The notes under the pieces are model-generated. The model searched no databases and had not been told where the DNA came from. It saw only the letters and a list, made by a program, of their open reading frames with translations. From Longibaculum muris (GTDB taxonomy: Bacteria; Bacillota_I; Bacilli_A; Erysipelotrichales; Coprobacillaceae): a stretch of DNA of 64,000 bases. The translations under genes were made by a program, and so were the position numbers. Within the stretch, counting starts at the first letter, position 1. Each line of letters begins with the position of its first letter. Positions 1 through 64,000 of this stretch are shown here, one piece after another. The stretch lies in contig NZ_SMCQ01000005.1 of the NCBI RefSeq assembly GCF_004343035.1, positions 1 to 64,000 on the forward strand, read 5' to 3'.

Positions 1-16
1 ACAATATTAGCTACAT

Positions 17-48
17 AAAAAAATGAAGTTGTCTTATCGACAACTTCA
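17..48 (-). terminator. Terminator of the peptide-maturation operon
   Basis: A 10-bp perfect stem (24-33 with 39-48, loop of 5) is followed on the minus strand by seven T residues. It lies just after the stop of the last gene of the operon, so the operon appears to end inside the window. Confidence 0.85.
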
Positions 49-66
49 ATAATAATTTTAATTATT

Positions 67-927
67 TCACCTGTCTACTTGACAGGGGCGGTTCACTTCT
101 TTTAGTTTAATTATTTTATTTATAATTTCATTTACATATATATTTGAATTTGATAAATACATTCTCACAAATAATAATCTTATATCTAAAATTAATCTTT
201 GAAATTCAAAAACAAAATCTTCCAATATACGTTTATTTTCTCTGCTACTCTCATCCATTAAAATATTAATTAAATTCACTCTACAAGCTAAATAACCTCC
301 CGAAAAAAAAGTAGAGTTCATTTCAGCAAATATATTCTTATCAGTATTTTCTTTTATAGATTTGATAAATAAGTCAAATTTCTTATTATAATTTTCTAAA
401 GAATTAGGAATAGTATTTGCAATTTCTTTTGTAGTTATATTCTTTTTCCCTTTTTTACATTTAAAAATTTTATATACATATACGTCATCTTTATATATTA
501 ATTCTAAATTTTCTAATTTACTCTCAATTTTTATTGGTTGTATCAAAGGAATAAACGAATCCTTTAAATAAAGCTCTTTATTCCTTTGTTTCACAAGTAT
601 GTAGTGATACTTTTTCTTTATTTTATTAGATACTTCAAAAAAATCATGATAATTTAAATAGGATAAGGGTGAATGAACTATAATCGGTAAATCATGTTCT
701 AGATTTTCTTTATTTATTTCAACAATACAATATCCTAAAGAAGATAAGCCATCTTTCATTATATCCATAATGGGTGATATAATTGCTCCCGTTTTTTTAT
801 CATTATCAATTTTTAAAATTTTTTCTGATAAATATAGCGATTTTTCTTGAATATTCTTATCACCAAAATATTCAATTAATGTCCCACTAAAACATGAGGT
901 ATATAAAGAATTACTTTGTTTATTCAA
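67..927 (-). CDS. BtrH-like papain-fold protein (possible acyltransferase or peptidase)
   Basis: A 286-residue protein, last gene of the peptide-maturation operon. The N-terminus has SCFSGTLIEYFG (Cys12), which resembles the nucleophile region of BtrH N-terminal domains, where Cys is followed by a short helix. About 95 residues later comes YHYILVK (His108) and then LYLKDS (Asp123), the usual His and Asp spacing of C39/BtrH-type folds. In butirosin biosynthesis BtrH moves an acyl group from the carrier protein BtrI to an aminoglycoside; a carrier-like protein is also encoded in this operon, so acyl transfer to a peptide is a reasonable inference. Processing of the peptide is the alternative. 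The start is a TTG overlapping the stop of the permease gene by 4 bases. The C-terminal half is not recognised. Confidence 0.6.
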   Translation of the reverse strand: MNKQSNSLYTSCFSGTLIEYFGDKNIQEKSLYLSEKILKIDNDKKTGAIISPIMDIMKDGLSSLGYCIVEINKENLEHDLPIIVHSPLSYLNYHDFFEVSNKIKKKYHYILVKQRNKELYLKDSFIPLIQPIKIESKLENLELIYKDDVYVYKIFKCKKGKKNITTKEIANTIPNSLENYNKKFDLFIKSIKENTDKNIFAEMNSTFFSGGYLACRVNLINILMDESSRENKRILEDFVFEFQRLILDIRLLFVRMYLSNSNIYVNEIINKIIKLKEVNRPCQVDR

Positions 928-1709
928 TACGTATCAAACGCTCCTTCCCTTCTAATGATTTTTAAAGCTCTACCAAATAAAAAAGAACCAATCATTATCC
1001 AAAATAAATTAATACATATATATCCTAACCATAATTCCCAACCTACTGTTAATTCTAGATATATTTTTCTACATATCTCTATTCCCAAACTGTATGGTAT
1101 TAAAGCGACAATAATATTATCCAATGGCTTCATTACATTTGATATAAATATTAGTAATGTTTGAACAATTAATATTAAACTACTTGATTTTTTCTCTTTC
1201 AAAACAATAGTGCTTAATAATAATCCTATTCCATACATACCAATTATTGCTGGTATATTTAAAATTATTGAAACAAAAAAGAATACAATATCTCTAATTG
1301 TTAAATTAGTTAAAAAAAACATCAAAATAATAAGTGCTAATATAATTAAAAAATTCGTTAATAAATTAATAATTAATTTAATAAAGTATAATATTTGTAT
1401 TTTAAAACTACTTTGCATTTTTTGCTCTAAAATACCTTCGCTTGCTTCCGAAGAAACTATTGATGTAGAAAATCCAAGTGCTAATGAAGAAAACTGCCAA
1501 AACAAAAAACCAATAAAAAACAAAATATTTCCATCATTTGAAGATATATCATAATATATCTTTAATGGTGATCCCTCATTAAAGAAAAATGCAATCAAAA
1601 ACACACCTACTATCATTATAAAATCACTGATCATTCCTACTTTATATTGCAATCTGGATAAAAAAGTAATCCTTAATTCTATTTTAAGTAATTCATAGTA
1701 TTTTTTCAT
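924..1709 (-). CDS. ABC-2 type transporter permease
   Basis: A 261-residue membrane protein with about six hydrophobic segments, the size and layout of ABC-2 family permeases that export peptides or antibiotics. The first segment starts near residue 25 (IMIVGVFLIAFFF) and the last lies near residue 230. It overlaps the end of the ATPase gene by 17 bases and has a good ribosome site (AAGGAG) inside that gene, so the two are translationally linked. It probably forms the export channel for the matured peptide with the preceding ATPase. The ATPase and permease are separate polypeptides and no C39 leader protease domain is attached, so leader removal must come from elsewhere, probably the S8 protease in this operon. 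Confidence 0.85.
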   Translation of the reverse strand: MKKYYELLKIELRITFLSRLQYKVGMISDFIMIVGVFLIAFFFNEGSPLKIYYDISSNDGNILFFIGFLFWQFSSLALGFSTSIVSSEASEGILEQKMQSSFKIQILYFIKLIINLLTNFLIILALIILMFFLTNLTIRDIVFFFVSIILNIPAIIGMYGIGLLLSTIVLKEKKSSSLILIVQTLLIFISNVMKPLDNIIVALIPYSLGIEICRKIYLELTVGWELWLGYICINLFWIMIGSFLFGRALKIIRREGAFDTY

Positions 1710-2418
1710 TTTCTTCTCCTTGATTTTCTATAAAAATTTCAGTTAAACTATCTACCTCTAATTTTGAATCTATTGTTTTTATGACTTGACCATTTTTTAA
1801 AAACAAATATCTTGTGCTTATATCCGCCAAAAAACTTAAGTCATGCGATGATATCACTAAAACTTTCCCTCTTTTTTTAGACATATCTATTAAGATATCT
1901 TTTATTAAATTAATATTCTCTATATCTAATCCCTCTGTTGGTTCGTCTAAAATAAGATATTTACAATTACAACAAAAAACAGCTAATAGTTTAACTATTT
2001 TTTTCTGACCTGTAGATAATTCTTCAACTTTTCTTACTAACTCATTTTCAAATTTAATATATTTTAAGTAATAATTAAGATTTTCTAGTATTTGCTTTTT
2101 CTTAGTTCCTTTCAAAATTCCATAGTAAATAATATTATCTTTTGCTGTATTTTTATATGACAAATCTCTTTCATTTGTGGATTGATATGCAACATTATTA
2201 TGAGCCCATTCTAAATAATCAGATTTATTTTCATTATTGACATGTATTGATCCCCCATTTATATCTAAGATACCACTGATTACTTTCATTAATGTTGTTT
2301 TTCCAGCACCATTATTACCAACCAATGCAACAATCTGGTTATCTTCAAGTGAAAAATTAATTTCTTTTAATATACGATGTTTTTTTATATCCTTTTGAAT
2401 GTCTTCAACTATTATCAT
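1693..2418 (-). CDS. ABC transporter ATP-binding protein
   Basis: A 241-residue nucleotide-binding subunit. It has a Walker A motif (GNNGAGKTT, about residues 34-42), a degenerate signature LSTGQKK, a Walker B followed by the catalytic Glu (YLILDEPTEGLD) and a switch His (VISSHD). The start at MIIVEDIQ is preferred over an ATG four codons upstream because GGAGGC lies 4 bases before it. It pairs with the ABC-2 permease directly downstream. Dedicated export of the operon's peptide, or self-immunity, are the likely roles. Codon use is as AT-rich as the rest of the operon. Confidence 0.88.
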   Translation of the reverse strand: MIIVEDIQKDIKKHRILKEINFSLEDNQIVALVGNNGAGKTTLMKVISGILDINGGSIHVNNENKSDYLEWAHNNVAYQSTNERDLSYKNTAKDNIIYYGILKGTKKKQILENLNYYLKYIKFENELVRKVEELSTGQKKIVKLLAVFCCNCKYLILDEPTEGLDIENINLIKDILIDMSKKRGKVLVISSHDLSFLADISTRYLFLKNGQVIKTIDSKLEVDSLTEIFIENQGEENEKIL

Positions 2419-2485
2419 ATATGCCTCCATAAATTTATCTGATTTTCTTCTTTAACTATACTATTTCAAAACGTAATTACTATTC

Positions 2486-4271
2486 CTATCTTTCACAAAA
2501 ATATTCAATCATATGATTATATATTGATTCAAATTTTCCATTGATTAATATTGGCTTACCTAATCTTTTATATAATTTTTCCTTGACAATTTCAATTTCA
2601 ATATCTGATAAGCTCTTTTCTTCTTTGTCAAATATTACCCAATCACTATTTTTTTGATACGGATATAAAATCAAAGCTCCAACATATGAATTTAGATAAT
2701 TTTCTAAATATAAAATAGTACGTTTAATGAAATTTATATCATCATTACTATTAATGACTAAATATATCAAATCCGGTTGACTAGCTATTAGTAAAGATTC
2801 TTGTTCAAAAGAAAGAAAATTTAAATTATTAAAAGAATATGGTATTGTCTGTGATTGAGTCCCCAAAATCATTATCTCACTATCTTTTTCTATTGAGGAT
2901 AATAACTTATTATATGTCAAAATTTGTTTATAAATATTGCCATTTAAGTCAATACCATAGCCAGATGGAAACATTTTATCAAATCCAAAAAGATATGAAG
3001 ATGGTTCGGTTCCAAATTGTGAAAACTTATATCCACTTTTTTTTAATTCTCTTCTTAATCCAAGTTGTAAAGTAAATTTCCCCTGTCTTGGTGATGTCCC
3101 ACAAATTGCAACAGTTGGTATTGATAACACATTTAAACTTCCAAGATTATTATCAATAACATTAAAATTCTTATATAATTCGTTAGAACTAAATACATTT
3201 AATCCAGATAAAATATTTCTTTTTACCAAGTCGTTATACTTTTTTAAATCGTCAAAACAATAAATATTTTTTCTATTTACATAACAATAATCTAATAAAT
3301 ATTTAGTATAATCATAATTAAAAATTTGATTTATTTTATCTAAACGTCCAACTATAAGGGTATCAAAATCATTATATTTTGATATTTGATTTATATTAAA
3401 GAGTTTAAAAGCACCCAAAATTCGCTTATTGTTTACTGTTCTCTCATTATAATAATTATTAACATCAAAAATATATTTTATATTAAAATCTAAAAGATCT
3501 TTATTTTCTAACAAAACAATTGTTTCCTTATTTAACGGAAATATAGCAGCATCATTTATATAGTCAATATTTGCATTTTGTTCAATACTTTCTATTTCGA
3601 ATTCCATTATATTGATGGCATCCTTTTTCAATTGCTTAAAAATATCTTCAAACTGATAATTTAAGTTTAATAAATCTAATATTTTTATCGTAATGTATGG
3701 CGATGCAAAACTCGATCCGCTTACATTTTTATAATTTCCATCTTTCCATGGTAATAATTGTTTGCCACCAAATCCTAATATATTAATATTAGAATTATTT
3801 AGAACAATATAATCATTTATTTTTTTACATTTTAAAGAGAACTGAACTCCTATTACTTCTGGAAGGCAAGCGGGATATGAAATTGCCCCCTCATTATCAA
3901 AAGAAGATACAATAAATATTTTTTCTTTGTATAATAATGAACATATTTTTTTTATTTCTTTTTTCATACTCGGACAAATTATTCCACTACTTATATGAAT
4001 CAAATCTATATCTTTCATATTCATATATATATAATAATGTATCATATAATTTTTCTTCGTTTGTAAAAGAATTTTTTCCATATATATTTACTGTATATAT
4101 TTCTGTATCAAATGTATTATTCTGTATTATATAAGTTATAGCAGTCCCATGTCCAATATAGTCTTCGAAAGGATTATATTGATTAAATAAATTAATTCTT
4201 TTTATTCTATTCAAATTAATATTTTTGTTATTGATATCAACCCCTGTATCAATAATAACAATCTTTCTCAT
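2486..4271 (-). CDS. Frameshifted subtilisin-like (S8) protease fused to a peptide-maturation P-loop-like domain
   Basis: Two overlapping reading frames together encode one protein. The first (start ATG 4271, ribosome site AAAGGAG) carries the catalytic Asp in IIDTGVD and His in YIGHGTA. The second (ending 2486) carries the oxyanion-type segment SSFDNEG and the catalytic Ser in SGSSFASP. The frames meet at an 11-base AT tract near 4028, where gain of one AT unit, or loss of one base, would rejoin them. After the protease domain (about 240 residues), the second part continues to a C-terminal domain with GTSPRQGKFTLQL followed by QFGTEPSSYLFG. From memory this pattern belongs to clostridial peptide maturation proteins (TIGR04066-like). 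The protease could remove the leader of the small peptides. The gene may be phase-variable, decayed, or affected by a sequencing error. Confidence 0.75.
4023..4033. repeat. AT dinucleotide tract at the protease frameshift
   Basis: Five and a half AT units (11 bases) lie exactly where the two frames of the S8 protease overlap. Expanding the tract by one unit would join the Asp/His part to the Ser part, so strand slippage here could switch the gene on and off. Confidence 0.7.
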
Positions 4272-4297
4272 CAAATTATCTCCTTTCCCCCCAAAAA

Positions 4298-4317
4298 TTT
4301 ATAAAGTAACTAAGGAT
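4298..4317 (+). repeat. Left arm of a perfect 20-bp inverted repeat
   Basis: This arm is the exact reverse complement of 4488-4507. The two arms enclose 170 bases that contain the 27-residue precursor gene and its ribosome site. Identity stops abruptly on both sides and no target-site duplication is visible. Confidence 0.85.
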
Positions 4318-4368
4318 ACATAAAAAAATCTAATTAATTTTATTTTCTACTATACTTATAATTACTTT

Positions 4369-4452
4369 TTAGCTACACTTATTATTGCCTTCACCATATA
4401 AAACAACACTGTTATTTGTTGATTTAGTTGGTTTAACTAATTTCTTTTTCAT
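4369..4452 (-). CDS. Candidate 27-residue ribosomally made precursor peptide
   Basis: A small gene with a strong ribosome site (AGAGGAG, 7 bases before the ATG). The product begins MKKKLVKPTKS, is rich in Asn and Ser in the middle, and ends LYGEGNNKCS with one Cys next to last. The basic KKKLVKP start recalls short clostridial bacteriocin-like precursors found with acyl-carrier-related maturation proteins (CLI_3235 type; recalled, not searched). It lies between the carrier-like gene and the protease gene and inside a perfect inverted repeat. A role as substrate of the maturation system is inferred from size and position. With only one Cys, thioether ring formation of the usual multi-Cys kind is unlikely. 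Confidence 0.6.
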   Translation of the reverse strand: MKKKLVKPTKSTNNSVVLYGEGNNKCS

Positions 4453-4487
4453 AAAGATATCTCCTCTAAATTTTAATGTAATTGTTA

Positions 4488-4507
4488 ATCCTTAGTTACT
4501 TTATAAA
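4488..4507 (-). repeat. Right arm of a perfect 20-bp inverted repeat
   Basis: Exact reverse complement of 4298-4317. The arm overlaps the space between the stop of the carrier-like gene and the ribosome site of the small peptide gene. Confidence 0.85.
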
Positions 4508-4510
4508 GTC

Positions 4511-4741
4511 TTACTTTAGCATATCCTGAATCAGACAAAGAAAATCATTAAATGAATGTAATTCCCTAAAGTCTAAATTTTGCTCGAATAAATCCAATAA
4601 AAATTCTTTTTGAATTTCAGCAATTAAAACAACCAATTGCATAGAATCAATATTTAATTTTATTTTTTTATTTTCATCTGTTATATAAATCCCTGACAAT
4701 TTAAAGATATTTATTAATGTTTTTTCAACTTCATCTTCCAT
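4511..4741 (-). CDS. Acyl carrier-related protein of a peptide maturation system
   Basis: A 76-residue acidic protein with the carrier-protein core. NIDSMQLVVLIAEIQKEF contains Ser33 in a DS motif, the expected 4'-phosphopantetheine attachment site, followed by the amphipathic helix II. The length matches stand-alone carrier proteins. It differs from the fatty-acid ACP in lacking the DSLD context (DSMQ here). No ketosynthase or adenylation gene is nearby, so the acyl or aminoacyl group would have to come from general metabolism or an unlinked ligase. Clostridial families of 'acyl carrier-related' proteins occur beside precursor peptides, which fits this setting. It may hand a group to the BtrH-like protein of the same operon. 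Start has AGGAAA upstream. Confidence 0.72.
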   Translation of the reverse strand: MEDEVEKTLINIFKLSGIYITDENKKIKLNIDSMQLVVLIAEIQKEFLLDLFEQNLDFRELHSFNDFLCLIQDMLK

Positions 4742-4770
4742 GTCTCTTTTTCCTTTCTATATTATGTATT

Positions 4771-4869
4771 TTATTTTTTAGGTTTATAATATCCCATTGG
4801 AGAACAGCAGTAATCTGATTTAATTACATATCCAACAATCATAGCTGTTATTTTTTTTAACAATTTCAT
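4771..4869 (-). CDS. Small AgrD-like peptide (32 residues), first gene of the operon
   Basis: This short gene has one of the strongest ribosome sites in the region (GGAAGGAGG, 7 bases before the ATG). The product starts MKLLKKITAMIVGYVIK, an amphipathic basic helix, followed by SDYCCSPMGYYKPKK. A hydrophobic leader, a Cys, an aromatic pair and a basic Pro-Lys tail resemble cyclic-lactone autoinducer precursors of the AgrD type. No agrB-like gene lies in the operon, so processing would need a protease encoded elsewhere or the S8 protease here. The other option is that it is a second substrate of the maturation system. No paralogue is seen in the window. Confidence 0.62.
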   Translation of the reverse strand: MKLLKKITAMIVGYVIKSDYCCSPMGYYKPKK

Positions 4870-4894
4870 ATTTTTACCTCCTTCCTTTTTCTGT

Positions 4895-4923
4895 ATTATA
4901 TTACAAAAAAAAAACGTTTTTAA
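4895..4923 (-). promoter_or_regulatory. Promoter of the peptide-maturation operon
   Basis: A consensus -10 TATAAT (4900-4895) follows a weak -35 TTAAAA (4923-4918) at 17 bp. The weak -35 suggests dependence on an activator, which fits the direct repeats next to it. Confidence 0.6.
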
Positions 4924-4925
4924 TT

Positions 4926-4955
4926 ATTATCATCGAGCGTTAAAAAATTATCATC
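4926..4955 (-). promoter_or_regulatory. Two 9-bp direct repeats 12 bp apart (activator site candidate)
   Basis: GATGATAAT occurs twice on the minus strand (4955-4947 and 4934-4926) with exactly 12 bases between. The second copy ends 2 bases before the -35. The 9-12-9 layout is that of LytTR-domain regulators such as AgrA, ComE and PlnC. The repeat sequence itself is not one I can assign to a known regulator. Confidence 0.55.
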
Positions 4956-5287
4956 AAATGTCGTTTTGACATAATAATATTATTTATTTTTGTTCTAAAT
5001 ATATATTTCTTTTATCATTCTAAACTATATTCAAAAAATATTATAAAAAAAGATCTGTAACAATATATTTATGAGTAACTAAATATATCAGGGGATTTTT
5101 TGAGCACTTCATTTTATTGGGGTGCTCTTTCCTTTCACTTTATTGCTGATTTCAATTATTTTGGGGTAGATACTCTGTTTCCCTTTTTTATTATTCTTAA
5201 TTGTTTTATTATTTAGTTATAAAATCTACAGAAAGATAAAAGGATAATTATCTCCCCTCCGACAGTTCGATTAATTATCCTGTTCCA
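4956..5287. other. Gene-free AT-rich stretch with two hairpins
   Basis: No credible gene is seen here. A 6-bp stem, GAGCAC with GTGCTC (5102-5127), is followed by a short T run on the plus strand. A 9-bp stem, GGATAATTA with TAATTATCC (5242-5280), has a 21-base loop and a T-rich exit on the minus strand. Both may be ends or terminators of the transposon relics next to them. Confidence 0.4.
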
Positions 5288-5490
5288 TTGAACAATACGA
5301 TAATAATAAAATTAAACAAAAAAATCAAGTCTATTAATCAATTTAGTTATGATGAAATCATTAATTCAATCAATTTTCATCTTATACATTGTCCAAACTG
5401 TCAATTATCCGATTGGTCAACTCATGCCTACTATTCTAGACACGTTGATTTTTTTAATCGTCGTCATACAGTTCGCATACTCAGAGTGAA
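5288..5490 (+). pseudogene. 5' fragment of a zinc-finger transposon-associated protein (DUF6431-like)
   Basis: From a TTG start the frame reads about 65 sensible residues: a region with HLIHCPNCQLSDWSTHAYYSRHV and then RRHTVRILRV. A single CPxC pair followed by HAYYSR and a RILRV strand is typical of the N-terminus of transposon-associated DUF6431-type proteins. The expected second Cys pair after RILRV is missing, and the sequence then runs into the antisense of another transposase fragment. It is therefore truncated by a rearrangement. Assignment is from pattern memory only. Confidence 0.5.
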
Positions 5491-5647
5491 CAGGGGAAAC
5501 ACAAACAGGACAAATATCATCATGAGATGTTGCCTTTACATAAATAGTAACTGTATCGTTATCATCTTTCCAGTCATAAACAATGAAATCATCACCAAAA
5601 AGTTTTTCATTCAAATCGATCTTATTATATTTCATAAACATCACCAT
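5470..5647 (-). pseudogene. 5' fragment of an ISL3-type transposase
   Basis: The minus-strand frame begins MVMFMKYNKIDLNEKLFG and reaches ICPVCVSPVHSEYANCMTT, the first half of an ISL3-family zinc-binding domain (CPxC, then HS.Y). After about 60 residues it passes into antisense of the neighbouring plus-strand fragment and stops. Only the N-terminus remains, out of an expected 400 or more residues. The two relics are joined head to head near 5460-5490. Confidence 0.55.
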
Positions 5648-5701
5648 CCTTACATCTCTATTATACCCTAATACCCAAATATAAGAAATAATATCCTAAT
5701 A

Positions 5702-5728
5702 AAAACCACGTCTAAAAGGCGTGGTTTT
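5702..5728 (-). terminator. Right-end hairpin of the IS200-like element
   Basis: A 9-bp perfect stem with a 9-base loop follows the tnpA stop. It can serve as the transposase recognition hairpin and as a transcription terminator that protects the element from read-through. Confidence 0.7.
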
Positions 5729-5834
5729 CTCTGCGGCTATAAGCCTTTGTTACTTGCTCGCGTCTCAAGGCGCTGCTTTCACTTCGTTCAAGCTACCGCT
5801 CTTGACTCTCGCTATCCCTCAAAGGGATTTTTTG

Positions 5835-6335
5835 CTATTTTTCTTTCTTCCCTTTTTTCTTCTTCTCTTTCTTGATTTCCTTTTCTTCAAATGGATCCTT
5901 GTATTCTTTCACACTCAGTTTATCCATCGCTATATCATATGCTTCTTGCTCCCTTATATATTTTGCGACTGTTTGATCATTTAGTCCTACTGTACTTACA
6001 TAATATCCTTCTGCCCAAAAATGTCTATTCCCATATTGATATTTTAAATTGGCATGCCTATCAAACATCATCATTGCTGACTTCCCTTTGAGATATCCCA
6101 TAAATGATGATATGCTTTCTTTTGGTGGTATCATCACCAGCATATGAACATGATCTATCATCAAGTGTCCCTCTATTATTTCTACTCCTCTATATCTGCA
6201 TAATCTTCTCAATATTTCTCCCAAGTCTTCTCGATATTGATTATATATCGCTTTTCGTCTATACTTAGGTGTGAACACAATATGGTATTTACACATCCAT
6301 TTTGTGTGTGCTAAAGAATTCGCTTTTTTAGCCAT
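5835..6335 (-). CDS. tnpA: IS200-family transposase TnpA
   Basis: A 166-residue HUH single-strand transposase. It has KYHIVFTPKYRR near the start, the metal-binding HUH motif in IDHVHMLV, GYLKGKSAMM, and the catalytic Tyr in VAKYIREQE. The start MAKKANS is chosen because GGAAAGGTGA lies just upstream; an upstream ATG (6383) would place the ribosome site inside the gene. All key residues are present, so it looks active. The last 20 residues are a run of Lys and Glu (KKEKKKKGKKEK), longer and more basic than usual for the family. Confidence 0.9.
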   Translation of the reverse strand: MAKKANSLAHTKWMCKYHIVFTPKYRRKAIYNQYREDLGEILRRLCRYRGVEIIEGHLMIDHVHMLVMIPPKESISSFMGYLKGKSAMMMFDRHANLKYQYGNRHFWAEGYYVSTVGLNDQTVAKYIREQEAYDIAMDKLSVKEYKDPFEEKEIKKEKKKKGKKEK

Positions 6336-6520
6336 AGTCAAATCACCTTTCCTTTCTTTTAATGATAGCTTGAACAACTTCATTATACCGGAAAGGTGAT
6401 ACTACTGTATAACTTTTTATTTCTCCACCCGCATAGCAGGTGGTTTTTTGTTTCACACATTTCATGTGTTCAACTGACTAAAGTCTATTTGTTCAAATTT
6501 TCAATTTGAACAGTATAAAC

Positions 6521-6547
6521 AAAAAACAGTACAATTTCTTGTACTGT
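6521..6547 (-). terminator. Terminator after relA
   Basis: ACAGTACAA pairs with TTGTACTGT (6526-6547, 4-base loop) and is followed on the minus strand by six T residues. A second hairpin (GTTCAAATT with AATTTGAAC, 6491-6511) lies just beyond. Confidence 0.85.
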
Positions 6548-6601
6548 TTAGATAGTTATTCTACCCATAACCGAGTAAGAACCGAAAATCTATAGTGGTT
6601 C

Positions 6602-8818
6602 TTAATGAATAACTCTTTTAATATCATAAATACCTTGAATCTTATTTAAATTATCAATAGTCAATTGTAGCAGCTCAGCATTTTCTACCGATAAAGTTAA
6701 CTTAATATGCGCTTCCATATCTTGAATACCTGCATTAATATTTAAAATATTGACTTTCACTTGTCCTAAAACAGTAATAATATCATTCAATAAATTAGGA
6801 CGATCCAATCCACATATTTCAATATCAACTTTAAAACGTTTTTCTGTAATATTTGTATAATCCCAATAAACATCTATTAAACGACCTTTTTCTGCTCCTT
6901 TGATATTAGGACAATCAGCTCTATGCACTTTAATCCCTTGTCCTTTAGAAACATATCCAACAATTGGATCACCTGGAATAGGATTACAACATTTTGATAA
7001 TTGAACTTTCAAACCATCTACGCCACTCACACTAATTCCTAAACTACCATTTGTTCTTTTTTGATTCTTAATAGCGTTATTGTTTTTCTTTAACATCTTA
7101 GAAAGATTATCAAAGAAGCCAGTATGATTAGGTGCAACTTTATCGATTAACGTTGCAGCCGTTGCTTGTTTTTTTCCAATAACTAACAAAATATCATCAA
7201 AATTCTTTGCTCCAAAAGAACCAAAATAAGATTTATAAGTTTCTGGATCTAAATATTTCTTTTCATCTAATTCGCGTTTACGAATTTCTTCTTTTAATAG
7301 TTTTTTACCTTCTTCAATCGCAGCTTTTTGCGTTTCAGCATCTTTCTTTGTAATATATTGTCTGATCTTATTACGGGCTCCAGCTGTTTGTACAAACTTG
7401 AGCCAATCTTCACTAGGACCAGAATTTTTATTTGTTTTTATTTCACATACATCACCTGTTTTTAACTTTGTATTAATAGGAACCATCACATTATTAACAA
7501 TTGCTCCAACTGCATGATGTCCAACTTCAGTATGAATACGATATGCAAAATCAATTGGTGTTGCCCCATTTGGTAATTCTACAATTTTCCCTTGGGGCGT
7601 CATTACATAAACATTCGCTTCAAAAATATCACGTCTTAATGAATCATAATATTCTTTAGCATCACCATCTTTAATTTCATCGCTTAAAGTAATAAAATCA
7701 CCCAACCATTGTAACTTATCAACAATATCTTTTTGTTCTTGTTTAGATGAATAATCTTTTCCCTCTTTATAACGCCAGTGTGAAGCAACCCCACGTTCTG
7801 CAAGTTCATCCATTTCTTCAGTTCTTATCTGAATTTCAAAGATATGTCCACCCTCACCAATGACAGCTGTGTGCAGTGATTGATACATATTAGGTTTTGG
7901 CATCGCAATATAATCTTTAAAACGACCTGGTAATGGACGATAATGGTCATGAATGATACCTAAAACCTCATAACATTTCATTTTATCTTGTAAAATAATA
8001 CGTAAGGCATTTAAATCATAAAGTTCATCAAAACGTTTATGTTTAATAACCATTTTTTTATAAATACTATAAATATGTTTAGCCCGTCCTTTAATGCGAT
8101 ATTTGATATGATGTTCATCTAATAAATCCTTCACTGATTGCATCATTTTATCAACAGACTCTTTACGTTCACTACGTTTTTGTTCTAATAAATCAGAAAT
8201 TTCCTGATAGGCTTTGGGATCTAAATAATATAAACATAAATCTTCTAACTCAATACGAATATCATTAATACCTAAACGATGAGCAATCGGCGCATAAACT
8301 TCCAACGTTTCACGTGCTATACGTTGTTGTTTATCTGGACGCATATATTGAAGGGTACGCATATTATGCAAACGATCAGCTAATTTAATTAAAATCACAC
8401 GTATATCTTTAGCCATAGCAATATAGATTTTACGATGATTTTCTGCATAAATATCTGATTCATCCTTAAATAACATCTTATTAATCTTAGTAACACCTTC
8501 AACTAAGCTTGTAATCTCCTCACCGAAACGTTCAACCATTTCTTCCCGTGAGACATCACAATCTTCCATGACATCATGCAATAATCCAGCCGCAATTGTG
8601 GTTGGACCAGTTTGTAAAGTTGAAAGAATGTATGCTACCCAAATAAGATGAATGGTATAAGGTTCCCCACTTTTACGTTTTTGTCCCTCATGTTTTACCA
8701 TAATAAAATCATAAGCATTTTTAATCAAATCAATGCTTTCTTTTTTGGTAATATAAGTTGAACAGATTGCTAAGACATCATCAAATGTCACTTGATCGTG
8801 TTTTCCTTTAATTTCCAT
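6602..8818 (-). CDS. relA: Bifunctional (p)ppGpp synthetase/hydrolase
   Basis: A 738-residue RSH stringent-response enzyme that makes (p)ppGpp from ATP and GTP or GDP and also hydrolyses it. The N-terminal hydrolase domain has the HD pair in LLHDVMED (residues 81-82) and ADRLHNMRT. The synthetase domain follows (KGRAKHIYSIYKKM, MYQSLHT, FEIQIRT, ASHWRYKEG). Next come a TGS domain (VYVMTPQGKIVELPNGATPIDFAYRIH split across about 400-430), a zinc-finger-like segment with KCCNPIPGD, and a C-terminal ACT domain. Length and order match RelA/SpoT of Firmicutes. It lies downstream of recJ and apt, the same order as in Bacillus. AGGAGG precedes the start. Confidence 0.97.
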   Translation of the reverse strand: MEIKGKHDQVTFDDVLAICSTYITKKESIDLIKNAYDFIMVKHEGQKRKSGEPYTIHLIWVAYILSTLQTGPTTIAAGLLHDVMEDCDVSREEMVERFGEEITSLVEGVTKINKMLFKDESDIYAENHRKIYIAMAKDIRVILIKLADRLHNMRTLQYMRPDKQQRIARETLEVYAPIAHRLGINDIRIELEDLCLYYLDPKAYQEISDLLEQKRSERKESVDKMMQSVKDLLDEHHIKYRIKGRAKHIYSIYKKMVIKHKRFDELYDLNALRIILQDKMKCYEVLGIIHDHYRPLPGRFKDYIAMPKPNMYQSLHTAVIGEGGHIFEIQIRTEEMDELAERGVASHWRYKEGKDYSSKQEQKDIVDKLQWLGDFITLSDEIKDGDAKEYYDSLRRDIFEANVYVMTPQGKIVELPNGATPIDFAYRIHTEVGHHAVGAIVNNVMVPINTKLKTGDVCEIKTNKNSGPSEDWLKFVQTAGARNKIRQYITKKDAETQKAAIEEGKKLLKEEIRKRELDEKKYLDPETYKSYFGSFGAKNFDDILLVIGKKQATAATLIDKVAPNHTGFFDNLSKMLKKNNNAIKNQKRTNGSLGISVSGVDGLKVQLSKCCNPIPGDPIVGYVSKGQGIKVHRADCPNIKGAEKGRLIDVYWDYTNITEKRFKVDIEICGLDRPNLLNDIITVLGQVKVNILNINAGIQDMEAHIKLTLSVENAELLQLTIDNLNKIQGIYDIKRVIH

Positions 8819-8842
8819 AATTCTTCCTCCTTTACAATTATG

Positions 8843-8866
8843 AAAAAAGAGACAATGTCTCTTTTT
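8843..8866 (-). terminator. Hairpin between apt and relA
   Basis: GAGAC pairs with GTCTC inside flanking A and T runs that extend the stem, and overlaps the apt stop codon. It may attenuate transcription into relA rather than end it fully. Confidence 0.6.
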
Positions 8867-9377
8867 AATACTTTAAGACAGAGTAAACATCATATCCCGT
8901 TAAAAGTTTTCTTCCTTTTAATGCTTCTAATTCAATTAAGAAAGCAATTCCTACGACGTTTCCACCCATTTGTTCAATTAATGATACCGTAGCTTGTACT
9001 GTACCACCTGTTGCTAGTAAATCATCAACAATCAAAACATTTTGTCCCGGTTGAATGCTATCACTATGCATTTGAATTTCATTTGAACCATATTCAAGAT
9101 CATATGATTTTGTGACAACCTTACGAGGTAACTTACCAGGTTTTCTAACTGGTACAAATCCACAATTTAATTCTGTCGCAACAGGACATCCAAATAAAAA
9201 TCCTCTTGCTTCTGGTCCAGCAATAACATCAACATCTTTTTCTTTTGCAAAATCAACCAATAAACGAATTGCTTCTTTATAAGCATCTTTATCTGCTAAT
9301 AAAGGTGTAACATCTCTAAAAAGGACACCTGGTTCAGGAAAATCTGGGATATCCGCAATATATTCTTTTAAATCCAT
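8865..9377 (-). CDS. apt: Adenine phosphoribosyltransferase
   Basis: A 170-residue purine salvage enzyme converting adenine and PRPP to AMP. It has the family start [38 protein letters not shown], and the PRPP-binding motif [13 protein letters not shown]. Length is standard. It sits between recJ and relA, an arrangement conserved in many Firmicutes. AGGGC lies upstream of the ATG. Confidence 0.97.
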
Positions 9378-9436
9378 AGCTGAAAAGCCCTCCTTGTTTA
9401 TCTATTATATCAAATTATTTGATATTTATAAAGATT

Positions 9437-11059
9437 CTATATAATATCTTTTATCATAAAATTAATATTTCTTTGATTTCTAAATTCATTGATTTGTAAA
9501 GTTCCAACTAAATCAACTGTTTTTTGATTTTTTAATTGTTCATACATATCACCATGTTGGAAAAACAAAGCAGAGAGTTTTATATTTGAAAATTGAATAT
9601 CTAATTTTAAATGCTTTCCTTGACTCAATTGATAAACTTGAACAATAGGCGCATTTTTTAATAAAAAGATAGGTTCTTCATTAGCCATTCCAAATGGTTC
9701 TAATAAAGCTAACGATTCAATATTGGCAACACTTATATCATATTCATCAATTAATAAAACTGAAGTTGTTGCTTGTAAAGTCACATCTTTTAATTTTTCT
9801 TCAATACAATGATAAAAAGATTCATAGTGTGCTTCATCCACAGCAAATCCACCAGCCAAAGCATGCCCACCATAAGTTACAAATTGTTCGCTATGTGTTG
9901 TAAAAAATTCATGTAAAGAAAAACCATCAACACTTCTTGCACTCCCTTTATAGATACCAGCTTTTTTATCATAATGCATCACAAAGCTAGGTCGTTCATA
10001 TTGCCTTGTATATTTACCCGCAATTAAACCAATTAAGCCTTCATGAACATCTTCACTTGCCCAATACAAGAAATCATTACCAGCAGATTGATGTGCCAAA
10101 CTATATTGTTCATTTGTCATTGCTTGACGTTTTGCATTGATAGATGTCGCCATTTGTGAGACTTTCATCATTAATTCTCTTGGTGCATCTTTCATAAAGT
10201 ATTTTACTAAAATATTTGGTGGACACATTTCTGGCAAGCGTCCAAATGAATTAATCTTTGGCGCAATTGTAAAACCAATTGTTGTTGTATTGTAATTTTT
10301 TTGATCTCCTAACAATAATTCTAAAGGTAAATATTTTTCTTCATTCATAAAAGTTAAAGCTTTTTTTACTAATGAACGATTTTCATCAAGTAAAGGCATC
10401 ATATCAGAAATTGTTGTAATTGCTGCTAAACAATACAAATATTTATCTTGTTTTTGTAAAAGAGCACTCGCTAATTTATAAGCTACAAACCCACCTGATA
10501 TTTCTTTAAAAGGATAATCAGGTGATAGTTTCGTATGAATAAATGTACAGGCATCTGGTAAATCAGCATCAAATTGATGGTGATCTGTAATAATAACATC
10601 AATACCCAACTCATTTGCCCTTTCTACGGCTTCAAATGCCTTCACACCATTATCAACTGTAATAATGAGTGAATAGCCACGTTTTGCCATTTGTTCAACA
10701 CGTTCTATATTTAAGCCATAGCCATCATCAAAACGATTCGGTATATGATAACCTACCTGTACCCCTAATTCTTTAAAGGCTTGAACTAAGATTGTTGTTG
10801 CTAAAATACCATCACAATCATAATCACCATAGATACAGATTTTTTCTTCATTTTCAATGGCTTCATGAATTCTTTCTAAAGTCATATCAGCTTCTTCAAA
10901 TAAGGAAAAATCATGATAGATGAGCCTTGGATTCATAAGTGAATTCATTGTTTTTTCATCATAATGACGACTCTCTATAATCTTAGCTAATAATGAGTTG
11001 ATATGATATTGATTTTGTATTTCTTGATAATTTTTTGATTCTATTGTTTTATATTCCAT
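9437..11059 (-). CDS. recJ: Single-stranded-DNA-specific exonuclease RecJ
   Basis: A 540-residue 5'-3' exonuclease of the DHH phosphoesterase family acting in recombination and mismatch repair. Motif I is YGDYDCDGILAT, the later Asp is in IITVDNGV, and the DHH motif is in ITDHHQFD. The DHHA1 domain has YGGHALAGGFAV. It is shorter than Bacillus RecJ, which has an extra C-terminal region, and nearer to the core-only form. It is the first gene of the recJ-apt-relA block, with TAAGGAG before the ATG. Confidence 0.95.
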   Translation of the reverse strand: MEYKTIESKNYQEIQNQYHINSLLAKIIESRHYDEKTMNSLMNPRLIYHDFSLFEEADMTLERIHEAIENEEKICIYGDYDCDGILATTILVQAFKELGVQVGYHIPNRFDDGYGLNIERVEQMAKRGYSLIITVDNGVKAFEAVERANELGIDVIITDHHQFDADLPDACTFIHTKLSPDYPFKEISGGFVAYKLASALLQKQDKYLYCLAAITTISDMMPLLDENRSLVKKALTFMNEEKYLPLELLLGDQKNYNTTTIGFTIAPKINSFGRLPEMCPPNILVKYFMKDAPRELMMKVSQMATSINAKRQAMTNEQYSLAHQSAGNDFLYWASEDVHEGLIGLIAGKYTRQYERPSFVMHYDKKAGIYKGSARSVDGFSLHEFFTTHSEQFVTYGGHALAGGFAVDEAHYESFYHCIEEKLKDVTLQATTSVLLIDEYDISVANIESLALLEPFGMANEEPIFLLKNAPIVQVYQLSQGKHLKLDIQFSNIKLSALFFQHGDMYEQLKNQKTVDLVGTLQINEFRNQRNINFMIKDII

Positions 11060-11078
11060 TATATTCTCCTTAAAAGAA

Positions 11079-11101
11079 AAATAACTGTTGAACAGTTATT
11101 T
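11079..11101 (-). terminator. Hairpin after the comN-like gene
   Basis: AATAACTGTT pairs with AACAGTTATT almost without a loop, followed by TTTTTCTTTT on the minus strand. It overlaps the stop of the comN-like gene and precedes recJ. Confidence 0.6.
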
Positions 11102-11383
11102 CGTAATCAATTCACTAAAATCATCTAAATTTAAAGTCGATGCTTCTTTAATAACCTTCAATTTTAAATAATCAAAGACTTCCGAAAAACGTAGTGACAT
11201 AATATCATCAATAATATCACACATTGATAGAGCATCTGTATTCTTCCATTTAATTTGATATAAATATTCTTTAATATCATTAGCATTAATTTCTTGAACA
11301 CCTTCACTTTTAAATTCATTAGCTTTTATACGAATTAAAAAAAGAATATCTAAAGGCAAGTTATTCTTAAGATTGATTTCCAT
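11096..11383 (-). CDS. comN: ComN-like post-transcriptional regulator
   Basis: A 95-residue acidic protein. The pattern ILFLIRIKANEFKSEG, then ANDIKEYLYQIKWKN, then ALSMCDIIDDIMSL matches the small post-transcriptional regulator family of ComN in Bacillus, which affects comE operon expression and interacts with DivIVA. In Bacillus the gene lies close to spoVB and the recJ-apt-relA block, as here. No competence genes are visible in this window, so the cellular role in this organism is open. It is divergent from the flippase gene. Confidence 0.72.
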   Translation of the reverse strand: MEINLKNNLPLDILFLIRIKANEFKSEGVQEINANDIKEYLYQIKWKNTDALSMCDIIDDIMSLRFSEVFDYLKLKVIKEASTLNLDDFSELITK

Positions 11384-11462
11384 TTATTGCACTTCCTAAC
11401 ATATTTCTCATAAATTCAACATATTTATTATAAAGGAAATTCATCAATAAAGGAAGTGTTTT

Positions 11463-12773
11463 ATGAAAAGAAAATTGATTAATTCATTTATTATCTTAAG
11501 TAGTAGTACATTAATTACCAAAGTCTTTTCGGTTTTTAACAGAATGATGTTAGCTCGTCTTTTAAATGAAGAAGGTATGGCTTTATATATTTTAGTTATT
11601 CCAACACTTTCTTTATGTATCACTTTAGCTCAATTTTCCATTCCTTCAGCAGTTTTTAGACTTGTTTCTAACCCAAAATATAATAATAAGAAAGTTATTA
11701 TTTCAGCAATATTGATTTGTTTTTTATCTTGTTTATTGATTATGTTTGGTATCCTCTTTTTTTCAAAAATGATTGCTGTGGATTTTCTAAAACAAGATCA
11801 AGCTTATTTTCCCCTTCTAGCTATGCTTCCTTTTATTCCCTTGGTTGGAATCAGTGGAATTATCAAGAATTATTATTTAGGTAAAGAAGATGTCTGGACA
11901 CTTTCTGTTTCTCAGTTATTAGAAGAAGTGACACGTATTCTTTTTACTTATGTCATGATTAAATTATGTGCGCATTTATCAATGACTTATTTAGTCAGTA
12001 TTGCGATTACTGCGATGAGTGTTGGTGAATTATGTTCAATTCTATATTTATATACGCATATGCATCGTCGGGTTAATTTTCGTTATCATTCATTATCTTA
12101 TTTTCAGGACCATTTTATTTTTAAAGATATGATGAATATTGCTTTACCTTTGACTGGTTCAAGGATTCTTCATTCTTGTTATAATTTTATTGAACCTATT
12201 GTTTTAGTAGCCATTTTAACAAAATTACAAATGAGTGAATCTCAAATTCATTTACAATATGCAATTATTAGTGGTTATGTTATTTCAATATTAGTCACGC
12301 CTACATTCTTTAATAATGTTGTCTTAAGATTATTGTTACCAATTTTAAATAAAGATATTGCTTATCATCATTATCATCAATTACGTCAACATGTTATTTA
12401 TGGGATTATTGTTTGTTTTTTCATTAGTTTACCCTTTACCTTATTATTTTATTTCTTTGGTGATTATTGTTTATTGTTTATGTACAATACAACCAATGGT
12501 TATGAATATTTAAAATACATGTCTATTCCTTTTACTCTCTTTTATCTTCAAACACCTCTTAGTGCTACTCTACAGGCCCTTAATAAAAATAAAGAAATGT
12601 TTGTTATGAGTACTTTAGAAGTCATTATTGAATTTATTTGTTTACTCATCTTAACTCCTCGTTATCATGTATTAAGCGTTGCTATGGTTATGCTTATTGG
12701 ATTATTTACAACTTTAGTTTTATCATCTTTTTATGTCTATAAATCGGTCTATAGTTCTCATCATCTTTCATAG
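11463..12773 (+). CDS. spoVB: SpoVB-like oligosaccharide flippase (MOP superfamily)
   Basis: A 436-residue membrane protein with about 12-14 predicted membrane segments and the MOP/polysaccharide transporter start (SFIILSSSTLITKVFSVFNRMMLARLLNEEG). The pairing with comN, recJ, apt and relA is that of SpoVB in Bacillus, which acts in spore cortex synthesis. MurJ-type lipid II flippases belong to the same superfamily, so a vegetative cell-wall role cannot be excluded. AAAGGAAG precedes the ATG. It is transcribed away from comN and closed by a strong terminator. Confidence 0.8.
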   Translation: MKRKLINSFIILSSSTLITKVFSVFNRMMLARLLNEEGMALYILVIPTLSLCITLAQFSIPSAVFRLVSNPKYNNKKVIISAILICFLSCLLIMFGILFFSKMIAVDFLKQDQAYFPLLAMLPFIPLVGISGIIKNYYLGKEDVWTLSVSQLLEEVTRILFTYVMIKLCAHLSMTYLVSIAITAMSVGELCSILYLYTHMHRRVNFRYHSLSYFQDHFIFKDMMNIALPLTGSRILHSCYNFIEPIVLVAILTKLQMSESQIHLQYAIISGYVISILVTPTFFNNVVLRLLLPILNKDIAYHHYHQLRQHVIYGIIVCFFISLPFTLLFYFFGDYCLLFMYNTTNGYEYLKYMSIPFTLFYLQTPLSATLQALNKNKEMFVMSTLEVIIEFICLLILTPRYHVLSVAMVMLIGLFTTLVLSSFYVYKSVYSSHHLS

Positions 12774-12774
12774 A

Positions 12775-12803
12775 AAAAGCTAATCTTATCGATTAGCTTT
12801 TTT
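12775..12803 (+). terminator. Bidirectional terminator after spoVB-like gene
   Basis: AAAAGCTAATC pairs with GATTAGCTTTT (loop of 5), followed by T residues on plus and preceded by A residues for the minus strand. It serves the flippase gene and the opposing nuclease genes. Confidence 0.85.
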
Positions 12804-12805
12804 CA

Positions 12806-13141
12806 TCAATCTTTATCTATAGCCATTGCCTTTTTCAAATCATCATAGCTTATATTTTGAACAAACAATTCATGAAAATGTTTCATTTGTTGTGGTATGC
12901 ATTGCTTCAACCATTCTCCACTCTTATGATATTTTGTTTCAATCAATAAAATAGCTAATTCTATTTGTCCTTCTTTTCGACCTTCTTTAAGTCCTTCCTT
13001 AAGTCCTTCCTCAAGTCCTTCTTCATGTCCCTCCTCTTTATTTCTACTTATTTTACTTCTTATTAATAATCTTTCACTCTCAATTTCATAGACTTTCAAC
13101 AGTTCATCACTATTCATAAATATATTCATCCTCAATTTCAA
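12806..13141 (-). pseudogene. Duplicated C-terminal fragment of an Rpn-family nuclease
   Basis: The 111-residue frame repeats the last third of the protein encoded just upstream: FMNSDELLK.YEIESERLLIRSKI, an EEGLKEG repeat, then IELAILLIETKYHKSGEWLKQC and QQMKHFHELFVQ. It lacks the N-terminal nuclease domain. The internal EGLKEG run is one unit shorter than in the full gene. The few amino-acid changes suggest a fairly recent duplication. It could still be translated from MKLRMNIF, but no ribosome site stands out. Confidence 0.75.
12818..13120 (-). repeat. Direct repeat copy A (3' end of Rpn-type gene)
   Basis: About 300 bases nearly identical to 13146-13460, in the same orientation and about 326 bases away. 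Differences are scattered substitutions and a length change in the EGLKEG-coding part. Confidence 0.8.
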
Positions 13142-14091
13142 TAAGATAAAACATTCTTTTTCAAATCATCATAACTCATATCTTGAACAAACAATTCATG
13201 AAAATGTTTCATTTGTTGTGGTGTACATTGCTTCAACCATTCTCCACTCTTATGATATTTTGTTTCAATCAATAAAATAGCTAATTCTATTTGTCCTTCT
13301 TTTCGACCATCTTTAAGTCCTTCTTCACGACCTTCTTTAAGTCCTTCCTTAAGTCCTTCTTCACGTCCCTCCTCTTTATTTCTACTTATTTTACTTCTTA
13401 TCAACAATCTTTCACTCTCAATTTCATAAGCTTTCAACAGTTCATCACTATTCATAAATTTATCGTGAATTTTCATAACACCTTTCACCAAATCACACAT
13501 CTCACTAAATTTATGCGACTGATTATACATCCATAAATAACTTAATTGTTCCATTGGTTCTAATCTTTGTTCCATATCATACTCCTCCTTTAATAATTGT
13601 AATTGTAATAAAACTGTTTTAACAACATCTCCTCGATAAAACAAATGATTTTTAATATCTCCTTTTTGAATATAATGAATATAACCATGATAATTATCAA
13701 TCGGTTGTCCTGTATAAATAATCATTTGATAAACTGGTTTTAAATGAATATACTCAACACCACGTTTTTCTTGATTATCAACTAATCTTTCACCATATCT
13801 TAGAAATCTTATTTGATCTTCCAATTTAATATCATAATTATGCATTTCAAAATCATAATATCTTCCCTTATCATCTTGTACAACAACATCCATGATCAAT
13901 TTCTTATTTTCATAAAACCCTTTAAATGTTTCACTGTTTATCACAAAAGTTGATGTAATAGATTGATCATGTGATAAGTACCGGCAAAGAAATAGCCTTA
14001 ATTCATCATAATAAATAAGTGAATAATGAAAAAAATAATCGTACTTATATGTTTCAACAATACCTAATTCCGTAGAAGATTTTTTATTCAT
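13138..14091 (-). CDS. Rpn-family recombination-promoting nuclease / PD-(D/E)XK transposase-like protein
   Basis: A 317-residue protein. The N-terminal nuclease-like domain has LIMDVVVQDDKGRYYDFEMHNYD, the Asp and Glu of a PD-(D/E)XK core, though His stands where Gln usually follows (E-M-H rather than E-M-Q). Next come HLKPVYQMIIYTG and a helical region. Near residue 240 is a charged repeat EEGREEGLKEGLKEGREEGLKDG that is typical of this family, then a C-terminal helical part. Rpn proteins promote RecA-independent recombination. Its 3' end is duplicated directly downstream. AAGGAGG lies upstream of the ATG. Confidence 0.82.
   Translation of the reverse strand: MNKKSSTELGIVETYKYDYFFHYSLIYYDELRLFLCRYLSHDQSITSTFVINSETFKGFYENKKLIMDVVVQDDKGRYYDFEMHNYDIKLEDQIRFLRYGERLVDNQEKRGVEYIHLKPVYQMIIYTGQPIDNYHGYIHYIQKGDIKNHLFYRGDVVKTVLLQLQLLKEEYDMEQRLEPMEQLSYLWMYNQSHKFSEMCDLVKGVMKIHDKFMNSDELLKAYEIESERLLIRSKISRNKEEGREEGLKEGLKEGREEGLKDGRKEGQIELAILLIETKYHKSGEWLKQCTPQQMKHFHELFVQDMSYDDLKKNVLSY
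13146..13460 (-). repeat. Direct repeat copy B (3' end of Rpn-type gene)
   Basis: The parent copy of the duplicated segment, inside the full-length nuclease gene. Partner of 12818-13120. Confidence 0.8.
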
Positions 14092-14229
14092 ATCTTTTCC
14101 TCCTTCTTACAAAAGAACCCTCTACTTCTATATACAAAAAATTTTTTCATTTTTCTTTTTTTATCTGATATTTTCTTAAAATAATTTTATCATGAACTCA
14201 TTTTATTTTCAATAAGCAAATAATCGTAT

Positions 14230-14257
14230 TAAAAAATATCTCCCTACAGGGAGATAT
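14230..14257 (-). terminator. Terminator of the T-box amino-acid operon
   Basis: ATATCTCCC pairs with GGGAGATAT (14236-14257, loop TACA) and is followed on the minus strand by six T residues, just after the aminotransferase stop. Confidence 0.88.
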
Positions 14258-14259
14258 AA

Positions 14260-15375
14260 TCAATCAAATTGCCTTAACCACTTAGAAAATAAAGTTAAAC
14301 CTTCTTTAACTTCTTTCTCATCATGAGTAAAACCAAAACGCAAATGATTTTCTACTCCAAAAGTTACTCCTGGAACAAAGAAAATACCAGTTTCCTCTTG
14401 AAGTTTTTCACAAAACTCAGCTGATGGCATATCAACATCATATTTTAAGAAACAAACTGTGCCTTCATCTGGAATGACACATGACACACGTGGTTCATTA
14501 TCAAGCCAATCTCTTAAAATCTGTTTTGTTGTTTGACAAATAGTTAAACTTCTTTTTAATATTTTATCTTTATTTTCTAGGACCAGACAAGCTAAATAAT
14601 CATCTAGTGGTCCACTACTAATGATGTGATAATCACGACGATAATTAATCAAATCAATGACATCTTTAGGACCTTTGATCCAGCCTAATCTAAGACCTGC
14701 AAACGAAAAAACTTTAGATAAACTTTGTGTCACAATTGCTTTTTCATAATAATCGCTAAATGAAGGTGACAATTGTTGCGTTTTCGTATTGACTCCACGA
14801 TAGATTTCATCACATAAAATATAACAATCATTTTCTTTAGCTAAAGTAATGATATCTTGCATAAGTTCTAAAGGTATTGTTGTTCCAGTTGGATTATTTG
14901 GTGAATTTAAACAAATCATTTTGGTATGAGATTTCATGACTTTTTTAAAATCATCAATCGTTGGCATCCAATCTTTTTCTTCAGATAAATGAATAAGTGA
15001 AACATCACATCCTAATGACTTAGGAAAGTCATACATTTGCTGATAAGATGGAAATAAACTGATAATATGATCACCTGGTTCTAATAAAGAAATCATTGCC
15101 AATTCATTTGCATTAATCGCCCCATGAGTAATGGTAACATTATCAGCACTACCTGTTTGATATAAAGACAATATTGCTTGTTTTAAACGTGTTGAGCCAA
15201 CAATTGGTCCATAGTCCATAGTCATTGACATAATTGAAGAAGCAATATCTTCTTCAACATATTGCTGAAGATCATTTAAAGATAAGGATGACACACATGT
15301 CTCAGTCAAATTATATTGACAATGAGTTTCATGATCTGTCATCCAAGTTTCTACTTCAAATTCCTCTATTTTCAT
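14260..15375 (-). CDS. Class I/II PLP-dependent aminotransferase
   Basis: A 371-residue fold-type I aminotransferase. It has DYGPIVGSTRLKQAI, the NSPNNPTGT motif that binds the cofactor, ILCDEIYRG with the Asp that contacts the pyridine nitrogen, and the PLP lysine in SLSKVFSFAGLRLGW. The C-terminal Arg that binds the substrate carboxylate is likely in HLRFGF. Its ATG overlaps the ATPase stop by one base, so it belongs to the transporter operon and shares its T-box control. The imported amino acid or a relative is the likely substrate; which one cannot be read from the sequence. Confidence 0.88.
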   Translation of the reverse strand: MKIEEFEVETWMTDHETHCQYNLTETCVSSLSLNDLQQYVEEDIASSIMSMTMDYGPIVGSTRLKQAILSLYQTGSADNVTITHGAINANELAMISLLEPGDHIISLFPSYQQMYDFPKSLGCDVSLIHLSEEKDWMPTIDDFKKVMKSHTKMICLNSPNNPTGTTIPLELMQDIITLAKENDCYILCDEIYRGVNTKTQQLSPSFSDYYEKAIVTQSLSKVFSFAGLRLGWIKGPKDVIDLINYRRDYHIISSGPLDDYLACLVLENKDKILKRSLTICQTTKQILRDWLDNEPRVSCVIPDEGTVCFLKYDVDMPSAEFCEKLQEETGIFFVPGVTFGVENHLRFGFTHDEKEVKEGLTLFSKWLRQFD

Positions 15376-16103
15376 TAATGCATAACCTTTTTCAAGAAGT
15401 CTTGTGCTCTTTGGGTTTTTGGTTGAGAGAAAAAGTCTTCAGCATTATTTTCCTCTATAATTTTACCATCCTCTAAGAAGATGACACGATCTGCAACAGT
15501 TCTTGCAAATCCCATTTCATGAGTTACAACAACCATTGTCATTCCTTCTTGTGCTAATTCTTGCATAACTTCCAAAACTTCAATAACCATTTCAGGATCC
15601 AAGGCACTTGTTGGTTCATCAAACAACATAATCTCAGGGTTCATACATAAACTTCTAGCAATCGCAACACGTTGTTTTTGTCCACCAGACAATTTATTTG
15701 GATATTCATCCTTTTTATCTAATAAACCAACACGTTTTAAATATTGACAAGCAATTTCTTCTGCTTCACTTTTTGATTTTTTCATCACTTGAATAGGTGC
15801 TAAAGTCAAGTTTTCTAAAACTGTCATATTAGGAAATAAATTGAAATGTTGAAAAACAAATCCCATTTTATTTCTTAATTGGCGACCTTTATCTTCACCA
15901 TTTAAATCTAATTTTTGATCATAAATATAAACGTCTCCTGATTCTGGAACTTCAAGACCATTAATACATCTTAAAACGGTACTCTTCCCTGAACCAGATG
16001 GTCCAATCAAGCAAACAATTTCACCTTTTTTTATTTCCAAAGAAACATCGTCTACAGCTTTTAAATTTTTAAAGTTCTTTGTAATATGTTCTAATTTAAT
16101 CAC
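15375..16103 (-). CDS. Polar amino-acid ABC transporter ATP-binding protein (GlnQ type)
   Basis: A 242-residue ATPase with Walker [11 protein letters not shown]-loop in [10 protein letters not shown], signature LSGGQKQR, Walker [14 protein letters not shown] and switch His in VVTHEMG. These are all standard for the GlnQ/ArtP/HisP family. It starts at GTG and overlaps the permease gene by 8 bases. It energises uptake through the permease encoded upstream. Confidence 0.95.
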
Positions 16104-16779
16104 TGGCAGCCAACTTCCTTTCTATATATCTTCCTAAATAAGAAACACTTAATGTCATAATCAAATAAAAGATTGCAGCAACACAATATGGAGACATAAC
16201 ATCAAAATATTTTGCTCCAATAACTTGTGCTCCTTTTAATAATTCAACAGCACCAATACAACTAATCAAAGAAGAATCCTTAATCAATGTAATAAATTCA
16301 CTAATAACGGGTGGAATAATAATCTTAAAAGCCTGTGGCAAAACAACCATCTTCATTGTTTGCCAATGACTTAACCCTAATGTTTCACATGCTTCCCATT
16401 GTCCCTTATCAACACCATTAATACCACTTCTAATTAACTCTGTAGAATAAGCACCACTGTTAATACTCATTGCTATAGCACCAATAACATAAGTATTTAT
16501 TCTTAAAATATCCCCAGTTAAAGCTGTATACAATGATGGAACAACAGAAAACAATAATAAAATTTGTAATAACATTGGCGTTCCACGAATCACTTCTACA
16601 TAGACATTTCCAATGATTCTAAATATACGATATTTAGAACGTTTGGCAGTTGATCCTAAAATACCTAAAATCAATCCAAGAACAAGGGATACAGCAGCTA
16701 TCAAAAGTGATATCAATGCCCCTTTGGCTAAATATAATATATTTTCTGGAGTAAACACTTTATCAAATGCTGTAAACAT
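16096..16779 (-). CDS. Polar amino-acid ABC transporter permease
   Basis: A 227-residue HisM/GlnP-type permease with about five membrane segments. The conserved loop [25 protein letters not shown] (about residues 130-155) is the EAA motif that contacts the ATPase. [15 protein letters not shown] is the family hallmark in the second helix. It probably works as a homodimer. Confidence 0.95.
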
Positions 16780-16798
16780 ACCATCCCTACCTTCTTTC

Positions 16799-17596
16799 TT
16801 ATTTTTCTAATTTCTTTAAACCATATTGATCACATAATTTATTGTAATCTTTTGAATTTAAGAATTTATCAATGCATTTGTTAATTTTTTCAATAACTTC
16901 TTTATTTCCTTTTTTAGCAATAATATAATTCTTTTCATCTAATAAAGAACCATCTAACATTTTAAAGTTTCCACTATTTACATAATTTTTAGCAACAGCT
17001 AAATCAACAATAGCAGCATCATATTGATGAGCAGCTAATCCATTAAAAATATCTTGAACATTTTTCATTCCAACAACATCTGCATTTTTAATTGCTTTAG
17101 CAGCATTTTCACCAGTTGCTCCAGTTTGAGCCGCAATTTTTTTACCTTCTAAATCTTTTGCAGAAGCAATTTTGCTATCTTTTGGTAAAACAGCAACTTG
17201 AGCAGTTGCAGTATAAGGATTAGACCATTCTACAACTCTTTCTTTATCATAAGTAAATCCAGAAATTCCTAAATCAATTTGACTTCCTTGAAGTTGTGTA
17301 ACAATATTATCAAAATCCATTTGTTTGAATTCTAATTTATATGTTTTTCCTTCACTCTCAGTTAAATACCCTTCAAATAATTTCACCATATCTGCATCAA
17401 AACCAACAATTGTTCCATCAGTGTCTAATGATTCATATGGTGCATAGTCAGGTGAAACTCCAACTGTTAAAGTCACAGTTTCTTTATCTTTTGATTCATT
17501 TGCAGAATTATCTGCTTTTTTATCATCATTTCCTCCACAAGCTGTCATTGTTAATGCCATAGCGGCAACTAATAAACCTTTTACTAATTTTTTCAT
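16799..17596 (-). CDS. Amino-acid ABC transporter substrate-binding lipoprotein
   Basis: A 265-residue lipoprotein. The signal peptide is MKKLVKGLLVAAMALTM with lipobox LTMTAC, so Cys anchors it to the membrane. The mature part is a type II periplasmic-binding fold (SBP family 3): VTLTVGVSPDYAPYE near the start, GFDADMVKLF, and GISGFTYDKERVVEWSNPY. The start at MKK is chosen over one seven codons earlier because AGAGGG lies 9 bases before it and this gives a normal signal peptide. Ligand class is polar or basic amino acids. The T-box leader upstream hints at arginine, with reservation. Confidence 0.93.
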   Translation of the reverse strand: MKKLVKGLLVAAMALTMTACGGNDDKKADNSANESKDKETVTLTVGVSPDYAPYESLDTDGTIVGFDADMVKLFEGYLTESEGKTYKLEFKQMDFDNIVTQLQGSQIDLGISGFTYDKERVVEWSNPYTATAQVAVLPKDSKIASAKDLEGKKIAAQTGATGENAAKAIKNADVVGMKNVQDIFNGLAAHQYDAAIVDLAVAKNYVNSGNFKMLDGSLLDEKNYIIAKKGNKEVIEKINKCIDKFLNSKDYNKLCDQYGLKKLEK

Positions 17597-17711
17597 CTTT
17601 TTTCCCTCTACTTTCATCTTTTTTGTTTTATGTTTTCGTTTTTATAACTATAAGTGCTTGAGACACTCACCGCAATAAATTCACCCTGTTCACAAAACTC
17701 ATCCCCTTTTC

Positions 17712-17945
17712 TTCAATAAAAAACGCCTCTTAGTATAAAACTAAGAGACGAAAGATTCCGCGGTACCACTCTTGTTGATATATCCAAAGATATATCCCCT
17801 CTTGTCTTTAAAGCAGACCTACTCAATATCCTACTGATTTCAGATATTGCTCTCCAAAGTGCGGTTCATTTAAACTTGTATACTAACCTCACACCAACGT
17901 TAGCTCGCTTCATACTCATTTAAACTACTCTCTTTTTCATTGAGT
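17712..17945 (-). promoter_or_regulatory. T-box leader riboswitch with terminator
   Basis: Read on the minus strand, the leader has AAGAGAGTAG (Stem I, AG and E-loop side), GCGAGCTAACGTTGG and GTGTGAGG of the distal Stem I loops, then TGAACCGCAC with the specifier region, CTTTGGAG, and the T-box core GTGGTACCGCGG (17758-17769). A strong terminator follows (10-bp stem, 17724-17750, then a T run). The UUUAAA pairing places the specifier just after GAA. CGC (Arg) fits best because a purine follows it, but other registers cannot be excluded. Uncharged tRNA would favour transcription of the transporter-aminotransferase operon. It fills most of the 411-base gap between the genes. Confidence 0.93.
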
Positions 17946-17962
17946 TTGTTGATATGTCTAGT

Positions 17963-17990
17963 ATTATAAACGATTGTTACCAATTGTCAA
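17963..17990 (-). promoter_or_regulatory. Promoter of the T-box operon
   Basis: Consensus TTGACA (17990-17985) and TATAAT (17968-17963) with a 16-bp spacer, placed just upstream of Stem I of the T-box leader. Confidence 0.8.
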
Positions 17991-18008
17991 TAATAAATTT
18001 GTCTTTTT

Positions 18009-19103
18009 TTATTTTTTCTCATTATTATTTTTTAAAGCACGAGTCATAATCGCTTGTACAACAGCGCTTTTTTGATCTGCATAATCTTGTACATAACGCC
18101 AAACCTTCTGGGCTAAAGAACGCTTTGTTTGAGCATAAAGTTCTCTATCTTCTGGATGATTTATAAGCCAATCACGAAAAACAAGCATCCGTTTAGCTTC
18201 TAAACAATCCTTGGAAAAAACATGTAAATGAATTGCTCTATCAGTTGCTAAAAACATCCGATGTTCATACCAATCAGGTTCTCTCACCTTTAAAATATAG
18301 CCATTTTCTAGAAGCTGTGGTACATAATCATCTTCTTTGCTAGAATCAGCAACAATCAACAAAATATCAATAATTGGTTTAGCACATAAACCCGGTACTG
18401 ACGTTGAACCAACATGTTCTATTTGAATAACTTTGTCTTTTAAAATTTCTTTAATTTTCTTTTCTTCGTATTGATAATCATTGATCCACTTAGAATCATA
18501 CTCATGCAAAATAATTTTTTGATTATATTCTTGAATCTTCTGTACATGACTTTCTTGTAGTTGTTCATCTCTCATTTTTAAACAAATAGGTGAATTTTTA
18601 TCACTTGTATAAAGATAATGCAACATCTCACCATGATAATAAGTTGTTAAAAACTCATCTTCTTTTTGCATGCCAAGCTTTTTAGCCAGTGCGATTGAAG
18701 CATAGTTATCGTGTTTAATAATCGCATGTAACTGTTCTTGTTTTAAATGATAGAAGGCATAATTTTGACAGCAGCAACATGCTTCATAAGCATATCCTTG
18801 ATGCCAATATTCTTTTTTTAAAAGATATCCTAATTCTAATATCTGCGTTCCTCTGTAATCTTGCATTGACAAACCAACTTGTCCTATAAACTTATGATTG
18901 GCTTTTAAAATCACTGCCCATAATCCAAAACCATCTTGACAATACCTTTGTATTTGTCTATCCAGCCAGTCTTTGACATCCTGCTTGGAAAAATCATGCT
19001 CATATGCATACATAACTTGAGGATCTTGTAAAAGTGTTGCCAAGTCATCAAAATCATCTTCATTGAATTCTCTTAAATATAAACGTTTTGTTTCTAAAAG
19101 CAT
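18009..19103 (-). CDS. Fusion of GNAT acetyltransferase and GrpB/UPF0157 nucleotidyltransferase-like protein
   Basis: A 364-residue two-domain protein. Residues 1 to about 165 are a RimJ/RimL-type GNAT domain (ETKRLYLREFNEDDFDDL, HKFIGQVGLS, ILELGYLLKKEYWHQGYAYEA, LAKKLGMQKE). From about residue 190 a GrpB domain begins (KIILHEYDSKWINDYQYEE, then IEHVGSTSVPGLCAKPIIDI), a member of the nucleotidyltransferase superfamily with the GSTS motif and two acidic residues. The frame between them is unbroken, so the fusion is real. What the pair modifies is unknown; drug or small-molecule modification is only a guess. Confidence 0.88.
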   Translation of the reverse strand: MLLETKRLYLREFNEDDFDDLATLLQDPQVMYAYEHDFSKQDVKDWLDRQIQRYCQDGFGLWAVILKANHKFIGQVGLSMQDYRGTQILELGYLLKKEYWHQGYAYEACCCCQNYAFYHLKQEQLHAIIKHDNYASIALAKKLGMQKEDEFLTTYYHGEMLHYLYTSDKNSPICLKMRDEQLQESHVQKIQEYNQKIILHEYDSKWINDYQYEEKKIKEILKDKVIQIEHVGSTSVPGLCAKPIIDILLIVADSSKEDDYVPQLLENGYILKVREPDWYEHRMFLATDRAIHLHVFSKDCLEAKRMLVFRDWLINHPEDRELYAQTKRSLAQKVWRYVQDYADQKSAVVQAIMTRALKNNNEKK

Positions 19104-19120
19104 CTTTTCCCCTCCGATTA

Positions 19121-19142
19121 AAAAAACATTTCAAAAGAAATG

Positions 19143-19144
<2 letters not shown>
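19121..19144 (-). terminator. Terminator after the small coiled-coil gene
   Basis: AACATTTC pairs with GAAATGTT (loop AAAA) and is followed on the minus strand by T residues. Confidence 0.75.
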
Positions 19145-20776
<1,632 letters not shown>

Positions 20777-20781
20777 CAAGA

Positions 20782-20819
20782 AAGGAAGAATCTGTTAAAT
20801 TGATTCTTCCTTTTTCTTT
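20782..20819 (+). terminator. Terminator after enolase
   Basis: GGAAGAATC pairs with GATTCTTCC with a 9-base loop, followed by TTTTTCTTT. Confidence 0.85.
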
Positions 20820-20827
20820 GTAAATTA

Positions 20828-22564
20828 TTAATTTTCTTTAAACTGCATGTTATATAAGTAAGCATATTGACCTTGTTTAGCCAATAATTCCTCATGTGTC
20901 CCTTCTTCTTCAATTCCCTTTGACGTTAAGACACAAATTCGTTTAGCATTCTTGATTGTTGATAAACGATGAGCAATAACGAATGTCGTACGATGTGCAG
21001 CTAAGGACTCTAATGATTCTTGTACAATATGTTCACTTTCATTATCCAAGGCACTGGTTGCTTCATCAAAAATTAAAATTGGCGGATTCTTCAAGAAAAC
21101 TCTAGCAATCGATAATCTTTGTTTTTGCCCACCGGATAGCTTTACTCCTCTTTGACCACAATCTGTATCATAACCTTCAGGTAAAGCCATAATAAACTCA
21201 TGAGCATTCGCTTTTTTAGCTGCTTCGATAACTTCTTCATCCGTCGCATTAAACTTACCATAACGGATATTATCCATAATTGTTCCAGCAAACAAATAAA
21301 CATCTTGTTGAACAATTCCAATATTTTGACGTAGACTCGCAAGTTTTACATCACGAATATCTTGACCATCAATCATAATTCTTCCTTCACTGACTTCATA
21401 AAAACGTGGCAACAATGAACAAATCGTTGTTTTCCCAACCCCAGATGAACCAACCAAAGCAATATATTCTCCTGGCTGTACATCAAGTTGAATATGTTTT
21501 AAAACATACTCACTTTTATCATTATAGCGAAAAGCAACATCTTCAAAACAAACATGTCCTTGAACATCTTTTAATTCCACAGCATTTGCCTTATCCTGAA
21601 TATCTGGTTGAACTTCTAAAATTTCCATAAAACGTTCAAAACCAGTTGCGCCTTCTTGAAATTGTTCAGTAAAATTAATTAATTTCTTAACTGGTTCTAT
21701 TAAATTAGCAATATACAAAACAAAAGCAATTAAATCTGGGGTTGTAATAGCTTCTTGACTAATAAATAATGCCCCAAAGAAAATAACGGCAATCGTAATC
21801 ATACTTGTAAAAACACCTAAACCAGAATGATATTTTGCCATATATAAATAACTATTGCGTTTACTATCAACAAAATTCATATTTTCTACTTGAAACTTAT
21901 CCATTTCTTGACTTTCATTAGCAAAACTTTTAACAACTCGAATCCCTGATAAATTATCTTCAATACGGGCATTAATATCACCAATTCTTTGCTTATTTCT
22001 CTTATATGCCTTTTTCATTTTTTTATTATAGTAATAGGCAAAGCCACCCATAACTGGAATAAAAGCAAAAACAATCAAAGTCAGCTTCAAATGAATTGAT
22101 GACAAAATAATAAATGCCCCAACAAATTTAATTAAAGAAATAACAATATCTTCTGGTCCATGATGATAAAGTTCAGTCAAAGAAAAAATATCATTCGTAA
22201 TACGTGACATCAATTGTCCAGTTTTTTGTTCATCATAAAAACTAAAAGATAATTTTTGATAATGTTCAAAAAGTTCATTACGAATATCTCTTTCCATATA
22301 AGTTCCCATCACATGTCCTTGATATGTCACATAGAAATTACAGAAAAATTCAATGACAACCAAAACCAGCATCAATAACCCTAATTGATAAATCTTACCT
22401 AATTCAATCGGTTCTGCTACTAAAATAACCCCTGTAATATAACGTGTAATCATTGGGAAAACAAGAGTAACTCCTGCTGCCAACATTGCACAAACCATAT
22501 CTAAGATAAAGATCTTCTTATATGGTTTATAATATGAAATAAATTTTCTAAATCTTCCTTTCAT
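20828..22564 (-). CDS. ABC exporter, fused permease and ATPase
   Basis: A 578-residue half-transporter of the MsbA/multidrug class. The membrane domain (about residues 1-320, six helices) precedes an ATPase domain with Walker A GSSGVGKTT, signature [13 protein letters not shown], Walker B ILIFDEATSALD and switch His in VIAHRLST. As only one half is encoded here, it probably works as a homodimer. Substrate is not predictable. It lies alone between enolase and the phosphate symporter, both with their own terminators. Confidence 0.92.
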   Translation of the reverse strand: MKGRFRKFISYYKPYKKIFILDMVCAMLAAGVTLVFPMITRYITGVILVAEPIELGKIYQLGLLMLVLVVIEFFCNFYVTYQGHVMGTYMERDIRNELFEHYQKLSFSFYDEQKTGQLMSRITNDIFSLTELYHHGPEDIVISLIKFVGAFIILSSIHLKLTLIVFAFIPVMGGFAYYYNKKMKKAYKRNKQRIGDINARIEDNLSGIRVVKSFANESQEMDKFQVENMNFVDSKRNSYLYMAKYHSGLGVFTSMITIAVIFFGALFISQEAITTPDLIAFVLYIANLIEPVKKLINFTEQFQEGATGFERFMEILEVQPDIQDKANAVELKDVQGHVCFEDVAFRYNDKSEYVLKHIQLDVQPGEYIALVGSSGVGKTTICSLLPRFYEVSEGRIMIDGQDIRDVKLASLRQNIGIVQQDVYLFAGTIMDNIRYGKFNATDEEVIEAAKKANAHEFIMALPEGYDTDCGQRGVKLSGGQKQRLSIARVFLKNPPILIFDEATSALDNESEHIVQESLESLAAHRTTFVIAHRLSTIKNAKRICVLTSKGIEEEGTHEELLAKQGQYAYLYNMQFKEN

Positions 22565-22590
22565 TACTTTTCCCCCTTTTCCTTTAGCTA

Positions 22591-22611
22591 AAAAGCCTAC
22601 AGCGTAGGCTT
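22591..22611 (-). terminator. Terminator after the Na/Pi symporter
   Basis: AAGCCTAC pairs with GTAGGCTT and is followed by TTTT on the minus strand; it overlaps the stop codon. Confidence 0.75.
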
Positions 22612-24316
22612 ATAAAATATAATCTGAAGGATCAACATGTTCTTCTTCAATTAAACGACCAATTTCTTCACTATCATCATTTAAAATTGAAAAAGCAATA
22701 TTTGTTGCATGATCTCCAACTCTTTCCAAAGCAGCAACCAAATCAGAATAAAGCATTCCTTCTCGTGGTGCTGTTTCTTTTCTCTTGATATCTGTTAAAT
22801 AAGCTTTTTGTAGCCTATCTTCTTTTCGATCAACTAAATCTTCTAACTTTAAGATTTCATTTAAATGATCTAATGACTTTTGTGTAAACATATCTAAACT
22901 TAATTCTAATTCAGAATTAACCATTGTTAATAGTTCTCTAATTTCTGTTTTATGTGCATGAGTAAATTGATATTTTTTTCTTTCCCATGTTAAAGTAATA
23001 TTTGCGATTGACTTGGCATGATCACCAATACGTTCAATATCAGCAATAACATGGAACAATGGTCCAATAATACGTGAATCTTCTTCTGGTAAAGGAACCT
23101 GATTAATCCGATTTAAATATTCAAAAATCGCATGATTCAAGAAATCAATATGCTCCTCATTTTTAGCAATTTCTTCTTGTGTTGAAGTATCAATTTCCAA
23201 TAAAGAATTAACTGCTAAATTTAAATTTAAACGAGCAATCTCAGCCATACGTTCAACTTCATGAATAGCCTGAGGGATAGCTGTTGTTGCAGAAAAAGCA
23301 ACTTTATCACTAATATATTGCAATGAGAATCCACTTTCTTCATCATCACCTGGAACCAATACATAAGTAGCTTTGACAATCCATTTCGTAAATGGATAGA
23401 GAATAAGGACTTGGAATACTTTAAAAATCGTATGCGCATTAGCAACATTTCTTGCCATCGCATCATGTAACGCTTGTCCTGTTAAATGTTGTGAACCAGT
23501 GAGTGCCATGATACCACCTTCAATTTGTGGCATAAACAATTGCAATAAAACAACAATTGCTAGTGAGCCAAAGACATTAAATAAGAAATGAATATAAGCC
23601 GCACGTTTGGCATTCTTCTTCCCACCAAGACTAGCAATTAAAGCAGAAACACATGATCCCATATTACATCCTAAAATAATATAGAAACAAATATGCAATT
23701 GTAATAACCCTTGAGAAGCTAACAAAATAACAATCCCAACTGTTGCTGATGATGATTGTAATACTGCTGTAATCGCAAATCCAATCAATATTGCTAAGAA
23801 TGGATTCGTTAAAGTAGAAAGCATATGTACAATCACTGGTGAATCTTTTAAAGTTGACATTGCCCCTGACATTGAAGCTAAACCAACAAATAAAATACCA
23901 AAACCTAAAATAACTTCACCAATCTTTTGAATATTTGCTTTCTTTGAGAACATCAGCATAACCACACCAATTAAAACAAACAGTGGTGCAATATCCGATA
24001 AATTAAATGCGATTAATTGTCCTGTAATTGTCGTTCCAATATTGGCTCCCATGATGATTCCAGTTGCCTGATATAAATTCATCAATCCAGCATTGACAAA
24101 ACTTACTACCAAAACAGTTGTCGCAGATGATGATTGGACAACAGCCGTGAATGCCATTCCCACTAACATCCCAACAAAAGTATTTTTTGTCATTTTTTCT
24201 AATATTGTACGCAATTTTGCTCCCGCTACGTTGGCTAAGGAATCGCTCATAAGTTTCATCCCATATAAGAACATTCCTAGTCCTCCCATAAGCGAGAAAA
24301 CTAACGTCAAATCCAT
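22610..24316 (-). CDS. Na+/phosphate cotransporter with PhoU-like C-terminus
   Basis: A 568-residue protein of the NptA/YjbB type. The two inverted repeats of the family each carry the QSSSAT signature (VVQSSSATTVLVV near residue 60 and VLQSSSATVGIV near 185). After about residue 340 a helical PhoU-like domain follows (ERIGDHAKSIANI, RVGDHATNIAFS). The start MDLTLVFSLMGG is chosen because TGAGGAGG lies upstream. It moves phosphate across the membrane with sodium; direction, import or efflux, is not clear for this group. Confidence 0.9.
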   Translation of the reverse strand: MDLTLVFSLMGGLGMFLYGMKLMSDSLANVAGAKLRTILEKMTKNTFVGMLVGMAFTAVVQSSSATTVLVVSFVNAGLMNLYQATGIIMGANIGTTITGQLIAFNLSDIAPLFVLIGVVMLMFSKKANIQKIGEVILGFGILFVGLASMSGAMSTLKDSPVIVHMLSTLTNPFLAILIGFAITAVLQSSSATVGIVILLASQGLLQLHICFYIILGCNMGSCVSALIASLGGKKNAKRAAYIHFLFNVFGSLAIVVLLQLFMPQIEGGIMALTGSQHLTGQALHDAMARNVANAHTIFKVFQVLILYPFTKWIVKATYVLVPGDDEESGFSLQYISDKVAFSATTAIPQAIHEVERMAEIARLNLNLAVNSLLEIDTSTQEEIAKNEEHIDFLNHAIFEYLNRINQVPLPEEDSRIIGPLFHVIADIERIGDHAKSIANITLTWERKKYQFTHAHKTEIRELLTMVNSELELSLDMFTQKSLDHLNEILKLEDLVDRKEDRLQKAYLTDIKRKETAPREGMLYSDLVAALERVGDHATNIAFSILNDDSEEIGRLIEEEHVDPSDYIL

Positions 24317-24500
24317 AAATGACCTCCTCATTTTTGTCATTTTTACACAAAGTTACAAAGTTATTATACTATATAATTGATACCTTGAAAACAAACAATT
24401 TACATTTTTTTAACAAATTCTTAATATTTTCTTAAGGTAAGCATCTATTAGACAATATCCATGGAGTTTGATATAATACTATAGAAAGTCTGGTGGAAAT

Positions 24501-25565
24501 ATGAAATATCAAATTAAAATCATAAATTATCGTCCTTATGAACATGAATTATTCCAAAAAAAATTAAATCAATTAGGTCAAATGGGTTATTATTGTCGTG
24601 ATTTATCTTTGATTTCAATCTTTAAACAAGTTAATCATCCAGTTTATTACTATATTGATTTTCATAAAACATTTGGGAAAAATAGAAAAGAAAAAAAAGC
24701 CGATAAAGAAGCTTTTGTAAAAAAATATATCAAAAAATCTTATCAGTTTATTTATAATAAACGTGATATGTATGTTTTTGCAAGTCAACAAGAAAAAGAT
24801 TTTCAAATCAATCTTAAAAACAAAAAAGATCTGATTGATAATATCAAAAGAATCCAATCATTTTGTGCTTTTATTGCTTCATTATGGTTAGCTGCATTTT
24901 TCATTCTTGGCTCTTTATATGCTATGAATATTGATACCTTTTTAAGTTATGGGATTACTTTTGTCTATGCTGGTCTTGTTTTACTCTGCCTAACAGCAGT
25001 ATTTCGCTGCTTTGTGAATTTCTATTATACCAAAGCCTTTTACAAGCAGTTAGCCAAAAAAGGACAACCTTTATCTTATAGTCGGCTTTCTTACTTTAGA
25101 AAAATATATATGATTTGTTCAATCACTTGCTTATGTCTTATTGGTGGTGGATTTGTTGAAGATACCTTCAATGCTCAAGAATTTACTTTAAAAGAACATC
25201 CGGTTTTAACAATCAAGGATTTAGGAATAAATGATAAAAGTGAACTTTCAACCTTACAACATCGAAGCTTCACAGTTCCTCATTCTTATTCTGTTCTTGA
25301 ATCAACAAATCAGCCAATGCTTTATACCAAAGAATACCAATTACATTCTCAAAAATCTGCTAAACAATTAATGGAAGATTTTAAAGCCAATCCAAAGCAG
25401 TATTATTGCACTTCTGTGAAAGAAGATCATCATATTTTATATGGATATCAAAATCAAAAATTAACAACTTTAATTATTCAAAAAGAAAATCGTGTTGTAT
25501 TATTATCTTTAAGCTTTACTCCAACACCTCAACAAATTCAAAAAATGATTAATTACTATAAATAG
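24501..25565 (+). CDS. DUF2812 domain membrane protein
   Basis: A 354-residue protein. The N-terminal 100 residues (FQKKLNQLGQMGYYCRDLSLI, then YYYIDFH) match the DUF2812 pattern. Two hydrophobic pairs follow near residues 115-165 and one near 200. The C-terminal 130 residues are soluble and unassigned (KEYQLHSQKSAKQLMEDF). DUF2812 proteins often sit beside PadR regulators, but here the gene stands alone. Function is unknown. Confidence 0.7.
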   Translation: MKYQIKIINYRPYEHELFQKKLNQLGQMGYYCRDLSLISIFKQVNHPVYYYIDFHKTFGKNRKEKKADKEAFVKKYIKKSYQFIYNKRDMYVFASQQEKDFQINLKNKKDLIDNIKRIQSFCAFIASLWLAAFFILGSLYAMNIDTFLSYGITFVYAGLVLLCLTAVFRCFVNFYYTKAFYKQLAKKGQPLSYSRLSYFRKIYMICSITCLCLIGGGFVEDTFNAQEFTLKEHPVLTIKDLGINDKSELSTLQHRSFTVPHSYSVLESTNQPMLYTKEYQLHSQKSAKQLMEDFKANPKQYYCTSVKEDHHILYGYQNQKLTTLIIQKENRVVLLSLSFTPTPQQIQKMINYYK

Positions 25566-25596
25566 CTATGCCTAAAGGCATAGCTATTATTATTTC
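25563..25596 (+). terminator. Terminator after the DUF2812 gene
   Basis: ATAGCTATGCC pairs with GGCATAGCTAT (loop TAAA), followed by TATTATTATTT. It overlaps the end of the opposing nitroreductase gene. Confidence 0.8.
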
Positions 25597-26123
25597 ATAA
25601 CTGCAATATCTTCAAAAGTCTTTCTTTGAGGCATTGCTGGATCAATATTACCATATCCTAACGCAATGACACTCACAACAGATTGATTATTTGGAATCGC
25701 TAATAATTCATGAAGAATCTTAGCATCTCTGATTCCCATAACAAGGGTTGATAGTCCTAATTCTGTTGCCTTCAATAACAAATTCATATTATGCAATCCA
25801 CAATCATAATATCCCCATCCATTGCCCAATTCATTGCTAGGTGTACCATCTCGATTAAATCCTGAACGATCCAAAACAATTGCTGTAACAATCAAAACCG
25901 GAGCATTTTCGACATTCTGCTGATTAAAATCAGGTAGGGCCTCTCTTACTTTTGCAAGCATTTCATCACTTCTAACAATATAATAACGGGTAACTTGTGA
26001 ATTTTTCCATGATGGTGCTAAAATCGCTGCATCAATAATTTGATGAATCATCTCATCACTTACTTTTGTTGCTTGATACTTTCTTATACTTCTTCTTTTT
26101 TCTAAAACATCTTGTAATTCCAT
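25590..26123 (-). CDS. Nitroreductase family protein
   Basis: A 177-residue FMN-dependent oxidoreductase. It has LEKRRSIRKYQATKVSDEMI at the start (the RRSIR FMN phosphate contact), ILAPSWKNSQVTRYY, and GLSTLVMGIRDA late. Length and motifs fit the short nitroreductase group. Nitro-, quinone or flavin reduction with NAD(P)H is expected. Natural substrate is unknown. AGGAGG lies upstream. Confidence 0.9.
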   Translation of the reverse strand: MELQDVLEKRRSIRKYQATKVSDEMIHQIIDAAILAPSWKNSQVTRYYIVRSDEMLAKVREALPDFNQQNVENAPVLIVTAIVLDRSGFNRDGTPSNELGNGWGYYDCGLHNMNLLLKATELGLSTLVMGIRDAKILHELLAIPNNQSVVSVIALGYGNIDPAMPQRKTFEDIAVMK

Positions 26124-26180
26124 ATTGAAAACCTCCTATTCCATTATAACAAAATATCTTATAAAAATATATTTTCATAC

Positions 26181-26211
26181 AAAAACTGAAAGACTTTTTT
26201 AATCTTTCAGT
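26181..26211 (-). terminator. Terminator after htpG
   Basis: ACTGAAAGA pairs with TCTTTCAGT across an AT-rich loop and is followed by TTTTT on the minus strand. Confidence 0.78.
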
Positions 26212-26220
26212 TTCATTTAA

Positions 26221-28116
26221 CTATTTATTTGCTTCAACCATTAAAGCACAAACTTTATTTGAGAAGCCTACAGGATCATCAATTGTAAATCCTTCAATCA
26301 ATAAAGCTTGATCATATAATAATGATGCATAATCTTTAACTTTCTCTTTATCTTTTTCAAAAATAGATTGTAAAGCCGTAAAGATTTGATGATTTGGGTT
26401 AATTTCCAAGATTCTACCAGCCTTAATATTTTGACCATCAGGCATTTGATTTAAAACCTTTTCCATTTCAAAAGAAACCCCTTCACCACTGACTAAGCAT
26501 ACTGGATGTGATTTTAATCTTGAAGATACTTTAACATCTTGAACTTGATCTTTTAAAGCTTCTTTTAAAGTTTCTAATAAATCTTTATTGCTTTCATTGA
26601 CTTTTTCAAGTTCTTTCTTTTCTTCATCACTTTCAATATCTAAATCACCTTGATTGATGTTCTTAAATGCTTTTTCTTTATAATCTCTTAACATTTGTAA
26701 ACAGAATTCATCAACATTATCAGTTAGATATAAAATATCAAATCCTTTATCCTTAACCATTTCAACAGTTGGTAAATGATCAATCTTTTCAACACTTTCA
26801 CCACTAGCAAAATAGATTTCTTTTTGATCTTCTTTCATAGCTTCAACATATTCATTAAAAGTAATCATTTTCTTATTGTTGGCACTATAGAACAACAATA
26901 AATCTTGTAATTTATCTTTTAACATACCATAGCTATTATAAACCCCAAATTTTAATTGCAATCCAAAGCTCTTGAAGAATTCTTCATATTTTTCACGATC
27001 ATTCTTTAACATCTTTTCAAGTTCACTTTGAATACGTTTTTCAATCTTATCAGCGATAAGTTTTAATTGACGATCATGTTGTAACATTTCACGAGAAATA
27101 TTTAATGATAAATCTTGTGAATCAACTAAACCTTTTACAAATCTAAAATGTTCTGGTACAAGTTCACTCGCCTTATCCATAATAAAGACTCCACGTGAAT
27201 ATAATTGTAATCCTTTTTCATAATCTTGAGAATAGTAATTCATTGGTGGTTGAGATGGAATAAATAACAATGAATCATAAGAAATTGTTCCTTCTACACT
27301 ATTATGCATAACACATAATGGGTCAGAAAAATCATTGAATTTATCTTTATAGAACTCATTATAATCTTCTTGAGTAATATCTTTTTTAGGTCTTTTCCAT
27401 AATGGAACCATTGAATTTAATGTACGATGTTCAATAACTTGTTCATATTCATCACTATCTTCTTTTTTCTTAGAAGTTGTCATATCCATTTCAATTGGAT
27501 AATGAACATAATCAGAATATTTTTTTACTAATCTTTGAATTTCATATTCATCTAAATATTGATCATAATTTTCATCATCAGTATTCTCTTTTAAATAAAG
27601 ATTAATTCTTGTTCCATGACTTGGATAATCAAATTCTTGAATTGTATATCCATCGCTTGTATCAGATTCCCAAATATAACCTTTATCTTCACCATATTTT
27701 TTAGAAATGACTTCTACTTTATGAGCAACCATGAAAGCAGAATAGAATCCAACTCCAAATTGACCAATAATATCTACATCAGCTTCACCTTTTTCTAAAG
27801 CATTTTTAAATTCAAATGATCCAGAATTAGCAATTGTTCCTAAATGTTCTTCTAATTCTTGTTCATTCATCCCAATTCCTTGGTCAATAATTGATAACAT
27901 ACGATGATCTTTATTAATAACAATTTGAATTGATAAATCATCTCTAGAAATACCATTAATTTTTTCTGTTAATGCTTTATAATATAATTTATCAGAAGCA
28001 TCACTAGCATTAGAAATCAACTCTCTTAAAAAGATTTCTTTATGCGTATAAATAGAATTAATCATTAAATCTAATAATCTTTGTGATTCAGCTTTAAATT
28101 GTTTTTTATCTGCCAT
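26221..28116 (-). CDS. htpG: Molecular chaperone HtpG (Hsp90)
   Basis: A 631-residue Hsp90 homologue. The N-terminal ATP-binding domain has ELISNASDASDKL, DQGIGM and GQFGVGFYSAFMVA. The middle domain contains GVFIMDKASELVPEHFRFV and SLNISREMLQ. The C-terminal dimer domain is shorter than in eukaryotes, as is normal for bacteria. It stands as a single gene, and two CIRCE-like operators overlap its promoter, so control by the HrcA repressor is likely. Confidence 0.97.
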   Translation of the reverse strand: MADKKQFKAESQRLLDLMINSIYTHKEIFLRELISNASDASDKLYYKALTEKINGISRDDLSIQIVINKDHRMLSIIDQGIGMNEQELEEHLGTIANSGSFEFKNALEKGEADVDIIGQFGVGFYSAFMVAHKVEVISKKYGEDKGYIWESDTSDGYTIQEFDYPSHGTRINLYLKENTDDENYDQYLDEYEIQRLVKKYSDYVHYPIEMDMTTSKKKEDSDEYEQVIEHRTLNSMVPLWKRPKKDITQEDYNEFYKDKFNDFSDPLCVMHNSVEGTISYDSLLFIPSQPPMNYYSQDYEKGLQLYSRGVFIMDKASELVPEHFRFVKGLVDSQDLSLNISREMLQHDRQLKLIADKIEKRIQSELEKMLKNDREKYEEFFKSFGLQLKFGVYNSYGMLKDKLQDLLLFYSANNKKMITFNEYVEAMKEDQKEIYFASGESVEKIDHLPTVEMVKDKGFDILYLTDNVDEFCLQMLRDYKEKAFKNINQGDLDIESDEEKKELEKVNESNKDLLETLKEALKDQVQDVKVSSRLKSHPVCLVSGEGVSFEMEKVLNQMPDGQNIKAGRILEINPNHQIFTALQSIFEKDKEKVKDYASLLYDQALLIEGFTIDDPVGFSNKVCALMVEANK

Positions 28117-28134
28117 ACTATCGTCTCCTTCTTA

Positions 28135-28161
28135 TTAGCACTCAACCAATCTATGTGCTAA
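28135..28161 (-). promoter_or_regulatory. CIRCE-like HrcA operator, proximal copy
   Basis: TTAGCACTC, 9 bases, then ATGTGCTAA. The consensus is TTAGCACTC-N9-GAGTGCTAA, so 16 of the 18 arm bases match. It lies between the promoter and the htpG ribosome site. Confidence 0.8.
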
Positions 28162-28165
28162 TAGT

Positions 28166-28194
28166 ATATTACACCTTTCCATTAGCACAGTCAA
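28166..28194 (-). promoter_or_regulatory. htpG promoter
   Basis: TTGACT (28194-28189) and TAATAT (28171-28166) with a 17-bp spacer. The -35 lies inside the distal CIRCE-like site, so bound HrcA would block RNA polymerase. Confidence 0.8.
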
Positions 28195-28208
28195 GTCTAA
28201 AGTGCTAA
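28182..28208 (-). promoter_or_regulatory. CIRCE-like HrcA operator, distal copy
   Basis: TTAGCACAG, 9 bases, then AAGTGCTAA, matching 15 of the 18 arm bases of the CIRCE consensus. It covers the htpG -35 element. Confidence 0.75.
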
Positions 28209-28240
28209 AAGAGAATGATTTTTATTCATTCTCTTTTTTT
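28207..28240 (-). terminator. Hairpin after the first radical SAM gene
   Basis: GAGAATGA pairs with TCATTCTC across a 7-base loop, with A runs on one side and T runs on the other, so it can act in either direction. Confidence 0.7.
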
Positions 28241-29073
28241 AATAATTTATTTTCTAAATGATAAACCTTACGAACTTGATTTAATCTTTGATAAATACCC
28301 TTTTTATATTCTTTTAAAGCATCTTTTTGAGAATATAATTTTGTTAATTTCCAATACATATTTTCATCATATTGACGAATACTATTTAAAAAATAAGGTC
28401 GTGTCTTTCCCCGTAAATACAAAGTCCCTGGAACAATATAATCCAAACCAATATTTTGTGCTAACTTATAAATAGCTTCAAAATTTTCAACAGAATCAGT
28501 CATATAAGGAATGATAGGCATCATCAAAATGCCTACGCTTGCATCTGTTTTTTGTTTAATAAGCTGTAAAACTTTCATTCTTTCTACACTTGAGGCAGCA
28601 TTGGGTTCAATGATTTTTTGAATTGCTTCATCTGCACAAGTAATCGTACATGTAATATTAACCATAGCTACTTTTGAAAGTTCATTGATTAAATCCAAAT
28701 CTCTTAAAATCAATGTTGATTTTGTTGAAATATTAACTGGATTTTGATATTTAATCATCAGTTTTAAAACGTCACGCATTAATTCCAGCTTTTTTTCACA
28801 TGGCTGATAACTATCACTAACACTTCCAAAATTAATGATTTTTTTCTGCCAGCTTTTTTTACTTATTTCTTTTTCTAAAATTTCTACAATATTTTCTTTA
28901 TAATAAATATGATCATAAAACTTTTCATCTTCTAAATAATCATGTGAATACAAAGCATAACAATATAAACAACCATGTTCACATCCTCGATAGATATTAA
29001 CATCATGTTGATAAGGCATACCTCCATGAACTTTTCGTATTGCACTTTTACATTGAATTGGTATATATTCCAT
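28222..29073 (-). CDS. SPL-like radical SAM protein (first copy)
   Basis: A 283-residue radical SAM protein. The cluster motif is RGCEHGCLYCYA (CxxxCxxC). NFGSVSDSYQPCEKKLELMRDVL, NISTKSTLILRDLDLI and CTITCADEAIQKIIEPNA are typical of the DNA-repair-photolyase-like (SplB/Rv2578c) group. The start MEYIPIQC is chosen because AAGGATG precedes it. A related protein is encoded about 8 kb away. Family members are usually annotated by similarity to spore photoproduct lyase, but the real reaction of this short group is not known. Confidence 0.85.
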   Translation of the reverse strand: MEYIPIQCKSAIRKVHGGMPYQHDVNIYRGCEHGCLYCYALYSHDYLEDEKFYDHIYYKENIVEILEKEISKKSWQKKIINFGSVSDSYQPCEKKLELMRDVLKLMIKYQNPVNISTKSTLILRDLDLINELSKVAMVNITCTITCADEAIQKIIEPNAASSVERMKVLQLIKQKTDASVGILMMPIIPYMTDSVENFEAIYKLAQNIGLDYIVPGTLYLRGKTRPYFLNSIRQYDENMYWKLTKLYSQKDALKEYKKGIYQRLNQVRKVYHLENKLLKKENE

Positions 29074-29157
29074 TCTTTCACATCCTTGTATTTCTATTTT
29101 ACCATAACCAAAAAGAATGAGAAGATGATTCTCACTCATATAAAAATTCATATGCTT

Positions 29158-29829
29158 TTAAAGTCGATTCTGACGTTTTTCATTAACCAAATGAGCATTT
29201 CCAAAAGGGATAACTCGTTGATGATGATAAAACAAACCACCATCATTTGCAACTGTATAAGTTGGTAATCCTTTTTCTTGAATGACTCTTTGAATTCCTT
29301 CATCTTGAATAGGACTATGACAATAGTGCACTTCTATTTCAAAACCATGAACCAATCCTAAACCTTTTTGATATTGATACGTTGGATAATCATCATCCGG
29401 TGTTATATGATAATGATCAAATTGAACCATGGCTCCAGCGCTGGCCCCAATAATTAACGCTTTACTTTCTTGAATAAGCAAAGTTAATCCAAAATCATTT
29501 AAACGTTTAAAATATTGATCAGGTAATCCACCTGTAAGAAAAATAATATCAGCTTGTTTCACTTTTTGTTGAGCAATTTCATGACTATCTCTGAAATAAT
29601 CAATAAATGTGATATCCTTTAAACCATAATAATGAAAAGGTCTTAAAATATAAGGTGTATGTTTTCCATTTATGCCATAGTTTTGATCAAATTCTTGAAT
29701 ATTTGTGACTTCTTTTTCATCAAAAGAAAAAGGAATCACAACAACCTTCATATCATCATGTAAAAGTGGTCCCATGATATCTTGTGCCCACTTTTCATGA
29801 AAATCATAAGAACTTAATAATATATTCAT
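29158..29829 (-). CDS. Peptidase E-like serine peptidase (S51)
   Basis: A 223-residue class I glutamine amidotransferase-like protein. ADIIFLTGGLPDQYFKRL is the oxyanion loop region, and IIGASAGAMVQFDHY carries the nucleophilic Ser in G.SAGA. A later ANDGGLFYHH follows. Peptidase E hydrolyses dipeptides with N-terminal Asp; cyanophycinases share the fold. Length fits peptidase E. The ribosome site is weak. It is on the same strand as the GH1 gene upstream but separated from it by a terminator. Confidence 0.8.
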   Translation of the reverse strand: MNILLSSYDFHEKWAQDIMGPLLHDDMKVVVIPFSFDEKEVTNIQEFDQNYGINGKHTPYILRPFHYYGLKDITFIDYFRDSHEIAQQKVKQADIIFLTGGLPDQYFKRLNDFGLTLLIQESKALIIGASAGAMVQFDHYHITPDDDYPTYQYQKGLGLVHGFEIEVHYCHSPIQDEGIQRVIQEKGLPTYTVANDGGLFYHHQRVIPFGNAHLVNEKRQNRL

Positions 29830-29842
29830 TGTTTTATATGAA

Positions 29843-29867
29843 GAAAAACAAGAGAAAATCTCTTGTT
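29843..29867 (-). terminator. Terminator after the first GH1 gene
   Basis: AACAAGAGA pairs with TCTCTTGTT (loop of 3) and is followed by TTTTCTT on the minus strand; it overlaps the stop codon. Confidence 0.75.
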
Positions 29868-31278
29868 AATCTAAATCCTCCCCATTTGATTCAAATGCTT
29901 TTTTAACCCAAGCAAATGATTTTTTAGGAATACGTTTTAAATCTCTCATATCTTTATTTGTTCTGTTGACATATACAAAACCATATCGTTTATCCATATT
30001 ACACATACTTGCTAAAATATCAATAGGTCCCCAAGTAATGTAGCCTAAACATTTAACACCTTCTTCAAACATTGCATTTTTCATTTCTTTGATATGTTCT
30101 CTATGATAATTGATACGATAATCATCTTCAATTGTTCTTCCTTCAGCTAGCATTTGATCAACTTCTTCTTGAGTCATATCTTCACGCCAACCAAGACCAT
30201 TTTCTAATACAAATACAGGTAATCCAGAACGTGTAGCTAAATCATTTAATGTCCATCTAAATCCAATTGGATCAATTTCCCAATTCCATTCATTTGCTTC
30301 ACAATGTGGATTCTTCACACAATGTTCATTCACAATTTCATGATAAGGTCTTTCATAATCAAATTCACCTTCAGTAACTGTATTAGAACGATAATAACTA
30401 AATGCAATATAATCTACTGTATATTTTAAAAGTTCATCATCGCCTTCTTCAAATGTTGGCATCCATCCTCTATTTTCTAAATAAGCAACCATATAATCAG
30501 GATATTTTCCTTTAGCAAAAACATCACAATGGAAACCATTCATATATTGATAAGCTTGCCAAGCAAATAAATTGTTTTTAGGTGTATTTGTATAAGGGTA
30601 AATATTTGTCACAGCATTCATTCCACAGAATTTAGCATCTGGTTGTAATTCTCTTAATGCTTTAACAGCTTTACAGTGAGCAATGAAAACATTATGATTA
30701 ACTTGATATAAATGTTTAGGTAAGCTAACACCTTCAGGAATATCTTCAGCATTAGACACTCTTAACATCATACCATGTAAGTTTTGTTCATTGAAACTCA
30801 TCCAATGTTTCACACGATCTCCAAATCTTTCAATACATACTCTCGCATATCTTTCAAAACAATCAACAACATAACGAGAAGCAAAACCATTATAATTTTT
30901 AACTAAATGATAAGGCATATCAAAGTGAACTAATGTAATCATTGGTTCAATTCCAGCAGCTAATAACTTATCAATCAATTGATTATAAAAAGCAACTCCT
31001 TCTTCATTAACCGGTTCATCCAATGTTCCATTAGGAATAATTCTTGACCAGCAAATTGAAAAACGATAAAAATTAAATCCCATTTCTTTCATTAAAGCAA
31101 TATCTTCATCATAACGATGATATGCATCAATCGCAACATTCCAATCAGAGAATTCTGGATTCATAGGTCTAACATCATAAACACATAAACCTTTTCCACC
31201 TTCGTTTCTTGCACCTTCTGTTTGAAATGATGAAACAGAACCACCCCAATAAAAATCTTTTGGCATTTTCTTTTCCAC
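29866..31278 (-). CDS. GH1 6-phospho-beta-glucosidase
   Basis: A 470-residue family 1 glycosidase. Acid/base Glu is in WMSFNEQN and the nucleophile in VFVLENGLGW. Near the C-terminus ILASMCNMDKRYGFVYV keeps the Lys and Tyr (KRYG) that bind the 6-phosphate in phospho-glucosidases, so it should hydrolyse PTS-imported phosphorylated beta-glucosides. A GTG start is preferred because AGGAGG lies 9 bases upstream. No PTS permease gene is adjacent. Confidence 0.9.
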   Translation of the reverse strand: MEKKMPKDFYWGGSVSSFQTEGARNEGGKGLCVYDVRPMNPEFSDWNVAIDAYHRYDEDIALMKEMGFNFYRFSICWSRIIPNGTLDEPVNEEGVAFYNQLIDKLLAAGIEPMITLVHFDMPYHLVKNYNGFASRYVVDCFERYARVCIERFGDRVKHWMSFNEQNLHGMMLRVSNAEDIPEGVSLPKHLYQVNHNVFIAHCKAVKALRELQPDAKFCGMNAVTNIYPYTNTPKNNLFAWQAYQYMNGFHCDVFAKGKYPDYMVAYLENRGWMPTFEEGDDELLKYTVDYIAFSYYRSNTVTEGEFDYERPYHEIVNEHCVKNPHCEANEWNWEIDPIGFRWTLNDLATRSGLPVFVLENGLGWREDMTQEEVDQMLAEGRTIEDDYRINYHREHIKEMKNAMFEEGVKCLGYITWGPIDILASMCNMDKRYGFVYVNRTNKDMRDLKRIPKKSFAWVKKAFESNGEDLD

Positions 31279-31422
31279 TTAAAAATTCCTCCTTAATCTT
31301 TGATAAACCCATTGTATAGAAAATATTTTTAATAGTAAATAGTTCATCTGGAGTTTATAACAACGTTTCATAAACTCATCATATTTTCATCAAAATATGA
31401 AACAATTTTTCATCACAAAAAT

Positions 31423-32463
31423 CTATGCCTTAATCGCCCAACGCATTTTGGTAGACTTGGCACGGCTATTGATACGACATTCCTCTTGACTAGGACGAAT
31501 AACATGACGTGATACATCACTATATATCCCTAAATTTTTCATTTCTTTAAAAGCCTTTTTAACAATTCTATCTTCACCTGAATGGAAAGTTAAAATAGCG
31601 ACCCTTCCACCCGGTTTTAAAATAGTTGGTAATTTCTCCATAAATTCTAAAAGCACTCCAAATTCATTATTCACTTCAATACGCAAAGCTTGAAACACTC
31701 TTGCTGCTGATTTTTTAGTTGCTTCTTTTCTTTCTTCTTGAGGTAAAAATGATAAGCTTTTTTCAATAATTTTATAGAGTTGTGTTGTTGTGGTAATGAT
31801 TGTTCCTGATTTTAAATAAGAATCTATATTTTTGGCAATTTCTTTTGCATAAGGTTCATCAGAATTTTGGATAAAGAGTTCTTCTAATTGATCTTTATTT
31901 AATTGTTTAAGACGAAGGGATGCTGGAATTCCCATTTGAGGATTTAATCTTAAATCCAAAGGGCCTTCTTTTTTATACGAAAAGCCACGCTTTGGATTAT
32001 CAATTTGCATAGATGATACACCTAAATCTGCTAAAACAAAATCAAATAAGCCTACCTCTTGAGAAACTTGATCAATATCTTTAAAATTACAATTTTTAAT
32101 TGTAATAGCATCTTCTCCATAACCCTTTTTCAATAATCTTTCTTTTGTTTTCACACTTTCAATAGGATCAATATCCAAAGCATACATATGTCCAGTATGA
32201 TTTAACTTTTCTAACATCTTGAGTGTATGACCACCATAACCTAAAGTACAATCCAATCCTATTTGTCCTTCTTGAATATCTAAAAACTCTAAAATTTCAT
32301 GAACCATAATAGATAAATGCATACCTACAGGTGTACTTCCTTTTTTAATCACCTTTTCAATTGTTTCTGGATATAAATCAGGATTTAATTCTTTATATTT
32401 TTCATCATATCTTTTAGGATGTGTCCCACTATATCTTTTTCTTCTTTTATGTGTTGGTTCCAT
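31423..32463 (-). CDS. rsmH: RsmH-like 16S rRNA (cytosine-N4) methyltransferase with N-terminal extension
   Basis: A 346-residue protein of the MraW/RsmH family that methylates C1402 of 16S rRNA. GLDCTLGYGGHT is the SAM-binding motif; DFVLADLGVSSMQID, RGFSYKKEGPLDLRL, ARVFQALRIEVN and AILTFHSGEDRIVK are family blocks. About 45 extra residues precede the usual start (rich in Lys and Arg: THKRRKRYSGTHPKRYD). It is not in a dcw cell-division cluster; it overlaps the GNAT gene by one base. It could be the sole RsmH or an extended paralogue. Confidence 0.9.
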   Translation of the reverse strand: MEPTHKRRKRYSGTHPKRYDEKYKELNPDLYPETIEKVIKKGSTPVGMHLSIMVHEILEFLDIQEGQIGLDCTLGYGGHTLKMLEKLNHTGHMYALDIDPIESVKTKERLLKKGYGEDAITIKNCNFKDIDQVSQEVGLFDFVLADLGVSSMQIDNPKRGFSYKKEGPLDLRLNPQMGIPASLRLKQLNKDQLEELFIQNSDEPYAKEIAKNIDSYLKSGTIITTTTQLYKIIEKSLSFLPQEERKEATKKSAARVFQALRIEVNNEFGVLLEFMEKLPTILKPGGRVAILTFHSGEDRIVKKAFKEMKNLGIYSDVSRHVIRPSQEECRINSRAKSTKMRWAIKA

Positions 32464-32978
32464 TATTTCAATTCCTTTCTTAGCAACGCATACATTTTCA
32501 TATCTTGTACTTGTCCATTTTTAATAGCATTTTTATGAAGGGTTCCTTCATATATAAATCCAGCCTTTTCTAAAACTCGACATGATGCTGTATTATAAGC
32601 AAAAGGCTCAGCAAAAATTCTTATGATATCACTATGTTCAAAAACATATTGGCAAACTTGCTTAACAGCACTTGTCGCATAACCCTTACCCCAATAATAC
32701 TCACCTATATAATATCCTAATTCACCAGTACAATAATGTATATTATCAAGACGGGTAACGCTAATACTGCCAATAACATGTTCATCAACACTTATAGCAA
32801 AAGCAAACATTTTTTCTTGATTGGCTTGCAACATAGAAGAAATATATTCTTTTGCATCTTCAACTGTATAAGGATAAGGTAATCCATCTCTTAAATGATT
32901 CATGATCTTTTGATTATTTAATATTTTAGCTAAATCATACTGATCGTCTATTTGCCATTTTCGTATTGTACAATCCAT
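32463..32978 (-). CDS. GNAT family N-acetyltransferase (RimJ/RimL type)
   Basis: A 171-residue acetyltransferase. IRKWQIDDQYDLAKIL, EHVIGSISV, GELGYYIGEYYWGKGYATSAV (acetyl-CoA loop) and ASCRVLEKAGFIYEGTL are in order. Substrate is not predictable: ribosomal protein N-terminus or a small molecule. Its stop overlaps the ATG of the rsmH-like gene, so the two are cotranscribed. Confidence 0.9.
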   Translation of the reverse strand: MDCTIRKWQIDDQYDLAKILNNQKIMNHLRDGLPYPYTVEDAKEYISSMLQANQEKMFAFAISVDEHVIGSISVTRLDNIHYCTGELGYYIGEYYWGKGYATSAVKQVCQYVFEHSDIIRIFAEPFAYNTASCRVLEKAGFIYEGTLHKNAIKNGQVQDMKMYALLRKELK

Positions 32979-33030
32979 AAAATAACCTCCTTATTTTTTT
33001 ATTCTAAAGGAGTCTTATGACAAAGTAAAG

Positions 33031-33052
33031 AAAAAGCATCCTCAAGAATGCT
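33031..33052 (-). terminator. Possible terminator downstream of the AAA ATPase gene
   Basis: AGCATTC and GGATGCT form a short imperfect stem (33035-33052) followed by TTTTTCTTT on the minus strand. It lies 127 bases past the ATPase stop. The stretch between looks like decayed coding sequence without an assignable product. Confidence 0.5.
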
Positions 33053-33178
33053 CATATCCATTATTCTTTAAAAATATCAATTCTTTTATCCATATCATAA
33101 ACAAAACAGTTGCCTTTTTCATGTCAAATATTTTAAAAATCAACCAACCCTCTTACTAAATATCCTATCTAATTAAAA

Positions 33179-33910
33179 TTATATCTCATCCCCATCAAAA
33201 AGTTTTTCTAATAATTGATTTCTATTATTGATAAACATTTCTGTAATTTGATAACTATCTGTTTCTTCATATTCTATTTCATGAACATAATGATCAAAAG
33301 AATAAATTTGAGCATCAGGTAATCCAAGTAAGATAGGCGAATGGGTTACCACAATAAATTGTGCTCCAAGCTTTGATAATTTATTCATTTCAACCAGTAA
33401 TGTCAATTGACGTTGAGGCGACAATGCTGCCTCTGGTTCATCTAATAAATACAATCCATTAGGTTTAAAATTATTTTGTACTAAAGCCAAGAAACTTTCA
33501 CCATGAGATTTTTCATGATATTTTTTAGATGGATGTCTTGAATCAGCATATTCCATTTCTTTTGTTGCAACATTATAGAAACTTTCAGCGCGAAGAAAAT
33601 ATCCCCACGAAATTTTACGCCATCCTTTGACAATAGTCATTGCCTGACATAATTCAGAATGTGTTTCATAGGTAGAAAAATAATAATTTCTTGTTCCACC
33701 TTCTGCATTAAACCCACTAGCTATGGCAATTGCTTCAAGTAAAGTAGATTTCCCGCTACCATTCTCGCCCACAAAAAATGTAACATTTTTCTCTAATTTT
33801 AATTCATCAAGCTGACAAAGTGAATCAATATATCTAAGATAACTTTGCTTTGAAATGCGTTCCCAATCAATTTTAATTTTCTGTATAAATAATTCATTCA
33901 AAACAATCAC
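33179..33910 (-). CDS. Stand-alone AAA/ABC-type ATPase
   Basis: A 243-residue protein. Walker A is FFVGENGSGKST near residue 48, the signature-like segment is HGESFLAL, Walker B is LYLLDEPEAALSP and a switch His is in VVTHSPIL. This is the compact RecF/SMC-like form without coiled coil or membrane partner, found widely in gut Firmicutes and often annotated only as AAA ATPase. No nuclease or toxin partner gene lies beside it. The start is GTG or a TTG three codons later. Confidence 0.85.
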   Translation of the reverse strand: MIVLNELFIQKIKIDWERISKQSYLRYIDSLCQLDELKLEKNVTFFVGENGSGKSTLLEAIAIASGFNAEGGTRNYYFSTYETHSELCQAMTIVKGWRKISWGYFLRAESFYNVATKEMEYADSRHPSKKYHEKSHGESFLALVQNNFKPNGLYLLDEPEAALSPQRQLTLLVEMNKLSKLGAQFIVVTHSPILLGLPDAQIYSFDHYVHEIEYEETDSYQITEMFINNRNQLLEKLFDGDEI

Positions 33911-34001
33911 CTACCTCTTATAGAAACAAATACTTCTCCTACATGAAATGATTTATTTATCTTTATTATATCATTTATCCATCCTTTAATCATCTACAAA
34001 C

Positions 34002-34044
34002 AAAAAAAGAGCTATAACTCCTTTCAAATAGGAATTTACAGCTC
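34002..34044 (-). terminator. Terminator after the second GH1 gene
   Basis: GAGCT and AGCTC close a longer imperfect stem (34009-34044) followed by TTTTTTT on the minus strand. Confidence 0.75.
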
Positions 34045-34051
34045 ATTTTTA

Positions 34052-35452
34052 TTATTCAAATTCATTTGTTTTAGCAACTTCTCTAATCCAAGCAGCAGAT
34101 TTCTTTTCTTTACGTTTATATCCATCATCAAGACATACTCTTACAAATCCATAACGATTCTTAAAGGCATTACACCAAGACCAGTTATCAATAACACCCC
34201 AATAATGATATCCTAAACAATTCGCTCCATCTTCAATGGCTTTTGCAATCCATTCCAAATGATCTCTTACAAATTCAATACGATAATCATCTTGAATGAC
34301 ACCATTTTCATCCATGAATTTTTCTTCACCTTCGACACCCATTCCATTTTCAGAAATAAAGAATGGTAAATCAGGACATTCTTTTTTAATTTTCATACCA
34401 AAATCATAAATACCTTTAGGATAGATTTCCCATCCACGATGCACATTCATCTTTCTTTCTGGCCAAATATATGGTTTTGAAATACATGGTAAACCATTTT
34501 CATCAAATTTTGAATCTGGTGCTTGAACACGTGTAGGTTGATAATAGTTAAATCCTAACCAATCCACTTTACCTTGTGATAAAATTGCTTCATCACCAGG
34601 ACGACGATTGATCTCAACTTTCCAATCATTTTCAACCGTATCTAAAACATCCTCTGGTAAATGACCATGAGCCACAACATCTAACCACCAACGATTATGT
34701 AATCCATCAGTCATGCGAACAGCTTCTAAATCTTCAGGAGTTGGATTGTCTTTTGTATATGGTGGTGCAAAACAATTGATCATTCCAATTTTTGCTCCCT
34801 CCATCATTTTTCCTTCTTTTTGAAGTTTTCTAAAATTCATAACGGCTAAACAGTGAGCTAAAGTAATATTATATTGTACATTAATAGATTGTTTAAAATC
34901 ATGCAAATAAGGATACCAAGTTCCTAATAAAAATTGTTGTTCTGGTTCAACAATTGGTTCATTGAAAGTAAACCAATATTTGACTTTTCCACCAAATTCT
35001 TCCATTGCTTTTTTTACAAAATTAGCATAAGCTTCAACCACTTCACGATTCTGCCATCCACCACGTTTTACCAAATATTCAGGCATATCAAAATGATACA
35101 TATTCATAAAAATATCAATCCCATTTTCATTGGCACAATCAATCAATTTATGATACCAAGCAGCCCCTTCTGGGTTGATATTGCCATCTTGATCCAATAA
35201 TCTTGTCCATTGCATAGATGTTCTAAAAGATTTAAAATTCATACTTTTTAAAAGCTTAATATCTTCCTCATATTTATGATACATGTCATTTCCTACATAT
35301 GATCCTACGTTATTAAAAAAAGCATTAATTTCCATATCTGAATACATATCCCAATAGGAACGAAGTCGACCTCCTACATTCCAACTCCCTTCCGTTTGTG
35401 GTCCAGACATTGCTGCACCAAAGAAAAAATCTTTAGGTAATTTTATTGTCAT
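34052..35452 (-). CDS. GH1 glycosidase, second copy
   Basis: A 466-residue family 1 enzyme. Acid/base Glu is in WFTFNEPIV and the nucleophile in PFFISENGMG. Near the C-terminus DNWSWCNAFKNRYGF keeps the Ser and Trp of 6-phospho-beta-galactosidases but has Asn where their phosphate-binding Lys would be (NRYG). Phosphorylated substrate use is therefore uncertain. It is divergent from an RpiR-family regulator gene, the likely controller. AAGGAGG precedes the ATG. Confidence 0.88.
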   Translation of the reverse strand: MTIKLPKDFFFGAAMSGPQTEGSWNVGGRLRSYWDMYSDMEINAFFNNVGSYVGNDMYHKYEEDIKLLKSMNFKSFRTSMQWTRLLDQDGNINPEGAAWYHKLIDCANENGIDIFMNMYHFDMPEYLVKRGGWQNREVVEAYANFVKKAMEEFGGKVKYWFTFNEPIVEPEQQFLLGTWYPYLHDFKQSINVQYNITLAHCLAVMNFRKLQKEGKMMEGAKIGMINCFAPPYTKDNPTPEDLEAVRMTDGLHNRWWLDVVAHGHLPEDVLDTVENDWKVEINRRPGDEAILSQGKVDWLGFNYYQPTRVQAPDSKFDENGLPCISKPYIWPERKMNVHRGWEIYPKGIYDFGMKIKKECPDLPFFISENGMGVEGEEKFMDENGVIQDDYRIEFVRDHLEWIAKAIEDGANCLGYHYWGVIDNWSWCNAFKNRYGFVRVCLDDGYKRKEKKSAAWIREVAKTNEFE

Positions 35453-35573
35453 TTTTTATTCCTCCTTATTTTATCTTTATTATATTATAAAAACAGGGAG
35501 AATTAAACAAATACGATCGTGTTTAAGGATTTATTTTATTCTATTTCATGATATACTAAGTATGGTGATAAAA

Positions 35574-36449
35574 ATGAGTATAATGACACAACTAGAATTT
35601 GAGCTTGAATTCTCTGAATCAGAAAAAGAAATAGCAAGATATATTTTAAATCATGGAGATGATGTTTTAAGTATGTCAGTGAAAGAACTGGCGAAAAATA
35701 CTTATACCTCCCCAGCAACTATTGTTCGTTTATGTAAAAAGATCGGATTAGAAGGATATAATGATTTTAAGATCAAATATTCTGCAGAACTCCAATATGA
35801 TTTGCATCATTCTAATCGGATTGATGTGAATTTTCCTTTTGAAAAAAAAGACACCCATCCAATGATTTGTCATAAGCTGGCTTCTTTATCTGAAGAAGTT
35901 ATTGCAGATACAATTAAACTTATTGATTTTGATCAATTAGAGAAAATTGTTGATTTATTATATCAATCTCATGATATTGATATCTATGGTTCGGGTAATT
36001 CTTTACTTGCAGCCATGAGTTTTCAACATAAAATGATGCGGATTGCTAGAAATGTAAATTTAAAAGCATTACATGGGGAGCAAGTCTTTTTATCATATAA
36101 TTCTGATGAAAAAAGAATTGCTGTGATTATTTCTTATTCTGGAGAGACGCATGATTTGATTCAAATTGCGCAAATTTTAAAAGAAAAGAAAACCCCTATT
36201 ATTGTTTTAACTTCTATTGGTGACAATCATTTATCACATTATGCTGACTATATTTTAAATATTGGTTCACGAGAAAAAATCTTTACCAAAATTGCCCCTT
36301 TTGCTTCACAAGTTTCTATGGAATATTTATTAAACGTGATTTTCTCATGTATCTTTCAAAAAGATTATGATCAAAATATTCAAAATAAAATCAGTTATGA
36401 TAAAAAGAATGACTCTCGTCATCCTCTATCAAGTCCTGTAAGTGATTAA
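35574..36449 (+). CDS. RpiR/MurR-family transcriptional regulator
   Basis: A 291-residue regulator. The N-terminal HTH has SVKELAKNTYTSPATIVRLCKKIGLEGYNDFK (first part about residues 30-60), and the SIS sugar-phosphate-binding domain has DIDIYGSGNSLLAA and AVIISYSGETHDLI. The start at MSIMTQLE is preferred because GGTGAT lies just before. It faces away from the GH1 gene across a 121-base gap, so it probably senses a phosphorylated sugar made by that pathway. Confidence 0.92.
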   Translation: MSIMTQLEFELEFSESEKEIARYILNHGDDVLSMSVKELAKNTYTSPATIVRLCKKIGLEGYNDFKIKYSAELQYDLHHSNRIDVNFPFEKKDTHPMICHKLASLSEEVIADTIKLIDFDQLEKIVDLLYQSHDIDIYGSGNSLLAAMSFQHKMMRIARNVNLKALHGEQVFLSYNSDEKRIAVIISYSGETHDLIQIAQILKEKKTPIIVLTSIGDNHLSHYADYILNIGSREKIFTKIAPFASQVSMEYLLNVIFSCIFQKDYDQNIQNKISYDKKNDSRHPLSSPVSD

Positions 36450-37333
36450 AATAAACTTAATTGTTCAACGGTTTGTTGGTGGGTTTTATAAGCTTTAATA
36501 ATATCTTCCATCTTATATAACAAACCGTATTTTTCACATTCTCTTTGAAAAACATATCTTAAATGATGAATATTTTTACTATTACAAACATAGCGAGCCC
36601 CATATCTTTTTATGTATTTTTCTTTTAATCCAGGAAAATGTTCATCTAACTTCTGATAATAATAGTCTCTTTGTCTATCACGTAATGTGACACCGAAAAA
36701 AGCATGTATAAAATGTGCCCCATGCTCATGAGCCATTTTGACAATTTGCACAACATTTTCTTCTGTATCATTAATAAATGGTAAAAGTGGTTGCATTAAA
36801 ACGCCAGTAAAAAGACCTGCTTCACTCATTTTCTGAATGGCTAAAAAACGTTTTGAAGATACACAAACATGGGGTTCAATTATTTTTGAGAGTTCATCAT
36901 CATAAGTTGTTATTGTCATTTTAACAATAACATCATTATATTTTTGAATAGCTAAAAATAAATCGATATCTCTAACAACCAAATCACTTTTGGTTTCTAA
37001 AGATACCCCAAAATGATATTGAGCAAGTAATTTTAAAGCTCCTCTTGTGATTTCTTCTTGTTCTTCAAAGCGATTATAAGTATCACTCATTGCCCCGATT
37101 CCAACAACACCTTTATATTTCTTTTTCATTAATTCCTGATTTAAAATCGTTAAAGCATTTGCTTTGACTTTAACAATATCAAATTCATCATTTTGATAAC
37201 ATTCACTACGACTATCACAATAAATACAACCATGATGACAACCACGATATAAATTCATATTATAATCATTCCCAAACCAATATTGGGGATTTTTTGTTTT
37301 ACTTAAAATTGTTTTTGCTTCAATTGTTTGCAT
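36446..37333 (-). CDS. SPL-like radical SAM protein (second copy)
   Basis: A 295-residue radical SAM protein with cluster motif RGCHHGCIYCDSRS. GVVGIGAMSDTYNRFEEQ, SLETKSDLVVRDIDL, TITTYDDELSKIIEPH and VLMQPLLPFIND follow the same order as in the protein at 28222-29073, so the two are paralogues with low identity. The last bases overlap the opposing regulator gene by 4. AAGGAGAA precedes the ATG. Reaction unknown. Confidence 0.85.
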   Translation of the reverse strand: MQTIEAKTILSKTKNPQYWFGNDYNMNLYRGCHHGCIYCDSRSECYQNDEFDIVKVKANALTILNQELMKKKYKGVVGIGAMSDTYNRFEEQEEITRGALKLLAQYHFGVSLETKSDLVVRDIDLFLAIQKYNDVIVKMTITTYDDELSKIIEPHVCVSSKRFLAIQKMSEAGLFTGVLMQPLLPFINDTEENVVQIVKMAHEHGAHFIHAFFGVTLRDRQRDYYYQKLDEHFPGLKEKYIKRYGARYVCNSKNIHHLRYVFQRECEKYGLLYKMEDIIKAYKTHQQTVEQLSLF

Positions 37334-37350
37334 ATGTTCTCCTTGATAAG

Positions 37351-37376
37351 AAAAGAACTGAAAAATCAGTTCTTTT
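37351..37376 (-). terminator. Terminator after the flotillin gene
   Basis: AAAAGAACTGA pairs with TCAGTTCTTTT (loop AAAA) on the minus strand, overlapping the stop. Confidence 0.8.
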
Positions 37377-38832
37377 ACTTTTGATCATCATCATTTGTTG
37401 CGATTTTACCACCGATAAATCCAGCTAATAAACTCTTTAAATCAATTCCCATTGATTCATTCATTCCTTCACTCACTTGGGTTGCTGTTGTCACGATATC
37501 AGAAACAAGTTTAGCACTATTTCCATCACCATACATAGTAATCTTATCAACTTTTTCAAGTGGTTTAGCTGCTGCTTCAACAGCTTTAGGTAACATATTA
37601 AAATACATTTCCATAACAGCTGCTTCACCATATTTCTTCATAGCTTCAGCTTTTTTATTTAAAGCTTCAGCTTCGGCCATTCCTTTAGCTTCAATTGCTT
37701 TGGCTTCAGCTTCACCTTTAGCTTGAATACCAGCAGCTTCTTGTTCCATTTGATATTTCACAGCTTCGGCTTCGGCTTTTTTAGCTTCAGCTTCACGTTG
37801 TTTTTCAAAAAGTTGCGCTTCAGCATCTTTTTGACGTTTATACAATTCAGCATCAGCTCTTTGTTGAGCAGCAAATCTTTCTGCTTCAGCTTGTTTTTTA
37901 ATCTTCGCATCTAATTCTTGTTCAGTAACTTCAACATCCTTACGTCTTAATTCAATTTCTTTTTCTTGTTTCATGATGTTGGCATCAGCTGTTGCAATTT
38001 CAATTGATTTACGAGATTGTTCTTCTTGAATCTTGTAAGCTGCATCTGCTTCCGCTTGCTTAGCATCAGCCACTTTCTTTAACTCAGCCTTTTTAATAGC
38101 CAATTCATTATTCTTTTCAGCAATGATTGTTTCTGCTGCAATCTTGGCATCGTTTGCTTCTTGAGAAGCTTTTGCTTGAGCTTGAGCAATATCTCTTTCA
38201 CTCACAGCACGAGAAATCGCAGCATTTTTTTGAATCTTAACGATGTTATCGACACCTAAGTTTTCAATTACACCATTCCCATCTACGAAATTTTGAACAT
38301 TAAATGAAACAATATCTAACCCCATTTTCGCTAAATCAGGTTCAGCATTTTCTTTCACCAATTCAGCAAATTTTTGACGATCAGAAACCATTTCTTCAAG
38401 ATTCATACGACCAACAATTTCACGCATATTTCCTTCCAAAACTTCTCTAGCCACATTTGCAATATATTCTACTGGCTTATTTAAGAAGTTTTGAGCAGCT
38501 AAATTTAAACGTGATGGCTCATCACTGATTTTAATATTAACTGCCGCATCAACATTAATATTAATATAGTCAGCGGTTGGAACCGCATTTGATGTTTTCA
38601 CATCAATCGGAATTAACTGTAGATTCAATTCATCTTTCTTTTCTAAGAAAGGAATCTTAATCCCAGCTTTCCCAATTAAAACTTTTGGCTCTTTTCTTAA
38701 CCCAGAAATAATATAGGCTGTATCAGGTGATGCTTTCACATATCCTGTCACAACAATGACTAATACCAAAACTGCGACAATCACACCTATCACAACTGCA
38801 ATATTCCCAAAAATCATATCTAATAAATCCAT
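37375..38832 (-). CDS. Flotillin-like SPFH protein
   Basis: A 485-residue protein. One N-terminal membrane segment (IAVVIGVIVAVLVLVIVV) is followed by an SPFH domain (YIISGLRKEPKVLIGKAGIKIPF) and a long flotillin coiled coil full of Ala-Glu repeats (KKAEAEAVKYQ, EAEAKAIEAKGMAEAEAL), then a short C-terminal region. It scaffolds membrane microdomains. An NfeD-type partner gene, often adjacent, is absent here. AGGAGGG precedes the start. Confidence 0.92.
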   Translation of the reverse strand: MDLLDMIFGNIAVVIGVIVAVLVLVIVVTGYVKASPDTAYIISGLRKEPKVLIGKAGIKIPFLEKKDELNLQLIPIDVKTSNAVPTADYININVDAAVNIKISDEPSRLNLAAQNFLNKPVEYIANVAREVLEGNMREIVGRMNLEEMVSDRQKFAELVKENAEPDLAKMGLDIVSFNVQNFVDGNGVIENLGVDNIVKIQKNAAISRAVSERDIAQAQAKASQEANDAKIAAETIIAEKNNELAIKKAELKKVADAKQAEADAAYKIQEEQSRKSIEIATADANIMKQEKEIELRRKDVEVTEQELDAKIKKQAEAERFAAQQRADAELYKRQKDAEAQLFEKQREAEAKKAEAEAVKYQMEQEAAGIQAKGEAEAKAIEAKGMAEAEALNKKAEAMKKYGEAAVMEMYFNMLPKAVEAAAKPLEKVDKITMYGDGNSAKLVSDIVTTATQVSEGMNESMGIDLKSLLAGFIGGKIATNDDDQK

Positions 38833-38920
38833 GTTTACCCTCCTATCTATTCTATGACTTATTTTACCATTGATGTGATGATGTTGTAAACATTTATCGA
38901 CAATTCTCCCTAATCAAGAA

Positions 38921-38941
38921 AAGAACTATTCTCATAGTTCC
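38921..38941 (-). terminator. Terminator of the padR operon
   Basis: GAACTAT pairs with ATAGTTC (loop TCTC) followed by TTTTCTT on the minus strand. Confidence 0.7.
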
Positions 38942-39184
38942 TTAATCTAAAGGTATTTCAATATCCCCAAGGACTCCAACTTGATCAAAAGAAATTCCAA
39001 AGTGTAATTCATCATCTTCATTCACATAAACAATACGATACCACTGATGTTGATCTGTTTTTAAATATTCAATATTGTTTTCCATTGAATATCCTGCTGT
39101 ACACAAAACAATTCCAAGTACCAACATAAATACTGAAATAAGACCACCAATTTTTATTAAAGATTTATTCTTATCATTTAACAT
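38942..39184 (-). CDS. Small membrane-anchored protein in the padR operon
   Basis: An 80-residue protein with a single membrane segment (IGGLISVFMLVLGIVLCTAG) and a short exported tail (DQHQWYRIVYVNEDDEL). In many padR-DUF1700 operons the third gene encodes a longer surface beta-helix protein; here only a short piece is present and it may be its reduced form. AAAGGTGGGG precedes the ATG, and it overlaps the DUF1700 stop by 7 bases. Function unknown. Confidence 0.65.
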   Translation of the reverse strand: MLNDKNKSLIKIGGLISVFMLVLGIVLCTAGYSMENNIEYLKTDQHQWYRIVYVNEDDELHFGISFDQVGVLGDIEIPLD

Positions 39185-39777
39185 ACAACCCCCACCTTTC
39201 TTAAAAGTTGATAACTTGACTTCTTGATATATGATGTCATAGTTTGAGAATAAGCTAAAATCTTTCGTGAAACAAGATAAGTCAAAATAAGTCCTATGAT
39301 ACCAAAAGCCCCATAGATTGCACTTACTCCAAGTTGCGTTAAGCCTAAAGATAAAGATGTAAAGAAAAGTGGAAATGAGCCAAATATTCCAACAATAAAA
39401 CACACATCCCCAGCCATTCCCACAGCAATTGTCATAATCGGAATACACCATAAAATAATGTAAGCACATAAGACACAAAGAAAAGCCGTAGCTAATAAAG
39501 AACCCCATAAAGGAAATCCTAAAACCAATAATAATGAAATGAAAGCCATATTCTTTTTACTTTGTTTTTTAATAACAATATTTTCTTCTTCACCTTTCAT
39601 TTGACTTAAAATATCATTGATATCTCCTAAACTTTCAATTGCTTCTTGTTCTGTTTTCCCATCTTCAATCAAATCACTAATCATTTCATCATAATATTCA
39701 ATGACTTGACAAACATATTCATAGCTTTCATCTTTCAATTTTAATTTTAAATTTTCTATAAATTGTTGTTTATTCAT
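39178..39777 (-). CDS. DUF1700 (HAAS-type) membrane protein
   Basis: A 199-residue protein. The soluble N-terminal helices (NLKLKLKDESYEYVCQVIEYYDEMI, EAIESLGDINDILSQM, each under 30 residues) are the DUF1700 domain, followed by about four membrane segments. The start MNKQQF is set by AAGGAGGC and gives an 8-base overlap with padR. Such proteins are the usual partner of PadR regulators and are thought to respond to envelope or membrane stress. Confidence 0.85.
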   Translation of the reverse strand: MNKQQFIENLKLKLKDESYEYVCQVIEYYDEMISDLIEDGKTEQEAIESLGDINDILSQMKGEEENIVIKKQSKKNMAFISLLLVLGFPLWGSLLATAFLCVLCAYIILWCIPIMTIAVGMAGDVCFIVGIFGSFPLFFTSLSLGLTQLGVSAIYGAFGIIGLILTYLVSRKILAYSQTMTSYIKKSSYQLLRKVGVVC

Positions 39778-40087
39778 CACTTGATGCCTCCTTAATATAT
39801 TGATAAATACTTTCAACCTGTTGCCAACTTTCCAAGAAATCTTGAATTCTTTCTTTTCCTAAATCAGTAATTTTAAAATATTTTCTTAAACGTCCATTAT
39901 GTTCTACTGAGTATGTTTCTACAAATTGATGTGATTCCAATCTTTTCAAGATTGGATACAAAGTTGATTCAGAAATTTGAATACATTGACTTGTTTCTTT
40001 TATAATTTGATAACCATAAGAGTCTTTTTTTACAAGACTCGCTAAAACACAATATTCTAATAACCCTTTTTTTAATTGTATTTCCAT
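39770..40087 (-). CDS. PadR family transcriptional regulator
   Basis: A 105-residue winged-helix repressor: ILASLVKKDSYGYQII-like segment (LASLVKKDSYGYQIIKE), ISESTLYPILKRLESHQF and RKYFKITDLGKERI. This is the PadR-s1 short form, without the C-terminal effector domain. It heads an operon with the DUF1700 gene and a small membrane protein, and a 16-bp palindrome covers its own promoter, so autorepression is expected. Confidence 0.9.
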   Translation of the reverse strand: MEIQLKKGLLEYCVLASLVKKDSYGYQIIKETSQCIQISESTLYPILKRLESHQFVETYSVEHNGRLRKYFKITDLGKERIQDFLESWQQVESIYQYIKEASSDE

Positions 40088-40098
40088 CTTATGCCTCC

Positions 40099-40137
40099 TG
40101 ACACATAATACTATACATTACATAGTATTATGTGTCA
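40099..40137 (-). promoter_or_regulatory. Palindromic PadR operator containing the promoter
   Basis: Two perfect 16-bp arms (40099-40114 and 40122-40137) with a 7-bp centre. On the minus strand TTGACA, 17 bp and TATAGT form a promoter that lies inside the palindrome, so repressor and polymerase cannot bind together. Known PadR operators share the ATACT/AGTAT core seen here. Confidence 0.85.
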
Positions 40138-40153
40138 ACAAGTATTTAAATAA

Positions 40154-40180
40154 AATAAAAAATAGCACAATGTGCTATTT
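40154..40180 (-). terminator. Terminator of the sodium-dependent transporter gene
   Basis: AAATAGCACA pairs with TGTGCTATTT; the stem includes the TAG stop codon and is followed by TTTTTT on the minus strand. Confidence 0.75.
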
Positions 40181-41545
40181 CATAAAGAACGTCCAATATC
40201 CTTGAATAAAAATAAAGATAATAATACATGGTAAAATATATTTTAAATAATACTTTGTCCAACTTGGAAAACGAATTCCTTTTCCTTCATTTGCTTCTAC
40301 TAAGAAATTTTCAAATCCCCAACCATAACGAGATGTACAGAAAAGAAGATAGGCAAGTGAACCTAATGGCAAGAAATTATATGTGACAAAGAAGTCTTCT
40401 AAATCTTGAATATAAGTTCCTGCACCAAAAGGATTGACTCCACTCAATACATTAAAACCTAATGCACAAGGTAGAGATAAAACAAAAATGAGAACAATAT
40501 TAATGAAGACAGATTTTTGTCTTGACCAATGCCATAAATCCATACCAAAAGAAATAATATTTTCAAAGACAGCAACAATTGTTGATAAAGCTGCAAAACT
40601 CATAAAGACAAAGAATAAACATCCCCATAATTGTCCTAACCACATTTCATTAAAAATACTAGGTAATGTAATAAAAACAAGTCCTGGTCCACTTTCTGGA
40701 TTGACTCCAAAAGCAAAACATGCCGGAAAAATAATTAATCCAGAACAAATTGCAACAACAGTATCTAAGGTACATACACTTAATGTTTCACCGAATAAAC
40801 GTTGATCTTTATTGATATAACTTCCAAAAATCGCAATGGCCCCAATCCCTAGACTCAAAGTAAAAAATGCCTGTCCCATTGCCGCAAAGATAACTTCAAG
40901 TAATCCATACTTAGCAATGGTCGAAAAATTAGGAATCAAATAAAATGATAACCCCTCACTCCCTCCTGGCAAGGTCACAGAACGTACGACCAAGATAATA
41001 ATAATTACAAATAAAGATGACATCATAATCTTCGTCATTTTTTCAACCCCATTTTGTAAACCGAGTGAACAAACACCAAATCCTAAAGCAACTACTACGA
41101 CCATCCAAAAAACTTGCATAAAAGGATCTTGTAATGATTGATTGAAAATATCAGCAACTCCCTGAGGTGAAACACCTTGAAAATCACCATTAAGCATCTT
41201 AAAGAAATATGAAATCATCCAACCACCAACAGTAGTATAAAACATCATTAACATATAGTTTCCAGCAGCTTGAAAATAACCAATATATTTCCATTTCTTT
41301 TTAGTTGGTTCAATTGTTTCAAATGCTTTTACAGCACTTTTTTGACTCGCACGTCCAACCGCAAATTCCATCGTCATAATCGGTGCCCCTAAAATAACTA
41401 AAAACAATAAATAAATTAAAACAAACAAGGCTCCACCATATTGTCCAACGACATAAGGAAAACGCCAAACATTTCCTAAACCTATTGCACATCCCGCTGA
41501 TATCAAAATAAATCCTAAACGAGATGAAAACTTTTCTCTTTCCAT
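40175..41545 (-). CDS. Sodium-dependent transporter (NSS/SNF family)
   Basis: A 456-residue membrane protein with about 11-12 segments. GCAIGLGNVWRFPY in helix 1 is the family signature that binds Na+ and substrate. A charged loop (PGGSEGLSFYLIPNF) follows helix 5. Likely substrate is an amino acid or amine, as for TnaT and LeuT; the sequence does not specify which. AGGGGAG precedes the start. It is a single-gene unit. Confidence 0.93.
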   Translation of the reverse strand: MEREKFSSRLGFILISAGCAIGLGNVWRFPYVVGQYGGALFVLIYLLFLVILGAPIMTMEFAVGRASQKSAVKAFETIEPTKKKWKYIGYFQAAGNYMLMMFYTTVGGWMISYFFKMLNGDFQGVSPQGVADIFNQSLQDPFMQVFWMVVVVALGFGVCSLGLQNGVEKMTKIMMSSLFVIIIILVVRSVTLPGGSEGLSFYLIPNFSTIAKYGLLEVIFAAMGQAFFTLSLGIGAIAIFGSYINKDQRLFGETLSVCTLDTVVAICSGLIIFPACFAFGVNPESGPGLVFITLPSIFNEMWLGQLWGCLFFVFMSFAALSTIVAVFENIISFGMDLWHWSRQKSVFINIVLIFVLSLPCALGFNVLSGVNPFGAGTYIQDLEDFFVTYNFLPLGSLAYLLFCTSRYGWGFENFLVEANEGKGIRFPSWTKYYLKYILPCIIIFIFIQGYWTFFMK

Positions 41546-41617
41546 AATTCAACTCCCCTTTTTTACGTAACATATAGTTTACACTAAAAAAAGCGAAATG
41601 TAAAAACTTTAATAAAA

Positions 41618-41648
41618 ATAAAAAGTGATGAGAAAAACTCATCACTTC
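41618..41648 (-). terminator. Terminator after rubrerythrin
   Basis: AAGTGATGAG pairs with CTCATCACTT (loop of 6) followed by TTTTATTTTTATT on the minus strand. Confidence 0.85.
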
Positions 41649-41654
41649 TAATCA

Positions 41655-42308
41655 TTAATAATTTTCTACCATTCTTTCAAAGAAAGCTTTTGGATATCCA
41701 CAAGTTGGGCATCTTTCAGGTGCTTCTTCACCTTCATAGATGAATCCACATTGTCTACATTTCCATCCTTTAGGAGCATCTCCTTTGAATGTTTTATCTT
41801 CTTTATAATTCTTTAATAATCTTAAATAACGTGCTTCATGTGATCTTTCAACTTTACCAACATTTTCAAATTTAATAGCTAATTCTTCAAATCCTTCTTC
41901 TCTTGCTTCTTTAGCCATTCTTGCATACATGTCAGTCCATTCTTCGTTTTCACCAGCAGCTGCAGCTTCTAAGTTTTCATCAGTAGCTCCAATACCATGG
42001 AATTCACTAAACCACATTTTTGCATGTTGTTTTTCTTGATTAGCAGTTTCTTCAAAAATCGCAGCGATTTGTTCTAATCCTTCTTTTCTTGCCATTTCTG
42101 CGAAATAAGTGTATTTATTTCTCGCTTGAGATTCCCCAGCGAATGCTTCCATTAAATTCTTTTCAGTTTTTGTACCAGCATATTTTGATGTTCTTTCTTC
42201 TTCTACTTTTTCAAATTGACTAGCTGGAACTTTACAAATTGGACATTGTTCTGGAGCAGCATCTCCTTCATAAACATATCCACATACTTTACATACCCAT
42301 TTTGCCAT
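41655..42308 (-). CDS. Rubrerythrin with rubredoxin domains at both ends
   Basis: A 217-residue peroxide-reducing protein. An N-terminal rubredoxin-like domain ([12 protein letters not shown] then CPICKVPA), a central four-helix diiron domain ([39 protein letters not shown]) and a C-terminal rubredoxin-like domain ([12 protein letters not shown] then [11 protein letters not shown]) are clear. Classical rubrerythrin has only the C-terminal rubredoxin and reverse rubrerythrin only the N-terminal one. The start MAKW is set by AAGGAGG. It protects anaerobes from hydrogen peroxide. Confidence 0.95.
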
Positions 42309-42345
42309 AATTATTTTTTCCTCCTTCAATTTTTTATCTGCCTTT

Positions 42346-42373
42346 ATTATACTACAAATTTTAACAAAATCAA
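42346..42373 (-). promoter_or_regulatory. Rubrerythrin promoter
   Basis: TTGATT (42373-42368) and TATAAT (42351-42346), spacer 16 bp, on the minus strand. Confidence 0.7.
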
Positions 42374-42387
42374 GAACTTTTTTAATA

Positions 42388-42404
42388 ATAGTAATCATTA
42401 CTAT
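42388..42404. promoter_or_regulatory. PerR/Fur-like palindrome upstream of rubrerythrin
   Basis: A perfect 8-1-8 palindrome (ATAGTAAT C ATTACTAT). Its inner 7-1-7 part matches the PerR consensus TTATAAT-N-ATTATAA at 5 of 7 positions per arm. It lies 14 bases upstream of the rubrerythrin -35, so PerR is the natural candidate but the position is upstream of, not over, the promoter. Confidence 0.5.
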
Positions 42405-42529
42405 ATAAAAGTGGTTTATTTCTTGACTTTTCTCATAAAAAAATATTTTAACTAAAATTTATAATGTGATATATTTGAGATGTTTTTTACTGAAAGTTTC
42501 GCTTTTTTCCTATTGATAAGATATAGCAA

Positions 42530-42558
42530 TTGTTTTTTTTATAAACGCGTTGTATAAT
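42530..42558 (+). promoter_or_regulatory. Promoter of the pantothenate/CoA operon
   Basis: TTGTTT (42530-42535) and TATAAT (42553-42558), spacer 17 bp. The start of transcription would fall at about 42565, exactly where a paired leader stem begins. Confidence 0.75.
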
Positions 42559-42564
42559 AGCACT

Positions 42565-42622
42565 GTTAAAAGGGATATCTATAGTAATGACCATTTGGCA
42601 TTAACTTTATCTTTCTTTTAAC
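42565..42622 (+). promoter_or_regulatory. Structured leader of the panT-like operon (possible riboswitch)
   Basis: GTTAAAAG (42565-42572) pairs perfectly with CTTTTAAC (42615-42622), closing a 58-base domain. Inside, TAATG-A-CCA pairs with TGGCATTA, leaving one bulged A. About 50 bases separate the domain from the ribosome site GGAGGG. Nothing in it matches a riboswitch class I know well. Together with the rubrerythrin promoter region it accounts for the gene-free 367 bases here. Confidence 0.45.
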
Positions 42623-42675
42623 AAATTTATAGAAACGTCGCATTCTATTAAAGAAGTGACAGTGGAGGGTAAAAA

Positions 42676-43266
42676 ATGAATAAACAAAAAACAAAGAACC
42701 TTGCGTTCATGTCGCTATTTATAGCGATAGAAATTCTCATGGTGATGGTGCCATTTTTAGGCTTTATCCCAGTTGGTCCATTACGTGCAACAACCTTGCA
42801 TATTCCTGTTATTATTGCAGGTATTGTTTTAGGAAAAGAAAAAGGTGCTGGAATTGGTCTGGTATTTGGTTTATCAAGTTTGATTATGAATACAATTCAA
42901 CCTACAGTGACATCATTTGTCTTTTCCCCATTTATTAGTGGATCTATTTTAAGTGCTTTTATTGCTATTGTTCCACGTGTTTTGATTGGTTATGTTGCCG
43001 GTCTCATTTACGAATTATTAAAAGGTAAAAATGAGACAATCGCTATGATCGTAGGTTCTTTTTTAGGTGCCATGACAAATACAATTCTTGTTCTTGGAGG
43101 AATTTATGTGATTTTTGGGTCTCAATATGCCAGTGCTATTGGACAAGATTTTTCCGCATTACTTCCTTATTTATTAGGAATTATAACAACAAATGGAATT
43201 GTTGAAGCAATTGTTGGAACAATTATTGCTGTGATGGTTTCTCGTATATTAATTAAAATGAATTAA
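42676..43266 (+). CDS. panT: ECF transporter substrate-binding S component, probably pantothenate (PanT)
   Basis: A 196-residue membrane protein of six segments. FIPVGPLRATTLHIPVIIAGIVLGK-type sequence near residue 30-55 is the block shared by PanT-like S components. Being first in an operon with coaBC and coaX, which turn pantothenate into CoA precursors, strongly supports pantothenate as ligand. It needs a shared ECF module (EcfA, EcfA', EcfT) encoded elsewhere. GGAGGG lies upstream. Confidence 0.82.
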   Translation: MNKQKTKNLAFMSLFIAIEILMVMVPFLGFIPVGPLRATTLHIPVIIAGIVLGKEKGAGIGLVFGLSSLIMNTIQPTVTSFVFSPFISGSILSAFIAIVPRVLIGYVAGLIYELLKGKNETIAMIVGSFLGAMTNTILVLGGIYVIFGSQYASAIGQDFSALLPYLLGIITTNGIVEAIVGTIIAVMVSRILIKMN

Positions 43267-43283
43267 AGAAATGAGGGTCCCCG

Positions 43284-44477
43284 ATGTCAAAAAAAATTAT
43301 TATTGGTATTACTGGTAGTATTGCTGCATATAAAGCCATTCAATTGATTAGTGACTTGATGAAAAAAGACTTTCATGTAGAAGTCATGATGAGTGAAAGT
43401 GCAACTCAGTTTGTGACACCTGTATGTATTCAATCATTAACCAAACGAAAAGTTTATGTTGATACTTTTGATGATGAAAATCCTGCAATCATTACGCATG
43501 TTGATATTGTCAAAGATGCAGATTTATTTATGGTTGTCCCAGCAAGTGCACATACTATTGCTAAATTAGCCAATGGTCTTGCTGATAATATGTTAACTTG
43601 TGCATTTTTAGCTGCAACTTGTCCAAAGTTGATTGCTCCAGCAATGAATGTCCATATGTATGAAAATCCTATCACGCAAAGAAATATTCAAAGTCTTAAG
43701 GAACTTGGAGTTTATTTTGTTGAACCAACTTCAGGAATCTTAGCATGTGGCGATATTGGTAAAGGAAAATTAGCTGATGAAGATGATTTGATGGATATGA
43801 TTGACTTTGCACTTGCTAATAAGCCATTGCTAGGTAAAAAAATCTTAGTCAGTGCTGGTCCAACCCAAGAAAGTATTGATCCAGTTCGTTATATCACGAA
43901 TCATTCAAGTGGAAAAATGGGTTACGCTATTGCTAAGGCTGCCTTTTGCCTAGGGGCTGATGTGACTTTAGTGAGTGGTCCTACGCATTTAAAAGTCCCA
44001 TATGGTATAACATGTATTGATGTTATTAGCGCTAAAGATATGTATGAATCAATTATTGAGAGTGCTAGTCATCAAGATTATATTATCATGTCCGCCGCAG
44101 TGGGAGATTATGCAGTCCAAGAAATTGCTGATGAAAAAATCAAGAAAAATGATGAAACACTTACTTTAGACTTACAGAAGAATAAAGATATTTTATATGA
44201 ATTGGGTCAAAGAAAACAAGCCAATCAAGTCTTATGTGGTTTTGCTATGGAAACAAGTGATTTGATTTTACATGCAAAAGAAAAACTAGAAAAGAAGAAT
44301 TGTGATATGATTGTTGCTAATCATTTAAAGACTGCAGGTGCTGGTTTTCAGGGTGATACCAATGTTGTGACAATGATAACACAAGATGATATGTTGGATT
44401 ATGGCTTAATGTCTAAAGAAGAATTAGCTTATGTGATTTTAGAGACTTTAATGGATTTGGAGGGACAAAGATGTTAG
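43284..44477 (+). CDS. coaBC: Bifunctional phosphopantothenoylcysteine decarboxylase / phosphopantothenate-cysteine ligase
   Basis: A 397-residue two-domain enzyme. The N-terminal CoaC flavoprotein domain (GITGSIAAYKA, APAMNVHMYENP, and the catalytic Cys in ILACGDIGKG) decarboxylates PPC. The C-terminal CoaB domain (VSAGPTQESIDPVRYI, NHSSGKMGYAIA, AAVGDYAV, FAMET) joins 4'-phosphopantothenate to cysteine. Length is normal for the fused form. It starts 17 bases after the panT-like gene. Confidence 0.96.
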   Translation: MSKKIIIGITGSIAAYKAIQLISDLMKKDFHVEVMMSESATQFVTPVCIQSLTKRKVYVDTFDDENPAIITHVDIVKDADLFMVVPASAHTIAKLANGLADNMLTCAFLAATCPKLIAPAMNVHMYENPITQRNIQSLKELGVYFVEPTSGILACGDIGKGKLADEDDLMDMIDFALANKPLLGKKILVSAGPTQESIDPVRYITNHSSGKMGYAIAKAAFCLGADVTLVSGPTHLKVPYGITCIDVISAKDMYESIIESASHQDYIIMSAAVGDYAVQEIADEKIKKNDETLTLDLQKNKDILYELGQRKQANQVLCGFAMETSDLILHAKEKLEKKNCDMIVANHLKTAGAGFQGDTNVVTMITQDDMLDYGLMSKEELAYVILETLMDLEGQRC

Positions 44478-45247
44478 TTGTTATTGATATTGGAAATACA
44501 AATATTACAATGGGAGTTTATCGTCAAGATGAATTAATTGGAAATTATCGTTTGACAACGAAATTTCAAAGGACATCGGATGAATATGGATTTATGTTAT
44601 TATCTTTTTTAAATGCTTCATCTATTTTAGTTGAAGATATTGAAGATATTATTATTAGTAGTGTCGTTCCAAAGATTAATTATTCTTTTACAAACTGTAT
44701 AAAGAAATACTTACATAAAAATCCTATCTTTATTGGTCCTGGAGTGAAAACTGGAATTGATATTCGCATTGATAATCCTTCTACCCTAGGAGCTGATCGC
44801 TTAGTTGATGCCGCTGGTGCTTATTATACTTATGGTGGACCTTGTTTAGTCATTGATTTTGGAACCGCAACAACTTATGATGTTGTAAGTAGTAAAGGTG
44901 AATTTTTAGGTGGAGCAACTGCTCCAGGAATTGGTATTTGTACCAATGCCCTTTCTTCGCAAGCTGCTAAATTACCAGAAATCGAAATTAAAAAGCCAAG
45001 TAAAATCATTGCCCGTAATACCATTCATAGTATGCAAGCAGGAATTGTTTTTGGCTATATTGGACAAACAGAATATATCATAAAAAAGATTAAAGAAGAA
45101 TACGGTGAAGATTTAAAGGTTATTTCTACTGGTGGTCTTGGAAGAATTATTGCTAGTGAAACTGATCAGATAGATATTTATGATGTTGATTTAACATTTA
45201 AGGGACTTAAAATTATATACGAAAAAACAAAGAAAAATCTATATTAA
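44471..45247 (+). CDS. coaX: Type III pantothenate kinase
   Basis: A 258-residue kinase of the ASKHA fold phosphorylating pantothenate with ATP. MLVVIDIGNTNITMGVY is the phosphate-1 motif; GADRLVDAAGAYYTYGGPCLVIDFGTATT (in two parts) is the substrate and phosphate-2 region; LGGATAPGIG follows. Type III enzymes are not inhibited by CoA, so transport and the leader RNA may be the control points. Its ATG overlaps coaBC by 7 bases. Confidence 0.96.
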   Translation: MLVVIDIGNTNITMGVYRQDELIGNYRLTTKFQRTSDEYGFMLLSFLNASSILVEDIEDIIISSVVPKINYSFTNCIKKYLHKNPIFIGPGVKTGIDIRIDNPSTLGADRLVDAAGAYYTYGGPCLVIDFGTATTYDVVSSKGEFLGGATAPGIGICTNALSSQAAKLPEIEIKKPSKIIARNTIHSMQAGIVFGYIGQTEYIIKKIKEEYGEDLKVISTGGLGRIIASETDQIDIYDVDLTFKGLKIIYEKTKKNLY

Positions 45248-45250
45248 TCA

Positions 45251-45275
45251 AAGAGGGGATGCCCCTCTTTTTTAT
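45251..45275 (+). terminator. Terminator of the pantothenate/CoA operon
   Basis: AGAGGGG pairs with CCCCTCT around GATG-like loop bases, followed by TTTTTTATTTT. Confidence 0.88.
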
Positions 45276-45358
45276 TTTATAATTGCAGATTTTGTAAATT
45301 TATCATCATTTTAAAAAAACATGTTATAATGAGTTTGAAAGTGAATGGGGTGATGAAG

Positions 45359-45667
45359 ATGCTAAAGGTTATATTATGTTGTAGTGCTGCAATGTCAACA
45401 AGTTTATTGGTTGAAAAAATAAAAAATGAAGCGATAAATGAAAATATTCAAATAGATATAGAAGCTCAAGGTATTAATGATATTGATGAGAGAACTCAAG
45501 CTGATATAATTCTTTTGGCTCCTCAAGTCAAGTATGCTAAAAAACAGATAGAAAAGCTTGTCTCTCCTATTCCAGTTGCTGAAATTTCTATGCGAGATTA
45601 TGGACTCATGGATGGAAAAAGTGTATTTTCTTATATTTTAAGTCATGTTAAACAAGAAAAGGAATAA
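45359..45667 (+). CDS. Orphan PTS IIB component, lactose/cellobiose family
   Basis: A 102-residue protein. LKVILCCSAAMSTSLLVEKI carries the phosphorylated Cys and the P-loop of IIB-cellobiose type proteins; later IILLAPQVKYAKKQI fits the same fold. The start is placed at the ATG after GGGGTGATGAAG. No IIA or IIC gene lies near. It may serve a distant permease or act as a phosphorylation-dependent regulator. Confidence 0.85.
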   Translation: MLKVILCCSAAMSTSLLVEKIKNEAINENIQIDIEAQGINDIDERTQADIILLAPQVKYAKKQIEKLVSPIPVAEISMRDYGLMDGKSVFSYILSHVKQEKE

Positions 45668-45689
45668 TCGATGAATTATTCCTTTTCTT
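45654..45689 (+). terminator. Bidirectional terminator between IIB and patatin genes
   Basis: AAGAAAAGGAATAAT pairs with ATTATTCCTTTTCTT, spanning both stop codons. Confidence 0.8.
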
Positions 45690-46968
45690 GTTTAAGATTA
45701 TTTTTTTCTTGAAAAAGCATATAGAGTAATTTAGCTTGAATAACTTCTTTTGAAAATAGTGTTAAAAATTTGGAAATGTCCATTTTTTCTTCTTCAGGAT
45801 ATAACATGGCATGTAAGAAACGGCCAATGATGCCTTTTTTACTAATATTACTAAATGTTCTAGATATATCATCAGCCAAACGTAATGATAACATCTGGAA
45901 ATCAGGATCCATATATTCTTCAAAATCTTTTAATAAATCATCTACAAAAATATCAAACTGATAAACATAACTTGGATCTTTTGTTAATAATTGTCCTAAC
46001 CAATCAAGTGTTACATAAAGGTAATCTTTTTCATCTAGTGGTTGTTCTTTATGTGATTCCATATATTTATAAACTAAATTACCAGCAGAATCATTTCTTA
46101 ATAGGGAACGCATATATCTTTCTAAATATAAGACTTCTTTATAAAACTCATGAAATAAAGGTGTTTCAAATTGTTCAAAAGTATATTGAACACCAACTAA
46201 ATTTCCGAAATATTTCATTGCAGTCTGATAGCCAATTCGCATATTGCGTTGTAAAGCATCTTTAGAAAAATCCATAAATCCACCTAAATCTACATAAGGT
46301 GTTGTATAGATAATATGAGGTCGATTTAAATAATGTTTGTGGGTTGCTTCTTCATGCATATCAACAACAATAACTTCATCGGCTCCCATATCTAAAGCTA
46401 AATCAACTGGAACGTTGTCATAATAACCTCCATCAATAAATGATTGATTTTGAAAATTATGAGTTGGAAAAACTGGGAAACATGAGGCACTGGCAATTAA
46501 ATAATCAAAGATATATTCTTTTTCCATCTCTGATTTGGTAATGAGTAGAGGCTTTAATGATGGATAATGGACAGTACATAAACCAAAATCAATTGGTGAA
46601 GATAGTAATTGATCTTCTTTTAATAATCCTCGAATTAATTCTTTTAATGGTGTAATATCAGCACCTTTTTCTTTTAAATAGCTTTTAAAGAAAGAAACAA
46701 CAAGATTTGATTGATCCAACATTGTATCTAAATCAAAATTAAAATCAGGACTAAATCCTCCCGCAAAGACTTTAGAAATATCTAAATTTTCCCATAAATC
46801 TTCCATTGCTTGTTGATCATTTTGAGCCAATAAACATCCATTTAAAGCCCCTATAGATGTTCCAGTCACTATTTGATAATCAATTCCTAATTCTTTTAAA
46901 GCTCTCATATATCCAGCTTCATAGGCTCCTTTAGAACCCCCACCAGCAAGGACAACTGCACGTTTCAT
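45676..46968 (-). CDS. Patatin-like phospholipase
   Basis: A 430-residue protein with the patatin Ser-Asp dyad. AVVLAGGGSKGAYEAGYMRAL is the oxyanion loop, VTGTSIGALNG carries the nucleophile Ser (GTSIG), and FIDGGYYDNVP carries the catalytic Asp (DGG). The last 200 residues are helical and unassigned. Hydrolysis of membrane lipids or acyl esters is expected. It starts directly after malQ with only a base between, so the two are probably cotranscribed. Confidence 0.92.
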   Translation of the reverse strand: MKRAVVLAGGGSKGAYEAGYMRALKELGIDYQIVTGTSIGALNGCLLAQNDQQAMEDLWENLDISKVFAGGFSPDFNFDLDTMLDQSNLVVSFFKSYLKEKGADITPLKELIRGLLKEDQLLSSPIDFGLCTVHYPSLKPLLITKSEMEKEYIFDYLIASASCFPVFPTHNFQNQSFIDGGYYDNVPVDLALDMGADEVIVVDMHEEATHKHYLNRPHIIYTTPYVDLGGFMDFSKDALQRNMRIGYQTAMKYFGNLVGVQYTFEQFETPLFHEFYKEVLYLERYMRSLLRNDSAGNLVYKYMESHKEQPLDEKDYLYVTLDWLGQLLTKDPSYVYQFDIFVDDLLKDFEEYMDPDFQMLSLRLADDISRTFSNISKKGIIGRFLHAMLYPEEEKMDISKFLTLFSKEVIQAKLLYMLFQEKNNLKQEKE

Positions 46969-46969
46969 A

Positions 46970-48415
46970 TTACCCCTCTTTTCTTTGACTCTGTTCTACC
47001 ATACTTTGATAAACCTGTAAATATGAATCAAATTCTTCAAATGAAGTTAAACGATATTCCCAGTTAGGAGAACCAATTTTACCTGGCACATTGAACCGAC
47101 ATGATGAATCACAACCCATCATATCCCAAACTGGAATAATCACATCATTAGCTTTTAAATCTAAACAATAATGTATAATCTTCTGATACATTTTTTCTTC
47201 TTGATAATCTTCTAAAAGCGTTTCAACTTGTTCATATTCTTCTTCATCCAATGAAGTCAACCAACCAACAAGTGTATCATTATCATGGGTTCCACTATAA
47301 ACAACAACTTTATCAAAATCAAAATCATAATGATAATGAAATTGGAAAACATACATTCCCTTTAAATGATAATAATCTCTTAACTCATAAACTTCATCCC
47401 TTAACTCACCTAAATCTTCGGCTAAAATAGAAAGATCATCAATCTTTTTATAAAGTTCATCAAACAAATCATAACTTGGTCCTTCAACCCATTCACCAAT
47501 AACTGCAGTTGGTTCACTTGCAGGAATCTGCCAATACGTATCAAACCCTCTAAAATGGTCAATTCTTACAGTATCATACATTTGATGAGCTGCAAGCATT
47601 CTTTCAACCCAAAAATCATAATGATGAGTTTTTAAATACTCCCAATCATAAATTGGATTACCCCATCTTTGTCCATATTTACTAAAATAATCAGGTGGTA
47701 CTCCGGCAACGACAGATGGTGTTCCATCTTCTTCTAATAAAAAACATTCCTGATGTGTCCAAACATCAGCTGAATCTAAACCGACATATATAGGCATGTC
47801 ACCAATAATTTCAATACCTTTTTGATTTGCATAAGTCTTTAAATCTTGCCATTGTTTAAAGAAATAATATTGTAAAAAGATATGGTAATGAATTTCTTTT
47901 TCAAAAGGTAAAAGAGAAAATGATTGATTCTTTGGATAATTTTTATATTTATCTTCCCATTCAATCCATGATTTTTGATGATTTTGTTCTTTAAAGACTT
48001 GAAAAATAGCATAGTTATAAACCCAATCATTCTCTTTTATAAATTGTTGATAATCTACATTTTCAACAAAACGAGAAAAAGCTAAACGATAAAGTTTTTC
48101 CTTTTCCTTACGAACACTTTGATAAGCTACAAAAGAAACCTGACTATTAAAATAAGTCACTTCTTCTTCCTTTAATAGACCATCTTTCTTTAAATCATCT
48201 AAATCCAAATAAATTTCATCACCAGCATGTGTTGATAATGGTTGATACGGAGAATTCCCATATCCTAATGGATTCAATGGTAAAATCTGCCATAACTTTA
48301 TATGTGCCTTAGCCATTTTATCAACCAATTCATATGCATTTTTGCCAAAATCCCCAACTCCATAACGATTTGGTAAAGCTGAAATGGGAAACAAAAGCCC
48401 CGCCTTTTTTTTCAT
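46970..48415 (-). CDS. malQ: 4-alpha-glucanotransferase (amylomaltase)
   Basis: A 481-residue GH77 enzyme that moves glucan chains between maltodextrins. SALPNRYGVGDFG at the start, LWQILPLNPLGYGNSPYQP, the nucleophile Asp in YDTVRIDHFRGFD, the acid Glu in ILAEDLG and the transition-state Asp in YSGTHDNDTLVGW are all present. It has no glycogen or maltose transport genes beside it. TAGGAGAG precedes the start. Confidence 0.96.
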   Translation of the reverse strand: MKKKAGLLFPISALPNRYGVGDFGKNAYELVDKMAKAHIKLWQILPLNPLGYGNSPYQPLSTHAGDEIYLDLDDLKKDGLLKEEEVTYFNSQVSFVAYQSVRKEKEKLYRLAFSRFVENVDYQQFIKENDWVYNYAIFQVFKEQNHQKSWIEWEDKYKNYPKNQSFSLLPFEKEIHYHIFLQYYFFKQWQDLKTYANQKGIEIIGDMPIYVGLDSADVWTHQECFLLEEDGTPSVVAGVPPDYFSKYGQRWGNPIYDWEYLKTHHYDFWVERMLAAHQMYDTVRIDHFRGFDTYWQIPASEPTAVIGEWVEGPSYDLFDELYKKIDDLSILAEDLGELRDEVYELRDYYHLKGMYVFQFHYHYDFDFDKVVVYSGTHDNDTLVGWLTSLDEEEYEQVETLLEDYQEEKMYQKIIHYCLDLKANDVIIPVWDMMGCDSSCRFNVPGKIGSPNWEYRLTSFEEFDSYLQVYQSMVEQSQRKEG

Positions 48416-48424
48416 AATACTCTC

Positions 48425-49066
48425 CTAATATCCTAAATTTTCTTCAACAATAATGACTTTAATACGGTTTACTTGCTTTTGATAAGCTAATTTTACATAG
48501 CTTGAACAAATACGATCAGGACTATGACAATCCATACAATGTCCAGTCTTGGTACAAGGTGTTTTTTTATTTAAACGAATCGCATTGGCTGGTGCACTGC
48601 AATGACGGATTCTTGCGATAGCTTCTTCTTCATTTTGACAAATCTTATTCAACCCTGCAATGACAATGACTTCACGTGGTCCAAAAATCATTGCTGCCAC
48701 ACGATTTCCTGTTCCGTCAATGTTATAAAGACAACCATCCATTGTTAAAGCATTAGTACTTGTAATGAATAAATCAGCAAAGAATGCTTCACGAAAACGG
48801 TTCATCAATTCTTCATTTGATAGTCCTTCTTCATAACGATCAATAAAATGAACATCACTTTCTTTAATCAAATCAATAACCCCTAATTGATTTAATGTCA
48901 CACTCCCGCCTAATGCAACCTTCTTTGATTGATTTAAAATACTCTTTAAATAATGCGTTAATTCATCTCTATCTTTAACAAATAGACATGTCATGTTATT
49001 GGCTTCAAAAGCCTTAATTAATTCTGTTTCTTTGATCCTCAATAAACTTTCTAAATTCTTCTCCAT
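48425..49066 (-). CDS. LUD-domain protein (lactate utilisation LutC-like)
   Basis: A 213-residue protein of the LUD (DUF162) family. KKVALGGSVTLNQLGVIDLI, LFITSTNALTMDGCLYNIDGTGNRVAAMIFGP and AGLNKI are the family core. A Cys cluster near the C-terminus (TPCTKTGHCMDCHSPDRIC) could bind a metal or FeS centre; it distinguishes this longer group from LutC. The start MEKNL is set by GGAGGAAAG. It follows the feo genes and may be cotranscribed with them. Confidence 0.88.
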   Translation of the reverse strand: MEKNLESLLRIKETELIKAFEANNMTCLFVKDRDELTHYLKSILNQSKKVALGGSVTLNQLGVIDLIKESDVHFIDRYEEGLSNEELMNRFREAFFADLFITSTNALTMDGCLYNIDGTGNRVAAMIFGPREVIVIAGLNKICQNEEEAIARIRHCSAPANAIRLNKKTPCTKTGHCMDCHSPDRICSSYVKLAYQKQVNRIKVIIVEENLGY

Positions 49067-49190
49067 TTTTCTTTCCTCCACATATTTTATGACAATGCGT
49101 ACAATCATGACATTTTCTTGATGAACCACGAATTGCCAAAACGAGACAAATTCCTAAAAAGCATAAAACAATAACATCTGCTATATTCAT
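49014..49190 (-). CDS. FeoB-associated Cys-rich membrane protein
   Basis: A 58-residue protein: one N-terminal membrane segment (IADVIVLCFLGICLVLAI) and a Cys/His-rich tail (KCHDCTHCHKICGG). Such small proteins regularly follow feoB and may help iron pass the pore. The ATG overlaps the feoB stop by 4 bases. The 3' end overlaps the LUD gene start by 53 bases in another frame, an unusually long overlap. Confidence 0.8.
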   Translation of the reverse strand: MNIADVIVLCFLGICLVLAIRGSSRKCHDCTHCHKICGGKKNGEEFRKFIEDQRNRIN

Positions 49191-51196
49191 AGAAAAAGAC
49201 TTCCAATCTGATAAATCACAAAAGCCACAATATAAGCCATACCAGTTTGAAATAAAACGGTACTTATCGCTTGCCACCACGAACCAAGTTCACGTTTCGT
49301 TGCAGCAAACGCAGCAATACAAGGCATATATAAAACGGTAAATACTAAAAATGTAAATGCACTTAAAGGTGTAAAAATAGTTGCTAAAGCGTTATTTAAT
49401 GATGTTGTCGTAGCAGCTTGAGTTAAAACAGTTAATGTTGAAACGACTGATTCTTTAGCAGTAATTCCTGTCATTAAAGCAGTTGAAGCACGCCAATCAC
49501 TAAATCCTAATGGCTTAAATATTGGAGCAACAAAGGAACCAATAGCTGCCAAAATACTTTGACTACTATCTTCTATCATATCAAAAGTAAAATTAAAGCT
49601 TTGTAAAAACCAAATAACGATTGATGCAATAAAAATAACTGTAAATGCTTTATGAATAAAATCTTTGGCTTTATCCCAAACATTTAAAACAACATTTTTT
49701 ATAGTTGGTATACGATAAGCAGGCAACTCTAAAACAAAAGGTACAGGCTCACCTAAAAAGATTGTACTTTTCAAAAGTAATGCTGAGATAATTGCTACTA
49801 AAATTCCAATGCAATAAATCGTAATCATGACAATCGCTGCTTTATGTGGAAAGAATGCAGCAATAATCATACCATAAATAGGCAATTTCGCACTACATGA
49901 CATAAATGGAGTCAAAACAATTGTCATTTTACGGTCACGATCACTTGATAATGTTCTTGTTGCCATAATTGCTGGTACACTACATCCAAACCCTATCAAC
50001 ATTGGTACAAATGAACGTCCTGATAACCCAATCTTTCTTAATGCCTTATCCATAACAAAAGCAACACGTGCCATATATCCACTATCTTCTAACAAAGATA
50101 AGAAGAAAAATAAAATCACAATCACTGGTAAGAACGACAAAACGCTACCCACTCCAGCTAAAATCCCATCACCAATGAGGGCACGTAACCAATAAGCCAC
50201 ATGATAATGTTCAAGTAATTGAATAATATTTTGTGATATCATTCCAATAAGATTATCCATTAAATCTTGTAATGGTGCACCAATCAAATAAAATGTTAGA
50301 TAAAATATCATTAACATAATCAAGATAAAGATAGGAATCCCTAAATATTTATGGGTTAATAGTGAATCAATCTTTTCTGAACGTACTTGTTCTTTTGTCT
50401 CACATTCAGTAAAAACACAATAATAACATACTTCTTCAATAAAAGAATAACGCATATCAACCAAGGCTGCCTCACGATCTGTTCCTGATTCTTGTTCCAT
50501 TCCTTCTAAGATATGTTCAATAATATGACGATCATTATCATTGACATCCAATGTCTTAAACATGTCCTCATCACCTTCAATGAGCTTCGTCACACAATAA
50601 CGTACTGGTAAATGTAAAATATGTGCTTTTTGTTCAACAATATGTGATATTGAATGAATGGCCTTATGAACAGGTCCATGACATAAATCTAAATGTCGTC
50701 CAGGATTTTCTAATGTTTTTTCAATTGCTGTAATAACATCTTCAATTCCTTCATTCTTACTTGCTGAGATTGGTACAACTCGCATTCCTAATCTCTCTTT
50801 TAAACCATCAATATCAATGCAATTGCCACTACTAATCACTTCATCCATCATATTTAAGACAAGAATAATAGGTATATTTAATTCCATCAATTGCATTGTT
50901 AAATAAAGATTTCTTTCAATATTTGTTGCATCAACAATATTAATAATTAAATCTGGTTGTTCTTCTAATAAAAATTGAATAGAAACTATTTCTTCAGATG
51001 TATAAGGGGATAAAGAATAGATTCCTGGTAAATCTATCAATTCAAATTCATCTTTATGTTTTTTAATAAATCCTCTTTTTTGTTCAACAGTAACACCTGG
51101 AAAATTTCCAACATGTTGAGAAGAACCAGTTAAAGCATTAAATAATGTTGTTTTCCCACAATTTTGATTTCCGATTAAAGCAATTTTTTTATTCAT
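49187..51196 (-). CDS. feoB: Ferrous iron transporter FeoB
   Basis: A 669-residue protein. The N-terminal G domain has GNQNCGKTT (G1), VTVEQKRG (with the G2 Thr), LIDLPGIYSL (G3), LNMMDE (G4) and SASKNEG (G5). The membrane part has the Gate motifs with SFVPMLIGFGCSVPAIMATRT and later MPCIAAFAATKRELG. The start MNKKIALIG is chosen because GGAGG lies 7 bases before it. It imports Fe2+ under anaerobic conditions. Confidence 0.97.
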   Translation of the reverse strand: MNKKIALIGNQNCGKTTLFNALTGSSQHVGNFPGVTVEQKRGFIKKHKDEFELIDLPGIYSLSPYTSEEIVSIQFLLEEQPDLIINIVDATNIERNLYLTMQLMELNIPIILVLNMMDEVISSGNCIDIDGLKERLGMRVVPISASKNEGIEDVITAIEKTLENPGRHLDLCHGPVHKAIHSISHIVEQKAHILHLPVRYCVTKLIEGDEDMFKTLDVNDNDRHIIEHILEGMEQESGTDREAALVDMRYSFIEEVCYYCVFTECETKEQVRSEKIDSLLTHKYLGIPIFILIMLMIFYLTFYLIGAPLQDLMDNLIGMISQNIIQLLEHYHVAYWLRALIGDGILAGVGSVLSFLPVIVILFFFLSLLEDSGYMARVAFVMDKALRKIGLSGRSFVPMLIGFGCSVPAIMATRTLSSDRDRKMTIVLTPFMSCSAKLPIYGMIIAAFFPHKAAIVMITIYCIGILVAIISALLLKSTIFLGEPVPFVLELPAYRIPTIKNVVLNVWDKAKDFIHKAFTVIFIASIVIWFLQSFNFTFDMIEDSSQSILAAIGSFVAPIFKPLGFSDWRASTALMTGITAKESVVSTLTVLTQAATTTSLNNALATIFTPLSAFTFLVFTVLYMPCIAAFAATKRELGSWWQAISTVLFQTGMAYIVAFVIYQIGSLFL

Positions 51197-51422
51197 TACA
51201 AACCTCCTTGACAGCAATCTTGGAAGCATCATCTTTTCTTAAGGTTAATACATAACTTCGCAAATAAACTTCTATTGGATCACCCATTGGTGCTACTTTT
51301 CTGACTTTGACTTTTGTTTTAGGAGTTAAGCCCATTTCTAATAAACGGCGCCTTAAAAGTCCTTCTCCGCCAACTGATACAATTTCCACCAATCCGCCTG
51401 GTAAAATTTCATCTAATGTCAT
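51189..51422 (-). CDS. feoA: Ferrous iron transport protein FeoA
   Basis: A 77-residue SH3-like protein: LVEIVSVGGEGLLRRRLLEMGLTPKTKVKV followed by PIEVYLRSYVLTLRKDDA (each part is a family hallmark). It overlaps feoB by 8 bases and heads the operon feoA, feoB, FeoB-associated gene. A TATAAT-type -10 lies upstream. No clear Fur box was found, though the AT-rich background makes that weak evidence. Confidence 0.95.
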   Translation of the reverse strand: MTLDEILPGGLVEIVSVGGEGLLRRRLLEMGLTPKTKVKVRKVAPMGDPIEVYLRSYVLTLRKDDASKIAVKEVCNE

Positions 51423-51541
51423 CTTTCATCTCCACCTCATTTTCTATATTATAACTCATTTTACACGGATTGGAAACCATGCAATGAAAACTAAAGGAGG
51501 AAAAAGTTATACTTTACTCTTTCCTCCTTACTCTATTTTAT

Positions 51542-53962
51542 TTATCGTAAAATACGCATTGAATTTAAGATTGCAATTAAGGTTACACCAACATCAGCAA
51601 AAACTCCCATCCACATATTAGACATACCAAACATCGTTAAAATCAAAACACCTATTTTAATGATTAATGTAAAAGCAACATTTTCTTTCAAAATTCTATT
51701 TGTCTTATATGAGATAGAAATCGCATCACTGATTGTTTCAATATTATCTTGCATTAAAACAACATCAGCAGCTTCAATTGCAGCATCACTACCAACACCA
51801 CCCATTGCAATTCCAACATCAGCTCTTGCTAAAACGGGAGCATCATTGATTCCGTCACCTACAAAGGCAACATATCCTTGTTTTTGTGATAACAATTGTT
51901 CAACTTGAGTGACTTTATCACTTGGTAATAATTCACTATATACGCTGTCAATTCCTAATTGACTAGCTACATCTTGAGCAACTTTATGATGATCACCTGT
52001 CAACATAACAGTATTTTTTACTCCTACTTTTTTAAGCGACTGAATCCCTTGTTTAGTCGTTTCTTTAATTTGATCAGCAACAACAATTGAACCTGCAAAC
52101 TTCTCATCAATCGCAATATAAACAATTGTTCCAACTCTTGATGGTTCTTTAACAACAATATTCTTTTCTTCAAAGAAAGTCGCATTTCCTAAAATAACAT
52201 GATGTTGTTTTATATAAACATCTATACCTTTACCAGCAATTTCTTTAAAATCAGAAATAAGACTTTCATCAATAGCTTTTCCATATTTTTTAACAATACT
52301 TTTAGCAAGTGGATGATTACTATAATATTCACCATAAGCCCCATACATTAATAAATCATCTTGACCATTTATTTCAACAACATCAAAACTTCCTTTTGTT
52401 AAAGTTCCTGTTTTATCAAATACAACTGTATCAACATCCTTTAACAATTCTAAATAGTTTCCACCTTTAATTAAGGCCCCTACTTTACTAGCTTTTCCAA
52501 GTCCAGCATACAATCCTAAAGGAATTGAAATAACCAATGCACAAGGACAAGAAACAACTAAGAATGTAAGTGCACGATACAACCAATCGGTAAATTGGGC
52601 ATCTTCAAAGATAAACATTGGTACAATAGCTAATAAAACGGCTAAGCCAACAACTGTTGGGGTATAAATTCTAGCAAATCTTGTAATAAATTTTTCAATT
52701 GGGGCTTTTTTACTTGCCGCATTTTCCATTAATTCCAAGATTTTAGAAACTGTTGAATCAACATAGGGTTTTGTCACCTTAATTTCTAAGATTTCAGTTA
52801 AGTTAACGACTCCAGCCAATACTTCTTGATTTTCTAAAACTTCTCGAGGAACTGATTCACCAGTTAAACTTGAAGTGTCTAATAAAGAATGACCTTGAAC
52901 AACCACTCCATCTAAAGGAATCTTTTCTCCAACCTTTACAACTAAAATATCGCCTACTTTCACTTCTTCAGGAGCCACTTGTTGAACACCATTTGAAGTT
53001 TTTAAGTTTGCATATTCACTTTTAATGTCCATTAATGCCGAAATCGAATTTCTTGTTTTATTAACAGCATAAGATTGAAAAATCTCACCAATAGAATAAA
53101 ACAATAAAACCGCAACTGCTTCAGGATAATCTCCTATCGCAAAAGCTCCAATTGTCGCAATTCCCATTAAGAAGTTTTCATCAAAGATTTCTCCTCTTAA
53201 AATATTCTTAGCCGCTTTTAAAATAACATCATAACCAATCAATATATAAGCGATTAAAAAACCAACAAAAGAAAAAGCCTGTGCTTCAAATATTAAACTT
53301 ACAATATAAATCAAAATCCCTACAATCAATGAAAGATGATCTTTAACAACAAATAATTGAGGTTTTTCAATCACTCGACTTTGATTCTTATAAGATAAAA
53401 CGACTCCATCTTCAACTTGATCAATTGTTTTTTGAAGTTCCTTTAACAAAACATCTTTTTCAACATGACCTTGAGGTTTCACTTGTAAAGTTTCAGTAGA
53501 AAAATTAAGAACTGCTTCTTCAACCGTTGATAATTTTTGAATAGCATCTTCCACTTTCATAGCACATGATGCACAATCTAATCCAGCAATGTGATAAGAA
53601 ATTGTCCCTTTTTCATTTAATATACGATGATCTTCTTCATGGTCATGTCCGCATTCACAATGCTCATGATGATGTTCATGATGCTCATGCCCACAACTGC
53701 ATTCATCATGATGATGTGTATGTTCTTCATGATGATGGTGATGATGAGCATCTTTTTCTTCAATTGTGACTTCTGGTTCTAATGCTTGAATAAGCTTTTC
53801 TAATTCGTGTATATCTATAGCTTGATTGGAATCAATAATTAATAATCCATTTGCAAAAGAAAGTGTAGCTTCATTAATATCTTCTCTTTGATTAATCATG
53901 TTTTCAATTTTATGTGCACATGATGCACAGTCAAGATTCTTGAGTGTGTATTTTTTGATCAT
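51542..53962 (-). CDS. Heavy-metal P1B-type ATPase (zinc/cadmium type)
   Basis: An 806-residue efflux pump. Two N-terminal HMA domains each have the CASC motif (LDCASCAHKI and LDCASCAMKV), joined by a His-rich linker with HHHHHHEEHTHHH and several CxCGHEHHEH-like units. The core has TGES, the metal-binding CPC in VSCPCALVIS, phosphorylated Asp in VFDKTGTLTKG, and GDGINDAPVL. CPC with His-rich linker fits Zn2+/Cd2+/Pb2+ export. The start MIKKYT is set by GGGAGG. The ArsR-family regulator lies just upstream. Confidence 0.95.
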   Translation of the reverse strand: MIKKYTLKNLDCASCAHKIENMINQREDINEATLSFANGLLIIDSNQAIDIHELEKLIQALEPEVTIEEKDAHHHHHHEEHTHHHDECSCGHEHHEHHHEHCECGHDHEEDHRILNEKGTISYHIAGLDCASCAMKVEDAIQKLSTVEEAVLNFSTETLQVKPQGHVEKDVLLKELQKTIDQVEDGVVLSYKNQSRVIEKPQLFVVKDHLSLIVGILIYIVSLIFEAQAFSFVGFLIAYILIGYDVILKAAKNILRGEIFDENFLMGIATIGAFAIGDYPEAVAVLLFYSIGEIFQSYAVNKTRNSISALMDIKSEYANLKTSNGVQQVAPEEVKVGDILVVKVGEKIPLDGVVVQGHSLLDTSSLTGESVPREVLENQEVLAGVVNLTEILEIKVTKPYVDSTVSKILELMENAASKKAPIEKFITRFARIYTPTVVGLAVLLAIVPMFIFEDAQFTDWLYRALTFLVVSCPCALVISIPLGLYAGLGKASKVGALIKGGNYLELLKDVDTVVFDKTGTLTKGSFDVVEINGQDDLLMYGAYGEYYSNHPLAKSIVKKYGKAIDESLISDFKEIAGKGIDVYIKQHHVILGNATFFEEKNIVVKEPSRVGTIVYIAIDEKFAGSIVVADQIKETTKQGIQSLKKVGVKNTVMLTGDHHKVAQDVASQLGIDSVYSELLPSDKVTQVEQLLSQKQGYVAFVGDGINDAPVLARADVGIAMGGVGSDAAIEAADVVLMQDNIETISDAISISYKTNRILKENVAFTLIIKIGVLILTMFGMSNMWMGVFADVGVTLIAILNSMRILR

Positions 53963-53975
53963 AAAATTCCCTCCC

Positions 53976-54314
53976 TTATTCAATCACATGTTTATATCCT
54001 GCATCAAAGATTTGTTGAACATGTTCATCATCCAATGAGTAATAAATAAGTTTTCCTTCACGTCTGAATTTTACAAGATTCGCAGTTTTTAAAATCCTTA
54101 ATTGATGTGAAATTGCTGATTGTGTCATTGATAAAGCTGCAGCTAAATCATAAACACACATTTCTGATTCAAAAAGCGCACATATAATTTTAATACGCGT
54201 AGAATCACCAAATACTTTAAATAGCTCTGCAACATCATAAAGTATTTCTTCATCAGGTAATGCTTCAACTACTTGATTAACAACATCTTGATTAACAATC
54301 GTTGATTTATCCAT
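53976..54314 (-). CDS. ArsR/SmtB-family metal-sensing repressor
   Basis: A 112-residue winged-helix repressor. STRIKIICALFESEMCVYDLAAAL carries a Cys in the position of the alpha-3 motif, MTQSAISHQLRIL is the recognition helix, and near the end DEHVQQIFDAGYKHVIE carries the Asp, His, His, Glu set of the alpha-5 site that binds Zn2+. This points to a CzrA/SmtB-like zinc sensor. It is cotranscribed with the ATPase and lies next to its own operator. Confidence 0.93.
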   Translation of the reverse strand: MDKSTIVNQDVVNQVVEALPDEEILYDVAELFKVFGDSTRIKIICALFESEMCVYDLAAALSMTQSAISHQLRILKTANLVKFRREGKLIYYSLDDEHVQQIFDAGYKHVIE

Positions 54315-54329
54315 GTTCTTCCTCCTTTT

Positions 54330-54349
54330 ATATGAACAATTATTCATAT
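54330..54349 (-). promoter_or_regulatory. ArsR/SmtB operator
   Basis: ATATGAACAATTATTCATAT is a nearly perfect palindrome that matches the ArsR/SmtB consensus, in which TGAA and TTCA half-sites flank a short AT-rich centre. It lies between the promoter region and the repressor's ribosome site. Confidence 0.85.
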
Positions 54350-54375
54350 GTTAATATGATTATATAATGAAATGT

Positions 54376-54403
54376 TTGACAAGTCAATGAAATTTGATAA
54401 AAT
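54376..54403 (+). promoter_or_regulatory. Promoter of the isochorismatase-like gene
   Basis: TTGACA (54376-54381) and TAAAAT (54398-54403) with a 16-bp spacer, followed by a good ribosome site. Confidence 0.7.
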
Positions 54404-54423
54404 AAAGTAAACGGGGTGAAAAT

Positions 54424-54945
54424 ATGAAAAGATTATTAGTTGTTGTAGATTTTCAAAATGATTTTGTAAGTGGTAGTTTAGGTTTTGATAAAGCGAAAGC
54501 ATTAGAAGACCATATTGTGAATCTCATTAAGGAATATCACATGAATGGTGATGAAATTGTTTATACGATGGATACCCATACTCAAAATTATTTAGAAACT
54601 TATGAGGGGGCTCATCTACCTATTGAACATTGTATTGAACATAGTGAAGGTTGGGAACTTTATGGTAAAGTGAAAGACTTATTACAAGATTGTCTATGCT
54701 TTAAAAAGCCAACTTTTCCTTCATTGGATTTAGCTTATTACTTAGAAGGTAAAGAATATGAAGATATTACTTTTGTTGGAGTTGTTTCACATATTTGTGT
54801 TCTTTCCAATGCAATTATGGCTAAAGCAGCACAACCTGATACACCAATTCGTGTTGATTTAAGAGGTACTGCAAGTGCTGATGAAAAAGTTCATCAGGAA
54901 AGTATCGATGTTATGAAATCAATGCAAATCGAAATTATAGAATAA
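54424..54945 (+). CDS. Isochorismatase-family cysteine hydrolase (nicotinamidase-like)
   Basis: A 173-residue hydrolase. LLVVVDFQNDFVSGSLG has the catalytic Asp, FKKPTFPSLD has the Lys, and VGVVSHICVLSNA has the nucleophilic Cys. A nicotinamidase would normally show metal ligands DxHxxxH after the Asp: here MDTHTQNYLETYEGAHLP gives DTH, with the second His further on, so the assignment is open. GGGG precedes the start. Confidence 0.85.
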   Translation: MKRLLVVVDFQNDFVSGSLGFDKAKALEDHIVNLIKEYHMNGDEIVYTMDTHTQNYLETYEGAHLPIEHCIEHSEGWELYGKVKDLLQDCLCFKKPTFPSLDLAYYLEGKEYEDITFVGVVSHICVLSNAIMAKAAQPDTPIRVDLRGTASADEKVHQESIDVMKSMQIEIIE

Positions 54946-54987
54946 ATGAAAAAAAACTTATTCATCAATTGAATAAGTTTTTTCATT
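54945..54987 (+). terminator. Bidirectional terminator between hydrolase and GGCT genes
   Basis: AAAAAACTTATTC pairs with GAATAAGTTTTTT (7-base loop), overlapping the stop of the opposing GGCT-like gene. Confidence 0.85.
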
Positions 54988-55407
54988 TCTTTTTATTTCT
55001 TGTATGTATTTCACATAATCATGAGATTCGATATCATTTTCAAGAGCAGAAACATTTCTACGATTGTCCATATTAAAGACATAAACGTAAGCTTGATCGA
55101 TAATTTGATTGTTTTCATCATAAATATCACAAATTTCTTTGTTATATTCATTATTTGGATTTCCTTTTCCAAAATATCCTTCCATTTCATCAATCAATTT
55201 AAGTGTTTTCTCACTCACTTCATGAATCTCACCTAAAATCATATCCTGACCTTCTGTTATATAAGCCGGATAAGCTTTACCTCTAATTGTCATTAAGCTA
55301 CCTTTGATATATCCATATTGTCGAAATGAATCTTCATCTTTAAGATAAAGATCATAATTGTACATACCTTTTCTTAATGTTCCATAAACAAATATTTTTT
55401 GTTTCAT
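54958..55407 (-). CDS. Gamma-glutamylcyclotransferase-like protein (GGCT/AIG2 family)
   Basis: A 149-residue protein. KIFVYGTLRKGMYNYDLYL is the family motif (YGTLRKG) and DEMEGYFGKG carries the general-acid Glu. Enzymes of this family release 5-oxoproline from gamma-glutamyl amines or peptides. Its ATG overlaps the pcp stop by one base, so the two are translationally coupled, and both products concern pyroglutamate. Some family members have other substrates. Confidence 0.85.
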   Translation of the reverse strand: MKQKIFVYGTLRKGMYNYDLYLKDEDSFRQYGYIKGSLMTIRGKAYPAYITEGQDMILGEIHEVSEKTLKLIDEMEGYFGKGNPNNEYNKEICDIYDENNQIIDQAYVYVFNMDNRRNVSALENDIESHDYVKYIQEIKRNEKTYSIDE

Positions 55408-56048
55408 TAATGAGTCGCCCCACCAGTTACTTTTAAATCAACATCAGTATCAACAATAGCTTCAATCGCAGCTGTTAATGCTTCTACAATTGTTTCTAAT
55501 GACATACTTGGCATATTCTTTTTATCAATAACTTGTTGTGGTAAGAATGGAATATGAATGAAACCACTTCTTTTACCCGGATATTTTGTTTCAATAATAT
55601 GTCTTACACCATAAGTTACATGATTGCAAACAAATGTTCCGGCACTGTTAGAAACAGATGCTGGAATTTGACGTTGTTGAATACGAGCAACCATTGCCTT
55701 AATTGGTAAATTAACAAAATAAGCAGCTGGTCCATCCACAAATACTGGTTCATCAATAATTTGTTGTCCAGCATTATCAGGAATACGACAATCATCAACA
55801 TTAATTCCAACTCTTTCAACTGTAATATCACTTCTTCCACCTGCTTGACCAATTGATAAAACAACATCTGGATTATGTTCTTGAATAGCTTGATCAATAA
55901 CTTCTAATGAACGATGACAAACCGTTGGAATTTCTAATTTAATAATTTGAGCACCAGCAATTTCATCTGGTAATTTTTTAACTGATTCAATCGCTGGATT
56001 AATTTTTTCTCCACCAAAAGGATCAAAACCAGTAACTAATATTTTCAT
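55407..56048 (-). CDS. pcp: Pyroglutamyl-peptidase I
   Basis: A 213-residue cysteine peptidase (C15) that removes N-terminal pyroglutamate from peptides. [19 protein letters not shown] is the signature start; catalytic Glu in [12 protein letters not shown], Cys in [14 protein letters not shown] and His in [11 protein letters not shown] are present. Length is standard. It follows the DUF979 and DUF969 genes with a ribosome site AGGAGGA. Confidence 0.97.
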
Positions 56049-56059
56049 AATGTTCCTCC

Positions 56060-57019
56060 TTAGAAACCTAATACTAACATTAAAATAATGTGAATAACAA
56101 TCATAATTAATGCCATTGGTGCTTGTGCTTTAATAACTGCCCATTTTTGGTCTTTTGTTTCTAAGACCGCACAAGGCACAATATTAAAGTTTGCCGCCAT
56201 TGGTGTCATCAAAGTTCCACAATATCCAGCAGTCATCCCTAACGCTCCAATTACGGCAGGATTTCCACCTTGAGCAATAACAAATGGATAACCAATTCCA
56301 ATTGTAATAACTGTAAAGGCAGCAAAAGCATTACCCATAATCATTGTAAAGATAACCATACCTAAAACATAGACAATAACACCAATCACAATGTTTCCAG
56401 ATGGCACAACACTTGAAATAATTTGTGAAATAACATCACCAACACCAGCTTCTTTAAAGACAGCACCTAATGCTCCTAATAATTGAGGCAATAGACAAGA
56501 AGCTCCAACTTGCATTAATAAACGTGATGTATCTGATCTTGTTTCAGAAACCTTTGGTTTACAAATAACAAAAGCTAAAACAAGTGCCACTAAACAAGCA
56601 GTTCCTGTCATTACTGCACCATCTAAAGCTTGTGCTTTAATAACGCCATCAACTTCAACATTATATTTAACAAATGATAAAGCTAATGCCATTAAACCAA
56701 TTGATACGGCAGGAATAAAAATTTTATTTCCTACTCTTTCACTGGCTTTTTGACGGAATTCAGGTGTAGATTCAACAAATTTACCCATTCTTACTTGTTT
56801 TGTTGCAGTTAAACATCCCATCACAACAAGTAAAATTCCTGTAACAACTGAAGGAATCATTTTCCCAAACATAAAGATAATTCCTAATAAACTCCAAAAT
56901 AGCGCTGTACCAATACGTGCTTCTTCATTTTTTGTTGCACGAAGGGCACAATCAAAACTTACTAATCCACATAACACATAGAAAAATTCAGGAAGATAAA
57001 CACTTAAAAATTGAGTCAT
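56060..57019 (-). CDS. DUF979 membrane protein
   Basis: A 319-residue membrane protein with about ten hydrophobic segments and the DUF979 conserved end ([38 protein letters not shown]). Its start overlaps the end of the DUF969 gene. The two DUFs nearly always occur together and beside pcp, so a two-part transporter for 5-oxoproline or pyroglutamyl peptides is a good hypothesis, but no substrate is proved. Confidence 0.88.
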
Positions 57020-57696
57020 TATTCTTTTCCCTCCTTCTTTAATTTTCTATCATACAATAGAACTTGAACAATTGTTAAAATAACAGCAATCACAGCAATA
57101 TAAATAGCTGAAGAAGAAATCATTGATAAAGTAATTTCTTTATAACCTAAACCAACCAATGTTCCTTGAATCAATACAACACCACTAGAAGCAGGGAAAC
57201 AGTTTTGAGCAAAGAAGTTTCCATAGTTTTCTACTGCTGCAGATAATCCTTTAATATCTTCATCTTCTTTTTCAGTCAATGGTTTTTCTTTATCAATTTC
57301 AGCTGCTGCCTCACTCATTGGTAAAATTAATGGTCTAACAAATTGAACATGTCCACCAATTCTAACATTTAATGCTGAAGCAATTGAACGAATAACCATA
57401 TAAATAGATAATACTTTTCCAGCAGACGCATTCTTTAATTTACCAATTAAATAAGCCGCTCTCTCTTTTAAACCATATCTTTCAATAATGGCAATGACTG
57501 GAAAGATAATTAAGAAAATAGACATCAATCTATTGTTGACAAATGAATCACCTAAGATTCTTAAAATTTCAACAAAATCAATTCCAGCAACAAGCCCTGT
57601 CACAATCCCAGATACAATAACAACCGCTAATACATCTAGTTTAAGTGCAAAGCCAACAACAATGATTAAAATACCAATTAAAGTCATGTATTCCAT
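57019..57696 (-). CDS. DUF969 membrane protein
   Basis: A 225-residue membrane protein with about five segments and the motif VRIGGHVQFVRPLILPMSEAAAE, then NFFAQNCFPASSGVVLIQGTL. It is the first gene of the DUF969-DUF979-pcp-GGCT operon. The GGHVQF and NCFPASSG blocks resemble reentrant-loop parts of ion-coupled transporters of the IT superfamily; this is a structural guess. AAGGAGATG precedes the ATG. Confidence 0.88.
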   Translation of the reverse strand: MEYMTLIGILIIVVGFALKLDVLAVVIVSGIVTGLVAGIDFVEILRILGDSFVNNRLMSIFLIIFPVIAIIERYGLKERAAYLIGKLKNASAGKVLSIYMVIRSIASALNVRIGGHVQFVRPLILPMSEAAAEIDKEKPLTEKEDEDIKGLSAAVENYGNFFAQNCFPASSGVVLIQGTLVGLGYKEITLSMISSSAIYIAVIAVILTIVQVLLYDRKLKKEGKE

Positions 57697-57799
57697 TGTT
57701 TACATCTCCTTTCAAATCATAGATAGTTTTCATTATAGCGAATTTTCTTCTTTTTTTCAACATTATTAAGAACTTGAATAAAAAAAGAACCCTTGCTTT

Positions 57800-58201
57800 T
57801 TATTTTTCATGACTATATGCGCACTTTCTGGTTATTTTTAAAACATTTTCTTCACCAGGAAAATGAACTGGATTTTCTCCTGATTTTCTAAAAATATGAA
57901 TGATATCCTTAGCATCTTGATAAATCTCTTTAATTTCCATCATCCCATACATTCTTGGTGGCAAGATATAAAAAGGAATAGGCAAAGATTGCATTTGAGC
58001 AAGTCTTTTGACATAAATATAAAGATGTGGACAACAAATCACAATATCATAATCATGCATTTTATCTAAGGCTAAGGAAAATGGTGAAAATTCAATAAAG
58101 ACTTCATTTTCTAATTGATTTTCTCTAATTTCTTTCTTCATTCTCTCTACAACATAGCTAGAAGAAAAGCCTCCACCACAGCACAATAACATTTTCAACA
58201 A
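57800..58201 (-). CDS. PTS IIB-like protein, orphan, second copy
   Basis: A protein of about 133 residues. MLLCCGGGFSSSYVVERMKKE has the Cys and P-loop of lactose/cellobiose-type IIB, and IVICCPHLYIYVKRL follows. It is distantly related to the copy at 45359. About 30 extra residues follow the IIB domain (NPVHFPGEENVLKI). A TTG start after GAGGTGA is likely; a GTG three codons upstream is possible. No IIA or IIC gene is adjacent. Confidence 0.72.
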   Translation of the reverse strand: MLKMLLCCGGGFSSSYVVERMKKEIRENQLENEVFIEFSPFSLALDKMHDYDIVICCPHLYIYVKRLAQMQSLPIPFYILPPRMYGMMEIKEIYQDAKDIIHIFRKSGENPVHFPGEENVLKITRKCAYSHEK

Positions 58202-58271
58202 TTTTTTCACCTCGTTTTTTATCTTATTCCTTAATTTTACACTATTTTTTATTTAAATGCAAAAAAATATA

Positions 58272-58300
58272 TTGTTTATAAAATAAAAAAAGAGTATAAT
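58272..58300 (+). promoter_or_regulatory. ilvE promoter
   Basis: TTGTTT (58272-58277) and TATAAT (58295-58300), spacer 17 bp. No T-box or attenuator is seen between it and the gene. Confidence 0.75.
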
Positions 58301-58330
58301 TGCATTAACTGTTAAAGGGGGATTATATAT

Positions 58331-59395
58331 ATGGAAATTAAAATTGAAAGAGCAAAAACATTAAAACAAAAACCTGATCAAAATAACTTAGGATTTGGAA
58401 AGTATTTTACTGATCATATGTTTATGATAGATTGGGATCAAGATCAAGGCTGGCATGATGCACGTATTGTCCCATATGGACCAATTCCAATGGATCCAGC
58501 AACGATGGTTCTTCATTATGCTCAAGAAACTTTTGAAGGATTAAAAGCTTATCGTAATCCAAATGGTGATATCTTATTATTCAGACCAGAAATGAATGCA
58601 CGAAGAATGATTAATTCTAATAAACGTATTTGTATGGCTGAATTACCTGAAGAAATGTTTGTTGAAGCAGTTGAAGCAATTGTGAAATATGAACAAGATT
58701 GGATTCCAACAGCACCTAATACATCATTATACATTCGTCCAGTCACATTTGCGACAGAAGCTGGTGTTGGTGTACATCCAGCCAAAAGTTATAAATTTGT
58801 GATTATCTTATCACCAGTAGGTAACTATTATCCTGAAGGTGTCAATCCAGTTAAAATTTGGGTTGAAGATGAATTTGTACGTGCAGTTAAAGGCGGTACT
58901 GGATTTACAAAATGTGGTGGAAACTATGCAGCAAGTATTGCTGCACAAGTCAAAGCTGAACAAAATGGTTACACACAAGTTCTTTGGTTAGATGGTGTGC
59001 ATCGAAAATATGTTGAAGAAGTTGGAACAATGAATGTTATGTTCTTGATTAATGATACTGTTGTTACTGCAGCTTTAGAGGGTTCAGTTTTACCTGGTGT
59101 CACAAGAGATTCTATTATTCATATCTTAAAAGATTGGGGATATAAGGTTGAAGAACGTGATTTAAGTATTGATGAATTGATGGAAGCTGGTAGAACTGGT
59201 GCTTTAAAAGAAGCTTGGGGAACAGGAACAGCAGCAGTTATTTCACCAATTGGAGAATTATGTTATAAGGGTGAAAAAGTGACAATTAATGGTTTTGAAA
59301 CTGGTGAATTAACACAAAAACTTTATGATACATTAACTGGTATTCAATGGGGTCGTTTAGAAGATAAATACCATTGGACAAAGCTTGTCAAATAA
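58331..59395 (+). CDS. ilvE: Branched-chain amino-acid aminotransferase
   Basis: A 354-residue fold-type IV PLP enzyme of the long form. GPIPMDPATMVLHYAQETFEGLKAYR is the N-terminal block (in two parts), the PLP Lys lies in GGTGFTKCGGNYAAS, and VEEVGTMNVMFL and GVTRDSIIHIL follow. It transfers the amino group for Leu, Ile and Val. It is a single gene without ilv or leu neighbours. AAAGGGGG precedes the ATG. Confidence 0.95.
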   Translation: MEIKIERAKTLKQKPDQNNLGFGKYFTDHMFMIDWDQDQGWHDARIVPYGPIPMDPATMVLHYAQETFEGLKAYRNPNGDILLFRPEMNARRMINSNKRICMAELPEEMFVEAVEAIVKYEQDWIPTAPNTSLYIRPVTFATEAGVGVHPAKSYKFVIILSPVGNYYPEGVNPVKIWVEDEFVRAVKGGTGFTKCGGNYAASIAAQVKAEQNGYTQVLWLDGVHRKYVEEVGTMNVMFLINDTVVTAALEGSVLPGVTRDSIIHILKDWGYKVEERDLSIDELMEAGRTGALKEAWGTGTAAVISPIGELCYKGEKVTINGFETGELTQKLYDTLTGIQWGRLEDKYHWTKLVK

Positions 59396-59421
59396 TCCAA
59401 GATTTTTCTTGGATTTTTTTT
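59394..59421 (+). terminator. Terminator after ilvE
   Basis: AATCCAAGA pairs with TCTTGGATT (loop TTTT) followed by TTTTTT. Confidence 0.85.
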
Positions 59422-59424
59422 ATG

Positions 59425-59450
59425 CAAAAAAACGACCTGAAACGGTCGTT
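59425..59450 (-). terminator. Terminator after the first HAD gene
   Basis: AACGACC pairs with GGTCGTT and is followed by seven T residues on the minus strand. Confidence 0.8.
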
Positions 59451-60241
59451 TAATCAATAAGCTGATAATACTGTAAAGCTTTTTCAATCCCATCATTATC
59501 AATAGCAGCTGTAACATATTCGGCTGCTTTTTTTAATTCCTCAATTGCATTACCCATTGCTATGCTATGAGTCACATGTTGAAACATACATAAATCATTT
59601 GCTCCATCACCAAAAGCAAAAGCATCATCTTTACTCAGGGAAAAATAGTCTAGAACTTTATCAATTCCATCTCCCTTGTCCACTCCAATAATTGTCGCAT
59701 CAGCACTTGGATGAGGAAAATGTTCATTGAAAACAACACTATCCTTAAGTTCTAATTGCACATCTTCAAATTGTGTATGACTAGGAAAATAAATATCAAA
59801 CATATAACCAGTGACATCATCATCTTGAAAAGATGTTTGATAAAAACCAGGTAAATAGTGATCTATTGCATCTTGTAAAGCAATCGGATCTTCATTTTCT
59901 AAATATCCTCTTTGATGGTCAATAAAAGCAAAACCACAATGATGTTTTCTCATCACTTGCATAAAATATTGAATCTGTGATGATGTTAAGGGTTCATCTA
60001 ATAAAACTTGGTCATGATAAACAATATAACGTCCATTACTGGTTATAAATCCATCAACAACATCATGGAAATATTGATAAGCATATTCATAAGAGCGACC
60101 TGTACAAATCATTAATAAATGCCCTTCTGCTTGTAATTTTTTTAATGCTTGTTGTGTCGATGATGGAATATCATGACCAATTGCTAACGTTCCATCAATA
60201 TCAAAAAATAAAATTTTACGATCTTTTCTCAATGTCCTCAT
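59450..60241 (-). CDS. HAD-superfamily Cof-type phosphatase (first copy)
   Basis: A 263-residue HAD hydrolase of subclass IIB. Motif I is ILFFDIDGTLA, motif II MICTGRSYEY, motif III Lys in GVDKGDGI and motif IV FAFGDGANDLCM. Such enzymes hydrolyse sugar phosphates or flavin mononucleotide. The start is uncertain: MRTLRK, or a TTG three codons later better spaced from AAGGAG. It overlaps the end of citrate synthase by 26 bases. Confidence 0.9.
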   Translation of the reverse strand: MRTLRKDRKILFFDIDGTLAIGHDIPSSTQQALKKLQAEGHLLMICTGRSYEYAYQYFHDVVDGFITSNGRYIVYHDQVLLDEPLTSSQIQYFMQVMRKHHCGFAFIDHQRGYLENEDPIALQDAIDHYLPGFYQTSFQDDDVTGYMFDIYFPSHTQFEDVQLELKDSVVFNEHFPHPSADATIIGVDKGDGIDKVLDYFSLSKDDAFAFGDGANDLCMFQHVTHSIAMGNAIEELKKAAEYVTAAIDNDGIEKALQYYQLID

Positions 60242-61553
60242 ACTCCTTAATACCGCCAACATACTTTGTTGCTGGACGAATAATACGATTTGAATAGAGT
60301 TTACTTTCAATATTATGTGCTATCCATCCAACTGTTCTTCCAACTACAAACAACAATGTATAAAGATCACTAGGAATATTTAGCATATCATAAACTAAAC
60401 CACTATAAAAATCAACATTACTACAAACATGAATACCTTTACGTTGATAAATTTCAGCAATCGCAATTTTAGCAAATCTTTGATAAAAATCAAATTCATC
60501 TAAGCGATTTTTTTCTTCAGCAAGTTCTTTACACTTTTCAGCCAAAATATCACTACGTGGATCACTTAAAGTATAAACAGCATGACCAATTCCATAAACC
60601 AATCCACTACCATCATTAAATTGTTTATCTAAAATACGACAGATGATATCATGAATTTGTTCATCACTGGCTTGAAGTGAAATTTCCTGAATGACTTTTT
60701 CCATTTGTTGTTTAACGGCTAAATTGGCTCCACCATGACGAGGTCCTTTTAATGACCCAATTGCCCCTGCAACTGATGAATAAATATCTGTACCGGTTGA
60801 AGAAATCACGACATTAGTAAAAGTTGAGTTATTTCCTCCACCATGGTCAGCATGTAAAACCAAGGCAACATCTAATACTTCAGCTTCTTTTTTACTAAAA
60901 GTCCCATCATCTCTTAATAATGCTAAAATTGTTTCAGCAATACTATAATCTTGGTGAATATGATGGATAAACAAACTTTGAGCATCAAAATAATGAACTT
61001 TGGTTTGATATGTATAACAAACCATACTTGGCATTTTAGCAAGTAAATGAATACCCTTTAATAATGTTTCTTCAATTCCCACGTTATCAGGATCTTCATC
61101 ATAGTTATATAACATTAAAACTTCTTGTTGTAATTTATTCATTAAATTCTTGGCTGGAAAGCCTAAAATATTTGCCTCTAAATAATGTGGCGGTAATTCA
61201 TAATTTGAACTTAATATTTTTTTAAATTTTTCAAATTCTTCCTGATTTGGTAAATAACCAAATAAAATTAAAAAACAAACTTCTTCAAAGAGATATCTCT
61301 TTTCATGACGCTTCGCTTCGATAATATCTCTGACATTAATTCCACGATAATAAAGATGACCATAGTCATCAACCTTTTCCCCATTTTCTTTTTTATATCC
61401 GACAACATCAGAAATTTTTGTTAACCCTACTAAAACTCCTGTTCCATCTTCATTACGTAATCCCTTTTTAACAGAATATGTTGTATATAATTCATTATCA
61501 ATTTGATTTTCCGTTAAAGATTTTTCAAAAAAATCTCTAATCTTTTCTTCCAT
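60216..61553 (-). CDS. gltA: Citrate synthase
   Basis: A 445-residue enzyme condensing acetyl-CoA and oxaloacetate. LHADHGGGNNSTF carries a catalytic His, GIGHAVYTLSDPR a second His, and the Asp/Arg region lies near RLDEFDFYQRF. YRGINVRDI and SLKGPRHGGANLAV are family blocks. The start MEEKIRD is set by AGAGGGGTGA. No aconitase or isocitrate dehydrogenase gene is in the window. The N-terminal 50 residues are longer than the usual core. Confidence 0.94.
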   Translation of the reverse strand: MEEKIRDFFEKSLTENQIDNELYTTYSVKKGLRNEDGTGVLVGLTKISDVVGYKKENGEKVDDYGHLYYRGINVRDIIEAKRHEKRYLFEEVCFLILFGYLPNQEEFEKFKKILSSNYELPPHYLEANILGFPAKNLMNKLQQEVLMLYNYDEDPDNVGIEETLLKGIHLLAKMPSMVCYTYQTKVHYFDAQSLFIHHIHQDYSIAETILALLRDDGTFSKKEAEVLDVALVLHADHGGGNNSTFTNVVISSTGTDIYSSVAGAIGSLKGPRHGGANLAVKQQMEKVIQEISLQASDEQIHDIICRILDKQFNDGSGLVYGIGHAVYTLSDPRSDILAEKCKELAEEKNRLDEFDFYQRFAKIAIAEIYQRKGIHVCSNVDFYSGLVYDMLNIPSDLYTLLFVVGRTVGWIAHNIESKLYSNRIIRPATKYVGGIKEYEDIEKRS

Positions 61554-61621
61554 ATCAATCACCCCTCTTATGATATAGATTATTATACCATTATGTTGTA
61601 TAATTGTATACAATAAATTAT

Positions 61622-62140
61622 TTATATCATATCTGGTACTTTATAATTAATTTTCAATACATCAAACCATCTTTGTTTTTTATCCATTTCACTATTTATA
61701 CCATAAGCTTTATATAAAGTCGTTCCCTCTTTAACAATATACCAAACTTGATTTTTATCAGTTTTAAAGCATGTCACTCTTGAAACATCAGAAATATGTG
61801 TTTCTTTCTTCTTAACAATTTTTTCTACCTTCATACTATCAAGCAAGTCTACATATTTTTGACTCGCATTATCTTCATTATTCATATAAAAAGTTTCAAA
61901 ACTTAAAGAATAGACATCTTGATAATCAGGCGTTAAAGTTCTCGTGTGACGAATGCATCCTTCATCATTTCCTGCATCGCCATATTCATCAACTTTCATA
62001 CAATTAGGATATTCGGTTAAACCTAAATACTTCTTGTATTGATTGCCACTCAACACAATCACTAATGCACAAATAGCCACAACTGCAATGAATACAGATG
62101 CAATGGTTTTCACATTATGCTTGTAATGTTCGTTTTTCAT
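61622..62140 (-). CDS. Unrecognised membrane-anchored protein
   Basis: A 172-residue protein not assigned to a family. One N-terminal membrane segment (TIASVFIAVVAICALVIVL) is followed by an extracellular part with Cys in YPNCMKVDEYG and CIRHTRTLTPDY, which could form a disulphide, and a second Cys further on. The repeated short strands suggest a small beta domain. It lies upstream of citrate synthase on the same strand, with AGGAGG before the ATG. Confidence 0.6.
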   Translation of the reverse strand: MKNEHYKHNVKTIASVFIAVVAICALVIVLSGNQYKKYLGLTEYPNCMKVDEYGDAGNDEGCIRHTRTLTPDYQDVYSLSFETFYMNNEDNASQKYVDLLDSMKVEKIVKKKETHISDVSRVTCFKTDKNQVWYIVKEGTTLYKAYGINSEMDKKQRWFDVLKINYKVPDMI

Positions 62141-62206
62141 AAAAAAACCTCCTTATATTCTCAGTTTATGACGATTATCATCAAATAGCAATCAAAAAAG
62201 GTTTTT

Positions 62207-62983
62207 TTATAAAATCCATCCAAAATGGCGACAAGCATATTCTATTCCATCATCAACACTGGCCTTTGTTACAAATGTTGCCTGGGCTTTTAACGGTTCA
62301 CAAGCATTTCCCATGGCTATATTGGTCCATTCTTTTTTAAACATTACCAAATCATTAAAATCATCACCAAAAACAACAACATCTTCTTTTTTTCCATTGA
62401 CTCTTTCAATCATTTTAAGGATTCCTTGATCTTTTTCATCATGTTGATAAGTTAAACATCCTGGCATAAAACGAATATGCCCTAAACTATCTTTTAATGT
62501 TAATCGATCTTCTTCCTTAGGAGAAATCGCAATATAAATCTTATATATGTTTTCAATATCTTCAAATTTCATAGAACGATTTAAAATATAACGTGTTGGT
62601 TCTTGACGATAACCAATCTGTTCAATAAAACGCTCATCTTTCATCACAACATCAATACTATCACGTGGTGATATTAAAATACCATAACCTAATCGATCAG
62701 CTTCATAGCATAATTGAACAGCCAGTTGATGATCAAGTGGTCTATTTTCAATCAGTTCATCATTGATTGTCAATGCTGCTCCACCATTACTTACTATATG
62801 ATGAATACCCATCTTTTTAGCAAATTCTTTTGTCTTATAATAAGCTCGACCTGTCGCAATACATACAAAATGTCCTTGAGCTTGTAATTGTTGAATAGTC
62901 ATTTTAGCACTTTCAACAATTTCACCTGTTTCTTTATTTGTAAGTGTTCCATCAATATCAAAGAAAAAATACTTTTTATCCAT
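62207..62983 (-). CDS. HAD-superfamily Cof-type phosphatase (second copy)
   Basis: A 258-residue HAD IIB hydrolase: FFFDIDGTLTNKETG (motif I), CIATGRAYYKT (II), and VVFGDDFNDLVMFK (IV), with IVSNGGAAL in the cap-adjacent region. It is a paralogue of the protein at 59450-60241. The cap differs, so a different substrate is likely. GGGAGGT precedes the ATG. Confidence 0.92.
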   Translation of the reverse strand: MDKKYFFFDIDGTLTNKETGEIVESAKMTIQQLQAQGHFVCIATGRAYYKTKEFAKKMGIHHIVSNGGAALTINDELIENRPLDHQLAVQLCYEADRLGYGILISPRDSIDVVMKDERFIEQIGYRQEPTRYILNRSMKFEDIENIYKIYIAISPKEEDRLTLKDSLGHIRFMPGCLTYQHDEKDQGILKMIERVNGKKEDVVVFGDDFNDLVMFKKEWTNIAMGNACEPLKAQATFVTKASVDDGIEYACRHFGWIL

Positions 62984-63019
62984 AATTAACCTCCCATGCT
63001 ATTATATCAAATTCAAGTT

Positions 63020-64000
63020 TTAATGAGAAGCTTTATCCTTAGCATCTAAAATACTATAAATAATATTCATATGAATAGGTGAAAGAATAATCCCAATCAA
63101 GCCAAAGAAATATAAATGAATCATCATAGATAAAAGCAAAAGGAAGGATGGAATCTGTAATTGTTTATTCATAATTTGTGGTTCTAATAAACTCCTTACA
63201 ACATTAATAATTAAATAAAGCAAAAATAAATATAGTGCTTTTAAATAAATCCCCTTAAAAAGATAAAATAAACACATAGGTAAAATAACAATCCCAACAC
63301 CAATAAAAGGTAAACTATCTAAAAAAGCAGTTAATAAAGCATATAAGAGGGCATTTTGGAATCTTAAAACAGAAAAGCCTATCCAAAGAATAAAAAAACA
63401 AATCACCATTAAAATCAATTGACACTTTAAATAAATGCCTAGACTCTTTAAACATTTGTTTTTAATAAAAATAATAAATTCTAGTGTATGGTAAGGAAAA
63501 ATCTGATAAAACTTCTTTTTTATACTTTCATAATCTATAACAAGAAAAAAAGAAGAAATAATAAATAATAAAAAGGAAAAAAAGAAAGTAGGAATACGAT
63601 TCATGATTTGTGATAAAAAAGTCATTGTATAAAAGATACTGTTTTGTAAAAGTGTTTGCAGATAAGCCAAAACATCTTTATTTTTTAACCAATCTGCTTG
63701 ATGAAAGTATCCCATTATCTCATTGAAAAATGGTTCAATAATATTGACATAATATTCAGGCCAATTTTTTATGAATTGCATAATGAAGAAAAAGCCATAC
63801 GTCACAATAATCGCAAGTACAAATAGAATCATAAAGTAAAAGACAACCAATAAGATAATCCCTATAGAATGTCTTTGCATATGGATTCTTTGATCAAAAT
63901 AGTCAATAAATGGTTTCATGACAAAATAAAAAAGAATTGCCAAAAGAAAAGGAAAAATAACATGCAGCATATATTTAAGAATCAAACAATAAATAATGAT
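63020..64000 (-). CDS. AI-2E/PerM family transporter (start beyond the window)
   Basis: At least 326 residues, with about seven or eight hydrophobic segments in the usual 3 plus 5 pattern of this family: FPFLLAILFYFVMKPFIDYF near the visible start, a long soluble loop, LLYALLTAFLDSLPFIGVG (the conserved D.iP..G block) and ILSPIHMNII at the end. The frame stays open to the window edge with no convincing start codon, so the true 5' end is missing. The family includes AI-2 exporters and Na+/H+ antiporters; substrate unknown. Confidence 0.85.
   Translation of the reverse strand: MIIYCLILKYMLHVIFPFLLAILFYFVMKPFIDYFDQRIHMQRHSIGIILLVVFYFMILFVLAIIVTYGFFFIMQFIKNWPEYYVNIIEPFFNEIMGYFHQADWLKNKDVLAYLQTLLQNSIFYTMTFLSQIMNRIPTFFFSFLLFIISSFFLVIDYESIKKKFYQIFPYHTLEFIIFIKNKCLKSLGIYLKCQLILMVICFFILWIGFSVLRFQNALLYALLTAFLDSLPFIGVGIVILPMCLFYLFKGIYLKALYLFLLYLIINVVRSLLEPQIMNKQLQIPSFLLLLSMMIHLYFFGLIGIILSPIHMNIIYSILDAKDKASH

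Follow-up and report, generated by a model that had tools for sequence, protein, structure and literature searches.

A SacP23-type peptide-maturation operon with an interrupted protease gene and no radical SAM gene in Longibaculum muris

Gene layout and the start of the contig

The start of contig C5 of Longibaculum muris (genome 3.17 Mb; same order as the MAG Erysipelotrichaceae RUG11122) carries seven genes, all on the minus strand from 4869 to 67, most with good ribosome sites in the ORF list. Read from the promoter end, they encode an AgrD-like peptide (P1), an acyl-carrier-like protein (ACP), a precursor peptide (P2), an S8 protease joined to a TIGR04066 domain, an ABC ATPase, an ABC-2 permease and a BtrH-like protein (Table 1). 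The first-pass annotation of the window, that is, the whole 64-kb stretch of DNA analysed here, had described seven genes, with no lanthionine synthetase, YcaO, C39 or radical SAM protein among them, and both statements were borne out. It had also called the operon complete, with one promoter and one terminator. A single promoter-like site does precede P1, but such sites were no rarer in shuffled sequence. The terminator hairpin belongs to an insertion-sequence (IS) end rather than to the operon, and completeness has to be given up: the S8 frame is broken and the BtrH-like gene is cut by the IS.

Table 1 Features of the operon and its surroundings, in window coordinates
Feature	Position	Strand	Details
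IS end	1–95	.	Terminal TGAACCGCCCC (minus-strand reading) at 85–95; repeat copies in genome
Terminator hairpin, IS-borne rather than the operon's own	24–48	minus	Terminator scan; inside repeated 1–95
BtrH-like papain-fold candidate, 277 native + 9 IS codons	67–927	minus	Candidate triad C12, H108, D123
ABC-2 type permease, 261 aa	924–1709	minus	PF01061 30.0 bits (cut-off 26.9); six hydrophobic segments
ABC ATPase, 245 aa	1693–2430	minus	PF00005 4e-27
Protease gene, frame 2: S8 remainder with catalytic Ser, then TIGR04066 (DUF1611/DgcN-like, P-loop GTSPRQGKFT)	2486–4081	minus	TIGR04066 64 bits, QhpE-type S8 protease 46 bits
Protease gene, frame 1: catalytic Asp and His (IIDTG, GHGT)	3987–4274	minus	ATG start likely at 4271
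(TA)5 tract at frame break	4023–4032	minus	Sole AT dinucleotide tract of at least 5 units in the 64-kb window
Inverted repeat, left arm, 20-nt perfect core	4293–4317	.	Flanks P2 gene
P2, RiPP precursor MKKKLVKPTKSTNNSVVLYGEGNNKCS, 27 aa	4369–4452	minus	Precursor profile 28.4 bits, E = 3.3e-7
Inverted repeat, right arm	4488–4512	.	Flanks P2 gene
Acyl-carrier-like protein, 76 aa, Ser33 in NIDSMQ	4511–4741	minus	TIGR04069 15.7 bits, PF00550 14.9 bits, both below cut-off
P1, AgrD-like autoinducer precursor (putative) MKLLKKITAMIVGYVIKSDYCCSPMGYYKPKK, 32 aa	4771–4869	minus	Homologues directly after agrA–agrC pairs
Promoter-like site TTAAAA-17-TATAAT	4895–4923	minus	10/12 match; equally frequent in shuffles
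LytTR/AgrA-type operator half-site ACGCTCGATGA	4930–4940	minus	Pair at 21-bp spacing
LytTR/AgrA-type operator half-site ACATTTGATGA	4951–4961	minus	Pair at 21-bp spacing

Bases 1–95 recur as 100% identical copies at C6:1–95 and C17:62615–62709 and as a 95% identical copy on C39, and the flanks of these copies diverge from base 96 onward. This IS end is the probable reason for the contig beginning at this point. The BtrH-like gene is cut at base 95, its last nine codons (VNRPCQVDR) being IS sequence. Genes that we take, from their translations, to be IS200-like and ISL3-like adjoin the operon, whose GC content is 23.3% against 30.8 ± 1.1% for the rest of the window; low GC and IS neighbours together are in keeping with an acquired island.

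For the papain fold proposed for the BtrH-like protein, the Cys-His-Asp spacing is fitting when motif positions alone are considered. However, no Pfam or NCBIfam model matched the protein, PF14399 (BtrH_N) included, profile comparison with BtrH_N was not significant, and AF2 on the single sequence reached a pLDDT of 38.8. Forced alignments placed the motif in the wrong position and were left out of the results. Proteins of a family of about 330 aa with weak BtrH_N similarity lie near the protease fusion in 40 loci, and plasmid searches with the fusion and with the BtrH-like protein as queries gave no matches. The ABC-2 transporter encoded just before this protein may serve immunity instead of export.

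Precursor, carrier protein and DgcN-like domain in related loci

Scanning one genome per species with a three-sequence alignment as the query, we found 79 loci with an S8–TIGR04066 fusion, in Firmicutes, Spirochaetes, Gemmatimonadota, Latescibacterota, KSB1 and others; a protein search of genome contigs with the window sequence alone had found nothing. Within the order, the TIGR04066 model hit 4 of 295 genomes, one of them weakly. Of the sequences scanned, 68 had an ACP near the fusion and 45 had a radical SAM protein; exporters also lay nearby.

Small ORFs near the carrier gene in these loci open with K-L-x-K-P, carry V-x-L/A-Y in the middle and finish in a cysteine-rich stretch, and a precursor family of the form M(K/R)KLxKP…VxLY…C is present in most Firmicutes and Spirochaetes loci. 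Against a precursor profile built without the window, P2 was the best of the 979 window ORFs and scored above all of 1,000 shuffles; its gene lies 59 nt from the ACP gene. The first-pass annotation had hinged on the small ORFs being conserved beside these genes in relatives, and P2 belongs to a precursor family with P2-type members in about 40 related loci. It did not match TIGR04065, the CLI_3235 precursor model (cut-off 26 bits), against which a related precursor (L047) scored 19.5 bits. P2 contains a single cysteine; another locus (L035) has a precursor with none in its core.

The attachment serine of the carrier protein is invariant in 62 of 62 homologues and corresponds to Ser33 in the window protein, which at 15.7 bits falls short of the TIGR04069 threshold of 70. 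The maturation domain is likewise outside TIGR04066 as that model is drawn (64 bits against a threshold of 200), and an intact relative (L007) scored just 73 bits. DUF1611 (PF07755) was matched by all 53 aligned members at E ≤ 0.01, with the window protein alone at 17.9 bits, under the cut-off of 25. An AF2 model of the second protease frame had a pLDDT of 88.8, and its best PDB matches in Foldseek were 2obn, 2g0t and 7xrj. The domain shares with the DgcN N-acetyltransferase (7xrj) and with DUF1611 proteins (2obn, 2g0t) a two-domain Rossmann and P-loop fold that aligns across nearly 400 columns, although it is only 11–15% identical to these structures and, unlike them, is joined to a subtilisin within a peptide operon. 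By profile matches of the family and by fold it belongs to the DUF1611 superfamily.

From the DUF1611/DgcN-like fold and the invariant carrier serine we infer acyl transfer to the peptide: judged by sequence and model, the domain could plausibly act as an acyltransferase that places a carrier- or CoA-borne acyl group on the peptide. Carrier-borne acyl transfer, suggested in the first-pass annotation, is on these two grounds a reasonable hypothesis. The P-loop residues, Lys among them, are invariant in the family, as are other residues, and this would also suit an NTP-dependent P-loop enzyme that activates, for example, the peptide or the carrier, with the peptide carried on the ACP after loading by the subtilisin, which would work as a transpeptidase. 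Dethiobiotin synthetase and other P-loop enzymes do appear in the Foldseek list, but below the DUF1611 hits and mostly aligned over about half the length, whereas the longest and best matches are DUF1611 and DgcN; we consider such an activating enzyme somewhat unlikely.

An AgrD-like gene at the head of the operon

Both of the tiny peptides first annotated are present as ORFs, but they are of two kinds, and P1 is not a maturation substrate: as a second RiPP precursor it was rejected, scoring 1.4 bits against the precursor profile. Its homologues, 56%, 47% and 40% identical, occur in three genomes of the same family (L126–L128). P1 is thus conserved, but in a different, agr, context, each homologue directly following a response regulator and sensor kinase pair, with an AgrB-like gene as well in one. 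Like AgrD, P1 has a short basic N-terminus, a Cys, an aromatic residue and a YxPK end. In contrast to the usual AgrD, it lacks the PxxP tail, has no adjacent agrB, agrC or agrA, and gives no match to TIGR04223, the model for AgrD, against which the L126 homologue scored 13.9 bits (cut-off 19). The agrA–agrC genes of this genome are on another contig (C26), where an orthologous agrC (42%) lies with agrA and an agrB fragment, a transposase now following the kinase. A search for an overlap joining C26 to C5 found none.

Tandem 11-mers like ACGTTCGATGA, at 21–22-bp spacing, precede P1 and its homologues in L126 and L127, and none of 500 shuffles gave a pair as good; the motif was derived from L126, so that locus is no independent test. 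The tandem motif is absent from the promoter of the third homologue, in L128. Tandem sites 21–22 bp apart are the geometry of LytTR operators. Because its relatives follow agrA–agrC pairs and share the tandem operator, P1 is, on sequence grounds, most likely the AgrD-type signal peptide of a circuit controlling the operon. AgrB-like genes are likewise found near several related RiPP clusters, one of which (L043) has an adjacent peptide that the AgrD model recognises.

The interrupted protease gene and the missing radical SAM gene

The reported fusion of an S8 protease to a maturation domain stands in so far as both domains are encoded, but there is no single open frame: the Asp-His-Ser triad is all encoded, across two frames and so not in one polypeptide, in this one assembly. 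The family is mostly unbroken, with 65 full-length ORFs among the fusion homologues. Of the 47 near-invariant positions 3' of the break, 44 are kept (median of the other members 97%), so the damage is recent, or reversible, or an assembly error. A second broken member (L010/L067) is interrupted at a short tandem repeat a few codons from the same place. Programmed frameshifting as a common mechanism was rejected, the two broken members needing opposite shift directions.

A reversible break would suit a phase-variable operon in which slippage in the (TA)5 tract toggles the protease, leaving part of the population functional. The tract, unique in the window, sits exactly at the break, the sequence beyond it looks constrained, and the second broken member parts at a tandem repeat near the same place. 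The perfect 20-nt inverted repeat around P2, whose two arms are its only copies genome-wide and which folds as RNA with a z of −3.9, would then be a second switch or an RNA-processing stem; however, inverted repeats are rare around the other precursors of the family. Five units are short for a contingency locus, and the IS cut of the BtrH-like gene and the agrB fragment suggest decay. We regard phase variation as improbable.

The first-pass annotation had likened the locus to clostridial peptide-maturation cassettes, a likeness that held up for the TIGR04065, TIGR04066, TIGR04068 and TIGR04069 kind without its radical SAM enzyme, but had supposed a different set of enzymes. Comparison with SacP23, Roseburia intestinalis L1-82 and RUG11122 indicates instead a known set lacking one member. 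The SacP23 cluster of Paenibacillus polymyxa #23 comprises a CLI_3235-type precursor, TIGR04066, TIGR04069, a subtilisin-like protease and an ABC transporter (PMC10731318); two distinct genes encode its protease and TIGR04066, it includes a TIGR04068 radical SAM enzyme, and TIGR04066 was guessed to confer immunity (PMC10731318). Here, in contrast, protease and TIGR04066 are fused, there is no radical SAM gene and the first gene of the operon is AgrD-like. The sactipeptide-like cluster of R. intestinalis L1-82 has TIGR04066, TIGR04069, a subtilase and an ABC transporter (PMC4573289), but unlike the operon here it has a TIGR04068 radical SAM gene and a separately listed protease (PMC4573289). 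Another close system is the RUG11122 cluster (G259, L007/L033), with the same order, fusion, ACP, KLxKP precursor, exporter genes and a 368-aa BtrH-like protein. It differs in that all its frames are open and in having two TMD-NBD exporters, an upstream agrB with an AgrD-like ORF, and a radical SAM gene, for which the nearest model is TIGR04463. By the gene content of its relatives and its likeness to SacP23 and Roseburia L1-82, the operon is the CLI_3235/TIGR04066/TIGR04069 (SacP23-type) set minus the radical SAM gene, with subtilisin and TIGR04066 fused.

With no radical SAM maturase encoded in the operon, it does not class as a sactipeptide or ranthipeptide cluster. In the whole genome, TIGR04068 gave two weak hits only (26 and 18.5 bits, cut-off 500), both of which we read as housekeeping radical SAM proteins; a trans-acting enzyme was rejected, the best hit resembling a housekeeping enzyme and no peptide maturase. 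Among Firmicutes relatives whose flanks are complete, nearly all have a radical SAM gene, and loci with the fusion and ACP but without it occur in Gemmatimonadota/Latescibacterota and a few Firmicutes. A link between its absence and few cysteines is suggestive only; there are several exceptions, some at contig ends. That such loci exist, and that P2 has a single cysteine and the L035 core none, leaves a slim chance that the copy here is a functional variant making a simpler acylated peptide, with the break an assembly error or read through, but the BtrH-like gene is IS-truncated regardless and nearly all full-flank Firmicutes relatives keep the radical SAM gene.

The operon is probably a horizontally acquired RiPP operon of the CLI_3235/TIGR04066 kind under an agr-type quorum promoter, now inactive or switched off. 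By analogy with its homologues, P1, as the first gene of the LytTR-controlled promoter, would feed back through AgrC–AgrA to turn the operon on. P2 would be the ribosomal precursor, its KLxKP…VxLY part, conserved across the family, serving as the recognition element, and the ACP would bear an acyl group on Ser33. The DgcN-like P-loop domain may then move this group to the peptide, presumably to the amino end freed by the S8 protease, a step we propose tentatively, and the ABC-2 transporter would export the product or protect the cell. Most relatives have a radical SAM enzyme that would further modify the cysteine-rich end; here that enzyme is missing and P2 has its one cysteine. With the S8 gene interrupted and the BtrH-like gene cut by the IS, the copy here probably yields no finished product. 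The open remaining genes and the conserved protein beyond the break also fit a reversible switch or partial function.

Gene sets of this kind are widespread in gut bacteria and little studied, and the roles of TIGR04066 and TIGR04069 in sactipeptide-like clusters such as SacP23 have so far been guessed, as immunity and 'modification'. With the DUF1611/DgcN fold of TIGR04066, its fusion, in many genomes, to the leader protease and the carrier serine invariant across phyla, these guesses can give way to an acyl-transfer hypothesis open to testing. The precursor motif, being conserved, offers a handle for finding substrates. More speculatively, the subtilisin–DgcN fusion and the ACP might form the catalytic core of a so far unrecognised class of ribosomal peptides, acylated in a carrier-dependent way and spread over several phyla with or without a radical SAM enzyme, and quorum-controlled and phase-variable in this species. 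The wider family of fused protease–DgcN-like proteins is of more interest than the damaged copy found here.

Precursor peptides and radical SAM-like proteins in relatives

In Treponema MAGs (L027, L028 and L034), several genes of the short-peptide family that includes the P2 precursor lie in tandem, with the pattern KxLYKP...VNVY...C, an unusually rich peptide repertoire. The long precursor-like peptides of L068 and L069 start with MQKLIKRRMRSY and have VRGY later on, at loci without radical SAM. The large radical SAM-like proteins of L038 and L040 appear by eye to be of the B12-binding type, and the one in L040 is accompanied by a cysteine-free precursor. In L010, the frame is broken in the precursor and in the protease, each time at a short repeat, and an SbcC-like N-terminus is fused to the C-terminal half of a radical SAM protein.

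Features of the window, the L. muris genome and related loci
Feature	Position	Remark
Inverted repeat arms	window 4293-4317 and 4488-4512	either side of P2 gene; perfect over 20 nt, 92% over 25 nt
ISL3-like transposase remnant	window 5417-5647	upstream of operon
IS200-like transposase	window 5835-6383	upstream of operon
T-box leader, RF00230	window 17741-17949	
L131, agrA-agrC pair and 38-aa agrB fragment	C26:39240-42454	own genome
L114, agr locus	C29:2946-4486, 5405-7326	own genome, apart from L131
L010	8300-10200, 13600-14300, 14253-15620	Bacilli MAG from rabbit gut; relative in decay
Precursor-like peptides, long	L068 8345-8650; L069 8665-8832	Gemmatimonadota/Latescibacterota loci
Large radical SAM-like proteins, 524-534 aa	L038 7356-8960; L040 15184-16758	adjoin S8 protease-TIGR04066 fusion system

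Quorum-sensing loci elsewhere in L. muris

At L131, a broken transposase follows agrA-agrC, at the place of the P1-like (AgrD-like) gene in relatives. L114 looks complete, with AgrD (MKKLLITFFLKVVSFMAISGAHSISVLGMYQPKIPDNFNEN), AgrB, two regulators and one kinase.

Other elements of the window

The genes behind the T-box leader seem to form an operon for an amino acid ABC transporter. The inverted repeat flanking P2 is unique within the L. muris genome and its RNA stem is strong (z -3.9); it may bound an invertible segment or be a site of mRNA processing.

What the first reader, a model, noticed from the sequence alone, without database searches (positions are those of the whole stretch)
4369..4452. 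Unannotated 27-residue candidate precursor gene
The gene has a strong ribosome site, a basic KKKLVKP leader and a CS ending and lies between maturation genes. It is far below usual gene-calling limits.
Basis: partly seen in the sequence, partly recalled or inferred. Interest (0 to 1): 0.65.

Follow-up and report, generated by a model that had tools for sequence, protein, structure and literature searches.

The report
Relic RiPP precursor inside RNA stem
A tiny overlooked gene in a gut bacterium is a real relative of the starter peptides that bacteria turn into small modified peptides, but its operon looks partly broken, and in the four related operons found the starter gene is enclosed by a matching pair of inverted sequences.

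Summary
The 27-codon gene is real (minus strand, 4452-4369) with a strong ribosome site. Four loci with an S8-TIGR04066 fusion were found, window included (others: L014, L027, L046). All four have a short precursor ORF right after the acyl-carrier gene, ending in a shared V/I/M-x-x-Tyr-G/T/E...Cys pattern. In the window the locus is probably decaying: no radical SAM enzyme of this type was found in the genome, the subtilase is split by a frame break in a TA run, and the last ORF ends inside a repeat at the contig edge. L014 shows independent decay; L027 and L046 look intact. New: a perfect 20-bp inverted repeat, unique in the genome, encloses the precursor gene. The other three fusion loci have repeats of different sequence at the same place; two classical loci do not. 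This suggests a long-range RNA stem setting precursor dosage. The fused domain has a DUF1611/DgcN-like fold and the carrier keeps its Ser, hinting at peptide acylation. Mechanism is inferred throughout. Interest 0.5.

The parts
4369..4452 (-). 27-codon RiPP-precursor homologue MKKKLVKPTKSTNNSVVLYGEGNNKCS
   Evidence: ATG, AGGAG 8 nt upstream; position and V-x-L-Y-G...C motif shared with precursors of L014, L027, L046
4488..4507 (.). 5' arm (in the transcript) of a perfect 20-bp inverted repeat enclosing the ORF, just after the ACP stop codon
   Evidence: the longest inverted repeat with 60-400 nt spacing in the window (next 14 nt); unique in the genome
4298..4317 (.). 3' arm of the same inverted repeat, just before the ribosome site of the subtilase gene
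4511..4741 (-). acyl-carrier-like protein, 76 aa, with the DS(M) carrier serine motif
   Evidence: TIGR04069 15.7 bits E=0.016 (below cut-off 70), PF00550 14.9 bits (below cut-off 20.8); BLASTP to L046 ACP E=7e-7; Ser aligned in 4 of 4 fusion-locus ACPs
3987..4274 (-). subtilase (S8) N-terminal part with catalytic Asp and His motifs; ATG at 4271
   Evidence: QhpE NF049966 27.9 bits
2486..4081 (-). subtilase C-terminal part (catalytic Ser) fused to a TIGR04066 (DUF1611-fold) domain; out of frame with the N-terminal part
   Evidence: TIGR04066 64 bits E=1e-17, QhpE 46.3 bits; intact in-frame homologues in L027 and L046
4023..4033 (.). 11-nt alternating TA run inside the overlap of the two subtilase frames; likely place of the frame break
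   Evidence: frame comparison
4771..4869 (-). 32-aa ORF MKLLKKITAMIVGYVIKSDYCCSPMGYYKPKK, first gene of the operon; looks AgrD-like (by eye) but matches no AgrD model
4895..4923 (-). promoter-like site TTAAAA-17-TATAAT upstream of the operon (10 of 12)
   Evidence: consensus match only; 13 sites found against a shuffle mean of 11.1
1693..2430 (-). ABC transporter ATPase
   Evidence: PF00005 E=4e-27
924..1709 (-). ABC-2 type permease
   Evidence: PF01061 30 bits
67..927 (-). 286-aa ORF of unknown function whose 3' end lies in a repeat found at the edge of four contigs
   Evidence: (no family)

Best explanation
The ORF is a genuine homologue of RiPP precursor peptides of the CLI_3235/CcpM kind, in a subclade where the leader-cutting subtilase and the TIGR04066 domain are one protein. 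In intact relatives the expected pathway is: the precursor (Lys-rich leader, a V/I/M-x-x-Tyr junction, a Cys-rich core) is modified by the radical SAM enzyme, the subtilase domain cuts near the Tyr junction, the ACP and the DUF1611/DgcN-like TIGR04066 domain add a group, and ABC transporters export the product. In the transcript a long-range stem formed by the two arms would enclose the precursor ORF and set its dose or stability relative to the enzymes. In the window this pathway is probably no longer complete: no radical SAM enzyme, subtilase split by a frame break, core reduced to GEGNNKCS with one Cys, last gene running into a repeat. Shown: ORF, ribosome site, gene order, motif, inverted repeats, missing radical SAM gene, frame break. 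Inferred: every enzymatic step, the cleavage site, the function of the stem, and that the locus is decaying rather than specialised.
For: Homology of position: ACP followed by a short ORF in window, L014, L027 and L046; the next gene is the S8-TIGR04066 gene in three of four (in L014 two ABC genes lie between). Motif. Intact fusions of 611 aa (L027) and about 600 aa (L046) align with the window's C-part at 32-37% identity. L031's precursor, in a classical locus, matches TIGR04065 at 35.5 bits (cut-off 26) and sits after an ACP gene too. Decay: frames; no radical SAM match in G000 while the same query rings in G488, G663 and weakly in G304; repeat at the ORF 67-927 end. Parallel decay in L014: a radical SAM C-terminal remnant (31 of 104 identical to the L046 enzyme, E=2e-11) fused to an AAA-type ORF, precursor frame break, different S8 frame break. 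Stem: best uninterrupted helix between 80 nt upstream and 120 nt downstream reached by 0/1000, 0/1000, 8/1000 and 0/1000 dinucleotide shuffles in window, L014, L027, L046; none of 32 non-precursor genes of six loci reaches their energies; the minimum-energy fold closes this stem in 4 of 4.
Against: The 27-mer matches no family model, TIGR04065 included. Only four fusion loci were found, two of them broken. With other statistics the stem is weaker: identity score 126/1000 for L046 and 3/1000 for L027; whole-duplex energy 302/1000 for L046 and 12/1000 for L027. The arms in all four loci were seen by eye before the tests. Three non-precursor genes also reach 5% or less (window S8N 5/100, L014 ABC2 2/100, L046 rSAM 1/100). 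The frame break could be phase variation or recoding rather than decay.
Confidence: 0.7

Rival explanations
1. The locus is functional and specialised: a minimal precursor that needs no radical SAM step, with the subtilase switched on and off by slippage in the TA run (phase variation) or by recoding.
For: The 11-nt TA run sits in the overlap of the two frames, and one TA unit more would join them (reading of frames only); ribosome sites, ACP serine and ABC genes are intact; both small ORFs keep strong ribosome sites.
Against: The run is short; L014 has a frame break at a different sequence and is otherwise clearly broken, so a conserved recoding site is not seen; no radical SAM enzyme, and the last ORF runs into a repeat.
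Confidence: 0.15
2. The inverted repeat is DNA-level: an invertible cassette or a small mobile element that carries the precursor gene, so that inversion switches the gene off.
For: Perfect 20/20 arms 170 nt apart, unique pair in the genome; inversion would leave the neighbouring genes intact.
Against: Arms differ in sequence in all four loci and one has a bulge (L027); no recombinase gene common to the four loci was noticed in the ORFs listed (not searched for by profile); no obvious target-site duplication around the window arms by eye.
Confidence: 0.1
3. The 27-codon ORF is a chance reading frame in an AT-rich gap.
For: No family match; one Cys; 27 codons; AT-rich region (30% G+C in the window).
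Against: One of only two intergenic ATG ORFs with a strong ribosome site among 656 small ORFs; motif and position shared with precursors of three other loci.
Confidence: 0.05
4. The 32-aa ORF (4869-4771, ...SDYCCSPMGYYKPKK) is the real product of the operon, and the 27-mer is a leftover.
For: It is first in the operon, has two Cys and a very good ribosome site.
Against: No relative of it was noticed in L014, L027 or L046; its end resembles AgrD peptides of the same genome and of G075 (by eye), which suggests signalling; TIGR04223 does not match it.
Confidence: 0.15

Closest known systems
CLI_3235 / CcpM-type peptide maturation clusters (TIGR04065, TIGR04066, TIGR04068, TIGR04069), e.g. SacP23 of Paenibacillus polymyxa (PMC10731318) and the Roseburia intestinalis L1-82 cluster (PMC4573289)
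   Same: ACP-related protein, TIGR04066-type protein, subtilase, ABC transport, short Lys-rich precursor. PMC4573289 (passage read) reports no obvious structural gene in the Roseburia cluster, a parallel to this overlooked ORF; PMC10731318 passages read.
   Different: Here subtilase and TIGR04066 are one protein, the precursor is 27 aa with one Cys and does not match TIGR04065, no radical SAM enzyme was found, and the ACP keeps the carrier serine that the four classical-type ACP-related proteins examined lack at that place.
Selective RNA processing and stabilization operons (PMC4423207, abstract read; PMC8219983, search listing)
   Same: RNA structure at gene ends inside an operon that could set unequal amounts of neighbouring gene products.
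   Different: Those abstracts describe stem-loops at 3' ends; here the two arms lie on either side of one ORF and enclose it. No transcript data here.
DUF1611 proteins including N-acetyltransferase DgcN (PDB 2obn, 2g0t, 7xrj)
   Same: Foldseek match of the modelled L046 fusion, E 1e-12 to 4e-9, target TM 0.66-0.72.
   Different: 12-15% identity; model of moderate confidence (mean pLDDT 68.6); function not transferable from this alone.

Membership tests
TIGR04065 CLI_3235 bacteriocin precursor | match to the family model over its cut-off (26 bits) | tested here: not met
   27-mer: no match at E<=10. The L031 peptide from a classical locus passes (35.5 bits); L027 and L046 peptides do not.
TIGR04065 CLI_3235 bacteriocin precursor | short Lys-rich leader, Tyr/Phe junction, Cys-rich core (motif partly recalled) | tested here: inconclusive
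   Lys-rich start and V-x-L-Y-G present; only one Cys.
CcpM-type cluster | TIGR04066-family protein | tested here: inconclusive
   64 bits, E=1e-17, below the curated cut-off of 200.
CcpM-type cluster | TIGR04069 acyl-carrier-related protein | tested here: inconclusive
   15.7 bits, E=0.016, below cut-off 70.
CcpM-type cluster | radical SAM maturase (TIGR04068 or related) in the cluster | tested here: not met
   none in the operon; no match in G000 with the L027/L046 enzyme profile, which rings in three other genomes of the same call.
CcpM-type cluster | subtilase in the cluster | tested here: met
   present but frame-split.
AgrD cyclic lactone autoinducer (for the 32-aa ORF) | match to TIGR04223 | tested here: not met
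   G000 matches are on contigs 29 and 19 only.
RiPP | ribosomal precursor shown to be modified into a product | not testable with these tools
   needs mass spectrometry.

The most novel reading that the evidence does not exclude
The fusion loci are a distinct RiPP type in which one protein cuts the leader and its DUF1611/DgcN-like domain then acylates the freed N-terminus from a true acyl-carrier protein, and in which the precursor gene is carried in an RNA cassette whose paired ends (a stem around the whole ORF, as around ribosomal RNA precursors) free or protect a small precursor mRNA.
Probability: 0.15. Interest if true: 0.8.

Novelty: new variant of a known kind. Interest (0 to 1): 0.5.

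Why it matters
It gives a precursor to a rare, poorly studied branch of peptide-maturation operons whose structural genes can be too short for gene callers (a published Roseburia cluster of the classical kind was left without one). It also points to two testable ideas: a stem that encloses one ORF of an operon, and peptide acylation by a protease-DUF1611 fusion with a working carrier protein. The best places for tests are the intact loci L027 and L046, not the window.

Tried and rejected
Family scans of the 27-mer (Pfam, NCBIfam) and TIGR04065 in the own genome: nothing. One genome-contig scan with the window's S8 C-part: nothing; the second, with A2, gave only L019, the same contig as L014, named there as an uncultured Bacilli MAG, isolate Lapin-032. 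Plasmid search with the window's S8 C-part and with the L018 TIGR04066 protein: no match; viral contigs with A2: none. Plasmid search with the L027 fusion gave only subtilase matches (17 records); three were looked at (P. sordellii twice, C. difficile once): other systems with two or three radical SAM genes; their small peptide genes have no enclosing repeat of note (scores 9, 10, 7; no shuffles were run for these three). Rfam: no RNA family in 3900-5400. AgrD idea for the 32-mer: not supported by the model, only by eye. A three-way alignment with the L018 protein was poor and was dropped. Whole-duplex energy and identity scores were weaker tests of the repeat than the single-helix energy; all three are reported.

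Genome counts for the fusion (full-length matches): 1 of 98 (own; six other matches were partial, 24-25% identity), 2 of 392 phylum genomes including own (five further matches partial, 23-25%), 2 of 315 order genomes including own, 2 of 43, 3 of 346 including own (the other 32 matching genomes had subtilase-region matches only); the samples overlap. The query changed between calls (single protein in 9 and 13, profiles later).

Paper searches for a stem or inverted repeat around a precursor gene: no relevant title in the 15 of 19 listed; 0 papers; for the cluster type. The library holds only open-licence papers, so absence there is weak.

Full report
What is there. The ORF at 4369-4452 is on the minus strand and encodes MKKKLVKPTKSTNNSVVLYGEGNNKCS. 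AGGAG lies 8 nt before its ATG; it and the 32-aa ORF at 4771-4869 are the only two intergenic ATG ORFs with such a site among 656 small ORFs in the window. The operon, read on the minus strand, is: promoter-like site, 32-aa ORF, acyl-carrier-like protein, the 27-mer, subtilase N-part, subtilase C-part plus TIGR04066, ABC ATPase, ABC-2 permease, 286-aa ORF.

Relatives. The operon is rare. With the window's S8 C-part, a sample of 98 relatives showed no full-length match outside the own genome, and 392 phylum genomes one (G304). Profile searches then added G488 (315 order genomes) and G663 (43 genomes of the order of G304); 346 class genomes added no further one. Four fusion loci in all: window, L014 (G304), L027 (G488), L046 (G663). 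In L027 and L046 the fusion is one open frame and a radical SAM gene stands before the ACP gene. In each of the four a short peptide ORF follows the ACP gene: 27 aa in the window; in L027 39 aa ending ITGYTENTNCGSKCHC; in L046 53 aa ending MGVYEADCWTGGCYSGGCYTKSCKK; in L014 a frame-broken ORF whose downstream frame reads VQLYGSAETGVPNVCTCDKCVCDKCNC.

Motif. From the three relatives: [VIM]-x-[GLV]-Y-[GTE] before a Cys; A at the third place was added from the classical family. The 27-mer fits (VVLYG...C). 0.19% of 200,000 shuffles of it fit, and 1 of 656 small ORFs in the window, the 27-mer itself. The motif was framed after I had seen all four peptides, although each class is filled by the other three. 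The peptide of a classical locus, L031, passes TIGR04065 and fits only a wider form of the motif; that of L018 does not fit.

Is the window locus intact? Probably not. The catalytic Asp and His motifs are in one frame and the Ser in another, with an 11-nt TA run in the overlap. A profile of the L027 and L046 radical SAM enzymes finds nothing in the own genome but rings in the three others; the two strongest of those matches are the profile's own members. The 286-aa ORF ends in a sequence present at the edge of four contigs, and a transposase of the IS200 kind lies upstream of the operon (5835-6383, PF01797). L014 is broken in its own way: a radical SAM remnant joined to an AAA-type ORF, a frame break in the precursor and another in the subtilase. 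The two breaks in the subtilase differ in place and kind, so I favour decay over a conserved recoding signal. L014 is from a metagenome bin and assembly error cannot be ruled out there.

The enclosing repeat. A perfect 20-bp inverted repeat (4298-4317 and 4488-4507) encloses the 27-mer; it is the longest of its spacing class in the window (next 14) and the pair is unique in the genome. The three relatives have different sequences at the same place: ACTAACCTATACTA (L014), ATGCTGCTAT with a bulged extension (L027), GTGCCCAGC (L046). Single-helix energies: -29.4, -23.6, -18.8, -21.9 kcal/mol for window, L014, L027, L046, reached by 0, 0, 8 and 0 of 1000 shuffles; the classical L018 and L031 precursors 67 and 794 of 1000; the 32 other genes none beyond -16.5. 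By identity score L046 is not significant (126/1000) and L027 is 3/1000; by whole-duplex energy L046 is not (302/1000) and window, L014 and L027 are 3, 6 and 12 of 1000. The arms were noticed by eye before testing. Different sequence with the same pairing and place in four loci argues for structure, but four loci are few. Precedent for RNA structures that set subunit amounts exists in clostridia (PMC4423207, abstract; PMC8219983, listing), there as 3' stem-loops.

How it may work. AlphaFold of the L046 fusion with a four-row alignment (mean pLDDT 68.6, pTM 0.55) matches DUF1611 structures and N-acetyltransferase DgcN best. The carrier proteins of the four fusion loci keep the DS motif (DSM in the window, DSL in the rest), while the four other ACP-related proteins compared (two of L031, L018, L032) have LP or SP there. 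Together these suggest acylation after cleavage; this is inference only.

Verdict. A real precursor homologue, overlooked because of its size, in a probably decaying copy of a rare fused variant of a known operon kind.

Noticed in passing
window 4771-4869 (minus): 32-aa ORF MKLLKKITAMIVGYVIKSDYCCSPMGYYKPKK heads the operon; its end resembles AgrD peptides of this genome and of G075 by eye, but TIGR04223 does not match it.
   Followed up: partly
L014 15253-16620: AAA-type ORF whose C-terminal part is a remnant of the radical SAM maturase: looks like a deletion junction, in a metagenome bin.
   Followed up: partly
window 1-95: The first 95 bases are identical at the edge of contigs 5, 6 and 17 and nearly so (two bases shorter) at contig 39: end of a repeated element; ORF 67-927 stops inside it.
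   Followed up: partly
L027 9341-10092: AgrB (PF04647, 97 bits) and an AgrD-like gene (26.4 bits, over cut-off) stand upstream of the intact L027 operon, suggesting quorum control; P. sordellii plasmid loci L028 and L030 also have agrB and an autoinducer gene near radical SAM and S8 genes.
   Followed up: partly
L028, L029, L030: Plasmid operons with two or three radical SAM genes, a subtilase and small hypothetical peptide genes in P. sordellii and C. difficile; possibly unstudied RiPP systems.
   Followed up: no
L031 2192-2443 and 4308-4577: Two ACP-related genes in one CLI_3235-type operon, the second directly before the precursor; the record is filed as a phage but looks bacterial.
   Followed up: no
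window 5417-5647 (minus): 76-aa ORF next to an IS200-type transposase; looks like a transposase fragment by eye, no significant family match.
   Followed up: no
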